Source: Candidatus Binatia bacterium (GTDB taxonomy: Bacteria; Desulfobacterota; Binatia; UBA12015). From it: a DNA stretch of 64,000 bases. The stretch lies in NCBI GenBank assembly GCA_029243485.1, contig JAQWRY010000079.1:62001-126000 (forward strand), in the 5' to 3' direction. The position numbers and the translations under genes are program-made. The notes below the pieces were generated by a model. The model ran no database searches, was not told the DNA's origin, and saw only the letters and a list, made by a program, of their open reading frames with translations. Shown in pieces: positions 1-64,000 of the stretch; position 1 is the first letter of the stretch, and each line of letters opens with the position of its first letter.

Positions 1-64
1 CCTGAGACTTGCAGGATGGTGGGGCGCCCTCGCCTCGCCTCGGCACCCCCGCTACGCTCGAACG

Positions 65-607
65 ATGAACGGACGCATGTCTTTGGCGGCGGCCCTGTCC
101 CTCCTGCTGTTGGGCTGTTCGGGTTACGGCCCCCCGCCGGCACCGATCGACGAGGGCGCCATCTTCACCTTTGCTCCGGTCGGGCCGCAGACCTTTCTCG
201 TCGAAACCGACCCCGCCGAACTCGACCGGCGCCTCCGCGGACTCATCGAGAACGGAGGTCCCGACGACGCGACGCGAGCGTACGCGAATCGCTGGGTGCA
301 ACCACCGGGATGGAAGGCGACGGTCGAGGCGTTTGGTGAGCCGACCGAAGGCGATCTCTACGGGCCGCGCGGCTATCGCTACCGGACGAACCTCGTCCAT
401 CCGGCAAGCGGCGTCATCGTCCTCGCCTACACGAAGCAGCAACCCGACGAGGCGGTGTGGAAACAGAACGAGAGCGTACAGGTGAGCGGACGCCTCGAGG
501 GATACGTGCGCCAGGCGCCCGGCATCGTGATCCTGCTCGACGCGAAACTCGCCGGCGCTCCGAGTGAAGCGGCTTCCGCGACGCCCCTCGACGCCCGCCC
601 CGGCTGA
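65..607 (+). CDS. Putative lipoprotein, unknown function
   Basis: A 180-residue protein with a short signal peptide ending in the lipobox LLLGC (lipidated Cys at residue 18), so it is probably anchored to a membrane facing the periplasm. After a Tyr/Pro-rich linker comes a soluble region of about 150 residues that I do not match to any family. The C-terminus is Ala/Pro-rich. No clear ribosome binding site precedes the ATG; an in-frame ATG at 77 would also keep the signal peptide. It is followed on the same strand by a crotonase after 68 bases, with no obvious functional link. Confidence 0.7.
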   Translation: MNGRMSLAAALSLLLLGCSGYGPPPAPIDEGAIFTFAPVGPQTFLVETDPAELDRRLRGLIENGGPDDATRAYANRWVQPPGWKATVEAFGEPTEGDLYGPRGYRYRTNLVHPASGVIVLAYTKQQPDEAVWKQNESVQVSGRLEGYVRQAPGIVILLDAKLAGAPSEAASATPLDARPG

Positions 608-675
608 GAACGTCGATCGCGCGGCCTCCGGGCCAAAACCTTGACTCTTCGCGGGCCGATCACCATCCCTCAGGG

Positions 676-1464
676 ATGGAATTCGAGAGCGTCTTGTACG
701 AGGTGCGCGACGGTGTCGCCCATGTGACTCTGAACCGGCCCAAGGCCGCGAACGCGATCGACCTGGCCGTCGCGCAGCAGCTCGCGTACGCCGCGATGGA
801 GTGCGACGAAGACCCCTCGGTGCGCGCCGTCCTCATCAAAGCCGCACCCGAGAGCAAGATGTTCTGCGCCGGAGGCGACCTGCGCTCCTTCGGTGCGGCG
901 GGCGATCGAACGCCGATCCTCTTGAAGGAACTCACGATGTACCTTCACGCGGCGATCTCCCGCTTCGCCCGCCTGCGCGCACCGGTCATCGCCGCCGTGA
1001 ACGGGGCCGCTGCCGGCGCCGGCTTCAGCCTCGCCGTATCGACCGACCTCGCGATCTGCGGAGAGTCGGCCAACTTCACGATGGCCTACACCGCCGCCGG
1101 ACTCACGCCCGACGGCAGCTCCACGTTCTTCCTCCCCCGTGTTCTCGGACGTCGCCGTACTCTCGAGCTGATGATCTCGAACCGCCAGCTGAGTGCCGCC
1201 GAAGCCCTCGACTGGGGACTCGTCAATCGCGTCGTGCCGGATGCCGACCTCGCGGTCGAGGCCGAGAAGCTCGCCACTACGCTCGCCGCGGGGCCGACCG
1301 AGGCCTACGGGCTCCTGAAGAAACTCGTCCTCTCTGACGAGAGCCTCGAAGGCCAGATGGAACTCGAAGCACGCGCCATCGCCGACGCCGCCCGGACCTC
1401 GGATGGACGAGCAGCGATTCAAGCATTCCTCGAAAAGAAGCGCCCCACTTTCGAAGGCCGCTAG
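676..1464 (+). CDS. Enoyl-CoA hydratase/isomerase family protein
   Basis: Crotonase-fold enzyme of 262 residues, the usual family length. It shows the N-terminal VTLNRPKAANAI motif, the CoA-binding and oxyanion-hole segment MFCAGGDLRSF, and the NGAAAGAGFSLA helix. The region AGLTPDGSSTFFLPR, where the first catalytic Glu of true hydratases lies, has Asp instead. The exact reaction (hydration, isomerisation or other acyl-CoA chemistry) therefore cannot be set. It probably acts in the cytoplasm on acyl-CoA intermediates, consistent with the many acyl-CoA dehydrogenases in the window. Confidence 0.9.
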   Translation: MEFESVLYEVRDGVAHVTLNRPKAANAIDLAVAQQLAYAAMECDEDPSVRAVLIKAAPESKMFCAGGDLRSFGAAGDRTPILLKELTMYLHAAISRFARLRAPVIAAVNGAAAGAGFSLAVSTDLAICGESANFTMAYTAAGLTPDGSSTFFLPRVLGRRRTLELMISNRQLSAAEALDWGLVNRVVPDADLAVEAEKLATTLAAGPTEAYGLLKKLVLSDESLEGQMELEARAIADAARTSDGRAAIQAFLEKKRPTFEGR

Positions 1465-1565
1465 AGCACCCTCGCGTGGCCCCGGGGTTTGGCAGACCGC
1501 CGGCGACGTGCGTATCGTTACCCTGCGCGTGGCCATCTTTTGAAGTCGCCGCGGAGGGAAGATCG

Positions 1566-2831
1566 ATGCAGACACTCCACCTTTCCCGCTCTGCCGGGGT
1601 CCATGGGCTCGCCCTGTTCCTGGCGTTCCTGGTGGCCCTACCACCGGCGTGGGCACAGAGTAGCGGCTCGTCCGACTCCGCTCCGCTCAGCACCGAGCAA
1701 CTCGAACAGCTCGTGGCGCCGATCGCACTCTACCCGGACTCACTGGTCGCACAGGTCTTGATGGCCTCGACGTACCCGCTCGAGGTGGTCGAGGCAGCAC
1801 GTTGGGTAAAGAGCAACCCCGACCTCAAGGAGAAGGCTCTCGAGGATGCACTCGAGAAGCAGTCCTGGGATGCGAGCGTCAAGTCGCTTACCGCGTTCCC
1901 GCAGGCGCTCGACATGATGAACGACAAGCTCGACTGGACTACCCAGCTCGGCGACGCGTTCCTCGCTCAGCAGAAGGACGTGATGAACTCGGTCCAGGTG
2001 CTGCGCGGGAAGGCCAAGAAAGAGGGCAACCTCGAGAGCAACCAACAGCAAACCGTGAAGGTCGAGAACGCGCCCACCGGAACACAGACCCAGACAATCA
2101 TCATTGAACCGGCCGACCCGCAGATTGTCTACGTCCCAACCTACAACCCGACTGTCGTCTACGGTGCCTGGCCCTATCCCGCCTATCCGCCCTTCTACTA
2201 CTACCCGCCGGGGTATGCGTTCATCGGTTCCACACTCTCCTTCGGAGTCGGCTTGGCCGTCGGTGGCGCACTCTGGGGCGGCTGCAACTGGGGCCGCTCG
2301 AACGTCAATGTCAACGTCAACAAATACAACAACTTCAACAAGACCAACATCAACAACTCGAACTGGAACCACAACAGTGACCACCGAAAGGGCGTCTCGT
2401 ACCGAGACCAGAGTTCGCGCGACAAGTATGGCGGCGACCGCAGTGCGAAGGACCGGAAGTCGCGTGACTCCTTCCGCGGCCGAGCAGACCAGGGCCGCAA
2501 GGACATCGCGAGCGGCGGCGCAGACAAGTTCAAAGGCAAGAACGGAAGGAGCGGTGCCTTCGGCGGCGCGGGTCAGCACTCGTCGCGCGGGAGCTCCCTC
2601 GGCGGCTCCAACCGGTCTTCGCGAGGCGGTGCCTTCCAGGGAGGCGGCAACGGCAACAGCGCACGGCGCAACTCCGATCGCGGGCGCTCCAGTCGTGGGA
2701 GCTCCTTCAACCGCGGCGGCGGTGGTGGCGGGCACAGCTTCGGCGGCGGGGGCGGTCGTGGCGGCGGTGGGCGTGGCGGCGGTGGGCGCGGCGGCGGTGG
2801 GCGCGGCGGCGGCGGGCGGCGCGGACGATAG
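1566..2831 (+). CDS. DUF3300 domain protein with Gly/Arg-rich tail
   Basis: Exported protein of 421 residues. The start at 1566 is preceded by GGAGGGAAG and gives a clean signal peptide ending PPAWAQ; longer in-frame starts lack this. The N-terminal part matches DUF3300 (LEQLVAPIALYPDSLVAQVL, VEAARWVKSNPDL, PADPQIVYVPTYNP). A glycine-rich hydrophobic stretch follows, then an Asn-rich segment, then a long low-complexity tail of Arg, Ser and Gly ending in about five GGGGR units. It lies 12 bases before a DUF2950 gene, a pairing common in proteobacteria, so the two are probably co-transcribed. Function is unknown; an envelope or surface role is inferred. Confidence 0.9.
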   Translation: MQTLHLSRSAGVHGLALFLAFLVALPPAWAQSSGSSDSAPLSTEQLEQLVAPIALYPDSLVAQVLMASTYPLEVVEAARWVKSNPDLKEKALEDALEKQSWDASVKSLTAFPQALDMMNDKLDWTTQLGDAFLAQQKDVMNSVQVLRGKAKKEGNLESNQQQTVKVENAPTGTQTQTIIIEPADPQIVYVPTYNPTVVYGAWPYPAYPPFYYYPPGYAFIGSTLSFGVGLAVGGALWGGCNWGRSNVNVNVNKYNNFNKTNINNSNWNHNSDHRKGVSYRDQSSRDKYGGDRSAKDRKSRDSFRGRADQGRKDIASGGADKFKGKNGRSGAFGGAGQHSSRGSSLGGSNRSSRGGAFQGGGNGNSARRNSDRGRSSRGSSFNRGGGGGGHSFGGGGGRGGGGRGGGGRGGGGRGGGGRRGR

Positions 2832-2843
2832 GAGGAAGTCGAC

Positions 2844-3794
2844 ATGATCTCTATGAAGAACCACGTGACGACCGCAGGCCTCCTTGCTGCGACTGCCCTT
2901 TTCCTCACCCCCTCGTTCGCATCGGCGGACGACGGGCAGAAGACCTTCCAAACACCCGAAGCTGCGGGCGCGGCGTTGCTCGCGGCCGCCAAGGCCGACG
3001 ACACAGCCGCACTCGTCGCTATCTTCGGGCCGGAGTCCGAGAGCCTGATCTCTTCGGGCGACCCGGTCGCGGACAAATCGCGGCGCGACGAGTTCGTCGC
3101 CGACTACGGGGCAAAGCATCACTGGTCGGCCGGACTCGATGACTCCCAGGTGCTCGATGCCGGCAAGACCGATTGGCCGTTCCCGATCCCACTCGTCGAT
3201 ACGAGCAAGGGTTGGAGATTCGACACCGCGCGCGGACAGGACGAGATCCTGAACCGACGGATCGGGCGGAACGAGCTCGGTGCGATCCAGGCCTGCCTGG
3301 CCTTCGTCGACGCTGAGCAGGAGTACCACGATCGCAATCCGCTCGACGGCAAACCGCAATACGCTCAGTTCATCGCGAGCAGCGACGACCAGAAGAACGG
3401 CCTGTACTGGCCGAACGCGGAGGGCAGCGAGCCCAGCCCGCTCGGTGCGGCCTTCGCCGCAGCGCGGGCGGCCGGCTACGCGCCCAAACAGGGCTTCGGC
3501 GACCCGCTCTACGGCTACGTCTACCGAGTCCTGCGGGCCCAGGGGGCGGCGGCTCACGGTGGGGCGGCGGACTACGTCGTGGACGGAGCGATGACGAAGG
3601 GCTTCGCCCTCCTCGCCTCACCGGCGAAGTACGAGGCGTCCGGCGTGATGACGTTCCTCGTGAATCAGACCGGCGTCATCTACGAGAAAGACCTCGGCCC
3701 GGATACGACAGAGATCGTGTCCAAGATCGAGACCTTCGATCCCGACGAATCCTGGGATGTGGTCTCGGCGCAAGCACGGACGCCGCCGAGATAG
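2844..3794 (+). CDS. DUF2950 family exported protein
   Basis: 316-residue protein with a signal peptide ending FASA. The DUF2950 region covers most of the mature chain: FQTPEAAGAALLAAAKADDTA near the start, a central RRIGRNELGAIQACLAFVDAEQEY segment, then NGLYWP and KGFALLASPAKYEASGVMTF near the end. The ATG follows AGGAGGAAG, which spans the stop of the upstream DUF3300 gene, so translation is probably coupled. The family is uncharacterised and almost always neighbours DUF3300; a joint periplasmic or envelope function is inferred. Confidence 0.92.
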   Translation: MISMKNHVTTAGLLAATALFLTPSFASADDGQKTFQTPEAAGAALLAAAKADDTAALVAIFGPESESLISSGDPVADKSRRDEFVADYGAKHHWSAGLDDSQVLDAGKTDWPFPIPLVDTSKGWRFDTARGQDEILNRRIGRNELGAIQACLAFVDAEQEYHDRNPLDGKPQYAQFIASSDDQKNGLYWPNAEGSEPSPLGAAFAAARAAGYAPKQGFGDPLYGYVYRVLRAQGAAAHGGAADYVVDGAMTKGFALLASPAKYEASGVMTFLVNQTGVIYEKDLGPDTTEIVSKIETFDPDESWDVVSAQARTPPR

Positions 3795-3860
3795 CCCAAA
3801 TCAACGCCGCTGCTGACGAAAGCGACCGTTCCGCAACCGCAGGAACTGGAGCAGCTCCCG

Positions 3861-4442
3861 TCACCACAAGCCGCGACATCCGCGCCGTCGCGCAACGCGC
3901 CCTCGAGGATCGAAGTCGATGCACGCACTCAGGTCGGCGACGGTCGTCGCGCCTTCGGGCACGGGTTCTTTGCCGACCCAGAGAGCGGTGTTCACACACT
4001 GCTGAAATTGGACGACGATCGCGTCCTGACAGAGGTGAAGGCCTTCGGTGACGCCCGCCTGACAATCCTTGATGTTCGGCTCGGCTACACGCGCCGCCGA
4101 CGCGGTCTCATGGGAGCCGTACACCAACTCGACGACCACGCCCCCATTGTCGTTCACCGCACCGACGATCGTACTCGCGTCGGTTCCGATCCCGGGCACC
4201 CGCGAGAGCCCGCGGGCATCCACCCCGACGCAACGCTTCTCGAACTGGCGCTGGACGGCGTTGATCGCCTCCTCGATGCGTCCGCGCCGGTCGGCAGCGA
4301 CGCACGCGGGAATGTCGGTGACCGGAGTCTCGCGTTCAGGTTGTTCACGCAGGATTGCTGCGGGCGTGAGAAGGCGGCTACGCGGGAAATCGTCACTCGC
4401 AGTGTCGTAATCTCTAGATAAGCTGACGCGCCCGGTGCCCAA
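3861..4442 (-). CDS. Possible fragment of a Cys-containing exported protein
   Basis: An open frame of up to 193 codons. It contains two Cys-spaced segments, one with CVAADRRGRIEEAINAVQ followed by KRC, and a later one with CQAGVTEGLHLCQDAI, QQCVN and LSACIDFDPRGRV. The spacing resembles the helical Cys-pair modules found at the ends of secreted proteins in some deltaproteobacterial genomes. There is no signal peptide and no convincing ribosome binding site at the proposed start, so this is probably the 3-prime part of a decayed gene. It ends 66 bases from the convergent DUF2950 gene and sits directly downstream of purU. Confidence 0.35.
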   Translation of the reverse strand: MGTGRVSLSRDYDTASDDFPRSRLLTPAAILREQPERETPVTDIPACVAADRRGRIEEAINAVQRQFEKRCVGVDARGLSRVPGIGTDASTIVGAVNDNGGVVVELVYGSHETASAARVAEPNIKDCQAGVTEGLHLCQDAIVVQFQQCVNTALWVGKEPVPEGATTVADLSACIDFDPRGRVARRRGCRGLW

Positions 4443-4444
4443 AC

Positions 4445-5323
4445 CTACTCGAAGACGACCGTCTTGTGCCCGTAGGCCAGGACCCGGTCCTCCAGATGGC
4501 GCCGAACGGCACGAGCCAAAACCACCCGCTCGAGATCGCGACCCCGTCGGACCAGGTCGGCGACTCCGTCCCGGTGCGAAGCGCGGCTGACATCCTGCTC
4601 GATGATCGGTCCCTCATCCAGATCCATCGTGGCGTAGTGCGCCGTCGCCCCGATCAGCTTCACGCCCCGTTCATGCGCCTGCTGATACGGCCGCCCGCCG
4701 AGAAACGCGGGAAGAAACGAGTGGTGGATGTTGATGATCCGCGACGGGAAAGTCTCGATGAACTCCCCCGTCAAAACCTGCATGTATCGCGCGAGCACGA
4801 TGAGATCGATCTGACTCTCGCCAAGGAGCGCGATCTCCTTCGCCTCCTGCTCCGCCTTGGTCTCCTTGGTGATCGGGAAGACGTGGAACGGAATCTCGAA
4901 CTGCTTCGCGACGGGCTCCAGATCGGGGTGGTTCGAGACCACCAGCACAATGTCGCCCTCGAGCTCCCCCGACCGCTCACGCAGCAGGAGATCGTACAGG
5001 CAATGGTCGTACTTCGAGACGAATACAGCGATCCTCTTGCGGTCGTCGCCGTAGCGCAAAGACCATTGCATCTCGTACTTCGAGCCCACCTCGGAGACCG
5101 CTGCTTCGAGTGCGTTGCGGTCGCAGCCGACCTCGGACACGTCGAAGCGGATCCGCTGGAAGAACTGGCCGGCCTTCGGGTCGGTATGTTGATCGGCATC
5201 GAGGATGTTCGCACCCAGGCCGTAGAGCCCCTGCGACAGCGCCGCCACGATTCCCCGCTGGTCCGGGCAGCACACCAGAAGAATCGCCGTGTCGGCTCGG
5301 TCCGCTCCCGTCGCATCCGCCAT
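4445..5323 (-). CDS. purU: Formyltetrahydrofolate deformylase
   Basis: Hydrolyses 10-formyltetrahydrofolate to tetrahydrofolate and formate, balancing one-carbon pools and supplying formate for purine synthesis. At 292 residues it is close to the usual 280-290. An N-terminal ACT domain (about 12-90, LLVCCPDQRGIVAALS) precedes a formyltransferase domain with SNHPDLEPVA, NIHHSFLPAFLGGRPY and LDEGPIIEQD. The catalytic Asn-His-Asp of this fold map to N198, H200 and D236. The start ATG at 5323 has only a weak ribosome binding site. It is the only housekeeping gene in its immediate area. Confidence 0.95.
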   Translation of the reverse strand: MADATGADRADTAILLVCCPDQRGIVAALSQGLYGLGANILDADQHTDPKAGQFFQRIRFDVSEVGCDRNALEAAVSEVGSKYEMQWSLRYGDDRKRIAVFVSKYDHCLYDLLLRERSGELEGDIVLVVSNHPDLEPVAKQFEIPFHVFPITKETKAEQEAKEIALLGESQIDLIVLARYMQVLTGEFIETFPSRIINIHHSFLPAFLGGRPYQQAHERGVKLIGATAHYATMDLDEGPIIEQDVSRASHRDGVADLVRRGRDLERVVLARAVRRHLEDRVLAYGHKTVVFE

Positions 5324-5441
5324 GGGGGTCGAGGGTACCGCACCACTAGGACAGCCCCAAGCTTATCGATTGAAGCGGCGTTCCCGCTCCGGGCAAGCTC
5401 CGAGGAACGGCCCCTGCCCCACCGACCAAAGAGAGTCCGGC

Positions 5442-5800
5442 ATGCACCTCGAGCGAATCCCAGCGCCACTCCCGGCTCGCCTCCTCCTCTTGGGGGTCCT
5501 CGCGCGAACCCCGGTGCCCGCAGCCGGTGCCCCCGGAGCGTCACGGTCGACATCGCCGGCTTCTCCGGCGGTGCGCCGGAGGGCATCGATCGTCTTGGTC
5601 TCAAGGAAGGCGATGGAACGAAAGCCCACATCGCCGTGAAGGCCAGGGGCCCGCTCCTCGCAACGCCGACACTGCCGCTCGTCCTACCGGTCACCGTTCA
5701 GCTCCACGCCAACGACAGCCCGAGCGCGGAGTGCTGGGAGGCGACCTTCGTAGAGTCCAAGAAAAACGACGGGACGAAGTTCAAAGCCCGCGGACAGTGA
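5442..5800 (+). pseudogene. Frameshifted remnant of a small secreted protein
   Basis: An ATG at 5442 starts a signal-peptide-like stretch (MHLERIPAPLPARLLLLGVL). The frame then becomes meaningless near 5545, while the +2 frame picks up at VTVDIAGFSGG and runs to a stop at 5800. The C-terminus, with SAECWEATFVESKKNDGTKFKA, resembles ends I associate with small secreted proteins of Binatota-like genomes. One single-base indel near 5540 would restore a protein of about 119 residues. It is either a pseudogene or carries a sequencing error. It ends 7 bases from the convergent DUF3604 gene. Confidence 0.5.
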
Positions 5801-5807
5801 GCGCCGC

Positions 5808-7835
5808 CTACGACCCGGCGACCTCGTACCAGATCGGCGACGTCCAGGCGCGCTCTTGGAGGACCGGCGAGTAGAAGGGCTGCTCTTCTTCGCGTAAGCA
5901 GCACTTCCCGTAGATGTCGCCCTCGCCGCCCCGGTCCTGCGCGCGGGCCGTGGCCGCGGTCGCCTGCGCCTCGCAGTCGCCCGCGAACGGATTCACCCCG
6001 GCGGCCTGGCACTGCAGAGTGCTCCAGCGACACGTCGGATTCTCGAGGACGCGGACGTAGTAGAAAGCCGCCTGGCTCGAATCGAACTCGGGATCTTCCC
6101 AGACGGCGCAGAGAGATTGCGCTCCGGTTCCCGTAGGAGCACAGGTTTCCTCATCGATCCCCGCGCCGTTGTCGACATCGCCGGCGACGTCGTAGACCGC
6201 CTCGTGCGTCTCGCCATCCGCGTCGAGCCAGCCCTTGATGACCTGGATCCGCTGAAGATCCGTTCCCGGGTGACCGGGAATGCCGGGATCCTTCAGAGCG
6301 CTCACGAGGAAGCGCAGCGGCTCGGCGGCCGAGCCGCCCGAGAAGCGCCCCCCCATGGGAACGCCTTGGGCGTAGGCACGCGCGATCATGTCCGGTGCGT
6401 TGCAAAGATCGGCGGAAAGGGACGAGCCCCCGAAGAAGCGAACGATCGGCCGCGTCCCACTCGTGGCGTAGGCCTCCTTGCGGCGAAGCCCCGCGAAGAT
6501 CGCGTCGCGCGAGTTTTCCTCAGCCCAGACGACCGCATGGCCACCCGGGTTGGAGAAGAAATGATCCTGGACGTTGCGATAGCCGGAATCCCGCCGGCCC
6601 AGGTGACCAAGGTAGTTGTCCTCCTCGGCCGCACCCGGGGTCGCGCTGTGCGTGTCCGTGCTGCCGATGAAGCCCATGGCGAACGGGTTGGTGCCGGACT
6701 TCTCACCAAGAGCGAGCCCGTCCTTTAGTGCGTTGCGCACCATGTTTCGGCGCGCGAACTCTTCGATCGGCACGGCGGCCGCGCGCTCGGTTCGAACCTT
6801 CCCGTGGACCGAGCCCAACATTGAGAGATTGTCCGCGACCACCTGCTCGAAAGTGCACTGCTCGTCTTCGGTGAAGAGCCCGCGCCGCTCGAGGCGATCG
6901 AACCTGCACTCCGAGGATGCCTTGTGCTGCGTCAGTTCCACGACTGGCTCGAAGAACAGCCGCTCCGTCGCCTCCTCGGGAGTTTCGGGGTCGCGGAACA
7001 TGAGTCCGCCCGCCAGATTCGGGTTGTGCGGGATGGCCATCACATCGCATCCCTCGCCGCCTTCGATGCACTGCTCACGCAACAACTGCCACAGCTTCGG
7101 AAAGTTGTAGGAGCCGGTGTCGTAAGTCGAGATTGCGTTGTCGGTGACGGATTCGTTCCGAAAGATCACGTTCCGATGCATGTTGTTCGTCTCGGGCGCG
7201 TCCGTGTACTCGTACCCGACGAACGAGGTGAAGCTGCAGTCCGCAGAGCGGTCATAGGCCTCCTCCGCCGCCTGCTGGATCAGACTCCACGTATCGGACC
7301 GCGCCTCGTCGCAGTCCGAGAGAGTGCAGGCGAAGGACCGCGAGGGGTCATTTTCCGACATCCCCCCGAGCGACGTCCACCAAGACGCGGAGAACAGCTG
7401 CACCCACAGATTGGACGAACGCGTCATCACGCAGTGGGGCCACCAATAGCCTGCACGCCAAGGATCCGTCGTACACACGTTGATCTGCCCGAAGTACTCC
7501 GAGTGATCGGTGACCGACGCGAAGTCCAGGGGTCTCTGAATCTGCGCGATGATCTTCTGCTCACCGTCCTCGTCGGGCAACGTAATCGGCTCACCCTTCG
7601 CATAGCGATACGCGGCAGCGGGATCGTTGCGCTGGCTCGAGATGTAGGAGTCGAACGAGTAGCTCGTGTGCACGTGCAAGTCGCCAAACATCGGGCGGCG
7701 CAACGCCTCGTACTCGGCACAGGACTCACGCTTCTCCGTTCGCTCGAAGGGAGGTTCCTCCGCGCGGACTTCGACCACCACGACCAGCCCGACGAAGATC
7801 AGCAGCACCACCAGACGGGACAGATCGCACGTCAT
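5808..7835 (-). CDS. DUF3604 domain exported protein
   Basis: 675-residue protein. The start at 7835 follows GAGGGGGGTT and gives a signal peptide ending VRAEE. The mature protein begins with FGDLHVHTSYSFDS, the His-rich PHP-like metal-site motif of DUF3604, followed by FASVTDHSEYFGQ, IPHNPNLAGG and GSTDTHSATPG, all typical of the family. DUF3604 proteins look like periplasmic metal-dependent hydrolases of unknown substrate. It lies 13 bases downstream of a TetR gene on the same strand, divergent from a TonB receptor. This suggests one regulated unit that imports and processes a ligand, which is inference from layout. Confidence 0.92.
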   Translation of the reverse strand: MTCDLSRLVVLLIFVGLVVVVEVRAEEPPFERTEKRESCAEYEALRRPMFGDLHVHTSYSFDSYISSQRNDPAAAYRYAKGEPITLPDEDGEQKIIAQIQRPLDFASVTDHSEYFGQINVCTTDPWRAGYWWPHCVMTRSSNLWVQLFSASWWTSLGGMSENDPSRSFACTLSDCDEARSDTWSLIQQAAEEAYDRSADCSFTSFVGYEYTDAPETNNMHRNVIFRNESVTDNAISTYDTGSYNFPKLWQLLREQCIEGGEGCDVMAIPHNPNLAGGLMFRDPETPEEATERLFFEPVVELTQHKASSECRFDRLERRGLFTEDEQCTFEQVVADNLSMLGSVHGKVRTERAAAVPIEEFARRNMVRNALKDGLALGEKSGTNPFAMGFIGSTDTHSATPGAAEEDNYLGHLGRRDSGYRNVQDHFFSNPGGHAVVWAEENSRDAIFAGLRRKEAYATSGTRPIVRFFGGSSLSADLCNAPDMIARAYAQGVPMGGRFSGGSAAEPLRFLVSALKDPGIPGHPGTDLQRIQVIKGWLDADGETHEAVYDVAGDVDNGAGIDEETCAPTGTGAQSLCAVWEDPEFDSSQAAFYYVRVLENPTCRWSTLQCQAAGVNPFAGDCEAQATAATARAQDRGGEGDIYGKCCLREEEQPFYSPVLQERAWTSPIWYEVAGS

Positions 7836-7848
7836 CGAGAACCCCCCC

Positions 7849-8532
7849 TCACAGACCATTCAACATCGCGCGCAAGCTGCGCTCGAAGACCGAGCTGAGA
7901 TCGAGCGTACGGATCAACGGGACGAGCTCCGCCACCTTCTCGAACGCGGCCGCATCAAATTTCTCCGCATCTAATTGGGAAACGAGGAACTCGTCGCTTT
8001 CCGTGGGCACGCCGTGCTGCGCACGAGCGACCTCCATCGTGACGAATCCGACCGTGTGATAGAAAATCGCGAAGGTCGTCTCGATCAACTCCTGCCCTTC
8101 GAGTCCGGCCTCCTGCAGCGTCATCCCCACCGTCGTCGGGAAACTTATGAACGGAAACGGGGCGCCCTCGGTAAATCGCGGAACGCTCACGAGTTCCGGG
8201 TGCTCGAGGAGCCTTTGGCGAAGCCACCGACAGAGCCCGATGATCCTCTCCTGCCAGGTCTCACCGCTCGCCTGGGGAATCTCCAGATTCCCGAATGCCA
8301 GCTCGACCGCACCGTGGATGATGTCGTCCTTGTCCCGGACGTACGAGTACAGGGCGTTGGGCGCGACCCCGAGCTCGGCAGCCAACTGCCTCACCCCGAC
8401 CGCCTCGATGCCGTGGCGATCGATATGCTTCAACGCCGCTCGGACGATGCGCGCTCGATCGAGACCGGGGCTGGTCCCTTTCACGGGGCGGCCGGGCCCT
8501 CGTTTTCGCTGTGGAATTCCTGAAATGATCAA
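7849..8532 (-). CDS. TetR/AcrR family transcriptional regulator
   Basis: 227-residue one-component regulator. An N-terminal helix-turn-helix (about 28-75) shows ARIVRAALKHIDRHGIEAVGVRQLAAELGV in parts, then APNALYSYVRDKDDI, the TetR recognition helix. The ligand-binding domain is all-helical and typical in length. A basic, Pro/Gly-rich stretch precedes the DNA-binding domain. It is the first gene of a two-gene unit with DUF3604 and is divergent from the TonB receptor at 8718. The 185-base intergenic region holds an AT-rich imperfect palindrome (8589-8605) that could be its operator. Confidence 0.93.
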   Translation of the reverse strand: MIISGIPQRKRGPGRPVKGTSPGLDRARIVRAALKHIDRHGIEAVGVRQLAAELGVAPNALYSYVRDKDDIIHGAVELAFGNLEIPQASGETWQERIIGLCRWLRQRLLEHPELVSVPRFTEGAPFPFISFPTTVGMTLQEAGLEGQELIETTFAIFYHTVGFVTMEVARAQHGVPTESDEFLVSQLDAEKFDAAAFEKVAELVPLIRTLDLSSVFERSLRAMLNGL

Positions 8533-8588
8533 CTACCTCTAGCGGGCGGCCGCGGTGGTCCCGGGATGCCTGGGCAGAAATCCATAAA

Positions 8589-8605
8589 ATTGTACATTAT
8601 TCAAT
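8589..8605. promoter_or_regulatory. Candidate TetR operator palindrome
   Basis: A 17-base imperfect palindrome, ATTGTACATTATTCAAT, in which 6 of 8 symmetric positions pair. It sits in a conspicuously AT-rich patch of an otherwise GC-rich divergent promoter region between the TetR gene and the TonB receptor. Size and placement fit a TetR-family operator, but a plain promoter element is an alternative. Confidence 0.4.
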
Positions 8606-8717
8606 ATGGGGAATCCGATCTCCTTGCGCCATCGGCGCAACGTGATGCTGTGGAGGGGTCCTCAAAGCACTGCGCACGCAAGAGGTATGCCCTGAGGGAT
8701 GCCCGGAGGCCCCATCG

Positions 8718-11165
8718 ATGACACGATTCGCGTTCTGCACCATCTTCGCGTTAGCGCTCAACGCGCTGCCCCTGTCTTCCAACGCACAGGACGGCCCAAT
8801 CGAGTCACCCTCGGATTACCAACTCCAGGCGATCGACAAACAAGGCCCGCTCGACGGCGAGGAGTACGAGGCCGACGCAGCGGAGGCACAGGGCGAGGAG
8901 GCGTTGGGCGGTGCGAACACCGGGCTGTCACGCCGGGCCACTCGCGAAGTCGAGGAGATAGTGGTTCAGGCGCGGCGTCGCGACGAGTTCCTGGAGGACA
9001 CCCCGGTCGCCGTGACCGCGCTCGGCGAGACCGAGTTGCGGGAGCACGGCGTCCAACGACTCGACGGAATCCAGCAGCTCGTTCCCAACCTCACCTTCGA
9101 GGGCGCTCTCACCGGCCAGCAGGTGAACATCCGTATTCGTGGTGTCGGCACCTCGGCCCCAGCGATCGCGTTCGACCCCGGCGTCGGAATGTACATCGAC
9201 GGCGTCTACATCCCTCGAACGTTCGGCACGCTGATCGACGTCGTAGACGTCCAGCAGATCGAAGTGCTGCGCGGACCGCAGGGCACGCTCTTCGGCAAGA
9301 ACACAGTGGGCGGCGCGATCAACGTACGAAGCGTGAAAGCACACGCCGAGCTCGAAGGGTTCGCCATGGTGCGGCCATCGAACTTCGGCAGCGTGGACAC
9401 GCGCGCGATGCTGAACCTCCCGATCATCGACGACATGCTCTACAGCCGTTTCGCGATGTCGACGATCAACTCGCAGGGCTACTACTACAACACCTTCGCG
9501 GACACGTATGCGAACGACCCGTCGAACATCTCGTTCCTCGGCTCATTGCGGTTCCTTCCGACGGACGATCTCACGATCGACGTCTTCGGAACATGGTCAC
9601 GCGCACGCAATCACGCGCGAGGCTCACAGTGCGTGGTCGTGGACGACGAGCCGGCGCTGTCCGGGGCCCTCCCGCCGGGCTTCTTCAAGAGCTGTGAGAA
9701 TTCCAGCCCCTTCGAAGGGGAACTGAACACCATCGGACTCGCCGACACCGAGAGCTACGGAACCTGGGGGATCGCCGAGTACGACATCGGCGACGTCGGC
9801 CCCCTCGAAGAGCTGTCCCTGCGCGGCGTCATGTCCTGGCGTCAGCAGAACCCCCGCCTACGCACGGACATCGACGGCACCCGCTTCATGGCCGTGCAGA
9901 ACTCCAGCGCCGGCGGTGGTGTGCTGAACGGTAAGCCCGGAACCCAACAGCAGTACAACCCCGAGCTCCTGCTCAATGGTTCCGCCCTCGACAGTCGCCT
10001 CAGCTACGTGGTGGGCGCCTTCGGTTTCTTCGAAACGGGCTTCGATGGGCGCACGCAGAGCGTCCTGCTCACCCCGGGCGGCCTGAACCGGGTCACGCTC
10101 AGCGAGACCAACATCGACAACTGGACGTGGGCCGTCTTCGGGCAGGCCACGGCCGACATCACCGAGTGGGCGAGCCTCACCGGCGGCATCCGCTACACGC
10201 AGGACAAGAAGGGCCTCACGTTCGCGCAGTTCGACCCGCGGACAGACACGGCGGTCGGCCTTCCCCTCGAGGGCCGGAAGGTCTTCGAAGCCTGGACCCC
10301 GATGGGCAGCCTCGCGCTCAGCGTGCCGGAGGACTTGTTGTTCGATACCCCCATCGATCACCTGATGGGCTACTTCACGTATTCGCAGGGCTTCAAAGGC
10401 GGCGGATTCAACGGCGTCTCGCAGCCCCGCGGAAATGTCGACGCCTCGCAGTTCGCGTTCGACCCCGAGACCCTTGAGAACTTCGAAGTCGGCTTCAAGA
10501 CGATCGGCTTCGACTCGATGGTCACGATGAACATCGCGCTCTTCTACGGAAAGTACGACGACATCCAGGAGACCTCGATCAAGGACCTCGGCCTCGACCC
10601 GGACGGAGTCCCCATCATCCAGCGACTCACGCTCAACGCCAGTAGGGCGACGACGAAGGGCTTCGAAATCGAGACCATGACCCGTCCGATGGACGGGCTG
10701 ATGATCCAGGGCAACGTCGGCTACACCGACGCCACGTACGACGCCTTCCCGAACGCACTGTCCGACCTGGACGGCCAGGAGATCGACCGTACCGGTCAGA
10801 GTCTCCGCGCTACACCGAAGCTGCAGACGTTCATCTCTGCGCAGTACTCCTTTGGCGTGGAGACGGGCGACGGCGCCTGGCTCGACGGCTGGCTCACGCC
10901 GCGCATAGAGTGGGCTTACCAGAGTGCCGTCAACTGGCTCGGCCCCGAGGTTCCTCAGGCGAAGGCCGTCGGCTGGAACGCGATCAATGCGCGCCTCTCG
11001 TACGACTTCTGGGATGATCGCGCGCAAGTCGCCCTCTGGGGCAAGAACCTGCTCAGCGAGGAGTACTTCGCGTACGTCACGCCGGTCATCTCGACCTTCG
11101 GCGTCGCGAACCGCTTCTACGAGCCTCCTCGCACCTACGGCGGCGAGGTCTCGTACCGGTTCTAA
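8718..11165 (+). CDS. TonB-dependent outer-membrane receptor
   Basis: 815-residue receptor with a signal peptide ending SSNAQ and a long acidic linker. A TonB-box-like EEIVVQARRR follows at about residue 78, then a plug domain (TPVAVTALGETELREHG, IRIRGVGTSAPA, DGVYIPR, VEVLRGPQGTLFGKNTVGGAIN-type signature) and a 22-strand-type barrel ending in FYEPPRTYGGEVSYRF with a terminal Phe. It imports a ligand across the outer membrane using TonB energy. It is divergent from TetR/DUF3604, so the ligand may be the DUF3604 substrate. Sequence type resembles the broad receptor class seen in sphingomonads, not dedicated siderophore receptors. GGAGG lies about 8 bases before the ATG. Confidence 0.95.
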   Translation: MTRFAFCTIFALALNALPLSSNAQDGPIESPSDYQLQAIDKQGPLDGEEYEADAAEAQGEEALGGANTGLSRRATREVEEIVVQARRRDEFLEDTPVAVTALGETELREHGVQRLDGIQQLVPNLTFEGALTGQQVNIRIRGVGTSAPAIAFDPGVGMYIDGVYIPRTFGTLIDVVDVQQIEVLRGPQGTLFGKNTVGGAINVRSVKAHAELEGFAMVRPSNFGSVDTRAMLNLPIIDDMLYSRFAMSTINSQGYYYNTFADTYANDPSNISFLGSLRFLPTDDLTIDVFGTWSRARNHARGSQCVVVDDEPALSGALPPGFFKSCENSSPFEGELNTIGLADTESYGTWGIAEYDIGDVGPLEELSLRGVMSWRQQNPRLRTDIDGTRFMAVQNSSAGGGVLNGKPGTQQQYNPELLLNGSALDSRLSYVVGAFGFFETGFDGRTQSVLLTPGGLNRVTLSETNIDNWTWAVFGQATADITEWASLTGGIRYTQDKKGLTFAQFDPRTDTAVGLPLEGRKVFEAWTPMGSLALSVPEDLLFDTPIDHLMGYFTYSQGFKGGGFNGVSQPRGNVDASQFAFDPETLENFEVGFKTIGFDSMVTMNIALFYGKYDDIQETSIKDLGLDPDGVPIIQRLTLNASRATTKGFEIETMTRPMDGLMIQGNVGYTDATYDAFPNALSDLDGQEIDRTGQSLRATPKLQTFISAQYSFGVETGDGAWLDGWLTPRIEWAYQSAVNWLGPEVPQAKAVGWNAINARLSYDFWDDRAQVALWGKNLLSEEYFAYVTPVISTFGVANRFYEPPRTYGGEVSYRF

Positions 11166-11177
11166 GGACCGGGAATT

Positions 11178-11206
11178 CCGGGGACACGCCTTGCCGTGTC
11201 CCCCGG
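11178..11206 (+). terminator. Hairpin terminator after TonB receptor
   Basis: Stem GGGGACACG / CGTGTCCCC with a 6-base loop, 12 bases after the receptor stop. It has no U-tract, so it may terminate poorly or stabilise the transcript end. Confidence 0.5.
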
Positions 11207-11398
11207 CCGGGTTCCGTTCGCTAGCGAAACCGCCGTTCACTCCCGCCGGACAACCCCGGTTCACCCTGCCCCCAGAAAGCGACCGTGCATCCACGAGCGT
11301 TCCTGCCGGCGGTGCTTGACCCGGGCCCTCGTCCGCGCCTCGAGGCCTAAACCTCCGCTGCGCGAAATCTGCTGCTCCTGCGAAAGCGGAGAATCGGA

Positions 11399-12211
11399 GT
11401 GCGGAGAAACGCGACGTGGGCCACACTGGTGATTCTGGCAATGGCCCTCCCGACGACGCAGGCGTTCGCGAAGGTCGCCGAGTACAACCTGACGATCGCG
11501 ACGCAAGAAGTCGACTTCACGGGTGAGCCGGTAAAGGCGCTCACGGTGAACGGCGGCATCCCGGGCCCGGTACTCGAGTTTACCGAAGGCGACGTCGCGC
11601 GCATCCACGTGCGCGACCGCCCAGGACGGCTCCGGACACGTGGCCGGCGTTCTCGGCACCGGCGAGCGAACCACGGCACCCGACGTCCCCCGCCCGGACT
11701 GCTACCGCAACACGATGAACGCCGGCTATCCGCGCGCCATGTGGCGGACGGCGTGGGATACGACGATCCCGGTCCGAAACCGCCACGCATCGTGAAGATG
11801 AACCTCACCGGTGACATGGATCGCTACGTGTGGAGCACGAACGGCGAGATCCTGCGCCCCGATGACACGATCCGCATCAAGAAGGGGGAACGCGTCCGCT
11901 TCGAGATGTCGAACCGCACGATGATGAACCACCCGATGCACCTCTACGGCCACTTCTACCGGGTACTGAACGGCCAGGGCGCCTACGCGCCGCTCAAGCA
12001 CACGATCAACGTCTCGCCCATGGAAACCACCGTCATCGAGTTCGACGCCGCCACGCGGACGGCGAGTACGACACCGTCACCGACGGGGAGTACACCGTGG
12101 GCGCCGAGTTCATCCTCACCCGGCACTTCTCTCTCGCCGGCCAGTAAAGCTCCGAGTACGACTGGGCTGGCGGACTCCGCTTCCGCCTCTACGCGCCCGG
12201 CTTCTTCTGAA
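11399..12211 (+). pseudogene. Decayed multicopper oxidase fused to an outer-membrane barrel remnant
   Basis: The first about 75 codons encode a signal peptide and the start of a CopA-like multicopper oxidase (VAEYNLTIATQEVDFTG, VNGGIPGPVLEFTEGD). The reading then turns to nonsense for about 45 codons and resumes in the cupredoxin C-terminal domain: LTGDMDRYVWSTNGE, then MMNHPMHLYGHFYRVL, with Cu-ligand histidines, and SPMETTVIEFDA near 12050. After this the original frame is nonsense. Another frame reads DGEYDTVTDGEYTVGAEFIL, a stop at 12147, then SSEYDWAGGLRFRLYAPGFF, typical of a barrel C-terminus. Internal deletions have joined two genes of a copper-resistance locus (oxidase plus CopB-like protein) and inactivated both. 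Confidence 0.7.
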
Positions 12212-12469
12212 CTGACCCCTCTACCCACCGAAGCCGTCGAGCCCCCCGACAAGGAGACGATGCGGACGCGCGTCGCCGCGGAGACCAACCGTAGGGTGAG
12301 GGCGTCGTTGTCGGCCGAATTCAGTGGAAGCTCCCGGGACGGCCGCCGGACATCAGGACCAACCACCGAAGGTACCCCCGACGAGAGTGACGATTAAACA
12401 AACTGCCGGGACTAACGAACGTCCCTACTTCGGAGCCCCAGGGTGGTGAGGAGTCCAGACGTCCTCCAT

Positions 12470-13330
12470 CTAGGCCGCCTGCTCCTTGCTCGCTCGAAGC
12501 ATCTTCATCGGATCGCGCATCTCGACAAAGCCGGCGACGCCACCGCCAGCCTCGATCGCGTCGTGCATCGCATACCCGAGAAGCTCCTGTGCCTGTTCCG
12601 GGAGATCACGCGCCACCTCGGGAGGAACACCCAGGTAGTTGTTCTCCTCCGTGCGAAGCCAACCGACCAGGTAGCTCAGGTGGATCCCGCGACGCCACTG
12701 ATCCGCGGTCCGATTGGTCCCGGCACCGTGGAGCGTTCGGCCGAGATAGATCGCTACCGAACCCGCGGGCATCTCCGCGATGGCGACATCGTGCTCCTCG
12801 GCCTGCCGCTGCGGGTCCCACGTATGACTTCCGGGGACGATGCGCGTCGCACCGGTCTCCCCGGTGAAGTCGACGAGGGCCGTCATCGTGGCCACCTGGA
12901 ACATCGGCGCGGGGCGCGGGACGTGCACCCAGACGTCCTCGTCCCGGTGCAACATCTGACAGACCGCGCCGGGGCCGACCTCGAGCACCTGGCCGACGTT
13001 CATCTGGTAGCTGGAGCACGCCGGCAGCAAGATCTCATCGCAAACGCCGAGGAGCAGTGGGTTCGTGAGCACGTCACAGAACGCGCGGGACTTGGCGGGA
13101 AGCGCACCGATCCGGCGCGTCTTGTCACCGTAGAACGCTTGACTGAGATCGTTCAGGTCAGGCGTCGTGAGCGCGGCGTTCGCCATGTAGGGGTCGAAGT
13201 CCCGGTTGATCTGGTCGCGAAGGCCTGGCTCGAGCAACCCTTCGACGACGACAACTCCGTCCTCTTGGAGAACCTCGAGGACCGTTTCCTTCGTCTCGCT
13301 TGCCTGGAAACGTCTGATCTTGGGCGCCAT
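12470..13330 (-). CDS. Phytanoyl-CoA dioxygenase (PhyH) family protein
   Basis: 286-residue Fe(II)/2-oxoglutarate dioxygenase. The family facial triad is visible as H128 and D130 (MLHRDEDVWVH) and H201 (RTLHGAGTN), with R213/R214 positioned to bind 2-oxoglutarate and TRIVPGSH before the distal His. The start at 13330 gives a normal N-terminus, MAPKIRRFQASETKE; the frame remains open upstream only because it runs into a MopE-like remnant. The ribosome binding site is weak. Likely substrates are hydrophobic or CoA-linked molecules. It lies intact between two decayed genes, so its own promoter may lie within the DUF4331 remnant. Confidence 0.92.
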   Translation of the reverse strand: MAPKIRRFQASETKETVLEVLQEDGVVVVEGLLEPGLRDQINRDFDPYMANAALTTPDLNDLSQAFYGDKTRRIGALPAKSRAFCDVLTNPLLLGVCDEILLPACSSYQMNVGQVLEVGPGAVCQMLHRDEDVWVHVPRPAPMFQVATMTALVDFTGETGATRIVPGSHTWDPQRQAEEHDVAIAEMPAGSVAIYLGRTLHGAGTNRTADQWRRGIHLSYLVGWLRTEENNYLGVPPEVARDLPEQAQELLGYAMHDAIEAGGGVAGFVEMRDPMKMLRASKEQAA

Positions 13331-13345
13331 GGGCCCAGTTAACTC

Positions 13346-14333
13346 GGAGCGCGACCCTTGGACAAGAGCCCCCCGATCGGTCGGGGCGCAGTCCTGGTCG
13401 TCGAAGGATCCGTCGTTGTCGTCGTCGATGTCCATGTCGACGCAACCCGGCGCGGGATCGCTGTCCGAGTTCGTGAACTCGTCCACCAGTAAGCCCTCGC
13501 AGTCCGAGTCGCGCGCGTCACACAACTCCGGTGCTCCGGGGAACGTCGTGTCAGGCCCGTCGTTGCAATCGCCAGATACGGGAACGTCTGACCAAAGGGC
13601 TTGTAGTTCGCATCGACACAATCGGTCGACGGGGGAGACGTGCCGCCAAGGAACCGAGGGGCGAAGCCCACGACATCCTCCTCGAGACGCCGACCGTTCG
13701 GATAGGTTGCCGGCTCAGCGAGATCGAGTGCGAGAACGTCCGGGAGATAGAAGCTGGCGACACCGAGTGCATCCCCGGGGTCGCTCTCGATCCCCGTCAA
13801 CGCATCGTAGATTACCTCGGAAACACCACCACGTCGTTCTTCGGCTGCCCGCGGTTGAAGGCGCCGCGCGCATGCTCGGGAACTAGCAACCCATTGATGC
13901 CCGCGAACCCCATTCGATCGACCTGATTGCCGAACGCCCGGGTTCGCGCCCACAACCCGAACGTCGGCGTCCCCATCCCAAAGAGAGGCACCTCCAACAC
14001 GACGGCAGAGGCTTCCCGCCGCGCGAACGAGTCCGATGTACCTCCGTCGCAGAGCGCGCGTCCGCCCTCCCAGAGGAAAGCGTCCCGGTCGAAGAAGAAC
14101 GGATCATCGAAGGCGCCAGCATGCAGACGAACTTCCTTCTTGAGCAGAAGGTCCTCCCCCGTCCGACCGTCACCGCGCATCCCCCGGAGTCCGACGCTCC
14201 GGAGTTTCACGCCCTGGGTACCGGCGGCATCGGGATCACTGAACAAACGACGCATCTCTTCACACCGCCCATACGCATCGCACCCCCTCTCGCCGGCACG
14301 TTCCCCCGCGCCGACGAGGCGCACGGCTAGCAC
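13346..14333 (-). pseudogene. DUF4331/MopE-like protein remnant with two frameshifts
   Basis: Three reading frames in succession make one decayed gene. From 14333 to about 13815: KKEVRLHAGAFDDPFFFDRD, VVLEVPLFG and GNQVDRMGFAGINGL match DUF4331. A second frame, about 13840-13570, continues the domain with SDPGDALGVASFYLPDVLAL, PNGRRLEEDVVGF and FGQTFPYLA. A third frame, about 13590-13370, reads GDCNDGPDTTFPGAPELCD and DIDDDNDGSFDDQDC, a MopE-type metal-binding repeat. The normal DUF4331 N-terminus and a signal peptide are missing. Single-base indels near 13820 and 13575 would rejoin the parts, but the missing 5-prime end favours a true pseudogene. Confidence 0.75.
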
Positions 14334-14401
14334 CGGCCCTTCCCAGGCGTCAACCTAAGGGGAGCTTGCCGCGCCCCACGATCTTCCATAGCAACCTCTT
14401 T

Positions 14402-15583
14402 GTGAAGCTCGCTTACACCCCGGAACACGACGCCCTCCGGCAAGAACTCCGCGAGTACTACGCGGGGCTGCTCACGCCAGAGATCATGAAAGAGGTCCGG
14501 AAGAGCGAGGGCGTGGGCCCCGCCGTCCGCAAAGTCGTTCGACAGATGGGCGAAGACGGCTGGCTCGGAATCGGATGGCCGAAGGAATTCGGCGGACGAG
14601 GCATGACCCCGATCGAGCAGTTCATCTTTTTCGACGAATCCATGCGGGTCGGCGCGCCCGTCCCGATGTTGACCGTGAACTCCGTCGCGCCCACGATCAT
14701 GAAGTACGGCTCGGAAGAGCACAAAGCGTTCTTCCTGCCGAAGATCCTGAAGGGCGAGATCCACTTCGCGATCGGCTACACTGAGCCGAGCGCCGGAACC
14801 GACCTCGCGTCGCTACAGACGAAAGCCGTCCGCGACGGAGACCAGTTCGTCATCAACGGACAGAAGATCTTCACGAGTCTCGCAACCGACGTCGACTACG
14901 TGTGGCTGGCGGTCCGGACGAACGAAGAGGAGAAGCGCCACAAGGGCATCTCCATCGTAATCGTCCCAGCCGACACACAAGGCTTCAAGGTGCAGCCCAT
15001 CAAGAACATGGGCAACTTCAACACCAACTGCACGTTCTATGAGGATGTCCGCATCCCCGTCGGCAATCTCGTGGGCGAGTTGAACGGCGGCTGGTCGCTC
15101 ATCGTGAACCAGCTCAACAACGAGCGTGTCACGCTTTGCAGCTCGGGCATGATCGAAGGCCTGTTCGAGACGGTCGTTCAGTGGACGAAGGACACCACCA
15201 ACGCCGACGGGACGCGGGTCATCGACGAACAGTGGGTTCAGCTCGCAATCGCACGCATCTATGCGCAGCTCGACTTCCTTCGGTTGATGAACTTCAAGGT
15301 GGCCTGGCGGGCCGAGCAGAACATGCCCCTCGATCCCGCGCACGCGTCGACGGTGAAGGTCTTCGGGACCGAGTTCTATCTCGAAGCGCTCCGCAGCATG
15401 CTCGAGATCATGGGCCCGCAGGCGAACCTTCGACCCGACGCTCCCGACGTGATTGCGGACGGCCGCGTCGCTCAAATGCTGCGTTCCCTTCACATCCTCA
15501 CGTTCGGCGGCGGCGTGAACGAGATGCAACGCGATCTCATCGCGATGTTCGGGCTTCACATGCCCGTGGCACCGCGGTTCTAG
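14402..15583 (+). CDS. Acyl-CoA dehydrogenase, first subunit of a pair
   Basis: 393-residue flavoenzyme if started at GTG 14402 (KLAYTPEHDALRQELREYY), where family members normally begin; a TTG at 14366 has a purine-rich AAGGGGAG almost touching it. It shows the signature GYTEPSAGTDLASLQTKA, the KIFTSLATDVDYVWLAVRT strand, and a C-terminal helical domain ending FGGGVNEMQRDLIAMFGL. A second acyl-CoA dehydrogenase follows after 10 bases. Such adjacent dissimilar pairs form alpha2beta2 heterotetramers in actinobacterial steroid side-chain degradation (ChsE/FadE type). I infer a similar heteromer here, oxidising a bulky acyl-CoA. Confidence 0.92.
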   Translation: MKLAYTPEHDALRQELREYYAGLLTPEIMKEVRKSEGVGPAVRKVVRQMGEDGWLGIGWPKEFGGRGMTPIEQFIFFDESMRVGAPVPMLTVNSVAPTIMKYGSEEHKAFFLPKILKGEIHFAIGYTEPSAGTDLASLQTKAVRDGDQFVINGQKIFTSLATDVDYVWLAVRTNEEEKRHKGISIVIVPADTQGFKVQPIKNMGNFNTNCTFYEDVRIPVGNLVGELNGGWSLIVNQLNNERVTLCSSGMIEGLFETVVQWTKDTTNADGTRVIDEQWVQLAIARIYAQLDFLRLMNFKVAWRAEQNMPLDPAHASTVKVFGTEFYLEALRSMLEIMGPQANLRPDAPDVIADGRVAQMLRSLHILTFGGGVNEMQRDLIAMFGLHMPVAPRF

Positions 15584-15593
15584 GAGACCGACC

Positions 15594-16709
15594 ATGGACT
15601 TCTCTCTCACCGACGAACAGAACGCGATCTCGGATCTCTCCGGGAAGATTCTCACCGATCAAGCGACGCTCGAATCCCGCAAAGCCCTCGAAGAATCCAG
15701 CGAGTGCATCGACCGCGACGCCTGGGCGAAGCTCGCCCAGGCCGGGCTGATCGGCATCGCGATCCCTGAAGAGCAGGGCGGCGCGGGCGCCGGCTTCGTC
15801 GAGGTCTGCCTCGTGCTCGAACAGATCGGAAAAGCGGTCTCTCACGTGCCGTTCCTCCCGACGGTGGTCTACGGGGCCCTGCCCCTCGCCCGATTCGGCA
15901 GCGACGAGCAAAAGAGCGGGCTCCTCCCCGGGGTGGCGCAGGGCGAGACCCTGCTGACCGCTGCCCTCGGCGAGATCGGTACCGATCCGCGCAACCCGAT
16001 CACCACGGCCACCAAGACCGCCGGCGGTTTCCGCCTGGACGGCTCTAAGATCGGAGTCCCGATCGCCGAGCAGGCAAAGCGGGTGCTCGTCCCGGCCCGG
16101 CTCGACGGTGGCGGAATCGCCGTATTCCTCGTCGAACCCCATGCAGCCGGCGTGCGGCTCGAAGCCCAGGAAACCTTCAACTGGGAGAGCCACTACAAGA
16201 TGACTCTCGACGGCGTCATCGTCCCGGCGAGCGCGGTTCTCGGCTCGACCGACAACGGTGCCGAAGTCCTAGGCTGGATCCTCGACCGAGCGCTCACCGG
16301 TCTTTGCGCCGTCGCAACCGGGGTCGCGCAGTCGGCGATGCAGATCACGGCCGAGTACGCCGGCGAGAGAAAGCAATTCGACAAACCCATCGCGACATTC
16401 CAGGCCGTGAGCCAGCGGATGGGCGACTGCTTCATCGACAACGAAGCCATCGGTCTCACCATGTGGCAGGCTGCGACCCGCTTGGCCGACGAGATGCCTT
16501 CGGACCGAGAAGTCGCGACGGCGAAGTTCTGGGCGGGCGAAGGTGGCAGTCGCATCGGGCACGCCGCGCTCCACGTCCACGGCGGTATCTCGATCGACGT
16601 CGATTACCCGATCCAGCGCTACTACCTGTGGGCGAAGCAGATCGAGTACACACTCGGCGCGGGCACGGCACAGCTCAAACGCCTCGGAGCGATGATCGCT
16701 GCCGAGTAG
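15594..16709 (+). CDS. Acyl-CoA dehydrogenase, second subunit of a pair
   Basis: 371 residues, start ATG preceded by TAGGAGA. It has the acyl-CoA dehydrogenase fold: an N-terminal helical domain (MDFSLTDEQNAISDLSGKIL), a reduced middle beta domain, and a C-terminal domain with ERKQFDKPIATFQAVSQRM and HVHGGISIDVDYPIQRYY. It is shorter than its partner and its central signature is degenerate, with LGEIGTDPRNP where the partner has the canonical motif. This is usual for the second chain of heterotetrameric enzymes. It is co-transcribed with the upstream gene. Which chain holds the catalytic base cannot be settled by eye. Confidence 0.92.
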   Translation: MDFSLTDEQNAISDLSGKILTDQATLESRKALEESSECIDRDAWAKLAQAGLIGIAIPEEQGGAGAGFVEVCLVLEQIGKAVSHVPFLPTVVYGALPLARFGSDEQKSGLLPGVAQGETLLTAALGEIGTDPRNPITTATKTAGGFRLDGSKIGVPIAEQAKRVLVPARLDGGGIAVFLVEPHAAGVRLEAQETFNWESHYKMTLDGVIVPASAVLGSTDNGAEVLGWILDRALTGLCAVATGVAQSAMQITAEYAGERKQFDKPIATFQAVSQRMGDCFIDNEAIGLTMWQAATRLADEMPSDREVATAKFWAGEGGSRIGHAALHVHGGISIDVDYPIQRYYLWAKQIEYTLGAGTAQLKRLGAMIAAE

Positions 16710-16784
16710 CCACGGAGTCGATCGCGGGCGAGGCTCCCCGCTTGGGCGCAGAGGAACCCATCCCCAGAGCCTCGGCCTGCTCGC

Positions 16785-17245
16785 TCAGCAACTCCAGAGC
16801 CGCGTCGAGAACCCCACGCACGCGCCCTTTCGAGAGATTGAGTTCGTCCTGCGCTCGGTGGCCCGCGCCAACTCACCCCGGTAGTGCGCGGCAAGCCAGA
16901 GACGACCGAGATTCGAGAACAGCCCAAGCAGATACGCCCCTTCGGGATTCACCAGGTTGGCTTGTTCCGCGAGTCCCTGAGCGACTAGGGCCGCACGAAG
17001 CGACTCCATGAGGCTCTCGTAGAGACCGGGGTCTGTGCGGATGGCCTTCCCTAGATCTTGGGTCGGGAAATTTTCCTGCTGGCGCAGCTTGTGAAGCTTC
17101 CCGATGGCCTGCGCCATCGCCGGGCAGTCTCCCTTGTCAGAGATCTCTGAGAAGACGTCCGGGATCGTTGATGCTGATTCAGCCAGGGGCCTGAGGCGGC
17201 GGATCTCCTTCGGTAGGGAGCACCCACCGCAAACCCTTGCTTCTT
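16785..17245 (-). pseudogene. Truncated HDOD domain remnant
   Basis: An open frame with no start codon before an upstream stop near 17246. It encodes IRRLRPLAESASTIPDVFSE, then DLGKAIRTDPGLYESLMESL and PEGAYLLGLFSNLGRLWLA, matching the HDOD signalling domain (LPxLPxV, I..DPxL, AxLxGLLHxxG). The N-terminus is absent, and after the G-R motif the frame runs into unrelated sequence and stops. HDOD proteins act in c-di-GMP or kinase-linked signalling; this copy is almost certainly inactive. It lies in the gap between the acyl-CoA dehydrogenase pair and the next minus-strand gene. Confidence 0.55.
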
Positions 17246-17297
17246 AAGGGGACCGAATCCGCCCGGTTCGGTCCCCCCGCCCTGGTTCACGCACCCT

Positions 17298-17834
17298 TCA
17301 GCCGGCGATCTCCAGCTGCATTTCCTCTTCGTAGATCGAGCCTTCCAAACCGGTCTCCTGGCCCGCGCCGCGAGAGGAGCGCTTGCGCTTGCCCCGGTCC
17401 ACGCGGTGGCTGCGGCGACGGCGCCCGGTCTGCGGAACTACCTCCCCCGGCGGTACCGAAAGGAGTCGGAACCGGAGGTCCTCCGGGATCAGATCCAGGA
17501 CTCGGCAGATGCTGTCGAACGAGAAGAGCCAGTCGTCGCCCGGCTGGCGGATCCAGGTCTCGGCCTTCCGCGCCTCCATGCGCTTCTTCGCGCAGGTGCT
17601 GGAAACATCCGCGAGGCAATATACCGCGTCCTCGAGGATCGCCAGCATGAGGCCCCTCACGCCCGCCCGTGTCGCGAGCTCGTCTCCCGCCGTCGGGAGC
17701 TGCGTGGGAAGAAGCGTCTCCGGAGCGATGATGTTCGCTCCGTCCGTGCGATTCGGAACGCGCGCCTGGGTGCCCCCGAGGCTCGATACGATGTTGCTCG
17801 AAATCTCCGCCATCGTCATGCTGTCCATCTTCAC
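17298..17834 (-). CDS. Conserved small protein of unknown function
   Basis: 178 residues, GTG start preceded by AGGAGG at 7 bases, so translation is well supported. The core reads GLMLAILEDAVYCL, then ARKAETWIRQPGDDWLFSFD and ICRVLDLIPEDLRFRLL. I recognise this LMLAxLEDA...W..SxDxxxxFSFxxICxxLxLxPxxLR pattern from unnamed small proteins widespread in deltaproteobacteria. After the core comes a basic RRRRSHRVDRGKRKRSSRG stretch that could contact nucleic acid, and an acidic tail. No membrane segment. Function unknown; a regulatory role is only a guess. Confidence 0.75.
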   Translation of the reverse strand: MKMDSMTMAEISSNIVSSLGGTQARVPNRTDGANIIAPETLLPTQLPTAGDELATRAGVRGLMLAILEDAVYCLADVSSTCAKKRMEARKAETWIRQPGDDWLFSFDSICRVLDLIPEDLRFRLLSVPPGEVVPQTGRRRRSHRVDRGKRKRSSRGAGQETGLEGSIYEEEMQLEIAG

Positions 17835-18070
17835 TGGGTGTCCTCCTTTTCGAGTTCACCCCGACAACAGCGCAACGGCCATGCCACCCTCAGTGGACCG
17901 TACAACGGTCGTTTTTCGGCCTCGACGGGCGCCGGTGTCCCCGGCCGATGACAGCGTCCCGCGCGCGGGCCGTTCTACTGTCACGCGCGGGTGACGACGA
18001 AACCACACCTCCCCTTGGGACAGAAGGGCGCGACCCCGATGCCGATCGAATTCCCGCGGCGCAGCGACGT

Positions 18071-18844
18071 CTAATCGACGCGGTAGTCGAGACGACGGCC
18101 GGCGGTCCAGCCGCCATCGACCACTAGAGGATGGCCGGTGACGAACGACGCATCCTCCGACGCGAGGAAGAGCGCGGCCGCGGCCACCTCCTCGGGGCGA
18201 CCAAATCGATCGAGGGCGTGGAACTTTCTCATCTGGTCGCGAATCTGCGGGACGGCCTGCAAGCCGGCCAGCATCGGCGTATCGATGGCCCCCGGGCAAA
18301 GGCAGTTCACCCGAATCCCATGCGGCGCGTAGTCGATCGCCATGTTTCGGGTCATGAGTACGACCCCGCCCTTCGAGGCGTTGTAGGCGAGCTGACTGGG
18401 GAGCCCCTCGAAACCCTCGACACTCGCGACGTGCACGATGCTCCCGGAGCCCGCGGCCATCATGGGCTTCAGGGCGTGCTTCGCAACGATGAAGGAGCCC
18501 TTCAGGTTCACGTCGACGACGCGGTCCCAGTCCTCGACCGAGAGTTCGTGCGCCGCACCCACACCCGAGACACCAGCCGCGTTCACCAACACGTCGATCT
18601 TCCCGTGCTTCCGAACGACCTCCTCCACCGCAGCTTCGATGGCCGGCTCGTTCGTCACGTCGGCGCCGTGCGCGCTCACGGCAGGAGCACCTTGGGCCAC
18701 GGCCTCCCAGGCTTCGCCGGATGGCGGCGCGAGATCGAGTCCCACAATCGCCGCACCTTCGCGGGCGAACCGATCGGCGCACGCGGCACCGATGCCCGAC
18801 GCCGCGCCCGTGATCATAGCTACCTTGCCGTCCAGTCGTCCCAT
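18071..18844 (-). CDS. SDR family NAD(P)-dependent oxidoreductase
   Basis: Classical short-chain dehydrogenase of 257 residues. It has the cofactor motif TGAASGIG, the NAAG strand (VLVNAAGVSG), catalytic Ser in IVHVASVEG, YxxxK as AYNASKGG, and PG motif in CLCPGAIDTPM. The start at 18844 (MGRLDGKVAM) lies 7 bases after GGAGGA; longer starts overlap this site. D in VGLDLAPPSG after the second strand suggests NAD(H) preference. It probably oxidises a hydroxyl on an acyl or alicyclic intermediate, matching the dehydrogenase-rich surroundings. It stands alone with a 180-base gap to the divergent small membrane protein. Confidence 0.93.
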   Translation of the reverse strand: MGRLDGKVAMITGAASGIGAACADRFAREGAAIVGLDLAPPSGEAWEAVAQGAPAVSAHGADVTNEPAIEAAVEEVVRKHGKIDVLVNAAGVSGVGAAHELSVEDWDRVVDVNLKGSFIVAKHALKPMMAAGSGSIVHVASVEGFEGLPSQLAYNASKGGVVLMTRNMAIDYAPHGIRVNCLCPGAIDTPMLAGLQAVPQIRDQMRKFHALDRFGRPEEVAAAALFLASEDASFVTGHPLVVDGGWTAGRRLDYRVD

Positions 18845-19023
18845 CGTCATTCCTCCGGCGTTGGAACTCCCATATCGCGTGCGCCTCCTCAAGCGGCCTG
18901 ATCGCGCGAGAGCCTCCTCAAACGCGGCACCGCCCCATGGGGCCTACTCCCGCTTCCCAAAGGTCGCGCGATCCGCCTGACTCGATGTGGGGGCGGCGGG
19001 CAAATGCCCGGGGAGGTCGGAAG

Positions 19024-19266
19024 ATGAGCCAAGTGATAGTGGGCGCGGTTTGGATTTGGGGACTCGCATCGATTCCCGAACAGACACCCGTACCGCTTGC
19101 GAGACTCGGTCGCGCGGTTTTCTGGATCCTTTGCATCGCGCACGCACTCGAGATCGTAGCGTACTACGACGTAATCCGGACCGCACCGGGATCGATCGCA
19201 TCGAACATTGCGCAGACCTTCCTTTGGGGAAGCTTGTATCTGCGCGAGATCGGCGCGATCGCCTGA
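19024..19266 (+). CDS. Small DUF1145-like membrane protein
   Basis: 80 residues, start ATG after GGGGAGGTCGGA. Two hydrophobic helices are visible (VIVGAVWIWGLASI and VFWILCIAHALEIVAYY), and the C-terminal NIAQTFLWGSLYLREIG resembles DUF1145/YhhL-like inner-membrane proteins, in which a similar QTFLFGxxxLRE ending occurs. Role unknown. It is convergent with the downstream acyl-CoA dehydrogenase operon across a strong hairpin. Confidence 0.65.
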   Translation: MSQVIVGAVWIWGLASIPEQTPVPLARLGRAVFWILCIAHALEIVAYYDVIRTAPGSIASNIAQTFLWGSLYLREIGAIA

Positions 19267-19274
19267 GATGGTCT

Positions 19275-19308
19275 GGTGCCGAGCGCACGTTCCTGCGCGC
19301 TCGGCACC
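19275..19308. terminator. Bidirectional hairpin between convergent genes
   Basis: Perfect 11-bp stem GGTGCCGAGCG / CGCTCGGCACC with a 12-base loop, between the stop of the small membrane protein and the stop of the convergent dehydrogenase. It has no clear U-tract on either side, but placement and stability suggest transcription termination for both directions. Confidence 0.65.
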
Positions 19309-19317
19309 AAAAGCCGG

Positions 19318-20565
19318 TTAGTCGTCCTGCGGACCCGTCGGAATCTCGCGGAACGGCTTGCCTTTGTCCACGCGCATCTCGGGAGGCAACCCGAGCACGC
19401 GCTCTGCGATGATGTTGCGGAGTACCTCGTCGGTACCACCTGCAATGCGCATTCCGGGCGCGCCCAGATACATGTCCTGCCAGGTCCCGTCGTCACCGAC
19501 GACGTCCTTGTCGACGAGGCCTCCGACGGTTCCCTGCAGATCCTGCGCAAACGACGCCATCTGCTGCATCATCGGAGCGCCGATCGCCTTTCCGATGGCG
19601 CCCTCGGGCCCCGGCGTGTCACCACGCAGAAGAGCGGACAACGTCCGGTAGCCGGTGTACTGCAAACCCTTGCTGGTGACGTAGAAGTCGGCCAACTGCT
19701 GGCGCACCGAAGAATCCTCGAGCGCCGACTTCCCGTTGCGCCGGCTGCGGCGCGCGAGATCGAGAAGACGGTGAAAACCACCGCCCGCACCGCCCGCACC
19801 GATCGCAACCCGCTCGTTCATCAACGTGGTAAGTGCGACCTGCCACCCATCCCCGACACCCGCGAGCCGATTCGAATCGGGCACGCGCACGTCGGTGAAG
19901 AACACCTCGTTGAATCCGGCAGCGCCGCTGATCTGTTTGATCGGCCGCGCCTCGACGCCCTCGGAGCGCATGTCCAGGATGAAGTAGGTAAGCCCCTTGT
20001 GCTTGGGCGCATCGGGGTCCGTCCGCGTGACAATCATGCCCCAGTCGCAGTAGTGCGCGCCGGTGCTCCAGATCTTCTGACCGTTGATGATCCAGTCGTC
20101 GCCATCACGCACGGCCGTCGTCCGCAGACCAGCGAGGTCCGATCCGGCGGCCGGCTCGCTGAAGAGCTGGCACCAGATCTCCTGGCCGCGCGCCATCTGC
20201 TTTACGTACTTGTCCTTCTGTTCCGGCGTGCCGTGCGCCATGATCGTCGGGCCCAGCATCCCGTGCCCGATCTGGTAGACGTTCGGCGGTATCTCGAACT
20301 TGGCCTCTTCCTGGCTCCAGATGACCGCTTCCATGCGACCCAGGGCCTGACCGCCGAACTCCTTCGGCCACGTCAGACACGCCCAGCCCTCGTCGAACTT
20401 CTTCGTCTGCCAGGCTTTGGCGTCGGCGATCATATCGTCGGTCTCCCGCTCACCGCCGAAGGGGTTGGCAGGCGAGTTCGAGTCGCGGCGCTTCGCGTTC
20501 TTCTCGAGCCACGCGCGACAGCGCGCGCGGAACTCTGCTTCTTCAGGAGTATCTTCGAAATTCAT
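19318..20565 (-). CDS. Acyl-CoA dehydrogenase
   Basis: 415 residues, start ATG 20565 preceded by GGAGGA. N-terminal MNFEDTPEEAEFRARCRAWL is typical of longer FadE-type enzymes. FSEPAAGSDLAGLRTTAVRD and QKIWSTGAHYCDWGMIVTRT mark the flavin and substrate region, and RIAGGTDEVLRNIIAERVLG the C-terminal domain. It is the last gene of a three-gene minus-strand operon (crotonase, acyl-CoA dehydrogenase, this gene) with a 19-base gap upstream. Together with the next gene it probably forms a heteromeric dehydrogenase, and the crotonase would hydrate the enoyl-CoA product. Confidence 0.93.
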   Translation of the reverse strand: MNFEDTPEEAEFRARCRAWLEKNAKRRDSNSPANPFGGERETDDMIADAKAWQTKKFDEGWACLTWPKEFGGQALGRMEAVIWSQEEAKFEIPPNVYQIGHGMLGPTIMAHGTPEQKDKYVKQMARGQEIWCQLFSEPAAGSDLAGLRTTAVRDGDDWIINGQKIWSTGAHYCDWGMIVTRTDPDAPKHKGLTYFILDMRSEGVEARPIKQISGAAGFNEVFFTDVRVPDSNRLAGVGDGWQVALTTLMNERVAIGAGGAGGGFHRLLDLARRSRRNGKSALEDSSVRQQLADFYVTSKGLQYTGYRTLSALLRGDTPGPEGAIGKAIGAPMMQQMASFAQDLQGTVGGLVDKDVVGDDGTWQDMYLGAPGMRIAGGTDEVLRNIIAERVLGLPPEMRVDKGKPFREIPTGPQDD

Positions 20566-20584
20566 GCTGAATCCTCCGCTCTTC

Positions 20585-21703
20585 TCAGGCTGCGGCGCCG
20601 ACGCCGGCTTCCAGACGACGGATGAGCTTCTCGCGCCAGGCGCTCGCGCTGCCCAGTGCGAGCCCCAAGAGTTTCGCACGGCGATAGAACAGGTGGCAGT
20701 CGAACTCCCACGTGTATCCGACACCGCCGTGCATCTGGATCATCTCCTCGGCGGCGAGAACGAACGCGTCGCTCGCGGCGACCCGTACGTTGCAGGCAGC
20801 CAGCGCCAGCTCCTCGTTCCCCGTGCTGAGCGCCCAGGAGGCGTAGTAGCCGTTGGAGAGAGCAATCTGGTTCTGCGCGTACATGTCGGCCATCCGATGC
20901 TTCAGAGCTTGGAACGACGCGATCGGACGACCAAAGGCATAACGGCCCATTGTGTACTCACGAGTCACGTCGAGCGCGCGTTCCGAACCACCGATCTGCT
21001 CGAAACCCATCATGACGGCGGCACGATCGAGTAGACGCTCGGCCTGCTCGACCCCCTTCCCGGCTTCACCGAGAACCTCGGCCGCCGCGCCATCGAAGGA
21101 GAGGCGCGCCTGTGAGCGGCTCGGGTCGAACGACTCGAGCGCCGCGCGTGTCACGCCGGCTCCGGCGAGGTCGACGACAAGCAGGGAGTGCCCCGCCCCG
21201 TCTTTGGCCAGAACGATTGCCAGGTTCGCGACGTCTCCGTCGAGAACCGGGACCTTCTGGCCGCTGAGCTTGCCACCCGAGAACGAGGACTCGACTTCGT
21301 CCAACTCCGGGTCGCCGAGCATCTCGACGGCGGCGAAGGTCCCGATGCGCTCGCCGCTACACAAGCCGGGAAGCCACTGCTTCTTCTGCTCTTCGCTGCC
21401 AAACTGCATCAAGGCCTCAGTCGCCAGGTAAACCGACGACGAGAAAGGAATCGGCGCGAGTGCACGACCGACTTCCTGGGCGATCAAGACTAGCTCCAGG
21501 TGGCCTAGGCCGGTGCCGCCGTACTCTTCGGGTACGGCCGTTCCCAGCCATCCCATCTCCGCGACACCCTTCCACAGATCTTGCGCGTAGGGTTCGTCGG
21601 ACTCGAGCACACGGCGGCAAACGCCTAGCGTCCCGTGCTCGGTGAGATACTCACGGGCGTTCTTCTGAATGAACTTCTGATCCTCGGAGAACTCGAGATT
21701 CAT
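20585..21703 (-). CDS. Acyl-CoA dehydrogenase family protein, operon partner
   Basis: 372 residues, ATG after GAGGAGGTCCG. N-terminus NLEFSEDQKFIQKNAREYL; a central region with few canonical residues (FAAVEMLGDPELDEVESSFS); C-terminal REYTMGRYAFGRPIASFQAL and MIQMHGGVGYTWEFDCHLFY. The short length and weak central signature match the smaller subunit of heteromeric dehydrogenases, mirroring the pair at 14.4-16.7 kb. It probably pairs with the gene downstream. Its length is ordinary for the family, with no sign of damage. Confidence 0.92.
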   Translation of the reverse strand: MNLEFSEDQKFIQKNAREYLTEHGTLGVCRRVLESDEPYAQDLWKGVAEMGWLGTAVPEEYGGTGLGHLELVLIAQEVGRALAPIPFSSSVYLATEALMQFGSEEQKKQWLPGLCSGERIGTFAAVEMLGDPELDEVESSFSGGKLSGQKVPVLDGDVANLAIVLAKDGAGHSLLVVDLAGAGVTRAALESFDPSRSQARLSFDGAAAEVLGEAGKGVEQAERLLDRAAVMMGFEQIGGSERALDVTREYTMGRYAFGRPIASFQALKHRMADMYAQNQIALSNGYYASWALSTGNEELALAACNVRVAASDAFVLAAEEMIQMHGGVGYTWEFDCHLFYRRAKLLGLALGSASAWREKLIRRLEAGVGAAA

Positions 21704-21772
21704 CGGACCTCCTCACTTCCGTTTTTCGACAATCGTGTTTGTGTACCAAACCTGGCGGCGGACGCCCGTCGG

Positions 21773-22603
21773 CTACTTGGACCCGTCGATGCGGGGGAAT
21801 TGGGGGCGCCGCTTCTCCAGGAAGGCATCAACCCCCTCCTTGAAATCGGGCCGCTCGAAGCTCTCGAACATCAGCTTGATCGAATCCTTCTCGGCGGGGC
21901 CGAGGGTGCCGTCGAGCTGCTCCCACACTTGCTTTTTCATGAGCGAAACCGAGGTCGGCGAGCAGTTCGCTGCCAAATCCTCGACGTAAGAGCGCACGAA
22001 CGAGAGCAACTCGTCGTGCGGCAACACCCGATTCACGAGGCCGATCCGCTCGGCTTCGGCGGCGTCGAACTTCCGCGCCGAGAACAGGATGTCCATCGCG
22101 TGCGCGGGGCCCACGAGGCGAGGCAGAAGCCAGCTCGATCCCCACTCCGCGATAAGACCACGCCTGGAGAAGGCCGTCGTGAAGACGGCACGGTCCGATG
22201 CGAACCGAAGGTCGCAGGCCGCGATGATGGGCACCGCCATCCCTGCGACCGGCCCATTGATCGCGGCGATCACCGGCTTCCGTACCGAGATCAGGTACGT
22301 GTACGGGCCTCGATAGTCCTGCATCTCCGCGCGGCCCGGATCGGCGTCCAGGGCGGTGTCGGGTGCATCGGGTCGCGCCCCCGCCTGGATGGACTTGAGA
22401 AGCTTCATGTCCGCGCCCGCACAAAAGCCCCGCTCGGCGCCCGTCAGCACGATCGCGACGACGTTCGAATCGGACTCCGCCCGCCCTACGGCGTGCTTCA
22501 TCTCGGCCGCCATCTGGTCGGTCCAGGCGTTGAGCTGCTTAGGGCGATTGAGCGTGATCGTCGCGACCGGGTCGTCGACGTCGTACAAAACGTGCTCGTA
22601 CAT
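21773..22603 (-). CDS. Enoyl-CoA hydratase/isomerase family protein
   Basis: 276 residues, start ATG preceded by GGCAGGAGGACACGC. Crotonase motifs: ATITLNRPKQLNAW, ERGFCAGADMKLL, NGPVAGMAVPIIAACDLRFA and FSRRGLIAEWGSSWLLPRLV. The usual first catalytic Glu position is not conserved, while the nearby E of AEWG is present, as in a broad group of poorly characterised homologues. It is first in the operon with two acyl-CoA dehydrogenases, so a beta-oxidation-like step on the same substrate is likely. It is divergent from the sulfatase-like gene. Confidence 0.93.
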   Translation of the reverse strand: MYEHVLYDVDDPVATITLNRPKQLNAWTDQMAAEMKHAVGRAESDSNVVAIVLTGAERGFCAGADMKLLKSIQAGARPDAPDTALDADPGRAEMQDYRGPYTYLISVRKPVIAAINGPVAGMAVPIIAACDLRFASDRAVFTTAFSRRGLIAEWGSSWLLPRLVGPAHAMDILFSARKFDAAEAERIGLVNRVLPHDELLSFVRSYVEDLAANCSPTSVSLMKKQVWEQLDGTLGPAEKDSIKLMFESFERPDFKEGVDAFLEKRRPQFPRIDGSK

Positions 22604-22701
22604 GCGTGTCCTCCTGCCTGAGCTTTAGCCTTCCAGACTCCTCACGAGCCACTACGCGGGATTTTGACGCATGAAGAGGGCCGGGCTAGCCTCCCAGCCC
22701 A

Positions 22702-24108
22702 GTGGCTGACTCTCTGCGCGCGCGACGCCGCCTTCAAATCGGACGTCTCCGGTTCTCCGTCATAGTCGCCGCGGCGAGCGTGGCTTTCAGCAGCCCGACC
22801 GACGCGAGCCTGGTCTCTCCGGACGGCACGCGGCCCAATGTACTGCTGATCACCGTCGACACCCTGCGGGCGGACCACCTCGGAGCGTACGGCTATCGCC
22901 TACCAACCTCCCCGGAGATCGACCGCCTCGCATCCGAGGGCGTCCTCTTCACCGACGCGATCACCCCCGTCCCGACGACCGCGCCGGCGCTCGCGTCCCT
23001 TCTCACCTCACGTCACGCGGACGGTCACGGTGTACGGGAGAACTTCGGCGAGCTTCCCGACGGCTTGACGACCATCGGAGAGACCTTCGCCGAAGCCGGC
23101 TATGACACGGCCGCGTTCTACGGAAACGGCGCGATCCAAAACGGCTTCGGCCAGGGATTCGGCCGCTTCGAAGCCTTCGCCGACCACTGGTTCTTTCGCG
23201 ACAAGGCCGGAACCGACAAGGCGATCGCATGGCTCGAGACGGCCAAGGCGCCCTGGTTTCTCTGGATTCACTTCATGGACCCGCACGGTCCTTACAATTC
23301 GTCCGCGTCGGATCGCAGCGCCGCGCTCGAGTATCCGGACACACCTCCACTGGCGCGAGAGCTTCCCAAGGTCGAGCAGAACTACGGCTACGGGGTCATC
23401 CCGAAGTACCAACAGCTGCCCGAGCACTCCCGAGTCATCGATTACGTCCGTCGTTACGACGGGGAGATCATCGGAACCGACATCGAGGTCGGCCGTCTCC
23501 GTGCCGCCTTGGAGTCCTCCGGGACACTCGACACCACGCTCATCGTGCTGACCGCCGACCATGGCGAGAGCCTCGGTGAGGGGCGCTACTACTTTCAGCA
23601 CGGGAAGCTGCTGAACGAGCCGTCCGTCCGCGTGCCGCTGGTTCTCCGTCATCCCGCGCTCCCGCGTGGGCTTCGGAACCCGACGCCCGCGTCTCTGGTC
23701 GACGTCTTCCCGACGATTGCCGCGCTGACCGACGTTTCCCCACCGCGTGGCCTTGCAGGCCGGGACCTGAGCGCAGCGATTCGCACACCCGAAACCGCCG
23801 CTTCGACCATCCGGGTGACCTATACCGTCACCTCGAACCACAAGACGGCGATTCGCCGTGGCCCGTGGGAGCTTCGCGGCACGCCCCAGCGCAACGGAGC
23901 CGCGGACGACTTCCAGAAGGTCGAGCTCTTCGACACCCGCACGTCGCCGCCGACGCGCATTCCCGAAGGAGAGCAGCCAGAGGTTCGGGCGGAGCTCGAA
24001 CCGCTGCTGCACACCGCAGCCAAGAAGGTGCGCGAGAAGCCCGCGGCGCACCGGACACCGACTGAAGACGAAAAGAAGCGGCTGCGCGCCCTCGGCTATA
24101 TCGACTGA
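22702..24108 (+). CDS. Sulfatase-fold hydrolase lacking the formylglycine Cys
   Basis: 468 residues, GTG start, with an N-terminal signal-peptide-like region. The alkaline-phosphatase/sulfatase fold shows in PNVLLITVDTLRADHLGAYG (metal Asp 53), GEIIGTDIEVGRL, VLTADHGESLGEG and HGKLLNEPSVRVPLVLRHP. Where true sulfatases have Cys or Ser (C-x-P-S-R), this protein has Thr 93 in PTTAPALASLLT. Formylglycine cannot form, so it is more likely a phosphohydrolase, a phosphotransferase or a sulfatase relative with a Thr nucleophile. Export to the periplasm is expected. Confidence 0.9.
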   Translation: MADSLRARRRLQIGRLRFSVIVAAASVAFSSPTDASLVSPDGTRPNVLLITVDTLRADHLGAYGYRLPTSPEIDRLASEGVLFTDAITPVPTTAPALASLLTSRHADGHGVRENFGELPDGLTTIGETFAEAGYDTAAFYGNGAIQNGFGQGFGRFEAFADHWFFRDKAGTDKAIAWLETAKAPWFLWIHFMDPHGPYNSSASDRSAALEYPDTPPLARELPKVEQNYGYGVIPKYQQLPEHSRVIDYVRRYDGEIIGTDIEVGRLRAALESSGTLDTTLIVLTADHGESLGEGRYYFQHGKLLNEPSVRVPLVLRHPALPRGLRNPTPASLVDVFPTIAALTDVSPPRGLAGRDLSAAIRTPETAASTIRVTYTVTSNHKTAIRRGPWELRGTPQRNGAADDFQKVELFDTRTSPPTRIPEGEQPEVRAELEPLLHTAAKKVREKPAAHRTPTEDEKKRLRALGYID

Positions 24109-24138
24109 AGCCCAAACGGCGCTGTCGAGAGCGGTGCA

Positions 24139-27100
24139 CTAATCGTTGCCGAACTGCCAACGCAGCCCAACCGTCGTCGCGATCCTCTCTGCCTCTTCAC
24201 GACACGACTTGGCCTTCTTCTTCTCGCCACGCTCTGTGAAGAGTCGGGCGCGACCAGCCAGGGCGGCCGCAAGCGTCGTCGGCGCATGAATCTCCCGTGC
24301 AACGCGAACCGCTTCCTCGAAGAAATAGTCCGCGCGCTTCCAGGACTCCGAGCCCTGCCGCAACGCGACGGCCCCGAGATCGCACGCGCTTTGTGCGCGA
24401 CGTAGGCGACCGCCCGCGCGACGACGCACACTCTGCGCCACCCGCTCGGCGCGTTCCGGATGCCCCGCGGCGAGAAAGGCCTCCGTGGCGAACCGCAGCA
24501 ACTGCTGTACGCCCACGGCCCCTGCCAGGTTGTTCTCGATCTGCCGGAGAAGGCGCTCCTCGTCGATCGGCGCGCCCTCGCCTCGCCCGGCGAGAACCGC
24601 GATCGCCGCCAGGTTCGGAACGCCACTGCTCGAACCCACGGCGGCGGCCAGCGCCAACCCCTCCTGCGCCCACGCCAAGGCCGCTGCGAGTTCCCCGCGC
24701 AACAGGAACACCGACGCGACTTGACCCGCCGATATGATCCGCACGGTCCGATTCCCGATTTCGGTCGCCAGATGAAAAGTCTTAGTCGACGCCGTCAGAG
24801 CGTCGTCGAGATCGTCACGGTAAAGCAACACCGCGTCACGGGAGACTCGCGCCCCAAGCAAGAGGTCCGGAACGTGCTCGGCCTGCGGAGTCGCGGTAAC
24901 CTCGGCGAGCACGGTCTCCGCGCATTCCGCAGCCTCCTCGAACCGGCCGTCGAGGGCGTACCCCACCGCGAGGCCGCGGCGAACGCGCCAGGACCATTCC
25001 ACCTCTTCCTCCGCTTGCGCGAGGTCGCGCGCGCGGATCAGACGCTCGAGGCCACTCACGTGCTGTTCGGCCGCACCGAACACGCGCAAGAGTCCCTGGA
25101 ACGTCTCGACCGCGATACGATCCTGAGCGGTCCCCACGAGATCCAAAAGGCGCTCGATCTCCCCTCCCATCGACTCGATCGCAGCTTCCCTCCCTTCGCC
25201 GAAAACCGCGGCGAGCCAGAGGAGTCGAGAGCCCGAGAATAGCGCCTGCCGGGCCGCGCCCTCACCCGCCGTATCGCGACGCGCGATCTCCCACGCCTGC
25301 CGGTACAGGTGCGCGGCCGTTCCGTACGCGGGAACGGTCTCCGCGTGGGCCGCCGCGGCAAAGAGGTGGGTGAGGGCCTCGTCGTGGCTCTCTCCGTTGC
25401 GAAAGTGGTACGCGAGCACCGCGCTGTGTTCACCCGGGTCGGTCCCATGGCGACGCGAGAGAGCCTCCGCGATTGCGTTGTGCAGCTGGCGGCGCTGCTT
25501 CAAGAGCAGTCCTTGATAGGCGACCTCTTGCGTGAGGGCCTGCTCGAAGACGAAGTCGTGCGCCGCGCCGCTCGTCGAGAGCCGCACGACTCCCGCGTCG
25601 CGAAGCGCTGCCAGGCGATCGCCGACTTCGATCCCGTCGGGCGACAGCAGCTCCTCCACCAGAGGCGCGGAGAAGTGCCGCCCCATCACGGAAGCCACCT
25701 GAAGTACGCGCTTCTCCTCCAGCGGCAGTCGATCGAGGCGAGCTGCGACGATCTCGTGCACCGTAACGGGCACCTCGATCTCGGCGAAGGAGCGCGCCGT
25801 GAACGTCCCGTCCCCCGCCTCGACCAGCACACCCGTTTCGAGCAACTCTCGCGTGACCTCTTCTGTGAAGAACGGATTCCCTTCCGCCCGATCGTGCACG
25901 GCGTCGACGATCTCGGGCGGGGCTTCGCCGCCGGCAATCGCGTGCACGATCGCCGCCGTCTGTTTCCGCGTGAGACTCGCCAGCTCGATTTCTTCGACGT
26001 CCTGGTCGTGCACCCAGGGGACCGGGGAGTCCGGGCGATAGGTGCAGACGACCAGTACGGCCGCCGCCGGGGTTCGCTCAACCAAGACGCCCAGGAGTTC
26101 CTTGGACGCCTCGTCGATCCACTGCGCATCCTCCAACACGAGGACCAAGGGGGCACTCCGGCTCTCCGCCAGAAGGAAGCCGGTGACCGAGTCGATCGTC
26201 GCGTGACGAAGCTCAGCCCCCTCGAGCCCAGTGGAGCCGCCGGCGTCGAGTCCCAACAGACGCGCCAACGTGGCCGATGCGTCGCCGGAGGGGGCTCCCG
26301 CCTCGGCGAAAACCCGGCTCAGCCGCGCCGCAGCCGCGTCTTCGCTTCCGCCTTCCGGAAGGACGTGGCTCTTGAGCGAACCGACGAAGGGGCGGTACGC
26401 TGCCCGTTGCGTGTACGAGAAGCACTGGGCCCAGAGCACCGTGCTGGACCGCGCTTCCAAACGCCGAACGAACTCGGTGACGAGCCGTGACGCACCGACC
26501 CCGGCGTGACCGACGATCCCGACCGCTTGCCCCTGCCCCTGCGCCGCGCGCTCGAAGGCGGCCTCCAGACACGCAAGCTCCTCTTCGCGCCCGACGAACA
26601 GAGCCGAGCGCAACGCGCGCCCCGACAGCGGCGTCTTCGTCGCGAGCGCGCTTTCGACCTCGAACACGGCGACGGGCAGCGCCTTGCCCCGAATCGCTTG
26701 TGGGCCGAGAGGCCGGAGTTCGAAGTGCTCGGCAACGAGACGTTGGAGCGACTCGCTGAGAAGAATCGCTCCCGGGCGCGCGAGTGACTGCAGCCGCGCC
26801 GCGAGGTTCGTCGTATCGCCGATCGCCGTGTAGTCCAGCTTGAGATCGCCGCCGACCGTGCCGACGATCACGGGCCCGGTGTTGAGTCCGATCCGCGCGG
26901 TCAGAGCCGGACGGCCTTCGGCTCGCAGCGAATCACTGAGCGAAGCGAGCCCGTCGCGCACCGCGATTGCCGCCTGAACCGAGCGCATCGGCGCGTCCTC
27001 GTGTGCGAGCGGCGCGCCGAACAAGGCCATGACTCCGTCGCCGGCGATCTGATTCACGAGACCTTCCGCACGACCGACTTCGTGAAACACCACCGCTAGG

Positions 27101-27468
27101 TAGCGATCGAGAAGATCGCGGAACTCCTCCGGGTCCATCGCTTCCGCAATCGAAGCGGAACTCACCAGATCACAGAACAGGACCGACACCTGTTTGCGCT
27201 CGCCATCGATTCGCCCGCGCGTCGCGAGAACCTTCTCCGCGAGACCGGCCGGCATCTGCTCACGCAAGCGACGGAACGAACTGGCCAGCGCGACGCGACG
27301 CTCATCGGTACCGATGCCGTCCCCGCATGCGGGGCAGTAGACGAACGTCAGATGGACCGGCTGCTCGCATGCCCCGCAGCGCCCCGCGATCTCGACGGCG
27401 CACGTGGGGCACTTCTCCACGTCGGCGGGGATCGTGGATCCGCAGCCCAAACAGGTGAGTTCCGACAT
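24139..27468 (-). CDS. Class III adenylate/guanylate cyclase-AAA ATPase-TPR protein
   Basis: 1109 residues, start ATG 27468 (MSELTCLGCG) with GGAAGG 6 bases upstream. Order: a double zinc ribbon (CxxC pairs, residues 6-48); a class III cyclase domain (about 90-245) with both metal Asp (D100 in LFCDLVSS, D144 in AGDGVMALFG) and LDYTAIGDTTNLAARL; an AAA/STAND ATPase domain (about 290-600) with Walker B LVLVLEDAQWID; then helical TPR-like repeats to the end. The P-loop reads GHAGVGASRL, with Ala replacing the usual Lys, so ATP binding may be impaired. It probably makes cAMP in response to a signal sensed by the TPR region. Confidence 0.92.
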   Translation of the reverse strand: MSELTCLGCGSTIPADVEKCPTCAVEIAGRCGACEQPVHLTFVYCPACGDGIGTDERRVALASSFRRLREQMPAGLAEKVLATRGRIDGERKQVSVLFCDLVSSASIAEAMDPEEFRDLLDRYLAVVFHEVGRAEGLVNQIAGDGVMALFGAPLAHEDAPMRSVQAAIAVRDGLASLSDSLRAEGRPALTARIGLNTGPVIVGTVGGDLKLDYTAIGDTTNLAARLQSLARPGAILLSESLQRLVAEHFELRPLGPQAIRGKALPVAVFEVESALATKTPLSGRALRSALFVGREEELACLEAAFERAAQGQGQAVGIVGHAGVGASRLVTEFVRRLEARSSTVLWAQCFSYTQRAAYRPFVGSLKSHVLPEGGSEDAAAARLSRVFAEAGAPSGDASATLARLLGLDAGGSTGLEGAELRHATIDSVTGFLLAESRSAPLVLVLEDAQWIDEASKELLGVLVERTPAAAVLVVCTYRPDSPVPWVHDQDVEEIELASLTRKQTAAIVHAIAGGEAPPEIVDAVHDRAEGNPFFTEEVTRELLETGVLVEAGDGTFTARSFAEIEVPVTVHEIVAARLDRLPLEEKRVLQVASVMGRHFSAPLVEELLSPDGIEVGDRLAALRDAGVVRLSTSGAAHDFVFEQALTQEVAYQGLLLKQRRQLHNAIAEALSRRHGTDPGEHSAVLAYHFRNGESHDEALTHLFAAAAHAETVPAYGTAAHLYRQAWEIARRDTAGEGAARQALFSGSRLLWLAAVFGEGREAAIESMGGEIERLLDLVGTAQDRIAVETFQGLLRVFGAAEQHVSGLERLIRARDLAQAEEEVEWSWRVRRGLAVGYALDGRFEEAAECAETVLAEVTATPQAEHVPDLLLGARVSRDAVLLYRDDLDDALTASTKTFHLATEIGNRTVRIISAGQVASVFLLRGELAAALAWAQEGLALAAAVGSSSGVPNLAAIAVLAGRGEGAPIDEERLLRQIENNLAGAVGVQQLLRFATEAFLAAGHPERAERVAQSVRRRAGGRLRRAQSACDLGAVALRQGSESWKRADYFFEEAVRVAREIHAPTTLAAALAGRARLFTERGEKKKAKSCREEAERIATTVGLRWQFGND

Positions 27469-27565
27469 GGCCATCCTTCCGGGCGGATCATAGAGCCATT
27501 CGGCTTCCAGCCGAAGAGCGCTCCACGACCGGGCCTTCCGGCCCGGGCCCGGTTGACAGGGTCCG

Positions 27566-27745
27566 CGGAGGTTCGCTAGCACCAACGACAAGATCGCGTA
27601 GGCGTGAGGGAAGCCGGTGAAACACCGGCACGGCTCCCGCCACTGTAAGTCGGAACGAAAGCGCACGAAGGCCACTGTCCCCGCAGGGATGGGAAGGCAG
27701 CGCGTAGTAGGTCGCCGACGAGTCAGGAAACCTAGCCCACGCGGC
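27566..27745 (+). ncRNA. Cobalamin riboswitch
   Basis: RF00174-type AdoCbl riboswitch. The core reads GAGGGAAGCCGGTGAAACACC (27606 onward), then CGGCTCCCGCCACTGTAA with the B12-box-like GCCACTGT, and the 3-prime section GAGTCAGGAAACCT. It directly precedes a BtuB-like receptor gene and so should repress it when cobalamin is plentiful. A small hairpin around 27784-27804 (CTAT-loop-ATAG, TCC/GGA) could hide the ribosome binding site as an expression platform, which is inference. Ends are approximate. Confidence 0.95.
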
Positions 27746-27807
27746 CGATGCTCGAGGTTCTCCGGGATGTGAGGACGCGGGGTCTCCTATCTTCATAGAA
27801 GGACGAA

Positions 27808-27831
27808 ATGGCCGACCGGGCATCCGCTTGA
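27808..27831 (+). CDS. Possible 7-residue leader peptide before btuB
   Basis: ATG at 27808 follows GAAGGACGAA and encodes MADRASA, stopping at TGA that overlaps the TTG start of the receptor (TTGA). It lies right after the riboswitch. It could couple translation of the receptor to riboswitch-controlled initiation, or be chance. Confidence 0.35.
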   Translation: MADRASA

Positions 27832-29927
27832 GGCGGCGAGCTTTTCTGGCGTGCGCTCTGGTGTGCGCCACACTGACACTCGGGCCTCGCCCCGTGCTCG
27901 CGCAGGACGAGGCAGACGCCGCCGCAGTTGCCACGCCGGACGTCGCGCAACCAGAGTCCGAGCCCGTGCGCGAAGTCCCGATCGACATCGAGAATCTCGA
28001 GGTGACGGAAACCTCGCTGCGCACCGTCACCGATGCGACCGCGTTTGCGACCGTGATCGAAGTCACCCAACAGGCGGAAGAGTTCAAGACCGTCGCCCAG
28101 GTCTTGTCCGAGACGGCCGGACTTCAGGTGCGCCGGTTCGGCGGGCTCGGCGATTTCGCAACGGTATCCGTCCGCGGTGCGACGTCCGGGCAGGTCCGAA
28201 TCTACTTCGACGATGTCCCGCTCACCCGCGCGCGAAGTGAAACCGTGAATCTCGCGGGCCTCCCGCTCGAGCCACTCCAGCGAATTGAGGTCTACCGGGG
28301 AGCGACGCCCTTGTCGGTCGGCGCCTCCGCACTGGGCGGCGTGATCAACCTGGTCACGAAGGATCCGGGGGAGACCCCCTCCCTTTCGTTTCTCGCCGGC
28401 GGCGGATCGTTCGGAACGAGGCAGGCCAGTCTCACCGCGTCCGGAATGCTCGGCGACTGGGGGCTTTTGGGCTCGTTCAACTATCTAGGTTCCGAAGGCG
28501 ACTTCCCGTTCGACGATGACAACGGCACTCCCGTGAACCCACACGACGACGAGCGGGTCCGACGCGAGAACAACGCGTTCAACTCGGGCGACGTCATCCT
28601 GAAGGTGGTTCGCGAGGTGTCTGCCCGGTCGAGAGTCGTCGCGATGAACGAGTTCTTCATCAACGACCAGGGCGTGCCCGGCATCGGCTCGTTCCAATCG
28701 AAAGAAGCGAACCTCTTCGAACTACGAAACCTGAGTTACCTGCGATTCGAGGGCGATGGCCTCGAGAATCTACCGACCGAGTTCGATGCCACCCTCTTCT
28801 TCATCTACGAGGAAGAACGCTTCGAGGATCCGAAGGGAGACATCGGCCTCGGGCGACGGAACACGCGCTTCCGCACGTTCGCTTCGGGAGCGAACGTACA
28901 CGGCGCCGAGTCCGTCGGCCGTCATCTCCTCGAGGGCCGCATCGACCTCGGCGGAGAAGTGCTCGTACCGCGCGACCTGATCACGCCCGACCCGATGGAC
29001 GTCACCCAGTCGCGGATCTCGTTCGACGTCGGCGTCGGCGACACGATGAGCCTGCTCGACGACGATCTCCTCGTCGATGGGCAGTTCCGCTACGAGCTCG
29101 TGCACGACGACTTCGGTGGCTTCGTCGACGCGACCGGCCAAGTGACCGACGACTCGAGCGGCGGCACCCAGCATCTCTTCACGCCGCGCATCGGCGCCCG
29201 CTACACCATCCAGCCCTGGCTCTGGGCCAAGACGAATGCAGGCAGGTACGGACGCTTCCCGAATTTCTCCGAACTCTTCGGCAACCGCGGCTCGATCGTC
29301 GGCAACCCCGACCTCGTTCCGGAAAAGGGCTGGAACGTCGACTTCGGATTCGACGCCCAGCAGGCTACGTGGGGCCCGCTCGACGCACTCCGCGCCGAGG
29401 CCGTCTTCTTCTGGCGCGACGTCGACGACCTGATCCTCTTCATACAGAACTCCCAGCGCACGTCCGTACCGCGAAACATCGGAAGCGCCGAGATCTGGGG
29501 CATCGAGCTTTCGACCGCGTTCCAAGCCTGGGAGCGCATCGGCTTCACCGCCAATTACACCTACCAGGATGCGCGCGACCGCAGCGCCGCCCCCTCGCGC
29601 AACGGCAAACAGCTCCCCGGCATTCCGCAGAACGAGGCCTACACACGAATCGACTACCACCCGTGGGACCTCGTTCCCTTCTACGAACTCTCGTTCACAT
29701 CAGGGAACTTCCTCGATCGCGCGAACCTCATCGACGTACCGAACCGGCTCCTGCACTCCCTTGGGCTCCAGTACGCGCTCTCTTCGATGCCTCTCACGTT
29801 CACGTTCGAGGCGAGAAACATCACCGACAATCAGATCGAGGACGTCGCCGGCTTCCCCCTGCCGGGACGCTCGTTGTTTGGAACCGTGGCTTACCGATGG
29901 AACGGTGCCCCGCAGGAGAATTCGTGA
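27828..29927 (+). CDS. btuB: TonB-dependent cobalamin receptor (BtuB-like)
   Basis: 699 residues from a TTG start; a signal peptide ends in PVLAQ. A TonB-box-like segment near IENLEVTET precedes the plug (LSETAGLQVRRFGGLGDFAT, SVRGATSGQVRIYFDDVPLT, IEVYRGATPLSVGASALGGV) and the barrel, which ends GTVAYRWNGAPQENS. The upstream cobalamin riboswitch identifies the ligand as a corrinoid with good confidence. The downstream lipoprotein overlaps its stop (GTGA). Barrel length is slightly above that of E. coli BtuB. Confidence 0.93.
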   Translation: MRRRAFLACALVCATLTLGPRPVLAQDEADAAAVATPDVAQPESEPVREVPIDIENLEVTETSLRTVTDATAFATVIEVTQQAEEFKTVAQVLSETAGLQVRRFGGLGDFATVSVRGATSGQVRIYFDDVPLTRARSETVNLAGLPLEPLQRIEVYRGATPLSVGASALGGVINLVTKDPGETPSLSFLAGGGSFGTRQASLTASGMLGDWGLLGSFNYLGSEGDFPFDDDNGTPVNPHDDERVRRENNAFNSGDVILKVVREVSARSRVVAMNEFFINDQGVPGIGSFQSKEANLFELRNLSYLRFEGDGLENLPTEFDATLFFIYEEERFEDPKGDIGLGRRNTRFRTFASGANVHGAESVGRHLLEGRIDLGGEVLVPRDLITPDPMDVTQSRISFDVGVGDTMSLLDDDLLVDGQFRYELVHDDFGGFVDATGQVTDDSSGGTQHLFTPRIGARYTIQPWLWAKTNAGRYGRFPNFSELFGNRGSIVGNPDLVPEKGWNVDFGFDAQQATWGPLDALRAEAVFFWRDVDDLILFIQNSQRTSVPRNIGSAEIWGIELSTAFQAWERIGFTANYTYQDARDRSAAPSRNGKQLPGIPQNEAYTRIDYHPWDLVPFYELSFTSGNFLDRANLIDVPNRLLHSLGLQYALSSMPLTFTFEARNITDNQIEDVAGFPLPGRSLFGTVAYRWNGAPQENS

Positions 29928-31078
29928 AGCACTTCAGCAATCCGACCAAATTCATGGCTACACTCGGCCTGACCGCACTCCTCGCCGCTTGCGGTGGCGG
30001 CGGGAGCGACGACGGCGGTGGCGGCGAGAACCCGAACCCGACGGCCACGCCGGCTCCGGCCCCGAGCCCGACTCTCGAGCGAGTCGCCGTAGTTCTCACC
30101 ACCGACTTCACCAGCAGCTCGTTCGCAACGCTGCCCGTCAGCAACCCCACGTCCGTCACGACCGACGACCGCACCTTGCACAGCGATTCCATCGCGCGCG
30201 CCCACGGGTCCGTCTTGTACGTCATCAACCGATTCGGCGCGGACAACATCCAGGCCCTCGACGGAACGAACGACTACACCACGCTTTGGCAGTGCTCCGT
30301 CGGCAACGGCAAGAATCCGCAGGACATCGTCGTGCTCGGCGACAAAGGCTACGTCGCTCTGTACGCCGGCGGCGTCGCGGTCGTGAACCTGCGTCCCAGC
30401 CAGGACTGCTCAGACTTCGTGATTCAGGAGATCGACCTCTCCTCCCTCGCCGATGCCGATGGGTTTCCGGAGGCCAATCGAATGGTGATCACCAATGGGC
30501 TGCTCTACGTGAGCCTGCAACGCCTCGACAACTTCGTCCCGACCGCGACGAGCATGCTCGCCGTCATCGACACCGACACCGATGAGCTCATCGACAGCAT
30601 CGAACTCTCAGCTCCGAACCCGTTCGCCGAGACGAAGGGACTCCTTCTCGACCCGGACGGCAAGATCCTGGTTGCGGAGGTCGGCGACTTCGGCGCGTTG
30701 GACGGCGGCATCGAGCGCATCGACCCGGTCACCGCCACAGCAGAGGGACACTTCATCACCGAGGCGGAACTCGGCGGCAACATTGTCGACTTCACCCTCG
30801 TTTCCGACACCCGCGGCTACGCCGTCGTCTCCGACGCCGACTTCAACAACAGCCTCGTGCGCTTCAATCCTTCCACCGGGGAACTCGTCTCGACGCTGGC
30901 GACGGGCGCGGCCTACCTGCCCGACGTGGAGTACGATTTGGTCACCGATCAGCTCTTCCTCGCGAGCCAAGACTTCACGAATCCAGGCATCCGGGTGTTC
31001 GCCGCCGACGACTCCGAAGTGACGTCATCCCCGATCGACACCGGCCTACCCCCGTTCAACATCAACTTCATCGAGTAA
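29924..31078 (+). CDS. Beta-propeller surface lipoprotein, BtuG-like candidate
   Basis: 384 residues from GTG 29924, which overlaps the btuB stop as GTGA. A signal peptide ends in the lipobox LLAAC (Cys 23), followed by GGGGSDDGGGG and a Pro/Thr linker, typical of surface-exposed lipoproteins. The rest repeats a propeller pattern (GSVLYVINRFGADNIQALDG, NPQDIVVLGDKGYVALYAGG, NRMVITNGLLYVSLQRLDN, ETKGLLLDPDGKILVAEVGD, VEYDLVTDQLFLASQD). By position, lipidation and fold it resembles Bacteroides BtuG, a propeller that captures B12 and passes it to BtuB. That role is inferred; sequence identity to BtuG was not tested. Confidence 0.85.
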   Translation: MKHFSNPTKFMATLGLTALLAACGGGGSDDGGGGENPNPTATPAPAPSPTLERVAVVLTTDFTSSSFATLPVSNPTSVTTDDRTLHSDSIARAHGSVLYVINRFGADNIQALDGTNDYTTLWQCSVGNGKNPQDIVVLGDKGYVALYAGGVAVVNLRPSQDCSDFVIQEIDLSSLADADGFPEANRMVITNGLLYVSLQRLDNFVPTATSMLAVIDTDTDELIDSIELSAPNPFAETKGLLLDPDGKILVAEVGDFGALDGGIERIDPVTATAEGHFITEAELGGNIVDFTLVSDTRGYAVVSDADFNNSLVRFNPSTGELVSTLATGAAYLPDVEYDLVTDQLFLASQDFTNPGIRVFAADDSEVTSSPIDTGLPPFNINFIE

Positions 31079-31092
31079 CCGGAACGAGCCGT

Positions 31093-31125
31093 GGGGGGGC
31101 TTCGGGCGACACGCCCAGGCCCCCC
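31093..31125 (+). terminator. GC-rich hairpin terminator after cobalamin-uptake genes
   Basis: Nested stem GGGGGG...GGGCG / CGCCC...CCCCCC with an ACA loop, starting 14 bases after the lipoprotein stop. It has no U-tract. It would end the riboswitch-btuB-lipoprotein transcript before the next gene. Confidence 0.6.
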
Positions 31126-31252
31126 GCGTGCGAAAACCATCAAACTTTCGAGCCCTCCCGGCGTCTCAAAAAAGATCAGGTTGAAAACAAGCTGGAACAG
31201 CCCGTAAGCTCCCGACGGCGGTCGTGATACATCGGCCGATCAGGGGGCCCCG

Positions 31253-33079
31253 ATGACGCGTCGCATTTTCTCATTTTCCACGCCAGCATTGCTGGCGATC
31301 TGCCTTTTCCTCACCGCAGGCTGCGGCAGCGACGCTACCAGCGGTGTGGGTAGGAGCACCGGGCCCACGGAGCCCCCGACCGAGCCGGAACCGCCCGTCG
31401 AGCCTCCCCCTGGAGAGCCCTCCTGCAGCACGGGTGAGGTATTCGGAAGCACGTTCAAGGCGATCCAGGCCAACATCTTCGAGCAGCGCGGCTGCACGCA
31501 GCAGGTCTGCCACGGCAGCTCCGCCGCCGGGGGTCTCGACCTGAGCCCGGACGTGGCCTACCAGAACCTCTTCCAGGTGGACTCCGTCGGCAGTCGCTGG
31601 CGACTCATCGAGCCCGGCGACAAGGACCGCAGCCACCTTTGGCTGAAGGTCGCCGCGAAGCTCGATCCGAGCATCACCGTTGCGGGCGCCACGATGCCCA
31701 GCGGGCTCCCGCCCATCTCGGAGGACGAGCTCGAAGCCCTTCGTCTTTGGATTTACGCCGGTGCTCCGGAAAACGCGACGGTCCTCGGCACCGAGGACCT
31801 GCTCGGCGCCTGCCTCCCGGAGATCAAGCCGATCATCGTCGAGCCCCTCGACCCGCCCGCCGCCGGCGAGGGAATCCAGTTCGTCCTTCCCCCCGTTCTG
31901 CTGAAGGCATCGAGCGAGCACGAGATCTGTTTCGCGACGCACTACGACTTCACGGATCAGGTTCCCGACTGGGCGATCGATCCCACGGGTCTGTACTTCC
32001 GCTTCTCCGGTCAGGAGCTCCGCCAGGATCCGCAGAGCCATCACCTCGTGTTGATCCACGCGGACTTCGATCCCGACACCAGCGTGGACCATCCCAGTTT
32101 CGGCACCTGGACCTGCGGCGGCGGCGCCTCCCACAGCGACGTGTGTGATCCCCTCGACCTCGGATCGTGCGGGGACGACGGCTACTGCCACTCCGAGATC
32201 GACCCGGTCTCCATCGGCTGCATCGGGTACGGACCGCCCGGCGGCGGCTTCGGGATCACCGCCCAGCAGATCGGTGGTGCACAAGAAGCGCAGGCATTCA
32301 TTGAGTTCCGCGAAGGCGTGTTCGGCCAGATGCCTCTGCGCGGGATCGCGTACTGGAGCTCGCACGCCTTCAACCTGACGAACGAAGACACCCTACTCAA
32401 CGGCCGCATCAACTTCCCGTTCGCAGCAGAACAGACCTTCCCTCTACAGCAGATCTTCAACGTCGAAGCGGTATTCAGTCCGACGGCAGCGCCCTACACC
32501 GAGCAGACCATCTGCAACTCCGAGCAGCTCCCGCAGGGCGCGCGACTCTTCGGGCTCACGTCCCACACCCACGAGAAGGGAAAGTACTTCTGGGCCGAAC
32601 TCCCCGACGGGACGATGATCTACGAGAACTTCATCTACAACGACCCTGTCAAGCAGTTCTTCAGCCCGGAGCTCGAGTTCGACTCTGAAGATCCGGCCGA
32701 CCGCCGCATTCGCTACTGCGCGCGGTACAACAACGGCATGAACGCCGACGGCTCTCCGAACCCCGAACTGGTCACCCGCTCGTCTCGCGTCCCCGAGAGC
32801 GCGCGACAGACGTTCGGCGCGTGTGAGCCGGTTGCCTGCGCGGCCGGGAACATCGGCGCGCCGTGTTCAGGAACCGGCGACGATGCCGCCTGCGACTCCA
32901 CCCCGGGCGCCAGCGACGGCTTCTGCGACGCCTGCAACATCACCGGCGGGGAGAGCACCGAGAACGAGATGTTCATCCTCATCGGGCAGTACTTCATCGA
33001 CCCGGCGTTCCCTCAGCCCTCGACCGACGGTCCCGTCTTCGCGGGCCTGGCTTCGGTGCGTAGTACCTCCGGCGATTAG
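31253..33079 (+). CDS. PHM-like copper type II monooxygenase lipoprotein with Cys-His module
   Basis: 608 residues. Signal peptide with lipobox LTAGC (Cys 24) and a Pro/Glu linker. Residues 58-190 hold an atypical haem-like site CTQQVCH (C81, C86, H87) and GGLDLSPDVAYQNLF, as in myxobacterial secreted proteins. Residues 200-600 match the fold of peptidylglycine monooxygenase and DBH: H263-H264 (QSHHLVLIHAD), H371 (SSHAFNL), H438 and H440 (SHTHEKGKYF) and M573 (NEMFILIG) fit the six copper ligands (two sites) of PHM in order. A Cys-rich insert lies at 524-561. The substrate is unknown. It follows the cobalamin unit but is separated by a hairpin. Confidence 0.8.
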   Translation: MTRRIFSFSTPALLAICLFLTAGCGSDATSGVGRSTGPTEPPTEPEPPVEPPPGEPSCSTGEVFGSTFKAIQANIFEQRGCTQQVCHGSSAAGGLDLSPDVAYQNLFQVDSVGSRWRLIEPGDKDRSHLWLKVAAKLDPSITVAGATMPSGLPPISEDELEALRLWIYAGAPENATVLGTEDLLGACLPEIKPIIVEPLDPPAAGEGIQFVLPPVLLKASSEHEICFATHYDFTDQVPDWAIDPTGLYFRFSGQELRQDPQSHHLVLIHADFDPDTSVDHPSFGTWTCGGGASHSDVCDPLDLGSCGDDGYCHSEIDPVSIGCIGYGPPGGGFGITAQQIGGAQEAQAFIEFREGVFGQMPLRGIAYWSSHAFNLTNEDTLLNGRINFPFAAEQTFPLQQIFNVEAVFSPTAAPYTEQTICNSEQLPQGARLFGLTSHTHEKGKYFWAELPDGTMIYENFIYNDPVKQFFSPELEFDSEDPADRRIRYCARYNNGMNADGSPNPELVTRSSRVPESARQTFGACEPVACAAGNIGAPCSGTGDDAACDSTPGASDGFCDACNITGGESTENEMFILIGQYFIDPAFPQPSTDGPVFAGLASVRSTSGD

Positions 33080-33139
33080 AGCCCGGGGCTCAGTTCTGTG
33101 GGCCATGCCTGTGCACCTCGGGCGCACAAACATGTTGAC

Positions 33140-33171
33140 CTCAAGCCACGTCAGTTGATATGCGGCTTGAG
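33140..33171 (+). terminator. Hairpin after copper monooxygenase gene
   Basis: Stem CTCAAGCC / GGCTTGAG with a 16-base loop, followed by TCATTTCC. It begins 61 bases after the stop. Possible terminator; the long loop makes it uncertain. Confidence 0.45.
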
Positions 33172-33203
33172 TCATTTCCCACAAAACACAGGATTCAGCC
33201 TAC

Positions 33204-33341
33204 ATGTCCCAGATCACCGACCCACTCACCGCGCTCAACCTCGCCCTGATCGCCGCATTCGCACTCGGCCTTCTCTTGACGAGCGGCCGACGCCGGCTCG
33301 CAGCCCAAGCGACCGCGGCCAACGCGAACCGCCGGAGCTAG
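33204..33341 (+). CDS. Possible 45-residue single-helix membrane protein
   Basis: ATG at 33204 encodes an amphipathic start, one hydrophobic helix (LNLALIAAFALGLLLTS) and a basic Arg/Ala/Asn tail, the topology of a small inner-membrane protein with a cytoplasmic basic end. No strong ribosome binding site lies before it. It is convergent with the thioesterase gene. Unknown function; it could be a chance frame, but the clean positive-inside pattern supports it. Confidence 0.4.
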   Translation: MSQITDPLTALNLALIAAFALGLLLTSGRRRLAAQATAANANRRS

Positions 33342-33357
33342 ATTCGAACAACCGGCC

Positions 33358-33774
33358 TCACGGGCCGGTCTTCGTCCCCACCGGCTCGCCGGCCAGATCG
33401 GAGCCCTGCTCGACACAGAGGAGGCGCACGCGACCGGTCGAGACGATCCGCCCCTCTTCGTCGCGCGACGTGGCCTCCCAGAGTTGCACCCGCCGCCCGC
33501 GCGTCACTGGCGTCGCTCGAATCGTAATGCGCCCGGACCGAACTGCCCGCACGAAGCTCGTATGGTTCTCCAACCCGACGACGCCGCAGCCGCGCGCCCG
33601 CGCGTCCATGCCGGCACCAGTCGAGCAGACCGTCTCCACCACGCTACAGTGAACCCCGCCATGAACGATGCCGTAGGGCTGATGATGCTTCGGCCCTACG
33701 TCGTACTCGGCGACGACCTCGTCTCGGTCGGCCGAGAGGATCCGGAGCCCTAGGTGTTGATCCCAATCATTCAT
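33358..33774 (-). CDS. Hotdog-fold thioesterase, PaaI/YbgC-like
   Basis: 138 residues, start ATG 33774 (MNDWDQHLGLRILSADRDE). Hotdog signature HHQPYGIVHGGVHCSVVETV, with HGG as in PaaI-type enzymes, then GCGVVGLENHTSFVRAVRSG and RVQLWEATSRDEEGRIVSTG. It probably hydrolyses an aryl- or acyl-CoA thioester, releasing CoA in a catabolic pathway. It starts 4 bases after the GST stop, with GGAG inside the upstream coding end, so the two are translationally linked. Confidence 0.9.
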   Translation of the reverse strand: MNDWDQHLGLRILSADRDEVVAEYDVGPKHHQPYGIVHGGVHCSVVETVCSTGAGMDARARGCGVVGLENHTSFVRAVRSGRITIRATPVTRGRRVQLWEATSRDEEGRIVSTGRVRLLCVEQGSDLAGEPVGTKTGP

Positions 33775-33778
33775 GCTC

Positions 33779-34549
33779 TCAGAGCTCCATTGGGAGGCGC
33801 AGGTATTCGTGAAACACGAAATCCCGGTGCGCACGAAGCGCCGGCGTAAACGCGGCGCGGGTCTCTTCGTCCTGCGCGGTGAACATGGGGCGGAGCGCAT
33901 CCGGAAGAGCACACTGCTCGGGCGGAAGCGGCTCGATCAAGTTGGAGAACGCCGCCCAATAGATGTCGAGCGCGCCCAGACGATTGCCGAAGAAGAACTG
34001 ATCGCCCTCGTTCCGGCGGAGCTCCAACAGCGAATCGAGCTGGTGAAGGATCGAGACGCAGCGCGCGATCGCCGTCTCCGCAACATCGGCGGAGTGATAC
34101 CCGTACTCCTGACCGAGGTGCCGCAGGAAGCCTGCCTCCGGGTTCGTCCTTAGCCCCTCGTGGATCGAGAGCAGGCGCCGACACCAACCAAGGCCCATCT
34201 CGCCACATATCTCGTGTGCGAGACCAAAGAAGAGTGTCCGATCGGCCTGCGTAGCCGGCAGCAGAGACGGCTCCGAAGAAACTCGCTCGGCCAGGAAGAG
34301 AATCTCAGCCCATCCGCTCCGGGGCCGCTCCTGCTCCCAAGCCGCGACCGGATAGCTTTCCTGGCCACTCCACTCGCGAAGAAGCTCGGGAGGGTCGTCG
34401 GGCGTGGAGTTCACCAGAAGATACGGGATCTTCTTGCGTTCCATGATGCCCTTCGCGGCCTGCGACCAGGGACTCGGGAGTCCCTGGAGGAGGAGGAGCC
34501 GCATCCCCGGAAGATTTTTCGCTTCGCGGATACTGATTGGTGTGGCCAT
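33779..34549 (-). CDS. Glutathione S-transferase family protein
   Basis: 256 residues. N-terminal thioredoxin-like domain with LLLQGLPSPWSQAAKGIMER, in which SPWSQ replaces the Cys or Ser glutathione site seen in other classes. A C-terminal helical domain follows (LFFGLAHEICGEMGLGWCRR, RLGALDIYWAAFSNLIEPLP). It belongs to a divergent GST group; the substrate is unknown, and glutathione use is not assured because many such lineages lack it. It is first in a two-gene unit with the downstream thioesterase. Detoxification or ring/isomer chemistry on CoA substrates is possible. Confidence 0.8.
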   Translation of the reverse strand: MATPISIREAKNLPGMRLLLLQGLPSPWSQAAKGIMERKKIPYLLVNSTPDDPPELLREWSGQESYPVAAWEQERPRSGWAEILFLAERVSSEPSLLPATQADRTLFFGLAHEICGEMGLGWCRRLLSIHEGLRTNPEAGFLRHLGQEYGYHSADVAETAIARCVSILHQLDSLLELRRNEGDQFFFGNRLGALDIYWAAFSNLIEPLPPEQCALPDALRPMFTAQDEETRAAFTPALRAHRDFVFHEYLRLPMEL

Positions 34550-34603
34550 GGGCCGGAGCTAGCATCGGGCATGGGGTCCGGCGAGTCCGCCCCCAGCCGG
34601 GGG

Positions 34604-35614
34604 TCAGGATTCGGGCTGCGGCGGATGCGCGTCGTTCTGGGTCGGTGCGGGGAGCTCGACGACGGTCACTCCGGTGACGCCGTAGCGCTCACGGAGGTCG
34701 TCCACAGCCTCCGCCATCACCGCATGCCAGTCCCAATCGACGAACAGATCGGTGTTCATCCGACTTCCTCTCTCAAAACCCGTCATGACGGTATCTGGAT
34801 GGAAATGCCCGACTCCCGGATCGATGAGTCCTGCCGTCGTAAACGTGAGCCCTAGATGGAAGTCGAGGATGACCTCGAGCAGAAGCTCGTAGCCGATCCC
34901 GGACTTCGACATTCCGGCCTCCATCCCCGCCACATCGAGCTCTCCGGCCATATCCGTATTGAACCCACCGAGGATGTGCAGGAGATCGTGCGGGACCAGG
35001 ACTTCGCTGAAGCTGCCCTTCTCTCCCGGAATCGGAAACTGGCGCTCACGGTAGAAATCGTAGAACACGCGGCCGAGCGTCTCCCGCGGGAATGTTTCGT
35101 ATTTGTAGTACTGCCGAGCGACGTTCTCGTCGCCTCGGTACTGGCGGAAGCTCTCGATGACGGTCCCGAGTTTTCCAAGGAACCCGTCGCCGGGAACGAT
35201 CCCCGAGGCGAGGCTCCGCCGGGAGTAGTCCCACAGGAGGCGCTTCATTCGTTTGTCACGCACCTGATGAAGCGACATGAGCGTGTCGGGCGCGACGTCC
35301 AGAGCGCTTGCGAATCGGTCGACGATCGCAACTTCTTGCTTGTCGACGACGCCATCGAGGTACGGCATCAAGACCAGGAACTGCACGACCTGTTCGCGGC
35401 GCTCCCTGTCGGGAAGTGCCGCAGCAAGCCCCTCCGGCGAGATCGGGGCCAACGCATCCACGTCGATGTCCTCGCGGAGAACGTGGCGCGCGGTCGCCGT
35501 GAGCATGTCACGCTCGATCGCATCCAATTCCGGGCGTCGGTGTGCCAGGGCCACCGACTTCATCGCTGCCAGGTAGGCTCGTGCTTGCTCCTGGGTCCAG
35601 CTGACCTGCGCCAT
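34604..35614 (-). CDS. TerB-like plus COQ4-like domain protein
   Basis: 336 residues, ATG 35614. Residues about 60-150 resemble a TerB-like helical domain (LPDRERREQVVQFLVLMPYL, DGVVDKQEVAIVDRFASALD). Residues about 165-300 resemble COQ4: VPHDLLHILGGFNTDMAGEL fits HDxxHx(11)E exactly with H209, D210, H213 and E225, the zinc-binding motif of COQ4, needed for ubiquinone synthesis in eukaryotes and some bacteria. Function here is unknown; it may bind a lipid or quinone-like molecule. It is separated by 54 bases from the GST gene on the same strand. Confidence 0.65.
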   Translation of the reverse strand: MAQVSWTQEQARAYLAAMKSVALAHRRPELDAIERDMLTATARHVLREDIDVDALAPISPEGLAAALPDRERREQVVQFLVLMPYLDGVVDKQEVAIVDRFASALDVAPDTLMSLHQVRDKRMKRLLWDYSRRSLASGIVPGDGFLGKLGTVIESFRQYRGDENVARQYYKYETFPRETLGRVFYDFYRERQFPIPGEKGSFSEVLVPHDLLHILGGFNTDMAGELDVAGMEAGMSKSGIGYELLLEVILDFHLGLTFTTAGLIDPGVGHFHPDTVMTGFERGSRMNTDLFVDWDWHAVMAEAVDDLRERYGVTGVTVVELPAPTQNDAHPPQPES

Positions 35615-35727
35615 CTCGTCCTCCAGTTCTCGTCGGAACTTCCCAGATTATCGGGCAGTTGTGAAATAGACATGAACCCGTGCGGCGGGCTGGCCAAGAA
35701 CCCGGAGATCGCGCCTATCAGGGGCCA

Positions 35728-36125
35728 TGCCCACTCCTCATCCTGACCAACCCGAACCTGCTCGACCCGGAGGCCGGGAAGATCCGCGACGGCCACCACG
35801 TCCTGATCGAGGCCCATGTCCACGTGCCCCTCACAGCCATGGATCTCGCGGCAATGACCCGGAAGCCGGCGATGCTGGTCGCGTACAAAGCCGCGCCGAT
35901 CATGCGCCGGGTGCTGAAGCGCGGCTTCACGACGGTACGAGACACCGCCGGCGCCGTGTGACCTATTTCAAAATCGACGAACTCGGTCGGGAACTCGGAA
36001 TGCCGGCCGTGAGCCTCGAGAGGTTATCTGACGTGCTCGACGCCGGCCTTGCTTCGCTCGAGCGCTGCCGCGACGCCGCCGTCCGCGTGGGATTCGACGC
36101 CGATTTCCCCGGCGAGACGCACGAT
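35728..36125 (+). pseudogene. Amidohydrolase remnant
   Basis: Two pieces of an amidohydrolase-superfamily gene. The first (35728-35958) reads LLILTNPNLLDPEAGKIRDG then HVHVPLTAMDLA and APIMRRVLKRGFTTVRDTAG, with a deletion between VLIEA and HVHV where the domain normally continues to the metal-binding His pair. The second, in another frame (35958-36125), reads IDELGRELGMPAVSLERLSD and DAAVRVGFDADFPGETHD, the later GxxTDxxGExH metal region. Start codon and much of the barrel are gone, so it is inactive. Confidence 0.65.
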
Positions 36126-36291
36126 GCGCGACATCCCCCTCCCGACCGGCCAAGGCGACCACCTACCGGCCATCATGCAGAACGGCCGGTAAGTGGTGAA
36201 TCGCCTATCGTTAGTGTGGTCCTGGGAGCCCACACTTCTCACTCGCAGAGCGCGTCGAACGAGTCAGAGGTGGGGGCTTCCGACGTCGAGC

Positions 36292-36483
36292 TCAAACACT
36301 CGAGTCGGGGGACGATGCGAGCGTCATCGCGTTGAAGAGTGCGACCCAGCTCCCCTCGTCAAAGAAGCCCTTCAAGTCCGAGGGGCTCGCGCCAAAGTGG
36401 GTGTCGGGGTTCTCCCAGACTTCGACCTCGGCACCGTCGAAGTAGACTTTCTGCAGTTCGGGGTTGGCTTCCATTCTTTCCAC
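36292..36483 (-). CDS. Small acidic protein of unknown function
   Basis: 63 residues, ATG preceded by ACGGAGGTCACCG, a good ribosome binding site. Sequence MERMEANPELQKVYFDGAEV then EVWENPDTHFGASPSDLKGF; acidic, soluble, no Cys. It follows another small gene on the same strand after 31 bases, so the two probably form a unit. I recognise no family. The strong start site is the main reason to call it real. Confidence 0.55.
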   Translation of the reverse strand: MERMEANPELQKVYFDGAEVEVWENPDTHFGASPSDLKGFFDEGSWVALFNAMTLASSPDSSV

Positions 36484-36514
36484 GGTGACCTCCGTGCGAG
36501 TTTGCGGGTTCGAA

Positions 36515-36694
36515 CTACGCCGCGATTCCGGTCGCGAGCTGTTCCAAGTCGAACTGACAGCCGCGGAAGTTTCCCCCGAGGCGGACGCGACCGCTGTTGA
36601 CCATGTAGACGACCGTGGCGAGCAGCTCAGCTTCGGACGAAGCGTCTTCGGAGACGGCGGTGACCAGATCGAGCATCGTGATTTTAGGGGCCAT
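36515..36694 (-). CDS. Small conserved protein (TMLDLV...NSGRVRL type)
   Basis: 59 residues, start ATG 36694 preceded by AAGGAGGAACTC, an excellent ribosome binding site. Sequence includes TMLDLVTAVSEDASSEAELL, then VYMVNSGRVRLGGNFRGCQF. I recall short proteins with this ATxxYMVNSGRVxLxGxFxG pattern as a recurring uncharacterised family in deltaproteobacteria. No signal peptide or membrane segment. It is first in a two-gene unit with the 63-residue gene. An inverted repeat at 36781-36826 lies about 90 bases upstream. Confidence 0.65.
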   Translation of the reverse strand: MAPKITMLDLVTAVSEDASSEAELLATVVYMVNSGRVRLGGNFRGCQFDLEQLATGIAA

Positions 36695-36780
36695 GATGAG
36701 TTCCTCCTTGACCCTGACTACAGCAAGCGCTGTGCCAGCCCGCCGGCCCGGTCCCTCGGGCAGGCAGAGGGCGCCTCTCA

Positions 36781-36826
36781 ATGCCGAATTCCCTTGCAAA
36801 TTAATGACTTACAAGGAATTCCGCAT
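36781..36826. repeat. Large imperfect palindrome with AT-rich loop
   Basis: Arms ATGCCGAATTCCCTTG and CAAGGAATTCCGCAT pair over 14 bases with one mismatch and one bulge, separated by a 15-base AT-rich loop. It sits upstream of the small-protein pair, beside the kinase remnant. It may be an operator, an attenuator hairpin or a mobile-element scar. Confidence 0.6.
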
Positions 36827-36892
36827 GGCCCTTGCGCATCGAACGAACGTGCGGCGAACCGCACACTTGAGTTGCCGACCGCCTCCGTTGGT

Positions 36893-37704
36893 TCACACCC
36901 GTCGCCCGTGGTTAGCACTCCGCGGGTGAAATCTTGCAGCGGTGGCATGAGGGCGAAAGCGCCCTCGAACCAATTCCCCCTGTTCGCCTCGAAGGCGAAG
37001 GAGAGGTGCGACCGCGATGAAGGCTCCGACAAACCTCGTTGGTCCGCGGTTTACGGATTCGAACACCACGAGATCGATGAAGTCCGCGGCACGATCTCTC
37101 GCGGAATCATCTCCAGCGCAATCCAGTCCGGCGACCGCTTCCGCCTTCGGACGTTCATTGGGAAAGTACGCCTCCGGGATCGTGGGAGCAGCTTCAGTCA
37201 CCGGAGGCGGGAGGGTTTCCGACTTCCTCCGGAGAAGTTCGTCGGGATCGCACCCCGCGTGCGGCGCGGCCCCCGTCGCGATCTCGTAGCGGAGGCCGCC
37301 ACGCGCGTAGATGTCTGCCTGCGCAGTGGCGGGCGCTCCCCAGGCACGCTCGGGCGCCATGTAGGCGAGCGTGCCCGAGAACGTTGGCCGACGACGGTCC
37401 CGACGCCCTAGATCTCGGACAAGCCGAAGTCCGAGATGTGCGCGACTCCGTCCTCGTCCAGCAGAACGTTGCTCGGCGTGACATCCCCGTGCGTGATGTC
37501 ATGCGCATGCAGCGACTCCAGCGCGCGACTCAACACGATCGCGAGGCGCCGGAGCGTCGTGAGACGTGGCCGACCGTCGTTGAGTAGACCCGCGAGCGTT
37601 TCGGGGAACACATTCAATCGTTGGCAAGACGATCTCGCTTGGTCGCCCAGTTCACTCGCAGCTGCAACCGGCCAGTTGATCAATCCGCCCGACCGAACCC
37701 CCAC
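36893..37704 (-). pseudogene. Serine/threonine protein kinase remnant
   Basis: Two frames of a Hanks-type kinase. The upstream frame (37704-37408) carries ALESLHAHDITHGDVTPSNV then LLDEDGVAHISDFGLSEI, the catalytic HxD and the DFG motif; it has HGD in place of the usual HRD. It stops before the activation loop. Another frame (37360 on) resumes with MAPERAWGAPATAQADIYA and GLRYEIATGAAPHAG, the APE motif and subdomain IX. The glycine-rich loop and catalytic Lys region are missing. Frameshift plus 5-prime loss indicate a pseudogene. Confidence 0.7.
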
Positions 37705-37747
37705 CCAGACCTTCCGCTCCCCCCCAAGAATCCGGTACGATCAGTCC

Positions 37748-39007
37748 ATGCCGAAAGCCCAAAGAGCACTCCTCACCGCCGTAGCCCTGACCCTCCTCGC
37801 CGCAGCCTGCGGCGACTCCAACACCATCGGCACGCCCACCCCCCCCGCCGTCCCAGCCACCGTCGATCCCGGCACCGGCCCTTGGGAGCTCGTCGCGACC
37901 GACCGGGTTCGCGAGGAATGCGGTCTCGACCCCGATCTCCTCGAGGCCGCCGACGCTCGACTGGAGAGGCCGTGGGCAGTCGTCCGGTACGGCAAGCTCT
38001 GTCACGAGTACTACCCCGACGGCCCCGACACGGCGACGCGCCTCTTCTCTGCAACGAAGACCATGGCCGCGACCGTAACCGGCATGGCCGTCTATGAGTC
38101 GCGCGACTTCGAGCGCACTGGCCGCAAGACCGGGCCGCTCAGCGACACCGATCGGGTCGATCACTGGCTCGACTCCGTTACGTTCAATCCGGATGCGCAG
38201 ATCGCGCACGTTCTCGGGATGGTCGCGTTCAACGAAGACCTCTCTTACGGCAACAAGGAACATCGCTACGACGCGGGCGGCAGCCGAGAGATCAATCGGC
38301 TCTCCGACGTCGTGAACACCGTGATCGCGCAGGACCCGGGGCGGCTCGGGGCCAACATCGAGGAGTTCTGGCAGACGCACATGGTTCAGAAGCTCGGCTT
38401 TCGGAACTCGACGTGGACCGACGGCGCGACGGACAAGAGCTTCGCATCGACCTGGAACGGCATCGCACGCGACATGGCGCGGCTCGGGCTTCTGATCCTC
38501 AACCGCGGCGTCTGGAACGGCGAACGTCTTCTCAGCGAAGACTGGATTTACAAGACGACCCACCCGTCGTTCGAAGACGCCAATACCAGCTACGGCTACC
38601 TCACCTGGCTGGAGGCGAACTCGAACTATCACTTCGGTGGCATCCTCGGAGGCCTGAAGTTCCAGGCCCCGCTCGACGCCTGCACGCCCCCCGCCATCAA
38701 CGCCTTCTTCCCCCATGGCATCTCGCAGGCGACCGACTGCAATTACGAGGCTCCGTGGGGGTGCGACCAGGAACTCGACGTCGGCGTCTGGACCGCGAAC
38801 GGCGCCGGTGGGCAGCTCATCATGGGCCACCCCGGACTCGACATGGTTCTGGTCGTGAAGAATCTCGGGAGCAGCTCCTTCGGAGGCAGCCTCTGGGGCC
38901 CACTCCGGCCGGCCCTCGTCGCCGAAGACCCCCGCTTCCAGGGGGACGAGGAAGCCTTCTGCGCCGCGTACGCCGCCGCCGGCTACGCTCCCGACCTGAA
39001 GCAGTAG
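37748..39007 (+). CDS. Serine hydrolase (class C beta-lactamase fold) lipoprotein
   Basis: 419 residues, ATG 37748. Signal peptide with lipobox LLAAAC (Cys 21) and a Thr/Pro linker. The serine-transpeptidase SxxK motif is S101-K104 (FSATKTMAATV); later TSYGYLTWLE may provide the tyrosine motif, and GAGGQLIMGHPGLDMVLVV resembles the C-terminal KTG-like strand, with HPG at the usual place. It probably hydrolyses an ester or amide in the periplasm. The start codon of an acyl-CoA synthetase follows its stop directly, so one operon is likely, suggesting release and then activation of an acid. Confidence 0.88.
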   Translation: MPKAQRALLTAVALTLLAAACGDSNTIGTPTPPAVPATVDPGTGPWELVATDRVREECGLDPDLLEAADARLERPWAVVRYGKLCHEYYPDGPDTATRLFSATKTMAATVTGMAVYESRDFERTGRKTGPLSDTDRVDHWLDSVTFNPDAQIAHVLGMVAFNEDLSYGNKEHRYDAGGSREINRLSDVVNTVIAQDPGRLGANIEEFWQTHMVQKLGFRNSTWTDGATDKSFASTWNGIARDMARLGLLILNRGVWNGERLLSEDWIYKTTHPSFEDANTSYGYLTWLEANSNYHFGGILGGLKFQAPLDACTPPAINAFFPHGISQATDCNYEAPWGCDQELDVGVWTANGAGGQLIMGHPGLDMVLVVKNLGSSSFGGSLWGPLRPALVAEDPRFQGDEEAFCAAYAAAGYAPDLKQ

Positions 39008-40678
39008 ATGGCCGCACCCACATACGAGGACGCCCTCGCCACAGTCACCGCACCCGGTGCACGTTTTGAGATCGAAGACGTCGAAGTCCGCGGTCAGACG
39101 TACAAGTACTTCAAGAACACCGCGCCGAATCTCCGGGCCATCTTCGACACCGCCCGCACCCGCGACGGGATCTTCCTCGTCTACGAAGACGAGCGTTGGA
39201 CGTTCGCCGACACCATGGCCAAGGCCGACCAGATCGCCGACGCGCTCGTGAACCAGTACGACGTCGCGAAGGGCGACCGCGTCGCGATCGGGATGAGGAA
39301 TTACCCGGAGTGGGTCGCAAGCTTCGTCGCGATCACATCGATCGGTGCCGTATCGGTCTCGCTCAACGCCTGGTGGACCGAGGAAGAGATGGCCTACGGG
39401 ATCGAAGACTCAGGCGCGAAAATCTTGATCGCCGATCGCGAACGAATAGAGCGTGCCTCCCCGGCTCTGAAGAACGGCGCCCTGCAGGCGCTCGCCGTCC
39501 GCGCGGAAGGCGAACTACCGCCAAACACGAGGCACCTGAACGACGTCCTGCGGCCGAACGCGACCTTGCCGGACGTCCGCGTCGAGCCCGATGACGACGC
39601 GACCATTCTCTACACGAGCGGCACGACCGGTTTTCCCAAGGGCGCCGTCTCGACTCATCGCAACGTCCTGTCGGCCATCATGGCCTTTGGGTGCCGTGCC
39701 CAAGTCCGCGCTGCAATGCGCGCCGGCCAACCGCCACACCCCTTTCCGATCGTCTTCATCTTGATCGTTCCGCTCTTCCACGTCACCGGATCGGTCGCCG
39801 TGATGCTGAACGCGTTCATCGCCGGGGTGAAACTCGTGATGATGTACAAATGGAACCCCGAACGGGCCCTCGAACTGATCGAGAGGGAGAGGGTCACGAA
39901 CTTCGTCGGCGTTCCCACGATGTCCTGGGATCTCCTGGAGTCACCCGACTTCGCGAAGCGAGACACGTCGAGCCTCATGAACGTCGGTGGAGGCGGTGCG
40001 CCGGCCCCGCCCGAGCTCGTCCGCCGGGTCGACAAGTCCTTCGCGAAGGCCCGACCGAACATCGGCTACGGCATGACCGAAACCTGCGCCTACGGCCCTC
40101 AGAACGACGGGGACGACTACATTCGAAAGCCCACGAGTACCGGCAGAACGGTTCCCGTCCTCGAGATGCGCGTGATCGACGTAAACGGCAGGGCCCTCGG
40201 CCCCGGCGAAGTGGGGGAGATCTGCTTCCGAGGACCCAACGTGTTCCGTGGGTACTGGAACAAGCCCGAAGCTACCGCCGAGGTCCTCCAGGACGGCTGG
40301 CTCCGGAGCGGGGACATCGGCCGGATCGACAACGAAGGCTTCATCTACGTCGAGGACCGGGCCAAGGACATGGTCCTGCGCGGCGGCGAGAACATCTACT
40401 GCGCCGAAGTCGAAGCGGCGGTCTACGAGCACTCCGCGGTGCATGAAGCCGCAGTCTTCGGAACGCCGCACGATCGGCTCGGAGAAGAGGTTGCCGCGGC
40501 GATCTACTTGAAGCCGGGAGAGACGCTCGACCCGGAAGTGCTGCGCGAGCACCTCGCCGCCCGGATCGCTTCGTTCAAGATACCGAGCCGCATCGAGATT
40601 CGAACCGAACCGCTACCGAGGAACGCGGCGGGCAAGGTCCTCAAGCGCACGCTACGAGACGAGACCACATCGAGGTAA
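39008..40678 (+). CDS. Fatty acid-CoA ligase / AMP-binding protein
   Basis: 556 residues, ATG directly after the upstream stop. ANL-superfamily motifs in order: P-loop ATILYTSGTTGFPKGAVSTH; GYGMTETCAYGP; LRSGDIGRIDNEGFIYVEDR; LRGGENIYCAEVE; and C-terminal catalytic Lys in PRNAAGKVLKRTLRD. It activates a carboxylic acid to acyl-AMP and then to acyl-CoA. Substrate class not determinable by eye; medium/long-chain or cyclic acids are likely given the surrounding catabolic genes. Translation is coupled to the serine hydrolase. Confidence 0.94.
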   Translation: MAAPTYEDALATVTAPGARFEIEDVEVRGQTYKYFKNTAPNLRAIFDTARTRDGIFLVYEDERWTFADTMAKADQIADALVNQYDVAKGDRVAIGMRNYPEWVASFVAITSIGAVSVSLNAWWTEEEMAYGIEDSGAKILIADRERIERASPALKNGALQALAVRAEGELPPNTRHLNDVLRPNATLPDVRVEPDDDATILYTSGTTGFPKGAVSTHRNVLSAIMAFGCRAQVRAAMRAGQPPHPFPIVFILIVPLFHVTGSVAVMLNAFIAGVKLVMMYKWNPERALELIERERVTNFVGVPTMSWDLLESPDFAKRDTSSLMNVGGGGAPAPPELVRRVDKSFAKARPNIGYGMTETCAYGPQNDGDDYIRKPTSTGRTVPVLEMRVIDVNGRALGPGEVGEICFRGPNVFRGYWNKPEATAEVLQDGWLRSGDIGRIDNEGFIYVEDRAKDMVLRGGENIYCAEVEAAVYEHSAVHEAAVFGTPHDRLGEEVAAAIYLKPGETLDPEVLREHLAARIASFKIPSRIEIRTEPLPRNAAGKVLKRTLRDETTSR

Positions 40679-40691
40679 ACGCGTCTGCGGC

Positions 40692-41195
40692 TCAGTCGGA
40701 GCCGTGGTCGAAACCGGGACCGCCCGAGCCGCCATCGCCCGTCCCTGCCCCCGCGCCCGCGTGGGCGACCATGACCTCAGTGCCGATTGCGGCGCGGCGC
40801 TCTTCTGCGATCGCGTGCGCTTCGTCCTCGATGAAGAAGACGTGTACGCCGACCCGGAACCAGGGCATCCGTTCCGAACTCGGAAGCGCGGCGGGGAGGA
40901 ATGCGAACACCTCCTGGCTCCACAGGCCGTTCTCGCCGCCTGTCACCTCCAGGAAGTGCTCCGGTGGCTCCGCAAACTTGAGTTGACCACCACGGCGACC
41001 GCCGCTGGCAAACTTGGGTACGGACGCGAACGTTCGGACCGACGCGTCGCGCACCTGGAACGCGAGGAAAGTCGGGCCGACGGACTCCGTGACGCCGTCG
41101 TCGTCGACCAACCACGCCGCAATCCCCGGCGTCGCCGGCTGGATCTCCCAGCGGTACGTCCAAAGGACTTCCTGTTGTTGGTCGTTCGGGTCCAC
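40692..41195 (-). CDS. Hypothetical protein
   Basis: 167 residues from a GTG preceded by GGGAGG. Sequence starts VLWTYRWEIQPATPGIAAWL and has GENGLWSQEVFAFLPAALPS in the middle; the tail is Gly/Ala-rich (AGAGAGTGDGGSGGPGFDHG). No signal peptide or membrane helix. It is convergent with the CoA ligase by 13 bases. I do not recognise the family. The regular codon use and ribosome binding site support a real gene. Confidence 0.6.
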   Translation of the reverse strand: MDPNDQQQEVLWTYRWEIQPATPGIAAWLVDDDGVTESVGPTFLAFQVRDASVRTFASVPKFASGGRRGGQLKFAEPPEHFLEVTGGENGLWSQEVFAFLPAALPSSERMPWFRVGVHVFFIEDEAHAIAEERRAAIGTEVMVAHAGAGAGTGDGGSGGPGFDHGSD

Positions 41196-41250
41196 CGGGC
41201 CTCCCGGGCCGCTCCCCCCGGGCGCGACCGTCGCACTAAGGATGCCTTAA

Positions 41251-42360
41251 CTAGGCCCGGTCTGCCAAGGACTCTCGAACAATCGGATGCGCGAGCACCA
41301 ACTCCAGCGCCTCGGCCACCCCGGGCGCCACGACGGCCCGATCGGCCGGCCCGCGGGGCTCGTAAAAGCTGGAATCCTCGCTTGTCAGAAGGGCAATCGT
41401 CGGCACGTCGAGCGCCACGCCCAGATGCATCGGGCCGGAATCCGGTGTCACGAGAGCGCCGCTCTGCCCCAGGACGGCCGCAAAAAGCCGGAGCGGCTGG
41501 GGCGCAAGGATCCGCCCGTGGGTGCCGATCACGGTACGATAGAAGCCGTCCAGCGAGGCCTCCTCGGGCCCGAGGAGCACGACGAAGGGCATCCCGGCCG
41601 CGTCCAGCGCCCGCAGGAACTCCGCCCAACGCTCATTCGGCCAACGCTTGTGCAGATGCCCGCCGACGAAGACGGCAACAAACGTCTGCACGACACCGGC
41701 CCGAACCAGTCCCAGTTCATCGAGAACCCGGACTGCAGCCGCGGCCTCGTCCGCCCCCACTTCGTACAACGGCCGATCCGAGCACCCCATGCCCAGCGCA
41801 TCGCCGATCTCCAGAGCATCGTCGTACGCGTGCATACACACCGGCCGCGGGAACAGGACGTTCATGAAGCGCTCGCCCGGGCCCTCGATCCCCACCCGGT
41901 AACGCGCGCCGCTCAAGTACGAGTAGAGCCCGCCGGAGAACGACCCCATCCCAGCCTCGACCGCCACGTCGAAGCGCTCACTGCGCAGCCGTCGAAACAA
42001 CGCGACGAACTCCCACGGCTTCGCGACGTAGCTACGCGACATCGGATGGATCGCATCGATCGGAAGGTTCTCGAGGAGCTTGCTCGTGGTGTCACCCGCA
42101 AGATAGTCGAGCCGCGCCCCCGGGAAGCGCTCGCGGAGCGCGGGGATGATCGCGTTCGTCATCAGTGTGTTGCCGATGCGAAAATTGGGCCTGACCACGA
42201 GAACCCGCTCGACGTCACGGACCTCGTCGAGCGACACGCGTGCCGCGCGAGGCAGGAGCGCTTCGAGGAGACGTCCAAAGGTCTGCCGTCCGGCGCGACC
42301 CGTGGCGTGCCCGACGCGCTGTCCCCCTGGGCCGCGGAAAAATCTTCGCAACAGGGCCAT
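41251..42360 (-). CDS. Glycosyltransferase family 9 (heptosyltransferase-like)
   Basis: 369 residues, ATG 42360 (MALLRRFFRGPG). N-terminal LVVRPNFRIGNTLMTNAIIP, the GT9 start motif, then ALRERFPGARLDYLAGD; C-terminal FVAVFVGGHLHKRWPNERWA and VTPDSGPMHLGVALDVPTIA, the nucleotide-sugar site. Length is typical. Such enzymes add heptose or other sugars to the LPS core from ADP-activated donors at the cytoplasmic membrane. It stands between a hypothetical gene and a thioesterase remnant, so no LPS operon is visible. Confidence 0.92.
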   Translation of the reverse strand: MALLRRFFRGPGGQRVGHATGRAGRQTFGRLLEALLPRAARVSLDEVRDVERVLVVRPNFRIGNTLMTNAIIPALRERFPGARLDYLAGDTTSKLLENLPIDAIHPMSRSYVAKPWEFVALFRRLRSERFDVAVEAGMGSFSGGLYSYLSGARYRVGIEGPGERFMNVLFPRPVCMHAYDDALEIGDALGMGCSDRPLYEVGADEAAAAVRVLDELGLVRAGVVQTFVAVFVGGHLHKRWPNERWAEFLRALDAAGMPFVVLLGPEEASLDGFYRTVIGTHGRILAPQPLRLFAAVLGQSGALVTPDSGPMHLGVALDVPTIALLTSEDSSFYEPRGPADRAVVAPGVAEALELVLAHPIVRESLADRA

Positions 42361-42380
42361 CGGCGGCGTCGCCGTCGCTT

Positions 42381-42592
42381 CTACCCACCGCCCGGCCCCG
42401 GGGCAACCGCAAAGCCCCAGCGAGAGGCCACCGAGTCCCGTCTGGATCCCACCGCCATCGCTCGGCCCACCTCGAACGCATGGAGCGCCCGTTGGAGGGC
42501 GCCAACGTGCCCCGCCGCGAACATCTCGTAGTGATCGCCGGGAACGACCTCGGTCCTGAGGCGCCCGCGAACGATCTCCGCCCACCCGCCTT
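42381..42592 (-). pseudogene. Thioesterase-domain C-terminal remnant
   Basis: A start-less frame reading GGWAEIVRGRLRTEVVPGDH, then YEMFAAGHVGALQRALHAFE, the ending of alpha/beta-hydrolase thioesterase domains of NRPS/PKS and related synthetases, with the catalytic His in VPGDH. Only the last about 50 residues survive, cut at the 5-prime side by the neighbouring protease gene. It is likely the scar of a larger lost gene. Confidence 0.5.
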
Positions 42593-42615
42593 TTTTGGCG
42601 ACTACACGAGCGCGC

Positions 42616-43767
42616 TCAGCGAGCCTCGACCGTCACTGGGAGGACATACTTCGAACCCTCGTGCAGGATCGTCAGAGTCACCTGCCGGCCGATGGGGAGC
42701 ATGCCCACTCGCGCCCGGAGATCCGACGAGGACCGTACCGCTTCGCCGTCCATCGACATGATGACGTCACCCCGCTCGATCCCGGCTCGTCCTGCCGGTG
42801 AATCCGGCGAAACCTGGCTCACGAGCGCTCCCGCCCCTCGCGGAAGGTCCATCGCGTCGGCGAGATCGGGGGTGAGTGTCTGGACGAGCAGGCCCAGACG
42901 ACCGCGGCGCACTTCCCCATGCTCGAGTAGCTGGCGCATCACGTTGCGCGCGATGTTGCTAGGCACCGCGAAGCCGATCCCGACATTGCTCCCGCTCGGC
43001 GCCAGAATGGCGGAATTGAGGCCGACCAATCGCCCCAGGCTGTCGACGAGCGCACCGCCGGAGTTTCCCGGATTGATCGATGCATCCGTCTGGATGAAGT
43101 CTTCGTAGCCCTCGGGAATCAGCCCGGTGCGGCCCAAAGCGCTCACGATCCCGGAGGTAACGGTCTGCCCCAAGCCGAAGGGGTTTCCAATCGCGACCAC
43201 GAAATCGCCGACGCGCAGCCGATCACTGTCCGCGAAACGAATCTGGTCGAGGCCCGAAGCGTCGATGTCAAGCACCGCGACGTCGGTCTCGGGATCACTG
43301 CCGATTCGCCGCGCTACGAACCACCGGCCGTCCAGGAGGGTGACCCGGACTTCCTCGGCGTCTTCGATCACATGGTGGTTGGTCAGGATGTAGCCCGCCG
43401 CACCGTCGACGATGACGCCCGAGCCGGCACTCACGACTTCGCGGCCGGGGACCTCCTCCACATCTTCCGGAACTCCGAAGAAGCGCCGGAAGAACGGATC
43501 TCCGAGGAGCGGATTGTTGCTCTCCTGGACCCGGGAACGCACCGAGATGTTCACCACGGCGGGCGTAACCTGCTCGAGCATCGGCGCCAGGGTCAGCACG
43601 CCCCTGCGGTCCTCCTCGAAGGCGCCCACGACGCCCGACGAACCCGTCGGTAGAGCAACCGACCGAGGTGCAAGCGAACTCGGGGTCGAGGCGCAGCCAC
43701 CGATCGAGGCCAGCAGGAAGCCCGCCAGCAAAGCGCCGACGGTTCCCCTCGTGTTCCGTCTCAGCAT
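42616..43767 (-). CDS. HtrA/DegP-like S1C serine protease lipoprotein
   Basis: 382 residues from ATG 43767 (a TTG seven codons upstream is possible). Signal peptide with lipobox SIGGC (Cys 25). Trypsin-like domain with the catalytic triad H132 (ILTNHHVIEDA), D162 (ETDVAVLDID) and S236 (INPGNSGGALVDSLG); then a single PDZ domain (RGRLGLLVQTLTPDLADAMD, SPDSPAGRAGIERGDVIMSM). It degrades or refolds damaged envelope proteins. It is slightly short, with one PDZ as in DegS-type members, and lipid-anchored, not soluble. Confidence 0.94.
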   Translation of the reverse strand: MLRRNTRGTVGALLAGFLLASIGGCASTPSSLAPRSVALPTGSSGVVGAFEEDRRGVLTLAPMLEQVTPAVVNISVRSRVQESNNPLLGDPFFRRFFGVPEDVEEVPGREVVSAGSGVIVDGAAGYILTNHHVIEDAEEVRVTLLDGRWFVARRIGSDPETDVAVLDIDASGLDQIRFADSDRLRVGDFVVAIGNPFGLGQTVTSGIVSALGRTGLIPEGYEDFIQTDASINPGNSGGALVDSLGRLVGLNSAILAPSGSNVGIGFAVPSNIARNVMRQLLEHGEVRRGRLGLLVQTLTPDLADAMDLPRGAGALVSQVSPDSPAGRAGIERGDVIMSMDGEAVRSSSDLRARVGMLPIGRQVTLTILHEGSKYVLPVTVEAR

Positions 43768-44021
43768 CCTGTCCCCAGCCCCGTCCAAGGGGCACCGCTA
43801 CCAGAGGAGGAACTGCGGCTAAAGGTCTGCCCGCGCGGCGCCGTCGAACTCTCTGTGAGAGCACTCAACGAGTCCGTGGACCCTGAACAGTCGGATACCC
43901 TGCCCCGCCCGATCTTCCGCGCCAATACCGAGAGGTCCCGGGCGGAGTCGAACCACCGCCGGCGCCGTTCAAAGCAAAGCCGCACGGCCGGGTTTGGCCG
44001 CCGCCGCTCGGTCCGCCAGCG

Positions 44022-44566
44022 CTAGTGCAACGCCGTCGCAACTAGACCAGCGCCCGTCGCTTTTTGGGCCGGGTTGCTCCAACGCACGGCCGAGGCCGGC
44101 AGGTCCACGATGAATGCGGCCCCTCGGCCGGGAGCACTGTGCACGGTGACCTCGCCCCCCATCACTTCGGCGAGTTGACGAGCCATCGCAAGCCCGCGGC
44201 CGATCCCCTCGACGGAACCGGCGTCGACCTGCTCTGATGCCGTGAAGATCTGGTCCTGGCGCTCTCGCGGGATCCCGCCCCCGGTATCCGTCACGGTGAA
44301 CCGACAACGATCGCCGTGCGGCGGCGCACCGATCGAAATCGCGCCCTCGGTGGGCGCTCGTGCGGCGTTCGTAACGAGGTTGTGCAGGATCTGACGAAGC
44401 CGAAGCCCATCGGTGATGATGGTCGCCCCGTTCCAGGCGACCTCGGCTCGCACCGGTTTGCCCCGGACCAGCAGGCGCGCGCCGCCCGCAACCTCCCCCA
44501 GGCGCGCAGCCAAGCCCCCAGACGGGGCGCGGTACAAGCGCCGCTTGAACGGAACCCCGGTCCAGC
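44022..44566 (-). pseudogene. Histidine kinase ATPase-domain remnant
   Basis: A frame encoding only the HATPase_c part: N-box LRLRQILHNLVTNAARAP, G1 VTDTGGGIPRERQDQIF, G2 GIGRGLAMARQLAEVMGGEV and the final TVHSAPGRGAAFIVDLP. The dimerisation domain with phospho-His and any sensor are missing; upstream sequence overlaps the divergent LLM gene. It is most likely a truncated kinase gene. A small stand-alone ATPase is possible but no start codon with a ribosome binding site is seen. Confidence 0.65.
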
Positions 44567-44578
44567 TATGAGAGAAGT

Positions 44579-45445
44579 ATGCGCTTCTCATACGCCGAAT
44601 CGATGTGCGACGTGACCCACTACGCACCCTTGGCACAGGCATGCGAAGAAACCGGATGGACCTCCTTCGTCGTGCCGGACAGCGTTTGCTACCCAAAAGA
44701 GTCGGACTCGAAGTACCCGTATACGCCCGACGGCAACCGGGAGTTCCTCGAGGACAAACCGTTCATCGAGCCGTTCGCCCTCATCCCGTGGCTCGGCGCC
44801 GTCACGAAGACCCTGCGCTTCACGACTTTCGTCGTGAAGCTCCCGATCCGACACCCGGTCCTCGTCGCGAAATCCATCTCGTCTATCGCCGCACTCACGA
44901 ACAACCGCCTCGGTTTTGGCATCGGGCTCAGCCCCTGGCCCGACGACTTCCGCGTGATGGACGTCCAGTGGAAGGGCCGCGGCACACGCATGAACGAGAT
45001 GATCGAAATCATCCGCGGCTTGAACGCCGGCGGATTCTTCGAGTTCCACGGCAAGTATTACGACCTAGAAGCGATCAAGATCTCGCCCACACCGACCGAA
45101 CCGATCCCGATGCTGATCGGCGGACATTCGGAAGCGGCGCTCAAGCGAGCAGCGCGTCTGGGGGACGGTTGGATGCACGCCGGAGGCGACGCCGAAGAGA
45201 TGCGCGGCTACCTGACCCGGCTGAAGGACCTGCGCCGCGAGCATGGCCGGGAAAATACGCCCTTCGAGGTCCACGTGATCTCTCTCGACGCGTACACTCT
45301 CGACGGGATCAAGCGGCTCGAAGACGAAGGCGTCACCGACGTCGTCGTAGGCTTCCGCGACGTCTACACGGGCGCGGACATCCCTCTTCAGGATAAGCTC
45401 GACGCGCTGCGGGGCTACGCCGACACCGTGATCGCGAAGGCCTGA
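44579..45445 (+). CDS. LLM class F420/flavin-dependent oxidoreductase
   Basis: 288 residues, ATG preceded by GAGAGAAG. TIM-barrel luciferase-like motifs: RFSYAESMCDVTHYAPLAQA, TFVVKLPIRHPVLVAKSISS, GRGTRMNEMIEIIRGL and IPMLIGGHSEAALKRAARLG. In related enzymes the cofactor is FMN or F420. It likely catalyses monooxygenation or hydride transfer on a catabolic intermediate. It ends 6 bases from the convergent SMP-30 gene. The start overlaps the 5-prime side of a truncated kinase, suggesting insertion or deletion there. Confidence 0.9.
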   Translation: MRFSYAESMCDVTHYAPLAQACEETGWTSFVVPDSVCYPKESDSKYPYTPDGNREFLEDKPFIEPFALIPWLGAVTKTLRFTTFVVKLPIRHPVLVAKSISSIAALTNNRLGFGIGLSPWPDDFRVMDVQWKGRGTRMNEMIEIIRGLNAGGFFEFHGKYYDLEAIKISPTPTEPIPMLIGGHSEAALKRAARLGDGWMHAGGDAEEMRGYLTRLKDLRREHGRENTPFEVHVISLDAYTLDGIKRLEDEGVTDVVVGFRDVYTGADIPLQDKLDALRGYADTVIAKA

Positions 45446-45451
45446 ACCCGG

Positions 45452-46360
45452 TCAGACGTTCAAGAAGTTGAGCGGCAACCCGCCGGTCGGCCACGTACTC
45501 TTCACCAGGCGTCCGCTGGAAGACAAAGTCACGTACGCCGTCCGTAGGCCTTCCCCGCCGAAGCAGATGTTGGTCGTCAGAGGGTCGTCGGTCGGGAAAT
45601 GCTCGACGGTCGCACCGTCGGGCGAGATCCGCGTAATCCCGCCGTTGATGATCGTCGCCACGCAGACATGTCCGTCCGCGTCGACCGTCATCGAGTCGAA
45701 GAACTGGTAGCCCGAAACGCCGGCGAGGCATTCCTCCATCGGGAGCTGCCGCTCGAGCACGCCGGGCTCCTTCACGTGGTAGGCGAAGACCCGCCCCGGA
45801 ACCGTCTCGGCCACGTAGAGTCGGGTTTCGTCGGGAGAGAGGCTGATTCCATTCGGCGTGTTCGCGGGAAAGACGATCTCGCGGACGAGGGAGCCGTCGG
45901 TCTTGGCGTAGAAGACCGCGCCTCGGTCCATCTGCCGCCCGTGCGACTTGCCGAGATCCGTGAAGTAGAAACCCCCTTCGCGATCGAAGACAATGTCGTT
46001 CGGGCCGCGCAGCGGGTTCCCGTCACACTCGGTGTACAGGACCTCAATCGCGCCGTCGTCCAGGCTCACCGCTTCGATCCGGCCGCCCGAGTAGTCGTCC
46101 GGCTGGTCTCCGGGGATCAGCATGTCGCCGACCCGATGCCAGGCGAAGCCGCCGTTGTTGCAGACGTAACAACGACCGTCCGGACCGATCGCGGCGCCGT
46201 TCGGTCCGCCCCCCGTTTCCGCGATGACCTCGATCTTGCCCTCGGGTGTCACACGACTGAGCGTGCCGCGCTCTATCTCGACAACGACGATGTCGCCGTT
46301 CGGCATGGCGATCGGGCCCTCGGGAAAACGAAGCCCGGAAACGATCTCTTCGAACTGCAT
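45452..46360 (-). CDS. SMP-30/gluconolactonase/LRE family hydrolase
   Basis: 302 residues with a six-bladed propeller pattern. MQFEEIVSGLRFPEGPIAMP provides the first metal Glu (PEGP); TECDGNPLRGPNDIVFDREG the metal Asn and Asp; and SGYQFFDSMTVDADGHVCVA the last metal Asp. Calcium- or zinc-dependent lactone hydrolysis is the family activity. No signal peptide, so it is cytoplasmic. Convergent with the LLM oxidoreductase; a lactone product from a Baeyer-Villiger-like step is a speculative link. Confidence 0.93.
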   Translation of the reverse strand: MQFEEIVSGLRFPEGPIAMPNGDIVVVEIERGTLSRVTPEGKIEVIAETGGGPNGAAIGPDGRCYVCNNGGFAWHRVGDMLIPGDQPDDYSGGRIEAVSLDDGAIEVLYTECDGNPLRGPNDIVFDREGGFYFTDLGKSHGRQMDRGAVFYAKTDGSLVREIVFPANTPNGISLSPDETRLYVAETVPGRVFAYHVKEPGVLERQLPMEECLAGVSGYQFFDSMTVDADGHVCVATIINGGITRISPDGATVEHFPTDDPLTTNICFGGEGLRTAYVTLSSSGRLVKSTWPTGGLPLNFLNV

Positions 46361-46387
46361 AGGACGAACCCCTTTCGGGGCCTCGAC

Positions 46388-47155
46388 CTATCGCGAAGCC
46401 GGGGTCGGGTCCAGGTTGCTCATCATCTTCTGCCAGCCGAGAACCCGGGCGAAGGCAGGGACATGCGAACCGAGCAGAAGCTGTTCGACCGAGAGCGACT
46501 CCTTCTCGTCAAACCAGGTACGGGCCAGACCATGAAGGGCGTCGTCCGCGGCCCCGGATTGGATCGCGGCGTCGATGCCGACGCGACGTTTTAGATACGG
46601 CTCTAGCTCACGGAACTGGTCCTGCCGGACCCGAGCTCGCGCGATCGCTCGACGCACCCGCTGTGCACTCGGTCGACCATCTTTCCCGACGAGAAAGTCG
46701 CGCACGGCCCTTCTCAGGATCTCCGGAATCAACTCGCGAACGCTGACGTCCGCCTGGTCGGGGAAGACCTCCCGAGCGACGGCAGCCAAGCTGGTGTCGG
46801 CCACGCCGGCCGCGATCGCGTCATACGGATTGAGCCTATCGTCGAGGACCTCACTGAACTCCTCGAACAACTGAAGCTGCTCGATCTTGTAACGAAGGAG
46901 ATCGCGGATGGACGGATCATCGATGGCGAAGCGCAACTGCTCGGCCCGCACTTCGCTCCCGCTGAAGTGATCTTCGACGAAGTGCTGGAACCACGGGAGC
47001 GGCAAGCCGACGTGGGACGCGTCGTCCGGCGTGACGAGTTCGCCACGCAGCGGTGCGAACTCTCGCCAGCGCTTTCGCGCCGCCAGAGGCGCACGAAACC
47101 AGCTCCCGGAAGAGTTCCGGAGACCGGACGCGCCTGAACCTCGGGTCCACGCCAT
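46388..47155 (-). CDS. Hypothetical protein, helical
   Basis: Up to 255 residues from ATG 47155; an adjacent TTG at 47170 is also in frame. Regular helical pattern: LPWFQHFVEDHFSGSEVRAE, IRDLLRYKIEQLQLFEEFSE, LEPYLKRRVGIDAAIQSGAA. The first about 40 residues (Trp/Arg/Ser-rich) look non-native, so the true 5-prime end may be lost. No signal or membrane segment. I recognise no family. It follows the SMP-30 gene's orientation with a 27-base gap, upstream of it. Confidence 0.5.
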   Translation of the reverse strand: MAWTRGSGASGLRNSSGSWFRAPLAARKRWREFAPLRGELVTPDDASHVGLPLPWFQHFVEDHFSGSEVRAEQLRFAIDDPSIRDLLRYKIEQLQLFEEFSEVLDDRLNPYDAIAAGVADTSLAAVAREVFPDQADVSVRELIPEILRRAVRDFLVGKDGRPSAQRVRRAIARARVRQDQFRELEPYLKRRVGIDAAIQSGAADDALHGLARTWFDEKESLSVEQLLLGSHVPAFARVLGWQKMMSNLDPTPASR

Positions 47156-47280
47156 TACCCCTGCAGCCAATCAATGAGAGCGGCGCGGCGCAAGTCCCAT
47201 CGAGCCCGGCCGAGGACCGGGCCGGCTCCGATTTGAACCCGGGGGACGGCCGACCGATATTCCCAAAGGAGCGCTCTCCT

Positions 47281-47664
47281 CGGGTGGCGAAGAATGCAGG
47301 ATCGGTACTAAACGGAGGCGGCCTCGCCGCATTGGACGACACGTTCGGACGCGGCTTCGTACACGGGTTTTTCGACGTCTTCGTAGGCGCCAGTGCCGGT
47401 TCCATCGTGGCGAGTCTCACCGTCGAACCGCTCCGCGAGTAGATGTCGATGGTCCTCGGAACCGACGAAACAGCGCTCGTGTACTTCAAGCACGAGGACG
47501 CCGGTGCTGGTCCGAAGATGGCGGCCGACTTCCTCGATTTGGTCGGTGCACCGGCGAAGCGTGCGCCAGCCGCGTCCGCTCGCGGGAAGAAGCCCGCGAG
47601 CAAGAAGCGACCGCGCAGGAGCGCAAAACCGGCTGAAGACAGACCTACTCGGTCATGTCCTTGA
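47281..47664 (+). pseudogene. Possible patatin-like phospholipase remnant
   Basis: A single frame reads KNAGSVLNGGGLAALDDTF, then FDVFVGASAGSIVASL, recalling the patatin glycine loop and GxSxG nucleophile (GASAG), but only about 30 residues separate them, fewer than normal, and a TAG at 47440 interrupts. The frame then continues to 47664 with a Lys/Arg/Ala-rich tail (SARGKKPASKKRPRRSAKPA). The catalytic Asp domain is absent. Probably a deletion remnant; the tail could be a separate short protein starting at 47443. Confidence 0.35.
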
Positions 47665-48049
47665 TCTTCTGATCGAGCTCGATCTGGGCATCGTTCTTCG
47701 GCGGCGGCGGGACCATGATCTTGGTCATGTCGCCGTCGACCTTGATCTTACCCGACATGAAGGCCTGCATCGCGGCGGCCTGGTCGCCCATCACGACGAG
47801 CGCGCGAGCGGTCTCGTAGTCGGTCGTGATCGTGACTTCGGGATTCTCGAGATGTCCGCGCCCGACAATCGGATTCCCCTGCGTGGTGTCGGTGTGCATC
47901 TGCACCGCGCCGTCGCCGAACGGAACCCCGCTCACGTTCTGATTCAGGCGCATCTTCACGGCGGGCGCCGGCACCTTGTCTGCGTACTCCTCGTTCAGCG
48001 CGATCAGCGTGTCGAGCCATCCGTCCGAAAGAAATGCGTGCTTGGCCAT
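47645..48049 (-). CDS. SCP2 sterol-binding domain protein
   Basis: 134 residues, ATG preceded by GGAGGAGAACC. The SCP2-like fold shows in NQNVSGVPFGDGAVQMHTDT, NPEVTITTDYETARALVVMG and AAMQAFMSGKIKVDGDMTKI, the family end motif (G.l.v.Gd). Such proteins bind lipids or acyl-CoA and are often linked to fatty-acid or sterol catabolism, consistent with the gene content here. It has a divergent 200-base gap to mtaB. Confidence 0.92.
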   Translation of the reverse strand: MAKHAFLSDGWLDTLIALNEEYADKVPAPAVKMRLNQNVSGVPFGDGAVQMHTDTTQGNPIVGRGHLENPEVTITTDYETARALVVMGDQAAAMQAFMSGKIKVDGDMTKIMVPPPPKNDAQIELDQKIKDMTE

Positions 48050-48250
48050 GGTTCTCCTCCGTAGTTTGCGACCCCGGCTGAGATCCGCCGGAACTCCCCT
48101 CGTTTACTGCGCCCCGGCCCCCCGCGCCAGTTCTCCTCAGGACGGACCCGCCCGTCCCGTCGCACGGGCGGCCCACCGGTCCGAAAGCACCCCGATCGAC
48201 GCCACCGGGCGACATGGACAGCGGGGCGCGTTTCCCCGATATTCCCGCCT

Positions 48251-49528
48251 GTGGGACACCCCCCCGAAATCCTCACGTTCGGCTGCCGGCTGAACGCGTA
48301 CGAGAGCGAGGTCATCCGCAACCTCGCCCAAGGCGCGGACGACGACCTTGTGGTCGTGAATACCTGCGCCGTCACCAACGAGGCCGAGCGCCACGCACGC
48401 CAAGCGATTCGACGCACGCGACGAGAGCGCCCCCATGCACGAATCGTCGTGACGGGCTGCGCCGCTCAGATCTGGCCGGACCGATTCGCCGAAATGCCCG
48501 AGGTGGACCAGGTCCTCGGCAACCGGGAGAAGATGGAGGCATCCAGCTGGACCGCCGAGGCCAATCACGTGGCTCGGGTCCGGGTGAGCAACATTGCCGA
48601 GGTCAACGAAACGGCCTCGCACCTGATCGGCGGATTCGAAACGCACACCCGCGCGTTCGTCCAGGTTCAGAACGGATGCGATCATCGCTGCACCTTCTGC
48701 ATCATTCCGTACGGCCGCGGCCCGTCGCGATCGATTCCCCCGGAACGGGTGATCGAGCAAGTGCGCCTCCTCGTCGGATCCGGCGTCGGCGAGGTCGTCT
48801 TGAGCGGCGTCGACCTGACCGCCTACGGGGCCGACCTTCCCGCACACCCACCTCTCGGCACGCTCGTCCAGCGCCTCCTGCGAGAGGTGCCGGAGCTTCG
48901 CCGGCTGCGGCTGTCGTCCCTCGACCCCGTCGAGATCGACGACGACCTCTGGTCCGTGCTCAGTGAAGAACCCCGCCTCATGCCGCATCTCCACCTGAGC
49001 CTCCAGGCCGGCGACGACGTGATCCTCAAGAGAATGAAGCGTCGCCACCTGCGCGATGACGTGCGGGCGGTGACCGAGCGCGCACGCCGCCTCCGTCCCG
49101 ACGTCGTCTTCGGCGCCGATCTGATCGCGGGCTTCCCCACCGAGACCGAGCAGATGTTCGACCAGACCCTCGAGCTCGTCGAGGAGCTCGGGCTGGTCTA
49201 CCTCCACGTCTTCCCCTACTCCGCACGACCCGAAACCCCCGCAGCGCGCATGCCACAGCTTCCCAAGACCGTCCGTAAGGTCCGCGCGGCACGCCTCCGC
49301 GCCATCGGGGCCCACGCCCACCAACGACTGCTGGAAACGAAGCTCGGGCGAGAGCACGAGGTTCTGATGGAAGCGGGCAACGTCGGCCGCACTCGCGACT
49401 TCGCTCGCATCCGCATTCCCGAGGGCGCCATCGCGGGGAGCTTCCTCCGGGTTCACGCCGACGACATCGACGACGAAACATTGGTCGGACATCGACTCGG
49501 CGATGACCGCCCACGCGCTTTCGCCTGA
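48251..49528 (+). CDS. mtaB: tRNA t6A37 methylthiotransferase MtaB
   Basis: 425 residues, GTG start. Radical-SAM methylthiotransferase that converts t6A to ms2t6A at position 37 of ANN-decoding tRNAs. N-terminal UPF0004 cluster ligands C12 (TFGCRLNAYES), C39 (VVNTCAVT) and C70 (VTGCAAQ); radical SAM CxxxCxxC at C143, C147 and C150 (NGCDHRCTFCIIPYGRG). SLDPVEI and HLHLSLQAGDDVILKRMKRR match MtaB, not MiaB or RimO. A TRAM-like domain closes the chain. It may be co-transcribed with the two small proteins downstream (27- and 12-base gaps). Confidence 0.95.
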   Translation: MGHPPEILTFGCRLNAYESEVIRNLAQGADDDLVVVNTCAVTNEAERHARQAIRRTRRERPHARIVVTGCAAQIWPDRFAEMPEVDQVLGNREKMEASSWTAEANHVARVRVSNIAEVNETASHLIGGFETHTRAFVQVQNGCDHRCTFCIIPYGRGPSRSIPPERVIEQVRLLVGSGVGEVVLSGVDLTAYGADLPAHPPLGTLVQRLLREVPELRRLRLSSLDPVEIDDDLWSVLSEEPRLMPHLHLSLQAGDDVILKRMKRRHLRDDVRAVTERARRLRPDVVFGADLIAGFPTETEQMFDQTLELVEELGLVYLHVFPYSARPETPAARMPQLPKTVRKVRAARLRAIGAHAHQRLLETKLGREHEVLMEAGNVGRTRDFARIRIPEGAIAGSFLRVHADDIDDETLVGHRLGDDRPRAFA

Positions 49529-49555
49529 TCCACACGCAACGCAAAGGAGACGCAT

Positions 49556-50023
49556 ATGTACGACCTACAGACCATCGAGGCCATCAAGCGACTGAAGTAC
49601 AAGTACATGCGTTGTCTCGATCAGAAGCGATGGGACGAGATGGCCGAGTGCTTCACCGAAGACGCCACCGCCGCGTATAGCGGCGGCAAGTACTCCTTCG
49701 AGGGACGAGACGCCATCATCGCCTTCTTCAAGGAGTCGATGGGGAGCCCGAAGGTTCTCTCGAGCCATCGCGTCCACCACCCCGAGATCGACGTCACGAG
49801 CGACGCGACCGCCCGTGCAGAATGGGGCTTGGAAGATGTCTTCATCAACGAGGAGATGGGCATCACGGTCCGCGGCGCGGCGTACTACAAGGACGAGTAC
49901 GTGAAGGTCGGCGACACGTGGAAGATCAAGCACACCGGCTACGAGCGCGCGTATGAAGAGATGGAGTCCCGCAAGGACATGTCGTGGCTCTCGATCACAC
50001 AGCGCTTCGGCCAGGCGGATTAA
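49556..50023 (+). CDS. SnoaL-like (NTF2-fold) protein
   Basis: 155 residues, ATG after AAAGGAGACGCAT. NTF2 fold with IEAIKRLKYKYMRCLDQKRW, DEMAECFTEDATAAYSGGKY and SSHRVHHPEIDVTSDATARA, as in SnoaL_4 proteins. Family members are cyclases, isomerases, dehydratases or small-molecule binders. It is directly followed by a VOC protein; the two could process the same small molecule. No signal peptide. Confidence 0.9.
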   Translation: MYDLQTIEAIKRLKYKYMRCLDQKRWDEMAECFTEDATAAYSGGKYSFEGRDAIIAFFKESMGSPKVLSSHRVHHPEIDVTSDATARAEWGLEDVFINEEMGITVRGAAYYKDEYVKVGDTWKIKHTGYERAYEEMESRKDMSWLSITQRFGQAD

Positions 50024-50035
50024 CGGGAGCCTCAC

Positions 50036-50497
50036 ATGAGCACGATGCGATTCAACCACATGGAACTCACGTTCCCGGTCGGGGAACTCGACGACACCAA
50101 GAAGGACGAGATCCGAACTTTCTACGATGAGATTCTCGGGTGGAAGTCGCTGGACGTCCCGATCCTCGGCCAGCAAGGGTTGCTCCTCCAGGTCGACGAT
50201 ACCGTGAGCCAGTTCATTCTCCTGATGGAAAGCCCGAACCCCATCCGCTCTCCCGGCTACGATCACCTGGGCCTCTTGATGGAGGACCGCGGCGAGGTCG
50301 ATGAACTGCTCGAAAAGTGTCGAACGTTCCAGAAGCGCGACGACCGCGTCCAGATCAAGGAATACAAGGACCTCGACCAGGGCGCCGTCGTCGTGCACGC
50401 GTTCTACGTCAAGTATCTCCTGCCGATCTGGTTCGACATCCAGAACATGGAGTGGCAGGCCGGAGCAGAGCCCCAGAAGACCTGGAAGTATGCCTGA
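50036..50497 (+). CDS. VOC (glyoxalase-fold) family protein
   Basis: 153 residues, ATG after GGGAGCCTCAC. The vicinal-oxygen-chelate fold shows in RFNHMELTFPVGELDD, FYDEILGWKSLDVPILGQQG and SPGYDHLGLLMEDRGEVDEL. Metal ligands plausible: H in NHMEL and H in YDHLG. Activity may be dioxygenase, isomerase, lyase or binding. It lies 12 bases after the SnoaL-like gene in the same unit. Confidence 0.88.
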   Translation: MSTMRFNHMELTFPVGELDDTKKDEIRTFYDEILGWKSLDVPILGQQGLLLQVDDTVSQFILLMESPNPIRSPGYDHLGLLMEDRGEVDELLEKCRTFQKRDDRVQIKEYKDLDQGAVVVHAFYVKYLLPIWFDIQNMEWQAGAEPQKTWKYA

Positions 50498-50635
50498 CGC
50501 GAGCCCCACGGCGCGCAACACAGCGGGCGCCGCACGGCGCCGGGCCTCAAGCTAGCGCCTCATTCCTCCGATGACTTCGTCCAGGGAGCACACTCGGCCA
50601 GGTCGGCTCGGGAACCGCTTCCGTTGGAGGCTGGG

Positions 50636-50953
50636 ATGGGACGAACGGTTGCGGCTCTGAGCTTCTCGATGATGTTGACCTGTTGCGCGGCGGACGCGGC
50701 ATCGGCCGACGATGAGCTGAACGGCGCGGGTACGGCACAGGCGGTCCAACAGGCCATCCTCTCGAAACCCGGCGGTGCCGACTCGGTGATGTCCCTGCAG
50801 AACGACCCGAACGTAAAGAGCCTCCTTCAGGACGAGGGAGTGATGCGGGCCGTACGCTCCGGAAACTTCGCGGCACTCGCGCAGGACCGACGTGTCGAGG
50901 CGCTCATGCGCAACCCGACGGTCCGCGCCCTCGCCGGCGACCTGCAGCCCTAG
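50636..50953 (+). CDS. Small exported protein with STI1-like repeat
   Basis: 105 residues. ATG 50636 follows TTGGAGG and gives a signal peptide with CCAADAASADD at its end; the Cys pair could be lipidated (LTCC). The mature part has SLQNDPNVKSLLQDEGVMRA and RRVEALMRNPTVRALAGDL, repeats of NP..k.Ll.d...m like STI1/heat-shock chaperonin-binding motifs. Function unknown. Probably periplasmic or membrane-anchored. Confidence 0.65.
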   Translation: MGRTVAALSFSMMLTCCAADAASADDELNGAGTAQAVQQAILSKPGGADSVMSLQNDPNVKSLLQDEGVMRAVRSGNFAALAQDRRVEALMRNPTVRALAGDLQP

Positions 50954-51410
50954 CGAGCCGACTCAGGAAGACGGTAGCGCAACTCGCCTGAAGGGGCGCT
51001 CCCGTCGTTTCGGGGTCGAAGCCGCGCTCAGTCGAACGGGTCGATAGCCCCCGGGGCTGCTGAGCTGACTGGCAACCCATGGGCATTCTCCCGTGCGCAC
51101 CAGGCCTCCCGAGGCCGCCATCGGCCGGATCAGGGGCGCTTCGTTTGGGTGTCGCACACCCGGACACCAGGGAGCAAAGTTTCCCGGCAGGTAGAAGAGG
51201 TACTCGACCGGCGCTCCGGTCGGGGCCCGACGCGGCCAGGCATCTCGCAAGGCGCTCCGCACGTTCCCTGCACCTGACCGTCCGCCACCCCGAATCCACG
51301 CCACACGCGAGGCCACCGGCCGTTGACAGGTTTGGCAGAGTATCCGTAGTCTCCACAGGAGTGCGCGCGACGTCCACGCGGCCCCCTCTGCCCAGGAGCT
51401 CTTTAAAACA
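50954..51410. other. Gene-free stretch upstream of hydrolase lipoprotein
   Basis: No convincing gene on either strand; the open frames here have odd composition and no start sites. A TTGACA at 51323-51328 is a promoter -35 candidate for the downstream lipoprotein, but the -10 is poor. Confidence 0.4.
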
Positions 51411-53651
51411 ATGTCCACCTTCGATCGCGTTCGCGCGCTTCATTTGAGCCTTGCCGTCCTCGTTCTGGTTTCTGCCTGCGGCAGCGACGGGACGTCCGCA
51501 CCGACGCAGAGCCCGTCACCACAACCGACGACGACACCCGAGCCGGCCCCGGTGGCCGACTTCGATGTGACCGGAAGCGTCGAGCAGGTGTACCTCGTTG
51601 GCGCCACGCCGGGAACGGAGTTGCAGCTCGTCGACGCCGACGGCAGCGTCGTGCAGACGGGCACCGCGGACGACAACGGCACATTGATCTATCGCCACGT
51701 CGCGGCAGCCGCCGGCTACCGTGTGGAGGCCGCTGACGGGAGCAGCTCCCCCGCGTTCGAAGTGAAGACGGCAGACGACGTTCCGTCGCAGGATTTCTAC
51801 TCCTCGCAAGAGATCAACGCCGGATACGGCTATCTCGAAACGCGCGACGGCACTCTTCTCGCCTACAACGTGATGCTCCCGGGCGATCCGGAAGACGGTC
51901 CGTATCCGACGGTCGTAGAGTACTCTGGTTACGACCCCGCCAACCTGGACGCGCCGCAGCCCAGTTCACTCATCGCCAGCGTGCTCGGCTACGCCGTCGT
52001 CGGCGTGAACATGCGCGGCACGGGCTGCTCGGGCGGCACGTTCGAGTTCTTCGAAACGCTGCAAACGACCGACGGGTATGATGCGATCGAAGCGATCGCC
52101 GCGCAGCCGTGGGTGATGGACAACGAAGTCGGCATGGTCGGCCTCTCGTACCCCGGGATCAGTCAGCTGTTCGTCGCGTGGCGTCAGCCGCCGAGCTTGA
52201 TCGCGATCGCACCTCTTTCGGTCGTCTCCGACACGGGCCGCGGGACGCTGCGCCCTGGCGGCATTCTCAACAACGGCTTTGCAATCTCGTGGTCCGAAGA
52301 TCGTCGCCGCGACGCGATGGTCGGCGGCCAGGGGTGGTCCCAGAAGCGCCTGGACGAGGGTGACCAGGTCTGCATCGACAACATGCTCCTTCGCGGGCAG
52401 ACCCCCGATATCCTCCAGATCATCGCCGAGAACGAGTTCTACGTGCCCGCCGTCGCCGATCCGGTCTCACCGGTCACGTTCGTCGACAAGATCCAGGTGC
52501 CGACCTACCTCGCTGGCGCGTTTAACGACGAGCAGACCGGCGGCTACTTCGCCAACATGGTGGCCAACTTCACGGGCACCGATCAGGCCCGCTTCACGAT
52601 GGTCAACGGAGCGCACACCGACCCGTTCGGCCCGGAGGTGTTCAGTCGCTGGATGGAGTTCCTAGACCTCTACGTGGGCAAAAAGATCCCAGCGCGCCCT
52701 GGATCCGAGGACTTGATCCTCGACGTTCTGCGCAATGACATCTTCCGGGTCGAAGCGTTGCCGATCGAAGCGGAACGCTACGACGGCGTCGCAACGTACG
52801 AGGAAGCCCTCGCCCAGTGGGAGGCCGAGCCTCGGGTTCGCATCCTGTTCGACAACGGCGCGGGCGACCCCGCGGTACCCGGTGCGCCCTACCCCGGATT
52901 CGAGATGGGGTTCAAGACCTGGCCGGCGCCCGAAATGGAGCCGACAACCTGGTACTTTGGCGCAGGCGGCGCCCTCACCGAAAGCGCTCCCAGCGGCGCC
53001 GACGGAGCCGACAGCTTCGTGTACGACGCGACACTCGCCCAGAAGACAACTCTCTCGTCGGGAAGCTCCTGGGAGGCGCTGCCGGCCTACGAATGGGCCT
53101 ACCGCGACGAGGGGACCTTCTTGTCCTACACGAGCGCGCCCCTGGCTGACGACGTCGTGATGGCCGGCTCCGGCAGTGCCGACCTCTGGCTGATGTCCGA
53201 TGCGGCCGACACCGACATCCAGGTGAGCCTCACCGAGGTCCGCCCGGACGGCGTCGAGTACTTCATCCAGAACGGATGGCTGCGTGCCAGCCGCCGGCAC
53301 CTCGACGCTGCCGCGTCGACGGACATCCGACCCGTCTCGACCCACCTGCTCAAGGACGCCAAGAACCTCCCGGGTGGCGAGTTCTCCCTGGTGCGAGTGG
53401 AGATCTTCCCGTTCGCGCACCCTTTCCGGGCCGGTTCTCAGATCCGACTCTATGTCGAAGCCCCAGGCGCCACGCGAACGGAATGGCGCTGGGAAGCCCT
53501 CGAATTCGATGGCGAAGTCGTGAACACCGTCGCCCGCGTATCGGGCATGGCATCCAGCGTCGTTCTGCCCGTCATCCCCGACGTCGAGATCCCGACCCCC
53601 CTCCCCGCGTGCCCCAGCCTCCGGGGCCTGATGTGTCGCATCGCCCAATAA
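51411..53651 (+). CDS. CocE/NonD-type X-Pro dipeptidyl-peptidase family lipoprotein
   Basis: 746 residues. Signal peptide with lipobox LVSAC (Cys 23) and a long Ser/Pro/Thr linker; an extra N-terminal beta domain (about 50-120). The alpha/beta hydrolase S15 domain has YLETRDGTLLAYNVMLPGD, VNMRGTGCSGG and nucleophile S246 in GMVGLSYPGISQLF. The C-terminal beta-sandwich domain of the family follows, with DVVMAGSGSADLWLMSDA and FPFAHPFRAGSQIRLYVEAP. It hydrolyses esters or amides, as in cocaine esterase and glutaryl acylases; the substrate here is unknown. Periplasmic or surface location. Confidence 0.92.
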   Translation: MSTFDRVRALHLSLAVLVLVSACGSDGTSAPTQSPSPQPTTTPEPAPVADFDVTGSVEQVYLVGATPGTELQLVDADGSVVQTGTADDNGTLIYRHVAAAAGYRVEAADGSSSPAFEVKTADDVPSQDFYSSQEINAGYGYLETRDGTLLAYNVMLPGDPEDGPYPTVVEYSGYDPANLDAPQPSSLIASVLGYAVVGVNMRGTGCSGGTFEFFETLQTTDGYDAIEAIAAQPWVMDNEVGMVGLSYPGISQLFVAWRQPPSLIAIAPLSVVSDTGRGTLRPGGILNNGFAISWSEDRRRDAMVGGQGWSQKRLDEGDQVCIDNMLLRGQTPDILQIIAENEFYVPAVADPVSPVTFVDKIQVPTYLAGAFNDEQTGGYFANMVANFTGTDQARFTMVNGAHTDPFGPEVFSRWMEFLDLYVGKKIPARPGSEDLILDVLRNDIFRVEALPIEAERYDGVATYEEALAQWEAEPRVRILFDNGAGDPAVPGAPYPGFEMGFKTWPAPEMEPTTWYFGAGGALTESAPSGADGADSFVYDATLAQKTTLSSGSSWEALPAYEWAYRDEGTFLSYTSAPLADDVVMAGSGSADLWLMSDAADTDIQVSLTEVRPDGVEYFIQNGWLRASRRHLDAAASTDIRPVSTHLLKDAKNLPGGEFSLVRVEIFPFAHPFRAGSQIRLYVEAPGATRTEWRWEALEFDGEVVNTVARVSGMASSVVLPVIPDVEIPTPLPACPSLRGLMCRIAQ

Positions 53652-53668
53652 ACCGAACCAACGACTGG

Positions 53669-53692
53669 CCTTGCACGAATGCAAGGAATTTT
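53669..53692 (+). terminator. Intrinsic terminator after hydrolase lipoprotein
   Basis: Perfect stem CCTTGCA / TGCAAGG with a CGAA loop, followed by AATTTT, 18 bases after the stop. Short stem but a classic layout. Confidence 0.6.
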
Positions 53693-53851
53693 CTCGCTTG
53701 TCCGGTCCGAGACGGCCGTGTTAGCTCCTAGAAATACTGAACTTTTATGGCCGACTTTCGTCGGCTCATCATTGGACGAGCCCAGACCGAAAAATGCCTT
53801 CCTCTTCGTAACCCTCAATATCCTGACATGGCTCGCCACCGGAGGGATTAA

Positions 53852-56674
53852 GTGCCTCGGTTGAACGGAATTATCTTCGGAACAGGACTGCTAGTTGCGA
53901 CATCGTTCGCGACACCGGCCGGCGCGGTCTCCATCCCGGCAGACTTTTGCTCGGGCGATCCATGCACGATCACCGGCACCGTGAACGCGGACGCCGGATC
54001 GGTCGTTGACTTCGGTGCGCGCTCGCTCGTGTTCGGGCCGAGCGCTCGCGTCGTTGTCGGAGCCGGTGCACTCCCGCGGGTACTCACGCTGATCGCAGAA
54101 GACATCAGCATGGCTGCCGGCTCCGAGATCCGCGGCTTCGACGCGGACAGGGCCGTCGTCACCCTCCAGTCCACCGTCGGCTCGGTCACCATGGCCTCCT
54201 CCGGTTCCAACCGTGCCGAGATCAACGTGAAAGCCGACACCATCGACGGCGGTAGCATCACCATCACCTCTGCGGCCGACGCCATCATCGGCGGGCGCCT
54301 CACCGCGAGCGCGCAGGGCGAAGACGCGTCCGCCGGAAACATCGAAGTCACCGCAGCCGGCATGGTCGTGATTTCTGAGGAAATCACGACCAAGGGCAGC
54401 GGCCTGTTCGCAGGCGGCGGCGACATCTCGGTCACCGCAGGCGGCGACATCACTGCCACCAACAAGGTCTTCGCCGAGGGTTCCGACTTCGGCGGCGGCG
54501 ACGTGACCTTCGAGACGACCAGCGGCAGCATCTCCATCTCCGAGCTCGTTTCGAACAACGGCGGCAACCCCGACGGTGAAGCCGGCGAGTACACCTTCGA
54601 TGCACCGCTCGGTGACTTTCATCTAACCGCGACGGGCGAGATCCGCGGCAAAGGTGGCGCCGGCGCCGACGACGACTGCGGAGACGGTGCGTCGACGTTC
54701 ATCACGGTCGGCGGAAGCGTCAGCATCGACGGTCTCGTAGACATCCCCGGCGGCTTCCAGTGCTTCGGCGGCGACTTCACCGTGGCAGCCGGAATCGACT
54801 TCATCCAGAACGGCAGCGGCAAGATCTCGACTGCAACGGGCGGCGGCTTCGGCGCCGGTGGGGTCGTGGAGATCTCGGCCACCCACAGCGCGACACTCCG
54901 CAAGGTCGATGCCTCCTCCGCCGGCTTCGGCGGCGACATCGACGTGACCACCGGCCTGTTCATCGAGGCGTTCGACAAGCTGAACTCGAAGGCAACGGGC
55001 GCCGAAGGCGTCGGCGGCCGGATCTCACTCATCTCCTGCTCGGTCGACGTAGTCTCGCCGGACGGAGAGCTCGACTCCCGCGGACCGTATGTGTTCCCGG
55101 GCTTCGGCAAGAACCTCATCAAGGTCAGTGGCGCCAGCACGATCTCGGGCGACATGTTAGCCGCGACCGAGAACGAGATCCGATATCTCTTCGCCGCTCC
55201 TACGGTGACCGGCTCGATCGACCCAGCCGCGATCATCACTCTCGACCAGCTGCTCCTCCCCTGCGAGAACACGTGCGGCGATGAGAGCGTCGAGTCACCC
55301 GAAATCTGTGACGACGGAAACATTTCCGGTTGTGACGGCTGCTCCTCGGACTGCTCGCGCGTCGACGATGTCTGCGGCGATGGCATCAAGGAGTGCGGCG
55401 AGCAGTGCGACGACGGCAACGCTACTCCCGGCGACGGCTGTGAGAACGACTGCACGCCGACCGGACAGGAAGAGAGCGGCGTGCTCATCGAGAGCAGCGG
55501 CAAGAAGGTTGGCTGTCAGGCCCAGTGGCTCCTGCAGATCAGCGATCCCGACACCGACAAAAAGGGCAAGCCCGCGGCCAAGCAGGTTTGCACCGACGGT
55601 GACACGCGGTGTGACGCCGACGGCGTCACGAACAGCTCTTGCTCGTTCCTCATATCGCCCTGCTTGAACATCCCGGACGACGATCTCCCCGAGTGCAATC
55701 CGTCGCGCCGCGTCGACCGCATCATCCTCAAGAAGCCTCTCCCGGGCTCGAACAGCGCCCAGGATGATGCAAACGCGCAAGCCGTGGTCGCGAGCCTACT
55801 CACGCTCGGCACAACGGTGGAAGCCGACGGCGCCGTGCTCTCAAGCGGTGGTCCCGTCTCGGGCGCGACCGTCTGCGGACCCGCGGTCGAAGTTGAGATC
55901 CCGTTCACTGGCAAATCCGGCAAGAAGACCTTCAAGCTCCGCACCGAGAACGAAGTCGGCCAGACTCTCAAGAAGGCCCAGGTCCAACTCAAGTGCGAGC
56001 GCAACGACGCGGTCTGCGGCAACTCGGTCCTCGAAGTGGGTGAGGCCTGCGACGACGGCAACATCACGAGCTGCGATGGTTGCTCGAGCTGCCAGGCCGA
56101 GATCTGCGGCAACGGAACGGTCGAGTGCACCGAGCAGTGCGACGAAGGCCTCCTCAATGGGACCGAGGGCAGTGCGTGCAACGCGACCTGCGAGATCCTC
56201 GCTCCGGACCTTCGCATCCCCGGCGGTGGCTCCAAAAAGACCGACTGCATGTGGCAGTGGTCGATGGAGATCGGCGCCGGTGATCTGAAAGTCGACAAGA
56301 AGGGCAACGCCCGCAACAAGCAGACCTGCCGCGACGGCAACCCTCAGTGCGACCTGGACCCCGCCCCCGGCAACTGCCGCGTGCGGGTCTTCGGCTGCGC
56401 AGCCGCTAAGAACGACGCAATTTCCTGCCTGGCGCAGTCCGTCGACAGCCTCGACATCAAGCGCCCGAAGGTGAACGCCAAGACGGGCTGGGAGATCGCC
56501 GCACGCGCGACAATGGACACGGCCCTCGGGGACATGCCGTTCCCGCTGGCCGCCGGAGAGGTCTGCTCCAGCGCCATGGACATCGACATCCCCCAGGGCG
56601 AGAAGCTCCGCGTGTCCGTGAAAGCCTTCGGCGTCAAGAAGGACGGCGACTCGCTGAAGATCGACTGCGAGTAG
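53852..56674 (+). CDS. Large secreted Cys-rich beta-helix-like protein with DUF4215 modules
   Basis: 940 residues, GTG start after GGAGGGATTAA. Signal peptide ends PAGAV. Residues 30-465 are Gly/Ser/Thr-rich beta repeats (GGGDISVTAGGDITATNKVF, GSVSIDGLVDIPGGF), like filamentous-haemagglutinin or right-handed beta-helix adhesins. Residues 474-716 and 721-939 are two copies of a unit. Each starts with DUF4215 Cys repeats (CGDESVESPEICDDGN; CGNSVLEVGEACDDGN) and ends in a further Cys module with DKKGKPAAKQVCTDGDTRCD and its counterpart VDKKGNARNKQTCRDGN. Sequence suggests a surface or extracellular structural protein; function unknown. Confidence 0.85.
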   Translation: MPRLNGIIFGTGLLVATSFATPAGAVSIPADFCSGDPCTITGTVNADAGSVVDFGARSLVFGPSARVVVGAGALPRVLTLIAEDISMAAGSEIRGFDADRAVVTLQSTVGSVTMASSGSNRAEINVKADTIDGGSITITSAADAIIGGRLTASAQGEDASAGNIEVTAAGMVVISEEITTKGSGLFAGGGDISVTAGGDITATNKVFAEGSDFGGGDVTFETTSGSISISELVSNNGGNPDGEAGEYTFDAPLGDFHLTATGEIRGKGGAGADDDCGDGASTFITVGGSVSIDGLVDIPGGFQCFGGDFTVAAGIDFIQNGSGKISTATGGGFGAGGVVEISATHSATLRKVDASSAGFGGDIDVTTGLFIEAFDKLNSKATGAEGVGGRISLISCSVDVVSPDGELDSRGPYVFPGFGKNLIKVSGASTISGDMLAATENEIRYLFAAPTVTGSIDPAAIITLDQLLLPCENTCGDESVESPEICDDGNISGCDGCSSDCSRVDDVCGDGIKECGEQCDDGNATPGDGCENDCTPTGQEESGVLIESSGKKVGCQAQWLLQISDPDTDKKGKPAAKQVCTDGDTRCDADGVTNSSCSFLISPCLNIPDDDLPECNPSRRVDRIILKKPLPGSNSAQDDANAQAVVASLLTLGTTVEADGAVLSSGGPVSGATVCGPAVEVEIPFTGKSGKKTFKLRTENEVGQTLKKAQVQLKCERNDAVCGNSVLEVGEACDDGNITSCDGCSSCQAEICGNGTVECTEQCDEGLLNGTEGSACNATCEILAPDLRIPGGGSKKTDCMWQWSMEIGAGDLKVDKKGNARNKQTCRDGNPQCDLDPAPGNCRVRVFGCAAAKNDAISCLAQSVDSLDIKRPKVNAKTGWEIAARATMDTALGDMPFPLAAGEVCSSAMDIDIPQGEKLRVSVKAFGVKKDGDSLKIDCE

Positions 56675-56733
56675 CCAAGAGGCGAGGGCCACTACGGCCC
56701 CTGCCTTGCGGCCCCACATAGAGACGTTCCTCC

Positions 56734-56771
56734 CCGCCCGGGCCTCGAAAGAGTCCCGGGCGGTCTTTTTT
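56734..56771 (+). terminator. Rho-independent terminator after Cys-rich protein
   Basis: Perfect 9-bp stem CCGCCCGGG / CCCGGGCGG, 12-base loop, then TCTTTTTT. It begins 60 bases after the stop. The remainder of the 332-base gap up to the next gene shows nothing else I recognise. Confidence 0.9.
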
Positions 56772-57006
56772 GTGCATTGCCCGGCTACCGCCCGGGAGGG
56801 CATATTCCCGTTAGAAGTATCGACGGACCACCCTACATCATCCGCTCTCCGAGCCGTGGCCTGGCCTCGGGAGCCCCTCATCTGTCGGCCCCATCTCCTC
56901 CGTTCTCCTGGGTGGTCCATGAACCAATGAACCGAGGAAGTGCCGACAGCGGGACCCGTTTCGCCTCCGGCACCACTGAATTTCGCCGCAAGGAGAAACC
57001 GCACCG

Positions 57007-58314
57007 ATGAATGTGAAGACTTTTGCGCCGGCCGCACTCGCTGCCTCACTGGCGCTCCTAGCCAACGCCCCCATTGCCTCCGCCGGACTCGACGCGGGCC
57101 TCTGGCCGATGTTCCAGCACGATCCGCAGCACTCGGGTCGCACGACGGTGAACGGCCCTCAGGGCCCCGCTCCGCAGCTCGTTTGGGAGTTCCGGGGAGA
57201 CTCGCGCTTCCGCGCCGCGGTCGTGGTCGACGTGAACGGAACCATCTACGCGCCCAACGGTAAGCGACCGCTGACCGCAATCGACCCAAACACCGGACTC
57301 GAGCTCTGGTCGGCAAACGTGCTGCCGGTTGCCGGCAAGTCGAAAGTGGGTCTCGCGGATCGCTCGCAGCCTGCCGTCTCTGACGACGGCCGGATTTTCC
57401 AGGGCGCGCGCGACAACAACCTCTGGGTGACCGAGACAGGCACGGGCGCCGGCGACACCGCGGGCGAGATCTCCTGGACGTTCCACATCCCCCACGACGG
57501 CGACGTCACCACGTCTCCGACGATCGCCTCGGACGGCACGGTCTACATGGGCTCGGAGGCCCTGGGGTCGGGCTGGTTCTACGCGATGAATGCCGACGGC
57601 ACCTTCAAGTGGCCCAACAGCGCGAACGTGCAGGACGGCAAGGTCGTTCTCGGCGGGAGCCTGAAGAACGTCTCTGCGGCTCTCACACCGGACGAGTCGA
57701 TCGTGTTCGTGTCGATCAAGACAGAAGCGATCGCCCTCAACGCCGCGGACGGCAGCGAGCGCTGGCGCAACGTCACCGCCTCTAAGGGCTTTGGCAGCCG
57801 GACGCCCAACTACAGCCCGGTCGTCTCCGCCGACGGCTCTACGGTCTACTTCAACTCCAAAGACGGCCTGTGGGCCTTCGACACGGACACCGGCGCCACG
57901 GTCTGGCCGACGCCCTTCGTGCCACCCCATCCCGGCGGCAAGAAGCGCGAAGCGCTGAAATCCGCTCCCGCGCTGGGCGCGGACGGCACTATCTACATCG
58001 GAGCCTCGAAATCGAAGAAATCCAGCCACTTCTACGCGCTGGACCCCGCCGACGGCAGCATCAAATGGGCCCACGAGCACACGGACAAGGGGCAATACAT
58101 CAACGCCCAGGCCGTGATCGGAGCCGACGGCACTGTCTATACGGGCTTCGGCAAAATGCTCTACGCCTTCGAGGGCAATGGCGATGGCGTGGGCGGAAGC
58201 TCCATCAAATGGAACATTTTCGTGCCAGGAAAGTTCGATGCCGGCCCGATCATCGGCGCCGCCGGAACAATCTACGTCGGAGTGAGTAAAAGGCTGTACA
58301 AAGTGACCGACTAG
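57007..58314 (+). CDS. Secreted PQQ-like beta-propeller protein
   Basis: 435 residues, ATG after AAGGAGAAACC. Signal peptide ends IASAG. Repeated PQQ/BamB-like blades with W-x-F and G-x-I/V-Y patterns: WPMFQHDPQHSGRTTVNGPQ, GTIYAPNGKRPLTAIDPNTG, GTVYMGSEALGSGWFYAMNA, GTIYIGASKSKKSSHFYALD. Such propellers bind proteins or cofactors; there are no catalytic residues of quinoprotein dehydrogenases that I can see. A paralog follows directly, with most blades conserved, so the pair arose by tandem duplication. Confidence 0.92.
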   Translation: MNVKTFAPAALAASLALLANAPIASAGLDAGLWPMFQHDPQHSGRTTVNGPQGPAPQLVWEFRGDSRFRAAVVVDVNGTIYAPNGKRPLTAIDPNTGLELWSANVLPVAGKSKVGLADRSQPAVSDDGRIFQGARDNNLWVTETGTGAGDTAGEISWTFHIPHDGDVTTSPTIASDGTVYMGSEALGSGWFYAMNADGTFKWPNSANVQDGKVVLGGSLKNVSAALTPDESIVFVSIKTEAIALNAADGSERWRNVTASKGFGSRTPNYSPVVSADGSTVYFNSKDGLWAFDTDTGATVWPTPFVPPHPGGKKREALKSAPALGADGTIYIGASKSKKSSHFYALDPADGSIKWAHEHTDKGQYINAQAVIGADGTVYTGFGKMLYAFEGNGDGVGGSSIKWNIFVPGKFDAGPIIGAAGTIYVGVSKRLYKVTD

Positions 58315-58439
58315 CTGGCATTTTGTACTCTTCACTTCCGCGGGGCCGGTCGGGACCAGCACTGCGGGAGACCGAAGTCTTCGGGGGACGACTTCGGACA
58401 CTCATCCAACAGCCCGACCCCAATACAGGAGCCCGCACC

Positions 58440-59699
58440 ATGAACCTCAAAAAAGCTCTCTCCACCGCCCTCTCCCCCCTCGCCGTCTGCGCCATGCTCG
58501 GCTTCACGGGAACGGATGCGGCGGCCGGCCTCGCGACCTCCCCGTGGCCCATGTTCCAGCACGACGCGCAACACTCTGGCCGCACGGACGTGAGCGGGCC
58601 TCAGGGTCCCGTTCCGAACATCGCCTGGTTCAAGAAGACACGCTCGCGCCTACGCGCTTCGGTTGCAGTCGGACCGACCGGTACCGTCTTCGTTCCCAAT
58701 GGGAAGAACCCGCTCTCGGCTTTCGACGGAACCACCGGCGTCGAACTCTGGCAGTCGTCGAACCATAATGGCGGACACGCGGATCGCTCGGGCCCCGCGG
58801 TCAACGACGTGGGCGTCGTCTATCAGGGCGCACGCGACAACGACCTGTGGGCGTGTGACACGACCACCGGAAACGTGAACTGGCGCTACCACATTCCCCA
58901 CGACGGCGACGTCACGACGCCCCCGACGATTGGGAGCGACGGAACGATCTACATGGGCTCCGAAGCACTCGGCTCCGGCTGGGTGTATGCGATGACGCCG
59001 GCCGGCGCGCCAAAGTGGCCGGTGGGCGGAAACGTCGTCGACGATGGTCACGTCGTCCTGAGGGGCAGCTTCAAGAACGCCTCGCCGTGCCTCAGCCATG
59101 ACGAGCTCACCCTGTACCTCTCGGTCAAGGACGAAGCGATTGCGCTCGACTCCGCCACGGGCGCCGAGCTCTGGCGCGTCGAGATCGCCGGCAAGGGCTT
59201 CGGCAGCCGCCACCCGAACTACGCCGCCACAATGTCGAACGACGACACGCAGGTCTACTACCAGTCGAAGTCCGGCCTGTGGGCCCTCGACCCGGCGACC
59301 GGCGACGCGCTCTGGCTCTTCGTTCCTGAGAACAAGCAGGAGCTAAAGTCCGCCGTTGCCATCGGCGCGGACGGCACGATCTACATCGGCGCATCGAAGA
59401 AAAAGTCCTCGCACTTCTACGCACTCGACCCGGTCGACGGCAGCATCAAATGGAAGCACGTTCACTCGACGAAGGGGCGGTACTCGAACAACCAGGCCGC
59501 GGTCGGGGCCGACGGGAAGATCTACGTCGGGTTCGGCAAAGCCGTGTTCGCGTTCGAAGAGGGCGGCGACGGCCTCGGTGGCAGTGACCTCGCCTGGTCG
59601 ATGCCCCTCCCCGGCAGGATCGACGCCGGTGTCATCATCGGCGGCCCAGGCGTCCTGTACGTCGGCGCCGGCAAGAACCTCTGGAAGCTCACGGACTAA
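58440..59699 (+). CDS. Secreted PQQ-like beta-propeller protein, tandem paralog
   Basis: 419 residues from ATG 58440 after CAGGAG. Signal peptide ends TDAAAG. Blades align with the upstream copy (WPMFQHDAQHSGRTDVSGPQ, YHIPHDGDVTTPPTIGSDGT, GTIYIGASKKKSSHFYALDP, GKIYVGFGKAVFAFEEGGDG), differing mainly in loops and in a shorter second blade. Divergence is moderate, pointing to an old duplication with retained function. A strong hairpin follows it. Its own 125-base upstream region suggests possible separate expression. Confidence 0.92.
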   Translation: MNLKKALSTALSPLAVCAMLGFTGTDAAAGLATSPWPMFQHDAQHSGRTDVSGPQGPVPNIAWFKKTRSRLRASVAVGPTGTVFVPNGKNPLSAFDGTTGVELWQSSNHNGGHADRSGPAVNDVGVVYQGARDNDLWACDTTTGNVNWRYHIPHDGDVTTPPTIGSDGTIYMGSEALGSGWVYAMTPAGAPKWPVGGNVVDDGHVVLRGSFKNASPCLSHDELTLYLSVKDEAIALDSATGAELWRVEIAGKGFGSRHPNYAATMSNDDTQVYYQSKSGLWALDPATGDALWLFVPENKQELKSAVAIGADGTIYIGASKKKSSHFYALDPVDGSIKWKHVHSTKGRYSNNQAAVGADGKIYVGFGKAVFAFEEGGDGLGGSDLAWSMPLPGRIDAGVIIGGPGVLYVGAGKNLWKLTD

Positions 59700-59704
59700 T
59701 CGCC

Positions 59705-59748
59705 GAGCGGCGCTAGAGGGGCAGACAGGCCTCTCTAGCGCCCCGCTC
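59705..59748 (+). terminator. Long hairpin after the second propeller gene
   Basis: Stem GAGCGG-CGCTAGAG / CTCTAGCG-CCGCTC with a 2-base bulge and a 14-base loop, 6 bases after the stop. It has no U-tract; probable terminator. Confidence 0.65.
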
Positions 59749-59786
59749 GTCTCAGCCGGGCGGGTCCGTTAGCCTGGTGAGTCTCC

Positions 59787-60719
59787 ATGAGCACCCCTGA
59801 ACAGGGCGCTCTCGTGCGGGCACGTCGGCTCGTCAGCGAGATGCGCGGGTACCGCTGGAATCGAGGCAACCATATCTCGACCGAGGCCCCGATTATCATC
59901 GGCGGCTGCGGACGGAGCGGAACGACCCTGATGCGGGTGATCCTCGATTCGCACTCGCAAATCGCCTGTGGACCCGAATCGAACGTCTTCCCGTCGCCCA
60001 ACAAGCTGAACGCGGGAAGCCCCGGCGCAGAGAAGCTCGCCAAGAAGTTCGATCTCTCGTCGACTGACATGAGAACCCTGCTGAAAAGTTCGTCGACGCG
60101 CGCCGAGTTCGCCGAGCGTTTCTTCGATGCCTACCGCAAGCAGGCCGGCAAACCGCTCTGGGCCGACAAGACCCCGCGCAACATCCAGGTGATGCCCTAC
60201 ATCCTCGAGCACTTCCCGAAGGCACGCTTCGTTCACGTCGTTCGCGACGGGCGCGACGTCGCGTGCTCGCTCCGAACGCATCCCCGCCACCGCGTGATCG
60301 ACGGCCAGATCGTGAAGCTCGACACCTGGAACCCGATCGAAGACTGCGTCGGTCGCTGGGTGAAGGACGTGGGCGATGGCCTCACCTACCGTGGAGACCC
60401 TCGCTACTACGAGCTCAAGTACGAAGACCTCGTGACGAGCACCGAAGACACCCTGCAAGGGCTTTTCACCTTCCTGCAGCTTCCGTGGGAGTCCGCCGTG
60501 ATGAGCTTTCACGAGGTGCAGTCGGCCTCGCGCGACCCCGTGAAGTTCGCGCAGAACCCCGAAGCGACGAAACCCCTGCAGAGCTCCTCGATCGGAAGGT
60601 GGCGCAAAGACCTGAGCCAAGACGACCTCGCGTACGTGATGCGCGAAGCCGGCGCCCTTCTCGCCAAGCTCGACTACACCGGGGAGACCACCTCGGACAC
60701 CTCGCACCCGACCGCCTGA
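59787..60719 (+). CDS. Sulfotransferase family protein
   Basis: 310 residues. PAPS 5-prime phosphosulfate loop IIIGGCGRSGTTLMRVILDS (about 36-55), followed by LWADKTPRNIQVMPYILEHF and the 3-prime phosphate-binding FVHVVRDGRDVACSLRTHPR. It transfers sulfate from PAPS to a hydroxyl or amine acceptor, probably a sugar or lipid. The flippase gene starts 7 bases downstream, so sulfated surface polysaccharide or glycolipid is the likely product. Confidence 0.92.
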   Translation: MSTPEQGALVRARRLVSEMRGYRWNRGNHISTEAPIIIGGCGRSGTTLMRVILDSHSQIACGPESNVFPSPNKLNAGSPGAEKLAKKFDLSSTDMRTLLKSSSTRAEFAERFFDAYRKQAGKPLWADKTPRNIQVMPYILEHFPKARFVHVVRDGRDVACSLRTHPRHRVIDGQIVKLDTWNPIEDCVGRWVKDVGDGLTYRGDPRYYELKYEDLVTSTEDTLQGLFTFLQLPWESAVMSFHEVQSASRDPVKFAQNPEATKPLQSSSIGRWRKDLSQDDLAYVMREAGALLAKLDYTGETTSDTSHPTA

Positions 60720-60726
60720 CCTCTTC

Positions 60727-62235
60727 ATGCTCGAGAAGTTCCGCACCCTCCTTGGCCACACTCTGATCTACGGCCTCGGGAACTATGGCATCAAGGTGAT
60801 CGGCTTCCTGCTGATCCCGCTGTACACCCGTTTTCTCACGACGGGCGACTACGGCGTCATGGCGCTGGTCTCGATCTACACCCAGGCCCTCTTCATTCTG
60901 GTGAATATGGGCCAGAGCACGTCTCTGTTCCGGTTCTACTACGACCACGATACCCAGGAGGGCCGCGCCAAAGTCATCTCGTCCTCCCTTTGGATCCTGA
61001 TCCTCTTCTCGCTGCCGATCGCGGCCGTCCCGCTGCTAGCGTCCGAGATGATCTCGGGGTGGATCCTCGACGACCCGGCCTACTGGTTCCTGATCACCAT
61101 CGCGACGGGAACGGTGCTCTGCAAAGTCCTTTTGCGCATGCCGTTCCAAATGATGCGCGCGGCCGACGAGAGCAAGAAGTACGCGAAGTGGTCGATCGTG
61201 CGGAACGGCCTTACGACTTTCATCGCCGTCGTCCTCGTCGCCTTCTTCTACATGAAGGCGACCGGAGTGGTCCTCGCGCAATTCGTCGGCGAGTTCACGA
61301 TGTGTCTGGTGCTCACCTGGCCGGCACTCCGTGCCCTCAAGGCCGGATTTCACTGGCAGGGCATCAAGGACCAACTGAAGTACGGCCTTCCGCTCGTGCC
61401 GGCCGGCGCTGCCGCGTTCATCCTCGACCTCACGGACCGCTGGTTCATCAAGGAGTACTACTCGGTCGACGAGGTCGGGATCTACGCGCTCGGCTACCGC
61501 TTCGGCGAGATCATGACGTTCGTAGTCACGGCCTTCCAGCTGTCGTGGCCGCAGTTCATCTTCCGAAACCAGAAAGAGGAAAACGCACCCCAACTCTACG
61601 CGCAAATGGCGACGTACTACATCGCCTTCCTGCTGTTCCTGTGGGTGGGCCTTTCCGCTTTCAGCCACGACCTGATCCACATCATGGCCACACCAGCCTT
61701 CTACGCCGCGGCAACCGTCGTCCCGATCATCGGCTTTGCGCTCGTCCTCGACGGCATGACCTTCATGGTGAAGGTCGGCATTCTCATCACGAAGAAAACC
61801 TACTTCCGGACGATCACGATCTTCATCGCCGCGTCGGTCAACATCGGCCTCAACTACCTGTTCATCCCGACGTACGGCATGGTGGGTGCCGCGTGGGCGA
61901 CGCTGGGCGGGTTCTTCGTCCAGGTGATCCTCACGCTGCTGTTCTCCCAGCGGCTGTACTACGTGCCGTTCCCGTGGGTGAAGATCGCGTGGATCATGGG
62001 AGGCGGCCTCGTGACGTTCTTCCTCGCGACCTCGATTCAGTTCGACTCGCTCATCGCGTCGATGGCGTTCAAGTCGGCGGTGATGCCGCTCTATCCGATC
62101 GCCCTCCTCGCGAGCGGCCTGTTCGCCCCCCAAGACATCGATAGCGGTCTCACATTCGTGGGCGAGAAGATCCCGAAGGCGAAGCCGGTGTTCGAGAAAC
62201 TCCGCCCACTCGTGAAGTACATCCCGGGCGAGTAA
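60727..62235 (+). CDS. Polysaccharide/oligosaccharide flippase (Wzx-like)
   Basis: 502 residues with about 12-14 membrane helices. N-terminal LIYGLGNYGIKVIGFLLIPL and YTRFLTTGDYGVMALVSIY match the MVF/MOP polysaccharide transporter family; further helices include GMVGAAWATLGGFFVQVILT. It moves lipid-linked glycans across the inner membrane for polymerisation or export. Paired with the sulfotransferase by 7 bases. No glycosyltransferase neighbour is present apart from the distant GT9. Confidence 0.92.
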   Translation: MLEKFRTLLGHTLIYGLGNYGIKVIGFLLIPLYTRFLTTGDYGVMALVSIYTQALFILVNMGQSTSLFRFYYDHDTQEGRAKVISSSLWILILFSLPIAAVPLLASEMISGWILDDPAYWFLITIATGTVLCKVLLRMPFQMMRAADESKKYAKWSIVRNGLTTFIAVVLVAFFYMKATGVVLAQFVGEFTMCLVLTWPALRALKAGFHWQGIKDQLKYGLPLVPAGAAAFILDLTDRWFIKEYYSVDEVGIYALGYRFGEIMTFVVTAFQLSWPQFIFRNQKEENAPQLYAQMATYYIAFLLFLWVGLSAFSHDLIHIMATPAFYAAATVVPIIGFALVLDGMTFMVKVGILITKKTYFRTITIFIAASVNIGLNYLFIPTYGMVGAAWATLGGFFVQVILTLLFSQRLYYVPFPWVKIAWIMGGGLVTFFLATSIQFDSLIASMAFKSAVMPLYPIALLASGLFAPQDIDSGLTFVGEKIPKAKPVFEKLRPLVKYIPGE

Positions 62236-62241
62236 GAGCAC

Positions 62242-62704
62242 TCAATCGGCCGGGACACGCACCTCGCAATCTGCGTCGAGCACCGCCGCTTCCGGCCCAA
62301 TCGCCCTCGCCTCGCAGGTGGGGAAGTCCTCGGCAGACAGAGTTCCCGCCGGGCAATCGAGGACGATCCGCAACTTTACCTCTCGAGCGGATGGATCTGC
62401 GAACGCAACCCGGAGGACTCCGTCCTGGTCGTTCGCGGTGTGCACGGCTCCTGCGCGAAGCGCCTGCCACGAGAACCAGACGGCTCTGCGAGCATCCGTG
62501 CGCCGGCTGTCCGGTAGCCCTCGGAGAATTGGTGGGCCCCGGGAGGGGCGTCACCGTGGGCGACGGAGTCCGTGACGGCGGGGGTATGGGTCGGACCCGC
62601 GGGAGGTTTCGTGGTTGTCGTCGCTTGCATCGAGAGCGGACTGGGTGCCGATGGAGAGAGCGTAGCCCCCAGCCAGTCGATGAGCGCACGGATGCCGCCG
62701 GCAC
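62242..62704 (-). pseudogene. Degraded secreted protein remnant
   Basis: The most protein-like part (62445-62242) reads NDQDGVLRVAFADPSAREVK, then LDCPAGTLSAEDFPTCEAR and LDADCEVRVPAD, a beta-rich Cys-containing ending. Upstream, overlapping frames hold a Pro/Thr-rich linker (PSRTPSPTVTPLPGPTNSP) but no signal peptide, and the frames do not join. It looks like the broken 3-prime part of a linker-bearing secreted protein. No ribosome binding site is seen. Confidence 0.35.
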
Positions 62705-62817
62705 TCACAGATTCAATATCGCTCTTACCTAGGAGACATAGTCTCGCGCCCTCACATCCCGAAGGGACCTCGAGTTGAAGTCAATCGCGAAGCCAGGTCT
62801 CCTGGATTGTCGGCATC

Positions 62818-63835
62818 CTACTTACAGTGGCGGGGGGGCGACGAAACGAATCCTCTCGACGCACACGAGTGCCAGCGCGCAACCTGACCCTCTTTCAAGG
62901 GCTGTTGCATCGTCCGCGGTTCGTCTGGGTACATCGACGAGACCCATTCGCCGTAGCCGTTGAAGATCGGCGTCGGGAAGATCTCCCTGGGCTTCGTGCC
63001 GAGCCAGCAGGCGTGGCCCTGATCCCAACGTGGATGCGGAATCTTCGGGTCCACGTTCGGCGAGAAGCCGTACGCGTAACCGTAGGGAGGAACGGACCAG
63101 AAGGTCGGTGGCTGGCGCTTCATGAGCTGAATCGACACGACCGATTTCGCGCCCTTGTAACCGTACTTACAGGGCAGGACCATTCGGGCCGGCGCGCCGT
63201 TTTGTTTGAGAAGTGGGTGGCCGTACATCCCGGTCGCGACGAAGGCGAGTGGGTTCGTCTCCTCATCGATGCGCAGCACTGACGAACCGAACGAACTTGG
63301 CGTCGGACGTCGGCTCGACGCGCTCGAGGAGCTTCGCGAGCGGCACCCCAACCCACGGCACGTTCATCACCCAACGTTCCACGCACCGAAACGCGTACAG
63401 CCGTTCCTCCAGACCGATCGCGTTGATCGCGTCGAGATCGAACGTCGTGGGCTTGTTGCACTCACCACTCACCTCGACCGCCCAGGGCTCGACTTCAAAG
63501 TCATTCGTGAGCGGGCAAACGAAGCCCCCCTCCCCAAGCAGGAACTCGTAGAAGTTGTTGTGGGACCCCGCTTCCTTCTCGGCGATCGTCTTCTGGAGCT
63601 GATCCCTCGGGAGGGGGAAGGCCGCGCTCTTCTCGATCTTCGTGCCCACGGGGTACTTGAAGGGCGGCCGCAGGAAATCTGGCGCGGACGTTTCCGCGTT
63701 TGCCCACCGCGCGCCCAAGCCAAGCAGCGGCGGCGCGGCGCCCGCCCGCCCGAAGCACATCCCGCCGCCCTACGAACACCTCGAACGGTGTGATCCACGG
63801 GGCTGTTCCTCGGCCGGGAAATCGAACTTGCTCAT
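62818..63835 (-). pseudogene. Frameshifted msrP-like molybdopterin reductase
   Basis: Start ATG 63835 with GGGAGGA upstream encodes MSKFDFPAEEQPR, then frames shift: WITPFEVFVGRRDVLRAG, then SAPDFLRPPFKYPVGTKIEK through LYAFRCVERWVMNVPWVGVP (Mo-ligand Cys) to 63263. Another frame then reads LRIDEETNPLAFVATGMYGH, then FNGYGEWVSSMY near 62930. All the main parts of the periplasmic methionine-sulfoxide reductase catalytic subunit (MsrP/YedY) are present in order, but at least three indels are needed to restore it. Either a recent pseudogene or a locally error-rich sequence. No msrQ partner is visible. Confidence 0.75.
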
Positions 63836-63869
63836 CTCGGTTCCTCCCGGCCCGAGTCGGTCCGAACGT

Positions 63870-64000
63870 TCAGGCGTTTACGAGAGGAGCGACTTCCCGC
63901 ATGAACAATTCGAGCTGATCCACCTGCTCGTGGACCGAACGGGCGCGAAGGCGGACGCCCATGTGATTCACGCCGAGGGCCTTCGCTGCGCGGAGCGGCT
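63870..64000 (-). CDS. LLM class oxidoreductase, C-terminal part (cut by window end)
   Basis: The last 43 codons of a minus-strand gene: AAKALGVNHMGVRLRARSVH, then QVDQLELFMREVAPLVNA and stop. This is the ending of luciferase-like (LLM) flavin-dependent oxidoreductases (GvnH.qvrf.sR..dE..dQ...F..eVaP). The rest lies beyond the window. It is a second LLM enzyme in the region, located just upstream of the msrP remnant. Confidence 0.6.
   Translation of the reverse strand, partial: PLRAAKALGVNHMGVRLRARSVHEQVDQLELFMREVAPLVNA

Follow-up and report, generated by a model that had tools for sequence, protein, structure and literature searches.

The window (the whole 64,000-nucleotide stretch of DNA that was analysed) carries a cobalamin riboswitch followed by genes for a BtuB-like receptor and a propeller lipoprotein. 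Our results support the view that this is a cobalamin-regulated pair resembling BtuB-BtuG, and that it is conserved in many related genomes. The best explanation, which we hold to be likely, is that the two genes form a unit for the capture and import of vitamin B12 (corrinoid), with a BtuG-like lid on BtuB. BtuG has been described as exclusive to Bacteroidetes, in which it is carried by 106 of 109 gut btuB operons, and its presence there has been explained as an answer to gut competition (PMC6143338). A literature search, with subscription papers and preprints outside its coverage, returned no report of BtuG outside Bacteroidota. The phylum of the window appears not to be Bacteroidota, judging from the rarity of DUF5074 in the phylum of the window (PF16819 scores above its cut-off in 5 of 198 genomes), a G+C content of 65%, and the missing Bacteroidota export signal described below.

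The order riboswitch, BtuB-like receptor, and lipoprotein with a GTGA overlap had been proposed in an earlier note, and it was confirmed by the RF00174 match, by the Plug and barrel domains, and by reading of the junction (Table 1). That note was also right about the presence of the riboswitch, but the true start lies 13 bases before the one that it gave. The match is the sole RF00174 hit in the 6.5-Mb genome, and 75 nt separate its end from the receptor start. At the junction between the receptor and lipoprotein genes, ATTCGTGAAG, the GTG of the lipoprotein gene overlaps the TGA of the receptor gene; in close homologs, the corresponding junction reads ATGA or TGATG. The hairpin that follows the propeller gene is probably the end of the transcript, though it lacks a T run. 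The next gene (31253-33079) was considered as a member of the unit and rejected, because the strong hairpin precedes it and its adjacency to the pair is not kept in relatives. On the opposite strand, a large cyclase/ATPase gene is directed away from the riboswitch; the start of its longest open reading frame (27675) falls within the riboswitch, a start position that is merely mechanical.

Table 1. Features of the cobalamin-regulated unit, in window coordinates
Feature	Position	Strand	Details
Cobalamin riboswitch aptamer (RF00174)	27553..27753	+	89.4 bits against a gathering score of 31.5, E 9e-21; full model, 1-189
BtuB-like TonB-dependent outer-membrane receptor	27828..29927	+	699 aa, TTG start; Plug and barrel domains
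BtuG-like propeller lipoprotein	29924..31078	+	384 aa, GTG start inside receptor stop overlap
Signal peptide with lipobox LLAAC, lipidated Cys23	29924..29992	+	Read from sequence
Beta-propeller domain, residues 54-384	30083..31075	+	AlphaFold2, pLDDT mostly above 95; read as seven blades
Strong hairpin after propeller gene	31088..31132	+	RNA fold -37.1 kcal/mol, z -3.25 against shuffles

The receptor has the Plug (58 bits) and TonB-dependent barrel (TonB_dep_Rec_b-barrel, 130 bits) architecture of E. coli BtuB and B. theta BtuB1. These two are its nearest solved B12 receptors (E 1.9e-15 for BtuB1 and about 1e-13 for E. coli BtuB), and BtuB1 and BtuB3 are among its best solved matches. Unlike BtuB, it falls far under the cut-off of TIGR01779 (TonB-B12), scoring 108.6 bits against 599.7, and it is similar to MxcH and PqqU as well, its plug half resembling MxcH, Cir and PqqU. 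As TIGR01779 does not single out this receptor, ranking it second of about 40 receptor matches in the genome and not clearly best, its identity rests on context: it lies under a cobalamin riboswitch, and the same arrangement is seen in relatives.

The N-terminus of the lipoprotein, MKHFSNPTKFMATLGLTALLAAC, contains a lipobox that, by reading of the sequence, ends at Cys23, and the N-termini of most homologs from the same family are lipobox-like. In BtuG2, the export signal after the cysteine is MKWD (PMC6143338). The residues after Cys23 are GGGGSDDGGGG, in which the Bacteroidota lipoprotein export signal is absent, and surface exposure would therefore need another route. Folding of the lipoprotein alone, without homologs, gave an unusable model (pLDDT 36.5); AlphaFold2 with a 45-sequence alignment, consisting of the window protein and the translated loci of relatives, reached a pLDDT of 89.9. 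The confident model supports the assignment as a predicted beta-propeller and bears out the fold proposed in the earlier note; the count of seven blades is our reading of the predicted strand list. According to our strand and loop assignment, on which the following contrast depends, the b-c and d-a loops form one face, and conservation is higher in them than in the loops on the opposite side (0.569 versus 0.466, permutation p 0.0001), most strongly in blades 2 to 5. This contrast is consistent with the notion that the more conserved face of the model is the ligand face, although the strands, at 0.570, are conserved to the same degree as the b-c/d-a face.

By direct sequence comparison, the relationship to BtuG is distant. 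The lipoprotein scores 18.3 bits (E 0.0013) against PF16819 (DUF5074), under the gathering cut-off of 27.2; this model matches just one of ten close homologs at E 0.1, and a single-sequence phmmer search of PDB returned nothing relevant. A ten-sequence family profile gave nine weak PDB matches (E 0.04-0.4), all of them BtuG-type chains. With the 45-sequence profile (hmmsearch, 177,635 PDB sequences), BtuG chains were the only significant matches (E 3.3e-7 to 8e-6, the next entry being at 0.25), the profile alignment being best over about 100 residues. Comparison of the structural model, as the earlier note had suggested, placed BtuG at the top in both programs used. The first 12 Foldseek matches in PDB are all BtuG1, BtuG2 or BtuG3 (E 1e-14 to 3.4e-13, target TM 0.73-0.80), followed by 1l0q (1.6e-11), XusB (2.5e-9) and YncE (8e-9). 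BtuG entries also take the first 11 places in VIA-align (Z 30.7-32.4, with an rmsd of 2.6-2.9 over 299-304 residues), ahead of the archaeal YVTN propeller 1l0q (Z 29.5, rmsd 2.5 over 284); BtuK1, XusB and YncE have Z values of 25-26. Since 1l0q trails the lowest-scoring BtuG by 1.2 Z, a modest margin, the claim of BtuG likeness rests on profile, fold and context taken together.

The nearest known proteins by profile and fold are thus BtuG1, BtuG2 and BtuG3 of Bacteroides thetaiotaomicron (PF16819/DUF5074; 8bai, 8bmx, 8okv, 8p97, 3dsm). Shared with them are the predicted propeller read as seven-bladed, the lipoprotein nature, the position of the gene right after that of a BtuB-like receptor, and the cobalamin riboswitch. 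The differences are an identity of only 14-19% to the BtuG structures, the apparently different phylum, and the EF-hand/dockerin-like N-terminus found in sister families of the window propeller. We use the name BtuG-like, and not BtuG, because the protein stays under the PF16819 cut-off and lacks the Bacteroidota export signal. BtuK1 and BtuK2 (9s6c and 4r5o), which are also propeller lipoproteins of B. theta B12 loci, are structurally less similar (Z 25.9 and 25.4); 4r5o, or BT1487, is BtuK2 by the naming in PMC12751083. XusB (9hqk, 9hqe) is also a propeller lipoprotein of a TonB-dependent system, but it binds ferrichrome and matches more weakly (Z 25.7). The B12-binding lipoproteins of the DUF4465/BtuJ type, near which PF16819 propellers are often found, are reported from several phyla, outside Bacteroidota too (Myxococcota among them), and they are jelly-roll proteins rather than propellers (PMC13398666); DUF4465 had no match among the proteins scanned here.

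The pair is widely kept in relatives. The propeller family was found, as full-length matches, in 9 of the 14 genomes of the window's family, in 42 of 148 genomes of its class, and in 34 of 395 genomes sampled from its phylum. We examined 30 propeller loci, five of which are cut by contig ends, leaving 25 that are informative for an upstream riboswitch. In 24 of the 30, the gene immediately before that of the propeller, on the same strand, encodes the receptor; in a further locus a riboswitch sits between receptor and propeller, and in L046 the two genes point away from each other, with a separate riboswitch for each. RF00174 is present upstream on the same strand in 21 of the 25 informative loci, so that the pair passes the check that the earlier note had set, being kept beside cobalamin riboswitches elsewhere. 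With one to a few RF00174 matches per relative genome, over several megabases, we estimate chance linkage at roughly 0.1% per locus. No riboswitch was detected in the full upstream sequence of the other four loci (L050 and L159-L161), nor ahead of the L050 pair in a weak-threshold Rfam scan. In L156, the operon reads riboswitch-A-B-BtuB-propeller-BtuF-BtuC-BtuD, the last three being Peripla_BP_2, FecCD and ABC genes, and the downstream genes of L146 fall into these three gene clusters as well. In three family members that lack the propeller (L057, L058 and L060), the gene right after the riboswitch encodes a different receptor, with 24-30% identity.

An ordinary YncE/YVTN-type propeller might have joined a B12 receptor in an event separate from the origin of Bacteroides BtuG. 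Propellers are readily recruited, 1l0q stands structurally just behind BtuG, and the best part of the profile alignment is short; we nevertheless regard such convergence as unlikely. BtuG chains alone are significant in the profile search, and a blind search of 84,980 genomes with the window protein returned a single out-of-group relative, L022, whose contig is labelled Thalassovita yet has 35% G+C and is Bacteroidota-like. In this locus RF00174, receptor and BtuG follow one another in the same order as in the window, and its propeller matches solved BtuG3 chains at E 2e-48. Alignment of the window family to the L022 BtuG by hhalign gave 96.6% (E 5e-10) and spans 228 columns, as compared with 9.4% for the unrelated operon propeller A. 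Common ancestry of the window propeller and BtuG is therefore better supported than independent origin, as both profile and structure point to BtuG as the nearest neighbour, and as the closest relative outside the group lies in a riboswitch-BtuB-BtuG operon. The earlier note had regarded the pair as an analogous cobalamin capture system that possibly evolved independently; the resemblance to BtuB-BtuG and the conservation hold, but profile, structure and the L022 operon speak against the independent origin.

Slightly less probable still is that the receptor imports B12 while the propeller binds none, acting as an assembly factor, plug or scaffold, as BtuK2-type propellers may do. BtuK2 of B. 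theta sits in a B12 operon and does not bind cobalamin (PMC12751083), and the identity of our protein to BtuG is low. However, the model is closer to the B12-binding BtuG1, BtuG2 and BtuG3 (Z 31-32) than to either BtuK protein, and conservation favours the loops of one face. It is very improbable that the pair serves another ligand (cobalt chelates, a xenosiderophore as in XusB, or a lower-ligand base) and is cobalamin-regulated for economy: the Foldseek matches do include the siderophore-binding XusB, and the receptor shows similarity to MxcH and PqqU as well, but the E-values of BtuG are better than that of XusB by some five orders of magnitude, relatives have operons that run on into BtuF, FecCD and ABC genes, and the host, with its single FecCD permease, has no other permease of this type for siderophores.

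The physiology of the host points in the same direction. CbiC/CobH, a corrin-ring synthesis step common to both known pathways, was absent in all 14 genomes of the window's family, while seven control genomes matched. The host genome encodes eight B12-binding domains over the cut-off, and its one FecCD permease gene lies between BtuF and BtuD (ABC ATPase) genes on another contig. Given the absence of CbiC/CobH, the proteins with B12-binding domains and the separate BtuFCD, a corrinoid importer is expected to be needed.

We therefore favor a capture and import unit that would work as follows. When B12 in the cell is high, the riboswitch would lower expression; when it is low, the transcript would be freed, and coupled translation would yield receptor and lipoprotein at the same time. 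The lipoprotein would be lipid-anchored at the cell surface and would bind corrinoid on the loop-rich face of the propeller, which would sit as a lid on the BtuB-like barrel and pass the corrinoid to the receptor. The receptor would import it with TonB energy, and the BtuF-BtuC-BtuD transporter, encoded elsewhere, would finish the uptake. We infer the capture, the surface location and the lid complex from BtuG2-BtuB2, in which the propeller is an extracellular lid and corrin hydrogen bonds come from blades 1 to 4 (PMC10404256); the direction of regulation is likewise presumed. Counting against the capture and import unit are the BtuK2 case, as a propeller fold in a B12 operon is no guarantee of B12 binding, together with the low BtuG identity, the TonB-B12 score of the receptor, the four riboswitch-less loci, and the missing export signal.

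The newest part of the finding is the wider operon that contains proteins A and B. The order riboswitch-A-B-BtuB-propeller occurs in nine loci. The window's own genome lacks protein B, which occurs in 40 of the 148 genomes of the class; 39 of the 40 also have the propeller, although these genomes are related and the counts overstate independence. The top PDB match of protein B is the BtuH domain of BtuG1, a weak one (E 0.029, or 0.061 with 30 sequences). It is possible, at somewhat less than an even chance, that the window pair represents, in minimal form, a surface machine for B12 capture that is spread across the phylum, consisting of BtuB, a BtuG-like propeller, and secreted A and B, related to the Bacteroides system by descent or transfer. 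In such a machine, A would be a propeller of the NHL/Pizza type and B a possible relative of the BtuH domain, both riboswitch-linked and secreted, and the anchor would be a lipid in some families and EF-hand/dockerin-like modules in others. If this holds, B12 capture of the BtuG type could no longer be regarded as an invention of Bacteroidota or of the gut. Proteins A and B may themselves be B12 binders that have so far escaped recognition.

A BtuG-like gene that occurs with BtuB and a cobalamin riboswitch in many genera of an apparently unrelated phylum makes the gut-competition explanation testable. These results suggest that: BtuG-type B12 scavenging is far more widespread than thought; the divergent BtuG-like proteins can help to show which features of a propeller bind corrinoid; and the BtuG-like pair may predict B12 scavenging in organisms without CbiC/CobH.

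Two further proteins are encoded with the receptor and propeller in riboswitch operons of related genomes. Protein B (DPFADAVV...LPDIVLGPPRGGG...), which is located in such operons and frequently carries a dockerin domain at its C-terminal end, co-occurs with the BtuG-like propeller in 39 of the 40 protein-B genomes among 148 related genomes of the class. Its top PDB match is the BtuH domain of BtuG1, a weak match (E 0.03-0.06). Protein A, a secreted or lipoprotein propeller of the NHL/Pizza type, is the first gene behind many cobalamin riboswitches and is not closely similar to the BtuG-like propeller.

The receptor-propeller pair itself varies among families. In several of them, an EF-hand/dockerin-like module replaces the lipobox at the N-terminus of the propeller. 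At locus L046, the BtuB and propeller genes are divergently oriented and each has a separate cobalamin riboswitch; two ORFs make up the interrupted reading frame of the receptor there. No riboswitch was detectable at the pair in two other families (L159-L161), where a selenocysteine tRNA gene adjoins it.

Features at the window and related loci
Feature	Location	Strand	Remark
Adenylate/guanylate cyclase	window 24139-27675	-	zinc ribbon, AAA_16 ATPase, TPR
Gene after pair	window 31253-33079		weak copper monooxygenase C-terminal match
Protein A	L156:3076-4461		alignment A5
Protein A	L052:4186-5580	-	alignment A5
Protein B	L156:4535-5671; L154:5732-6661		alignment A6
BtuG-like propeller with EF-hand/dockerin-like N-terminal module	L153:9219-10493; L156:7723-8994; L157-L161		
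Divergent BtuB/propeller	L046:4497-9065		
Bacteroidota-like riboswitch-BtuB-BtuG operon	L022:3368-6702		contig PBYL01000192.1

The operon at L022, whose BtuG is the sole out-of-group relative found in 84,980 genomes, lies on a contig titled Thalassovita with a G+C content of 35%, and this contig is probably mis-binned or mislabelled.

In the window, the cyclase gene is transcribed away from the riboswitch. As its longest-ORF start overlaps the riboswitch, the true start probably lies further in. The gene after the pair has a homolog in genome G009 (L051:5631-10124), likewise behind a propeller, which is divergent (27% identity).
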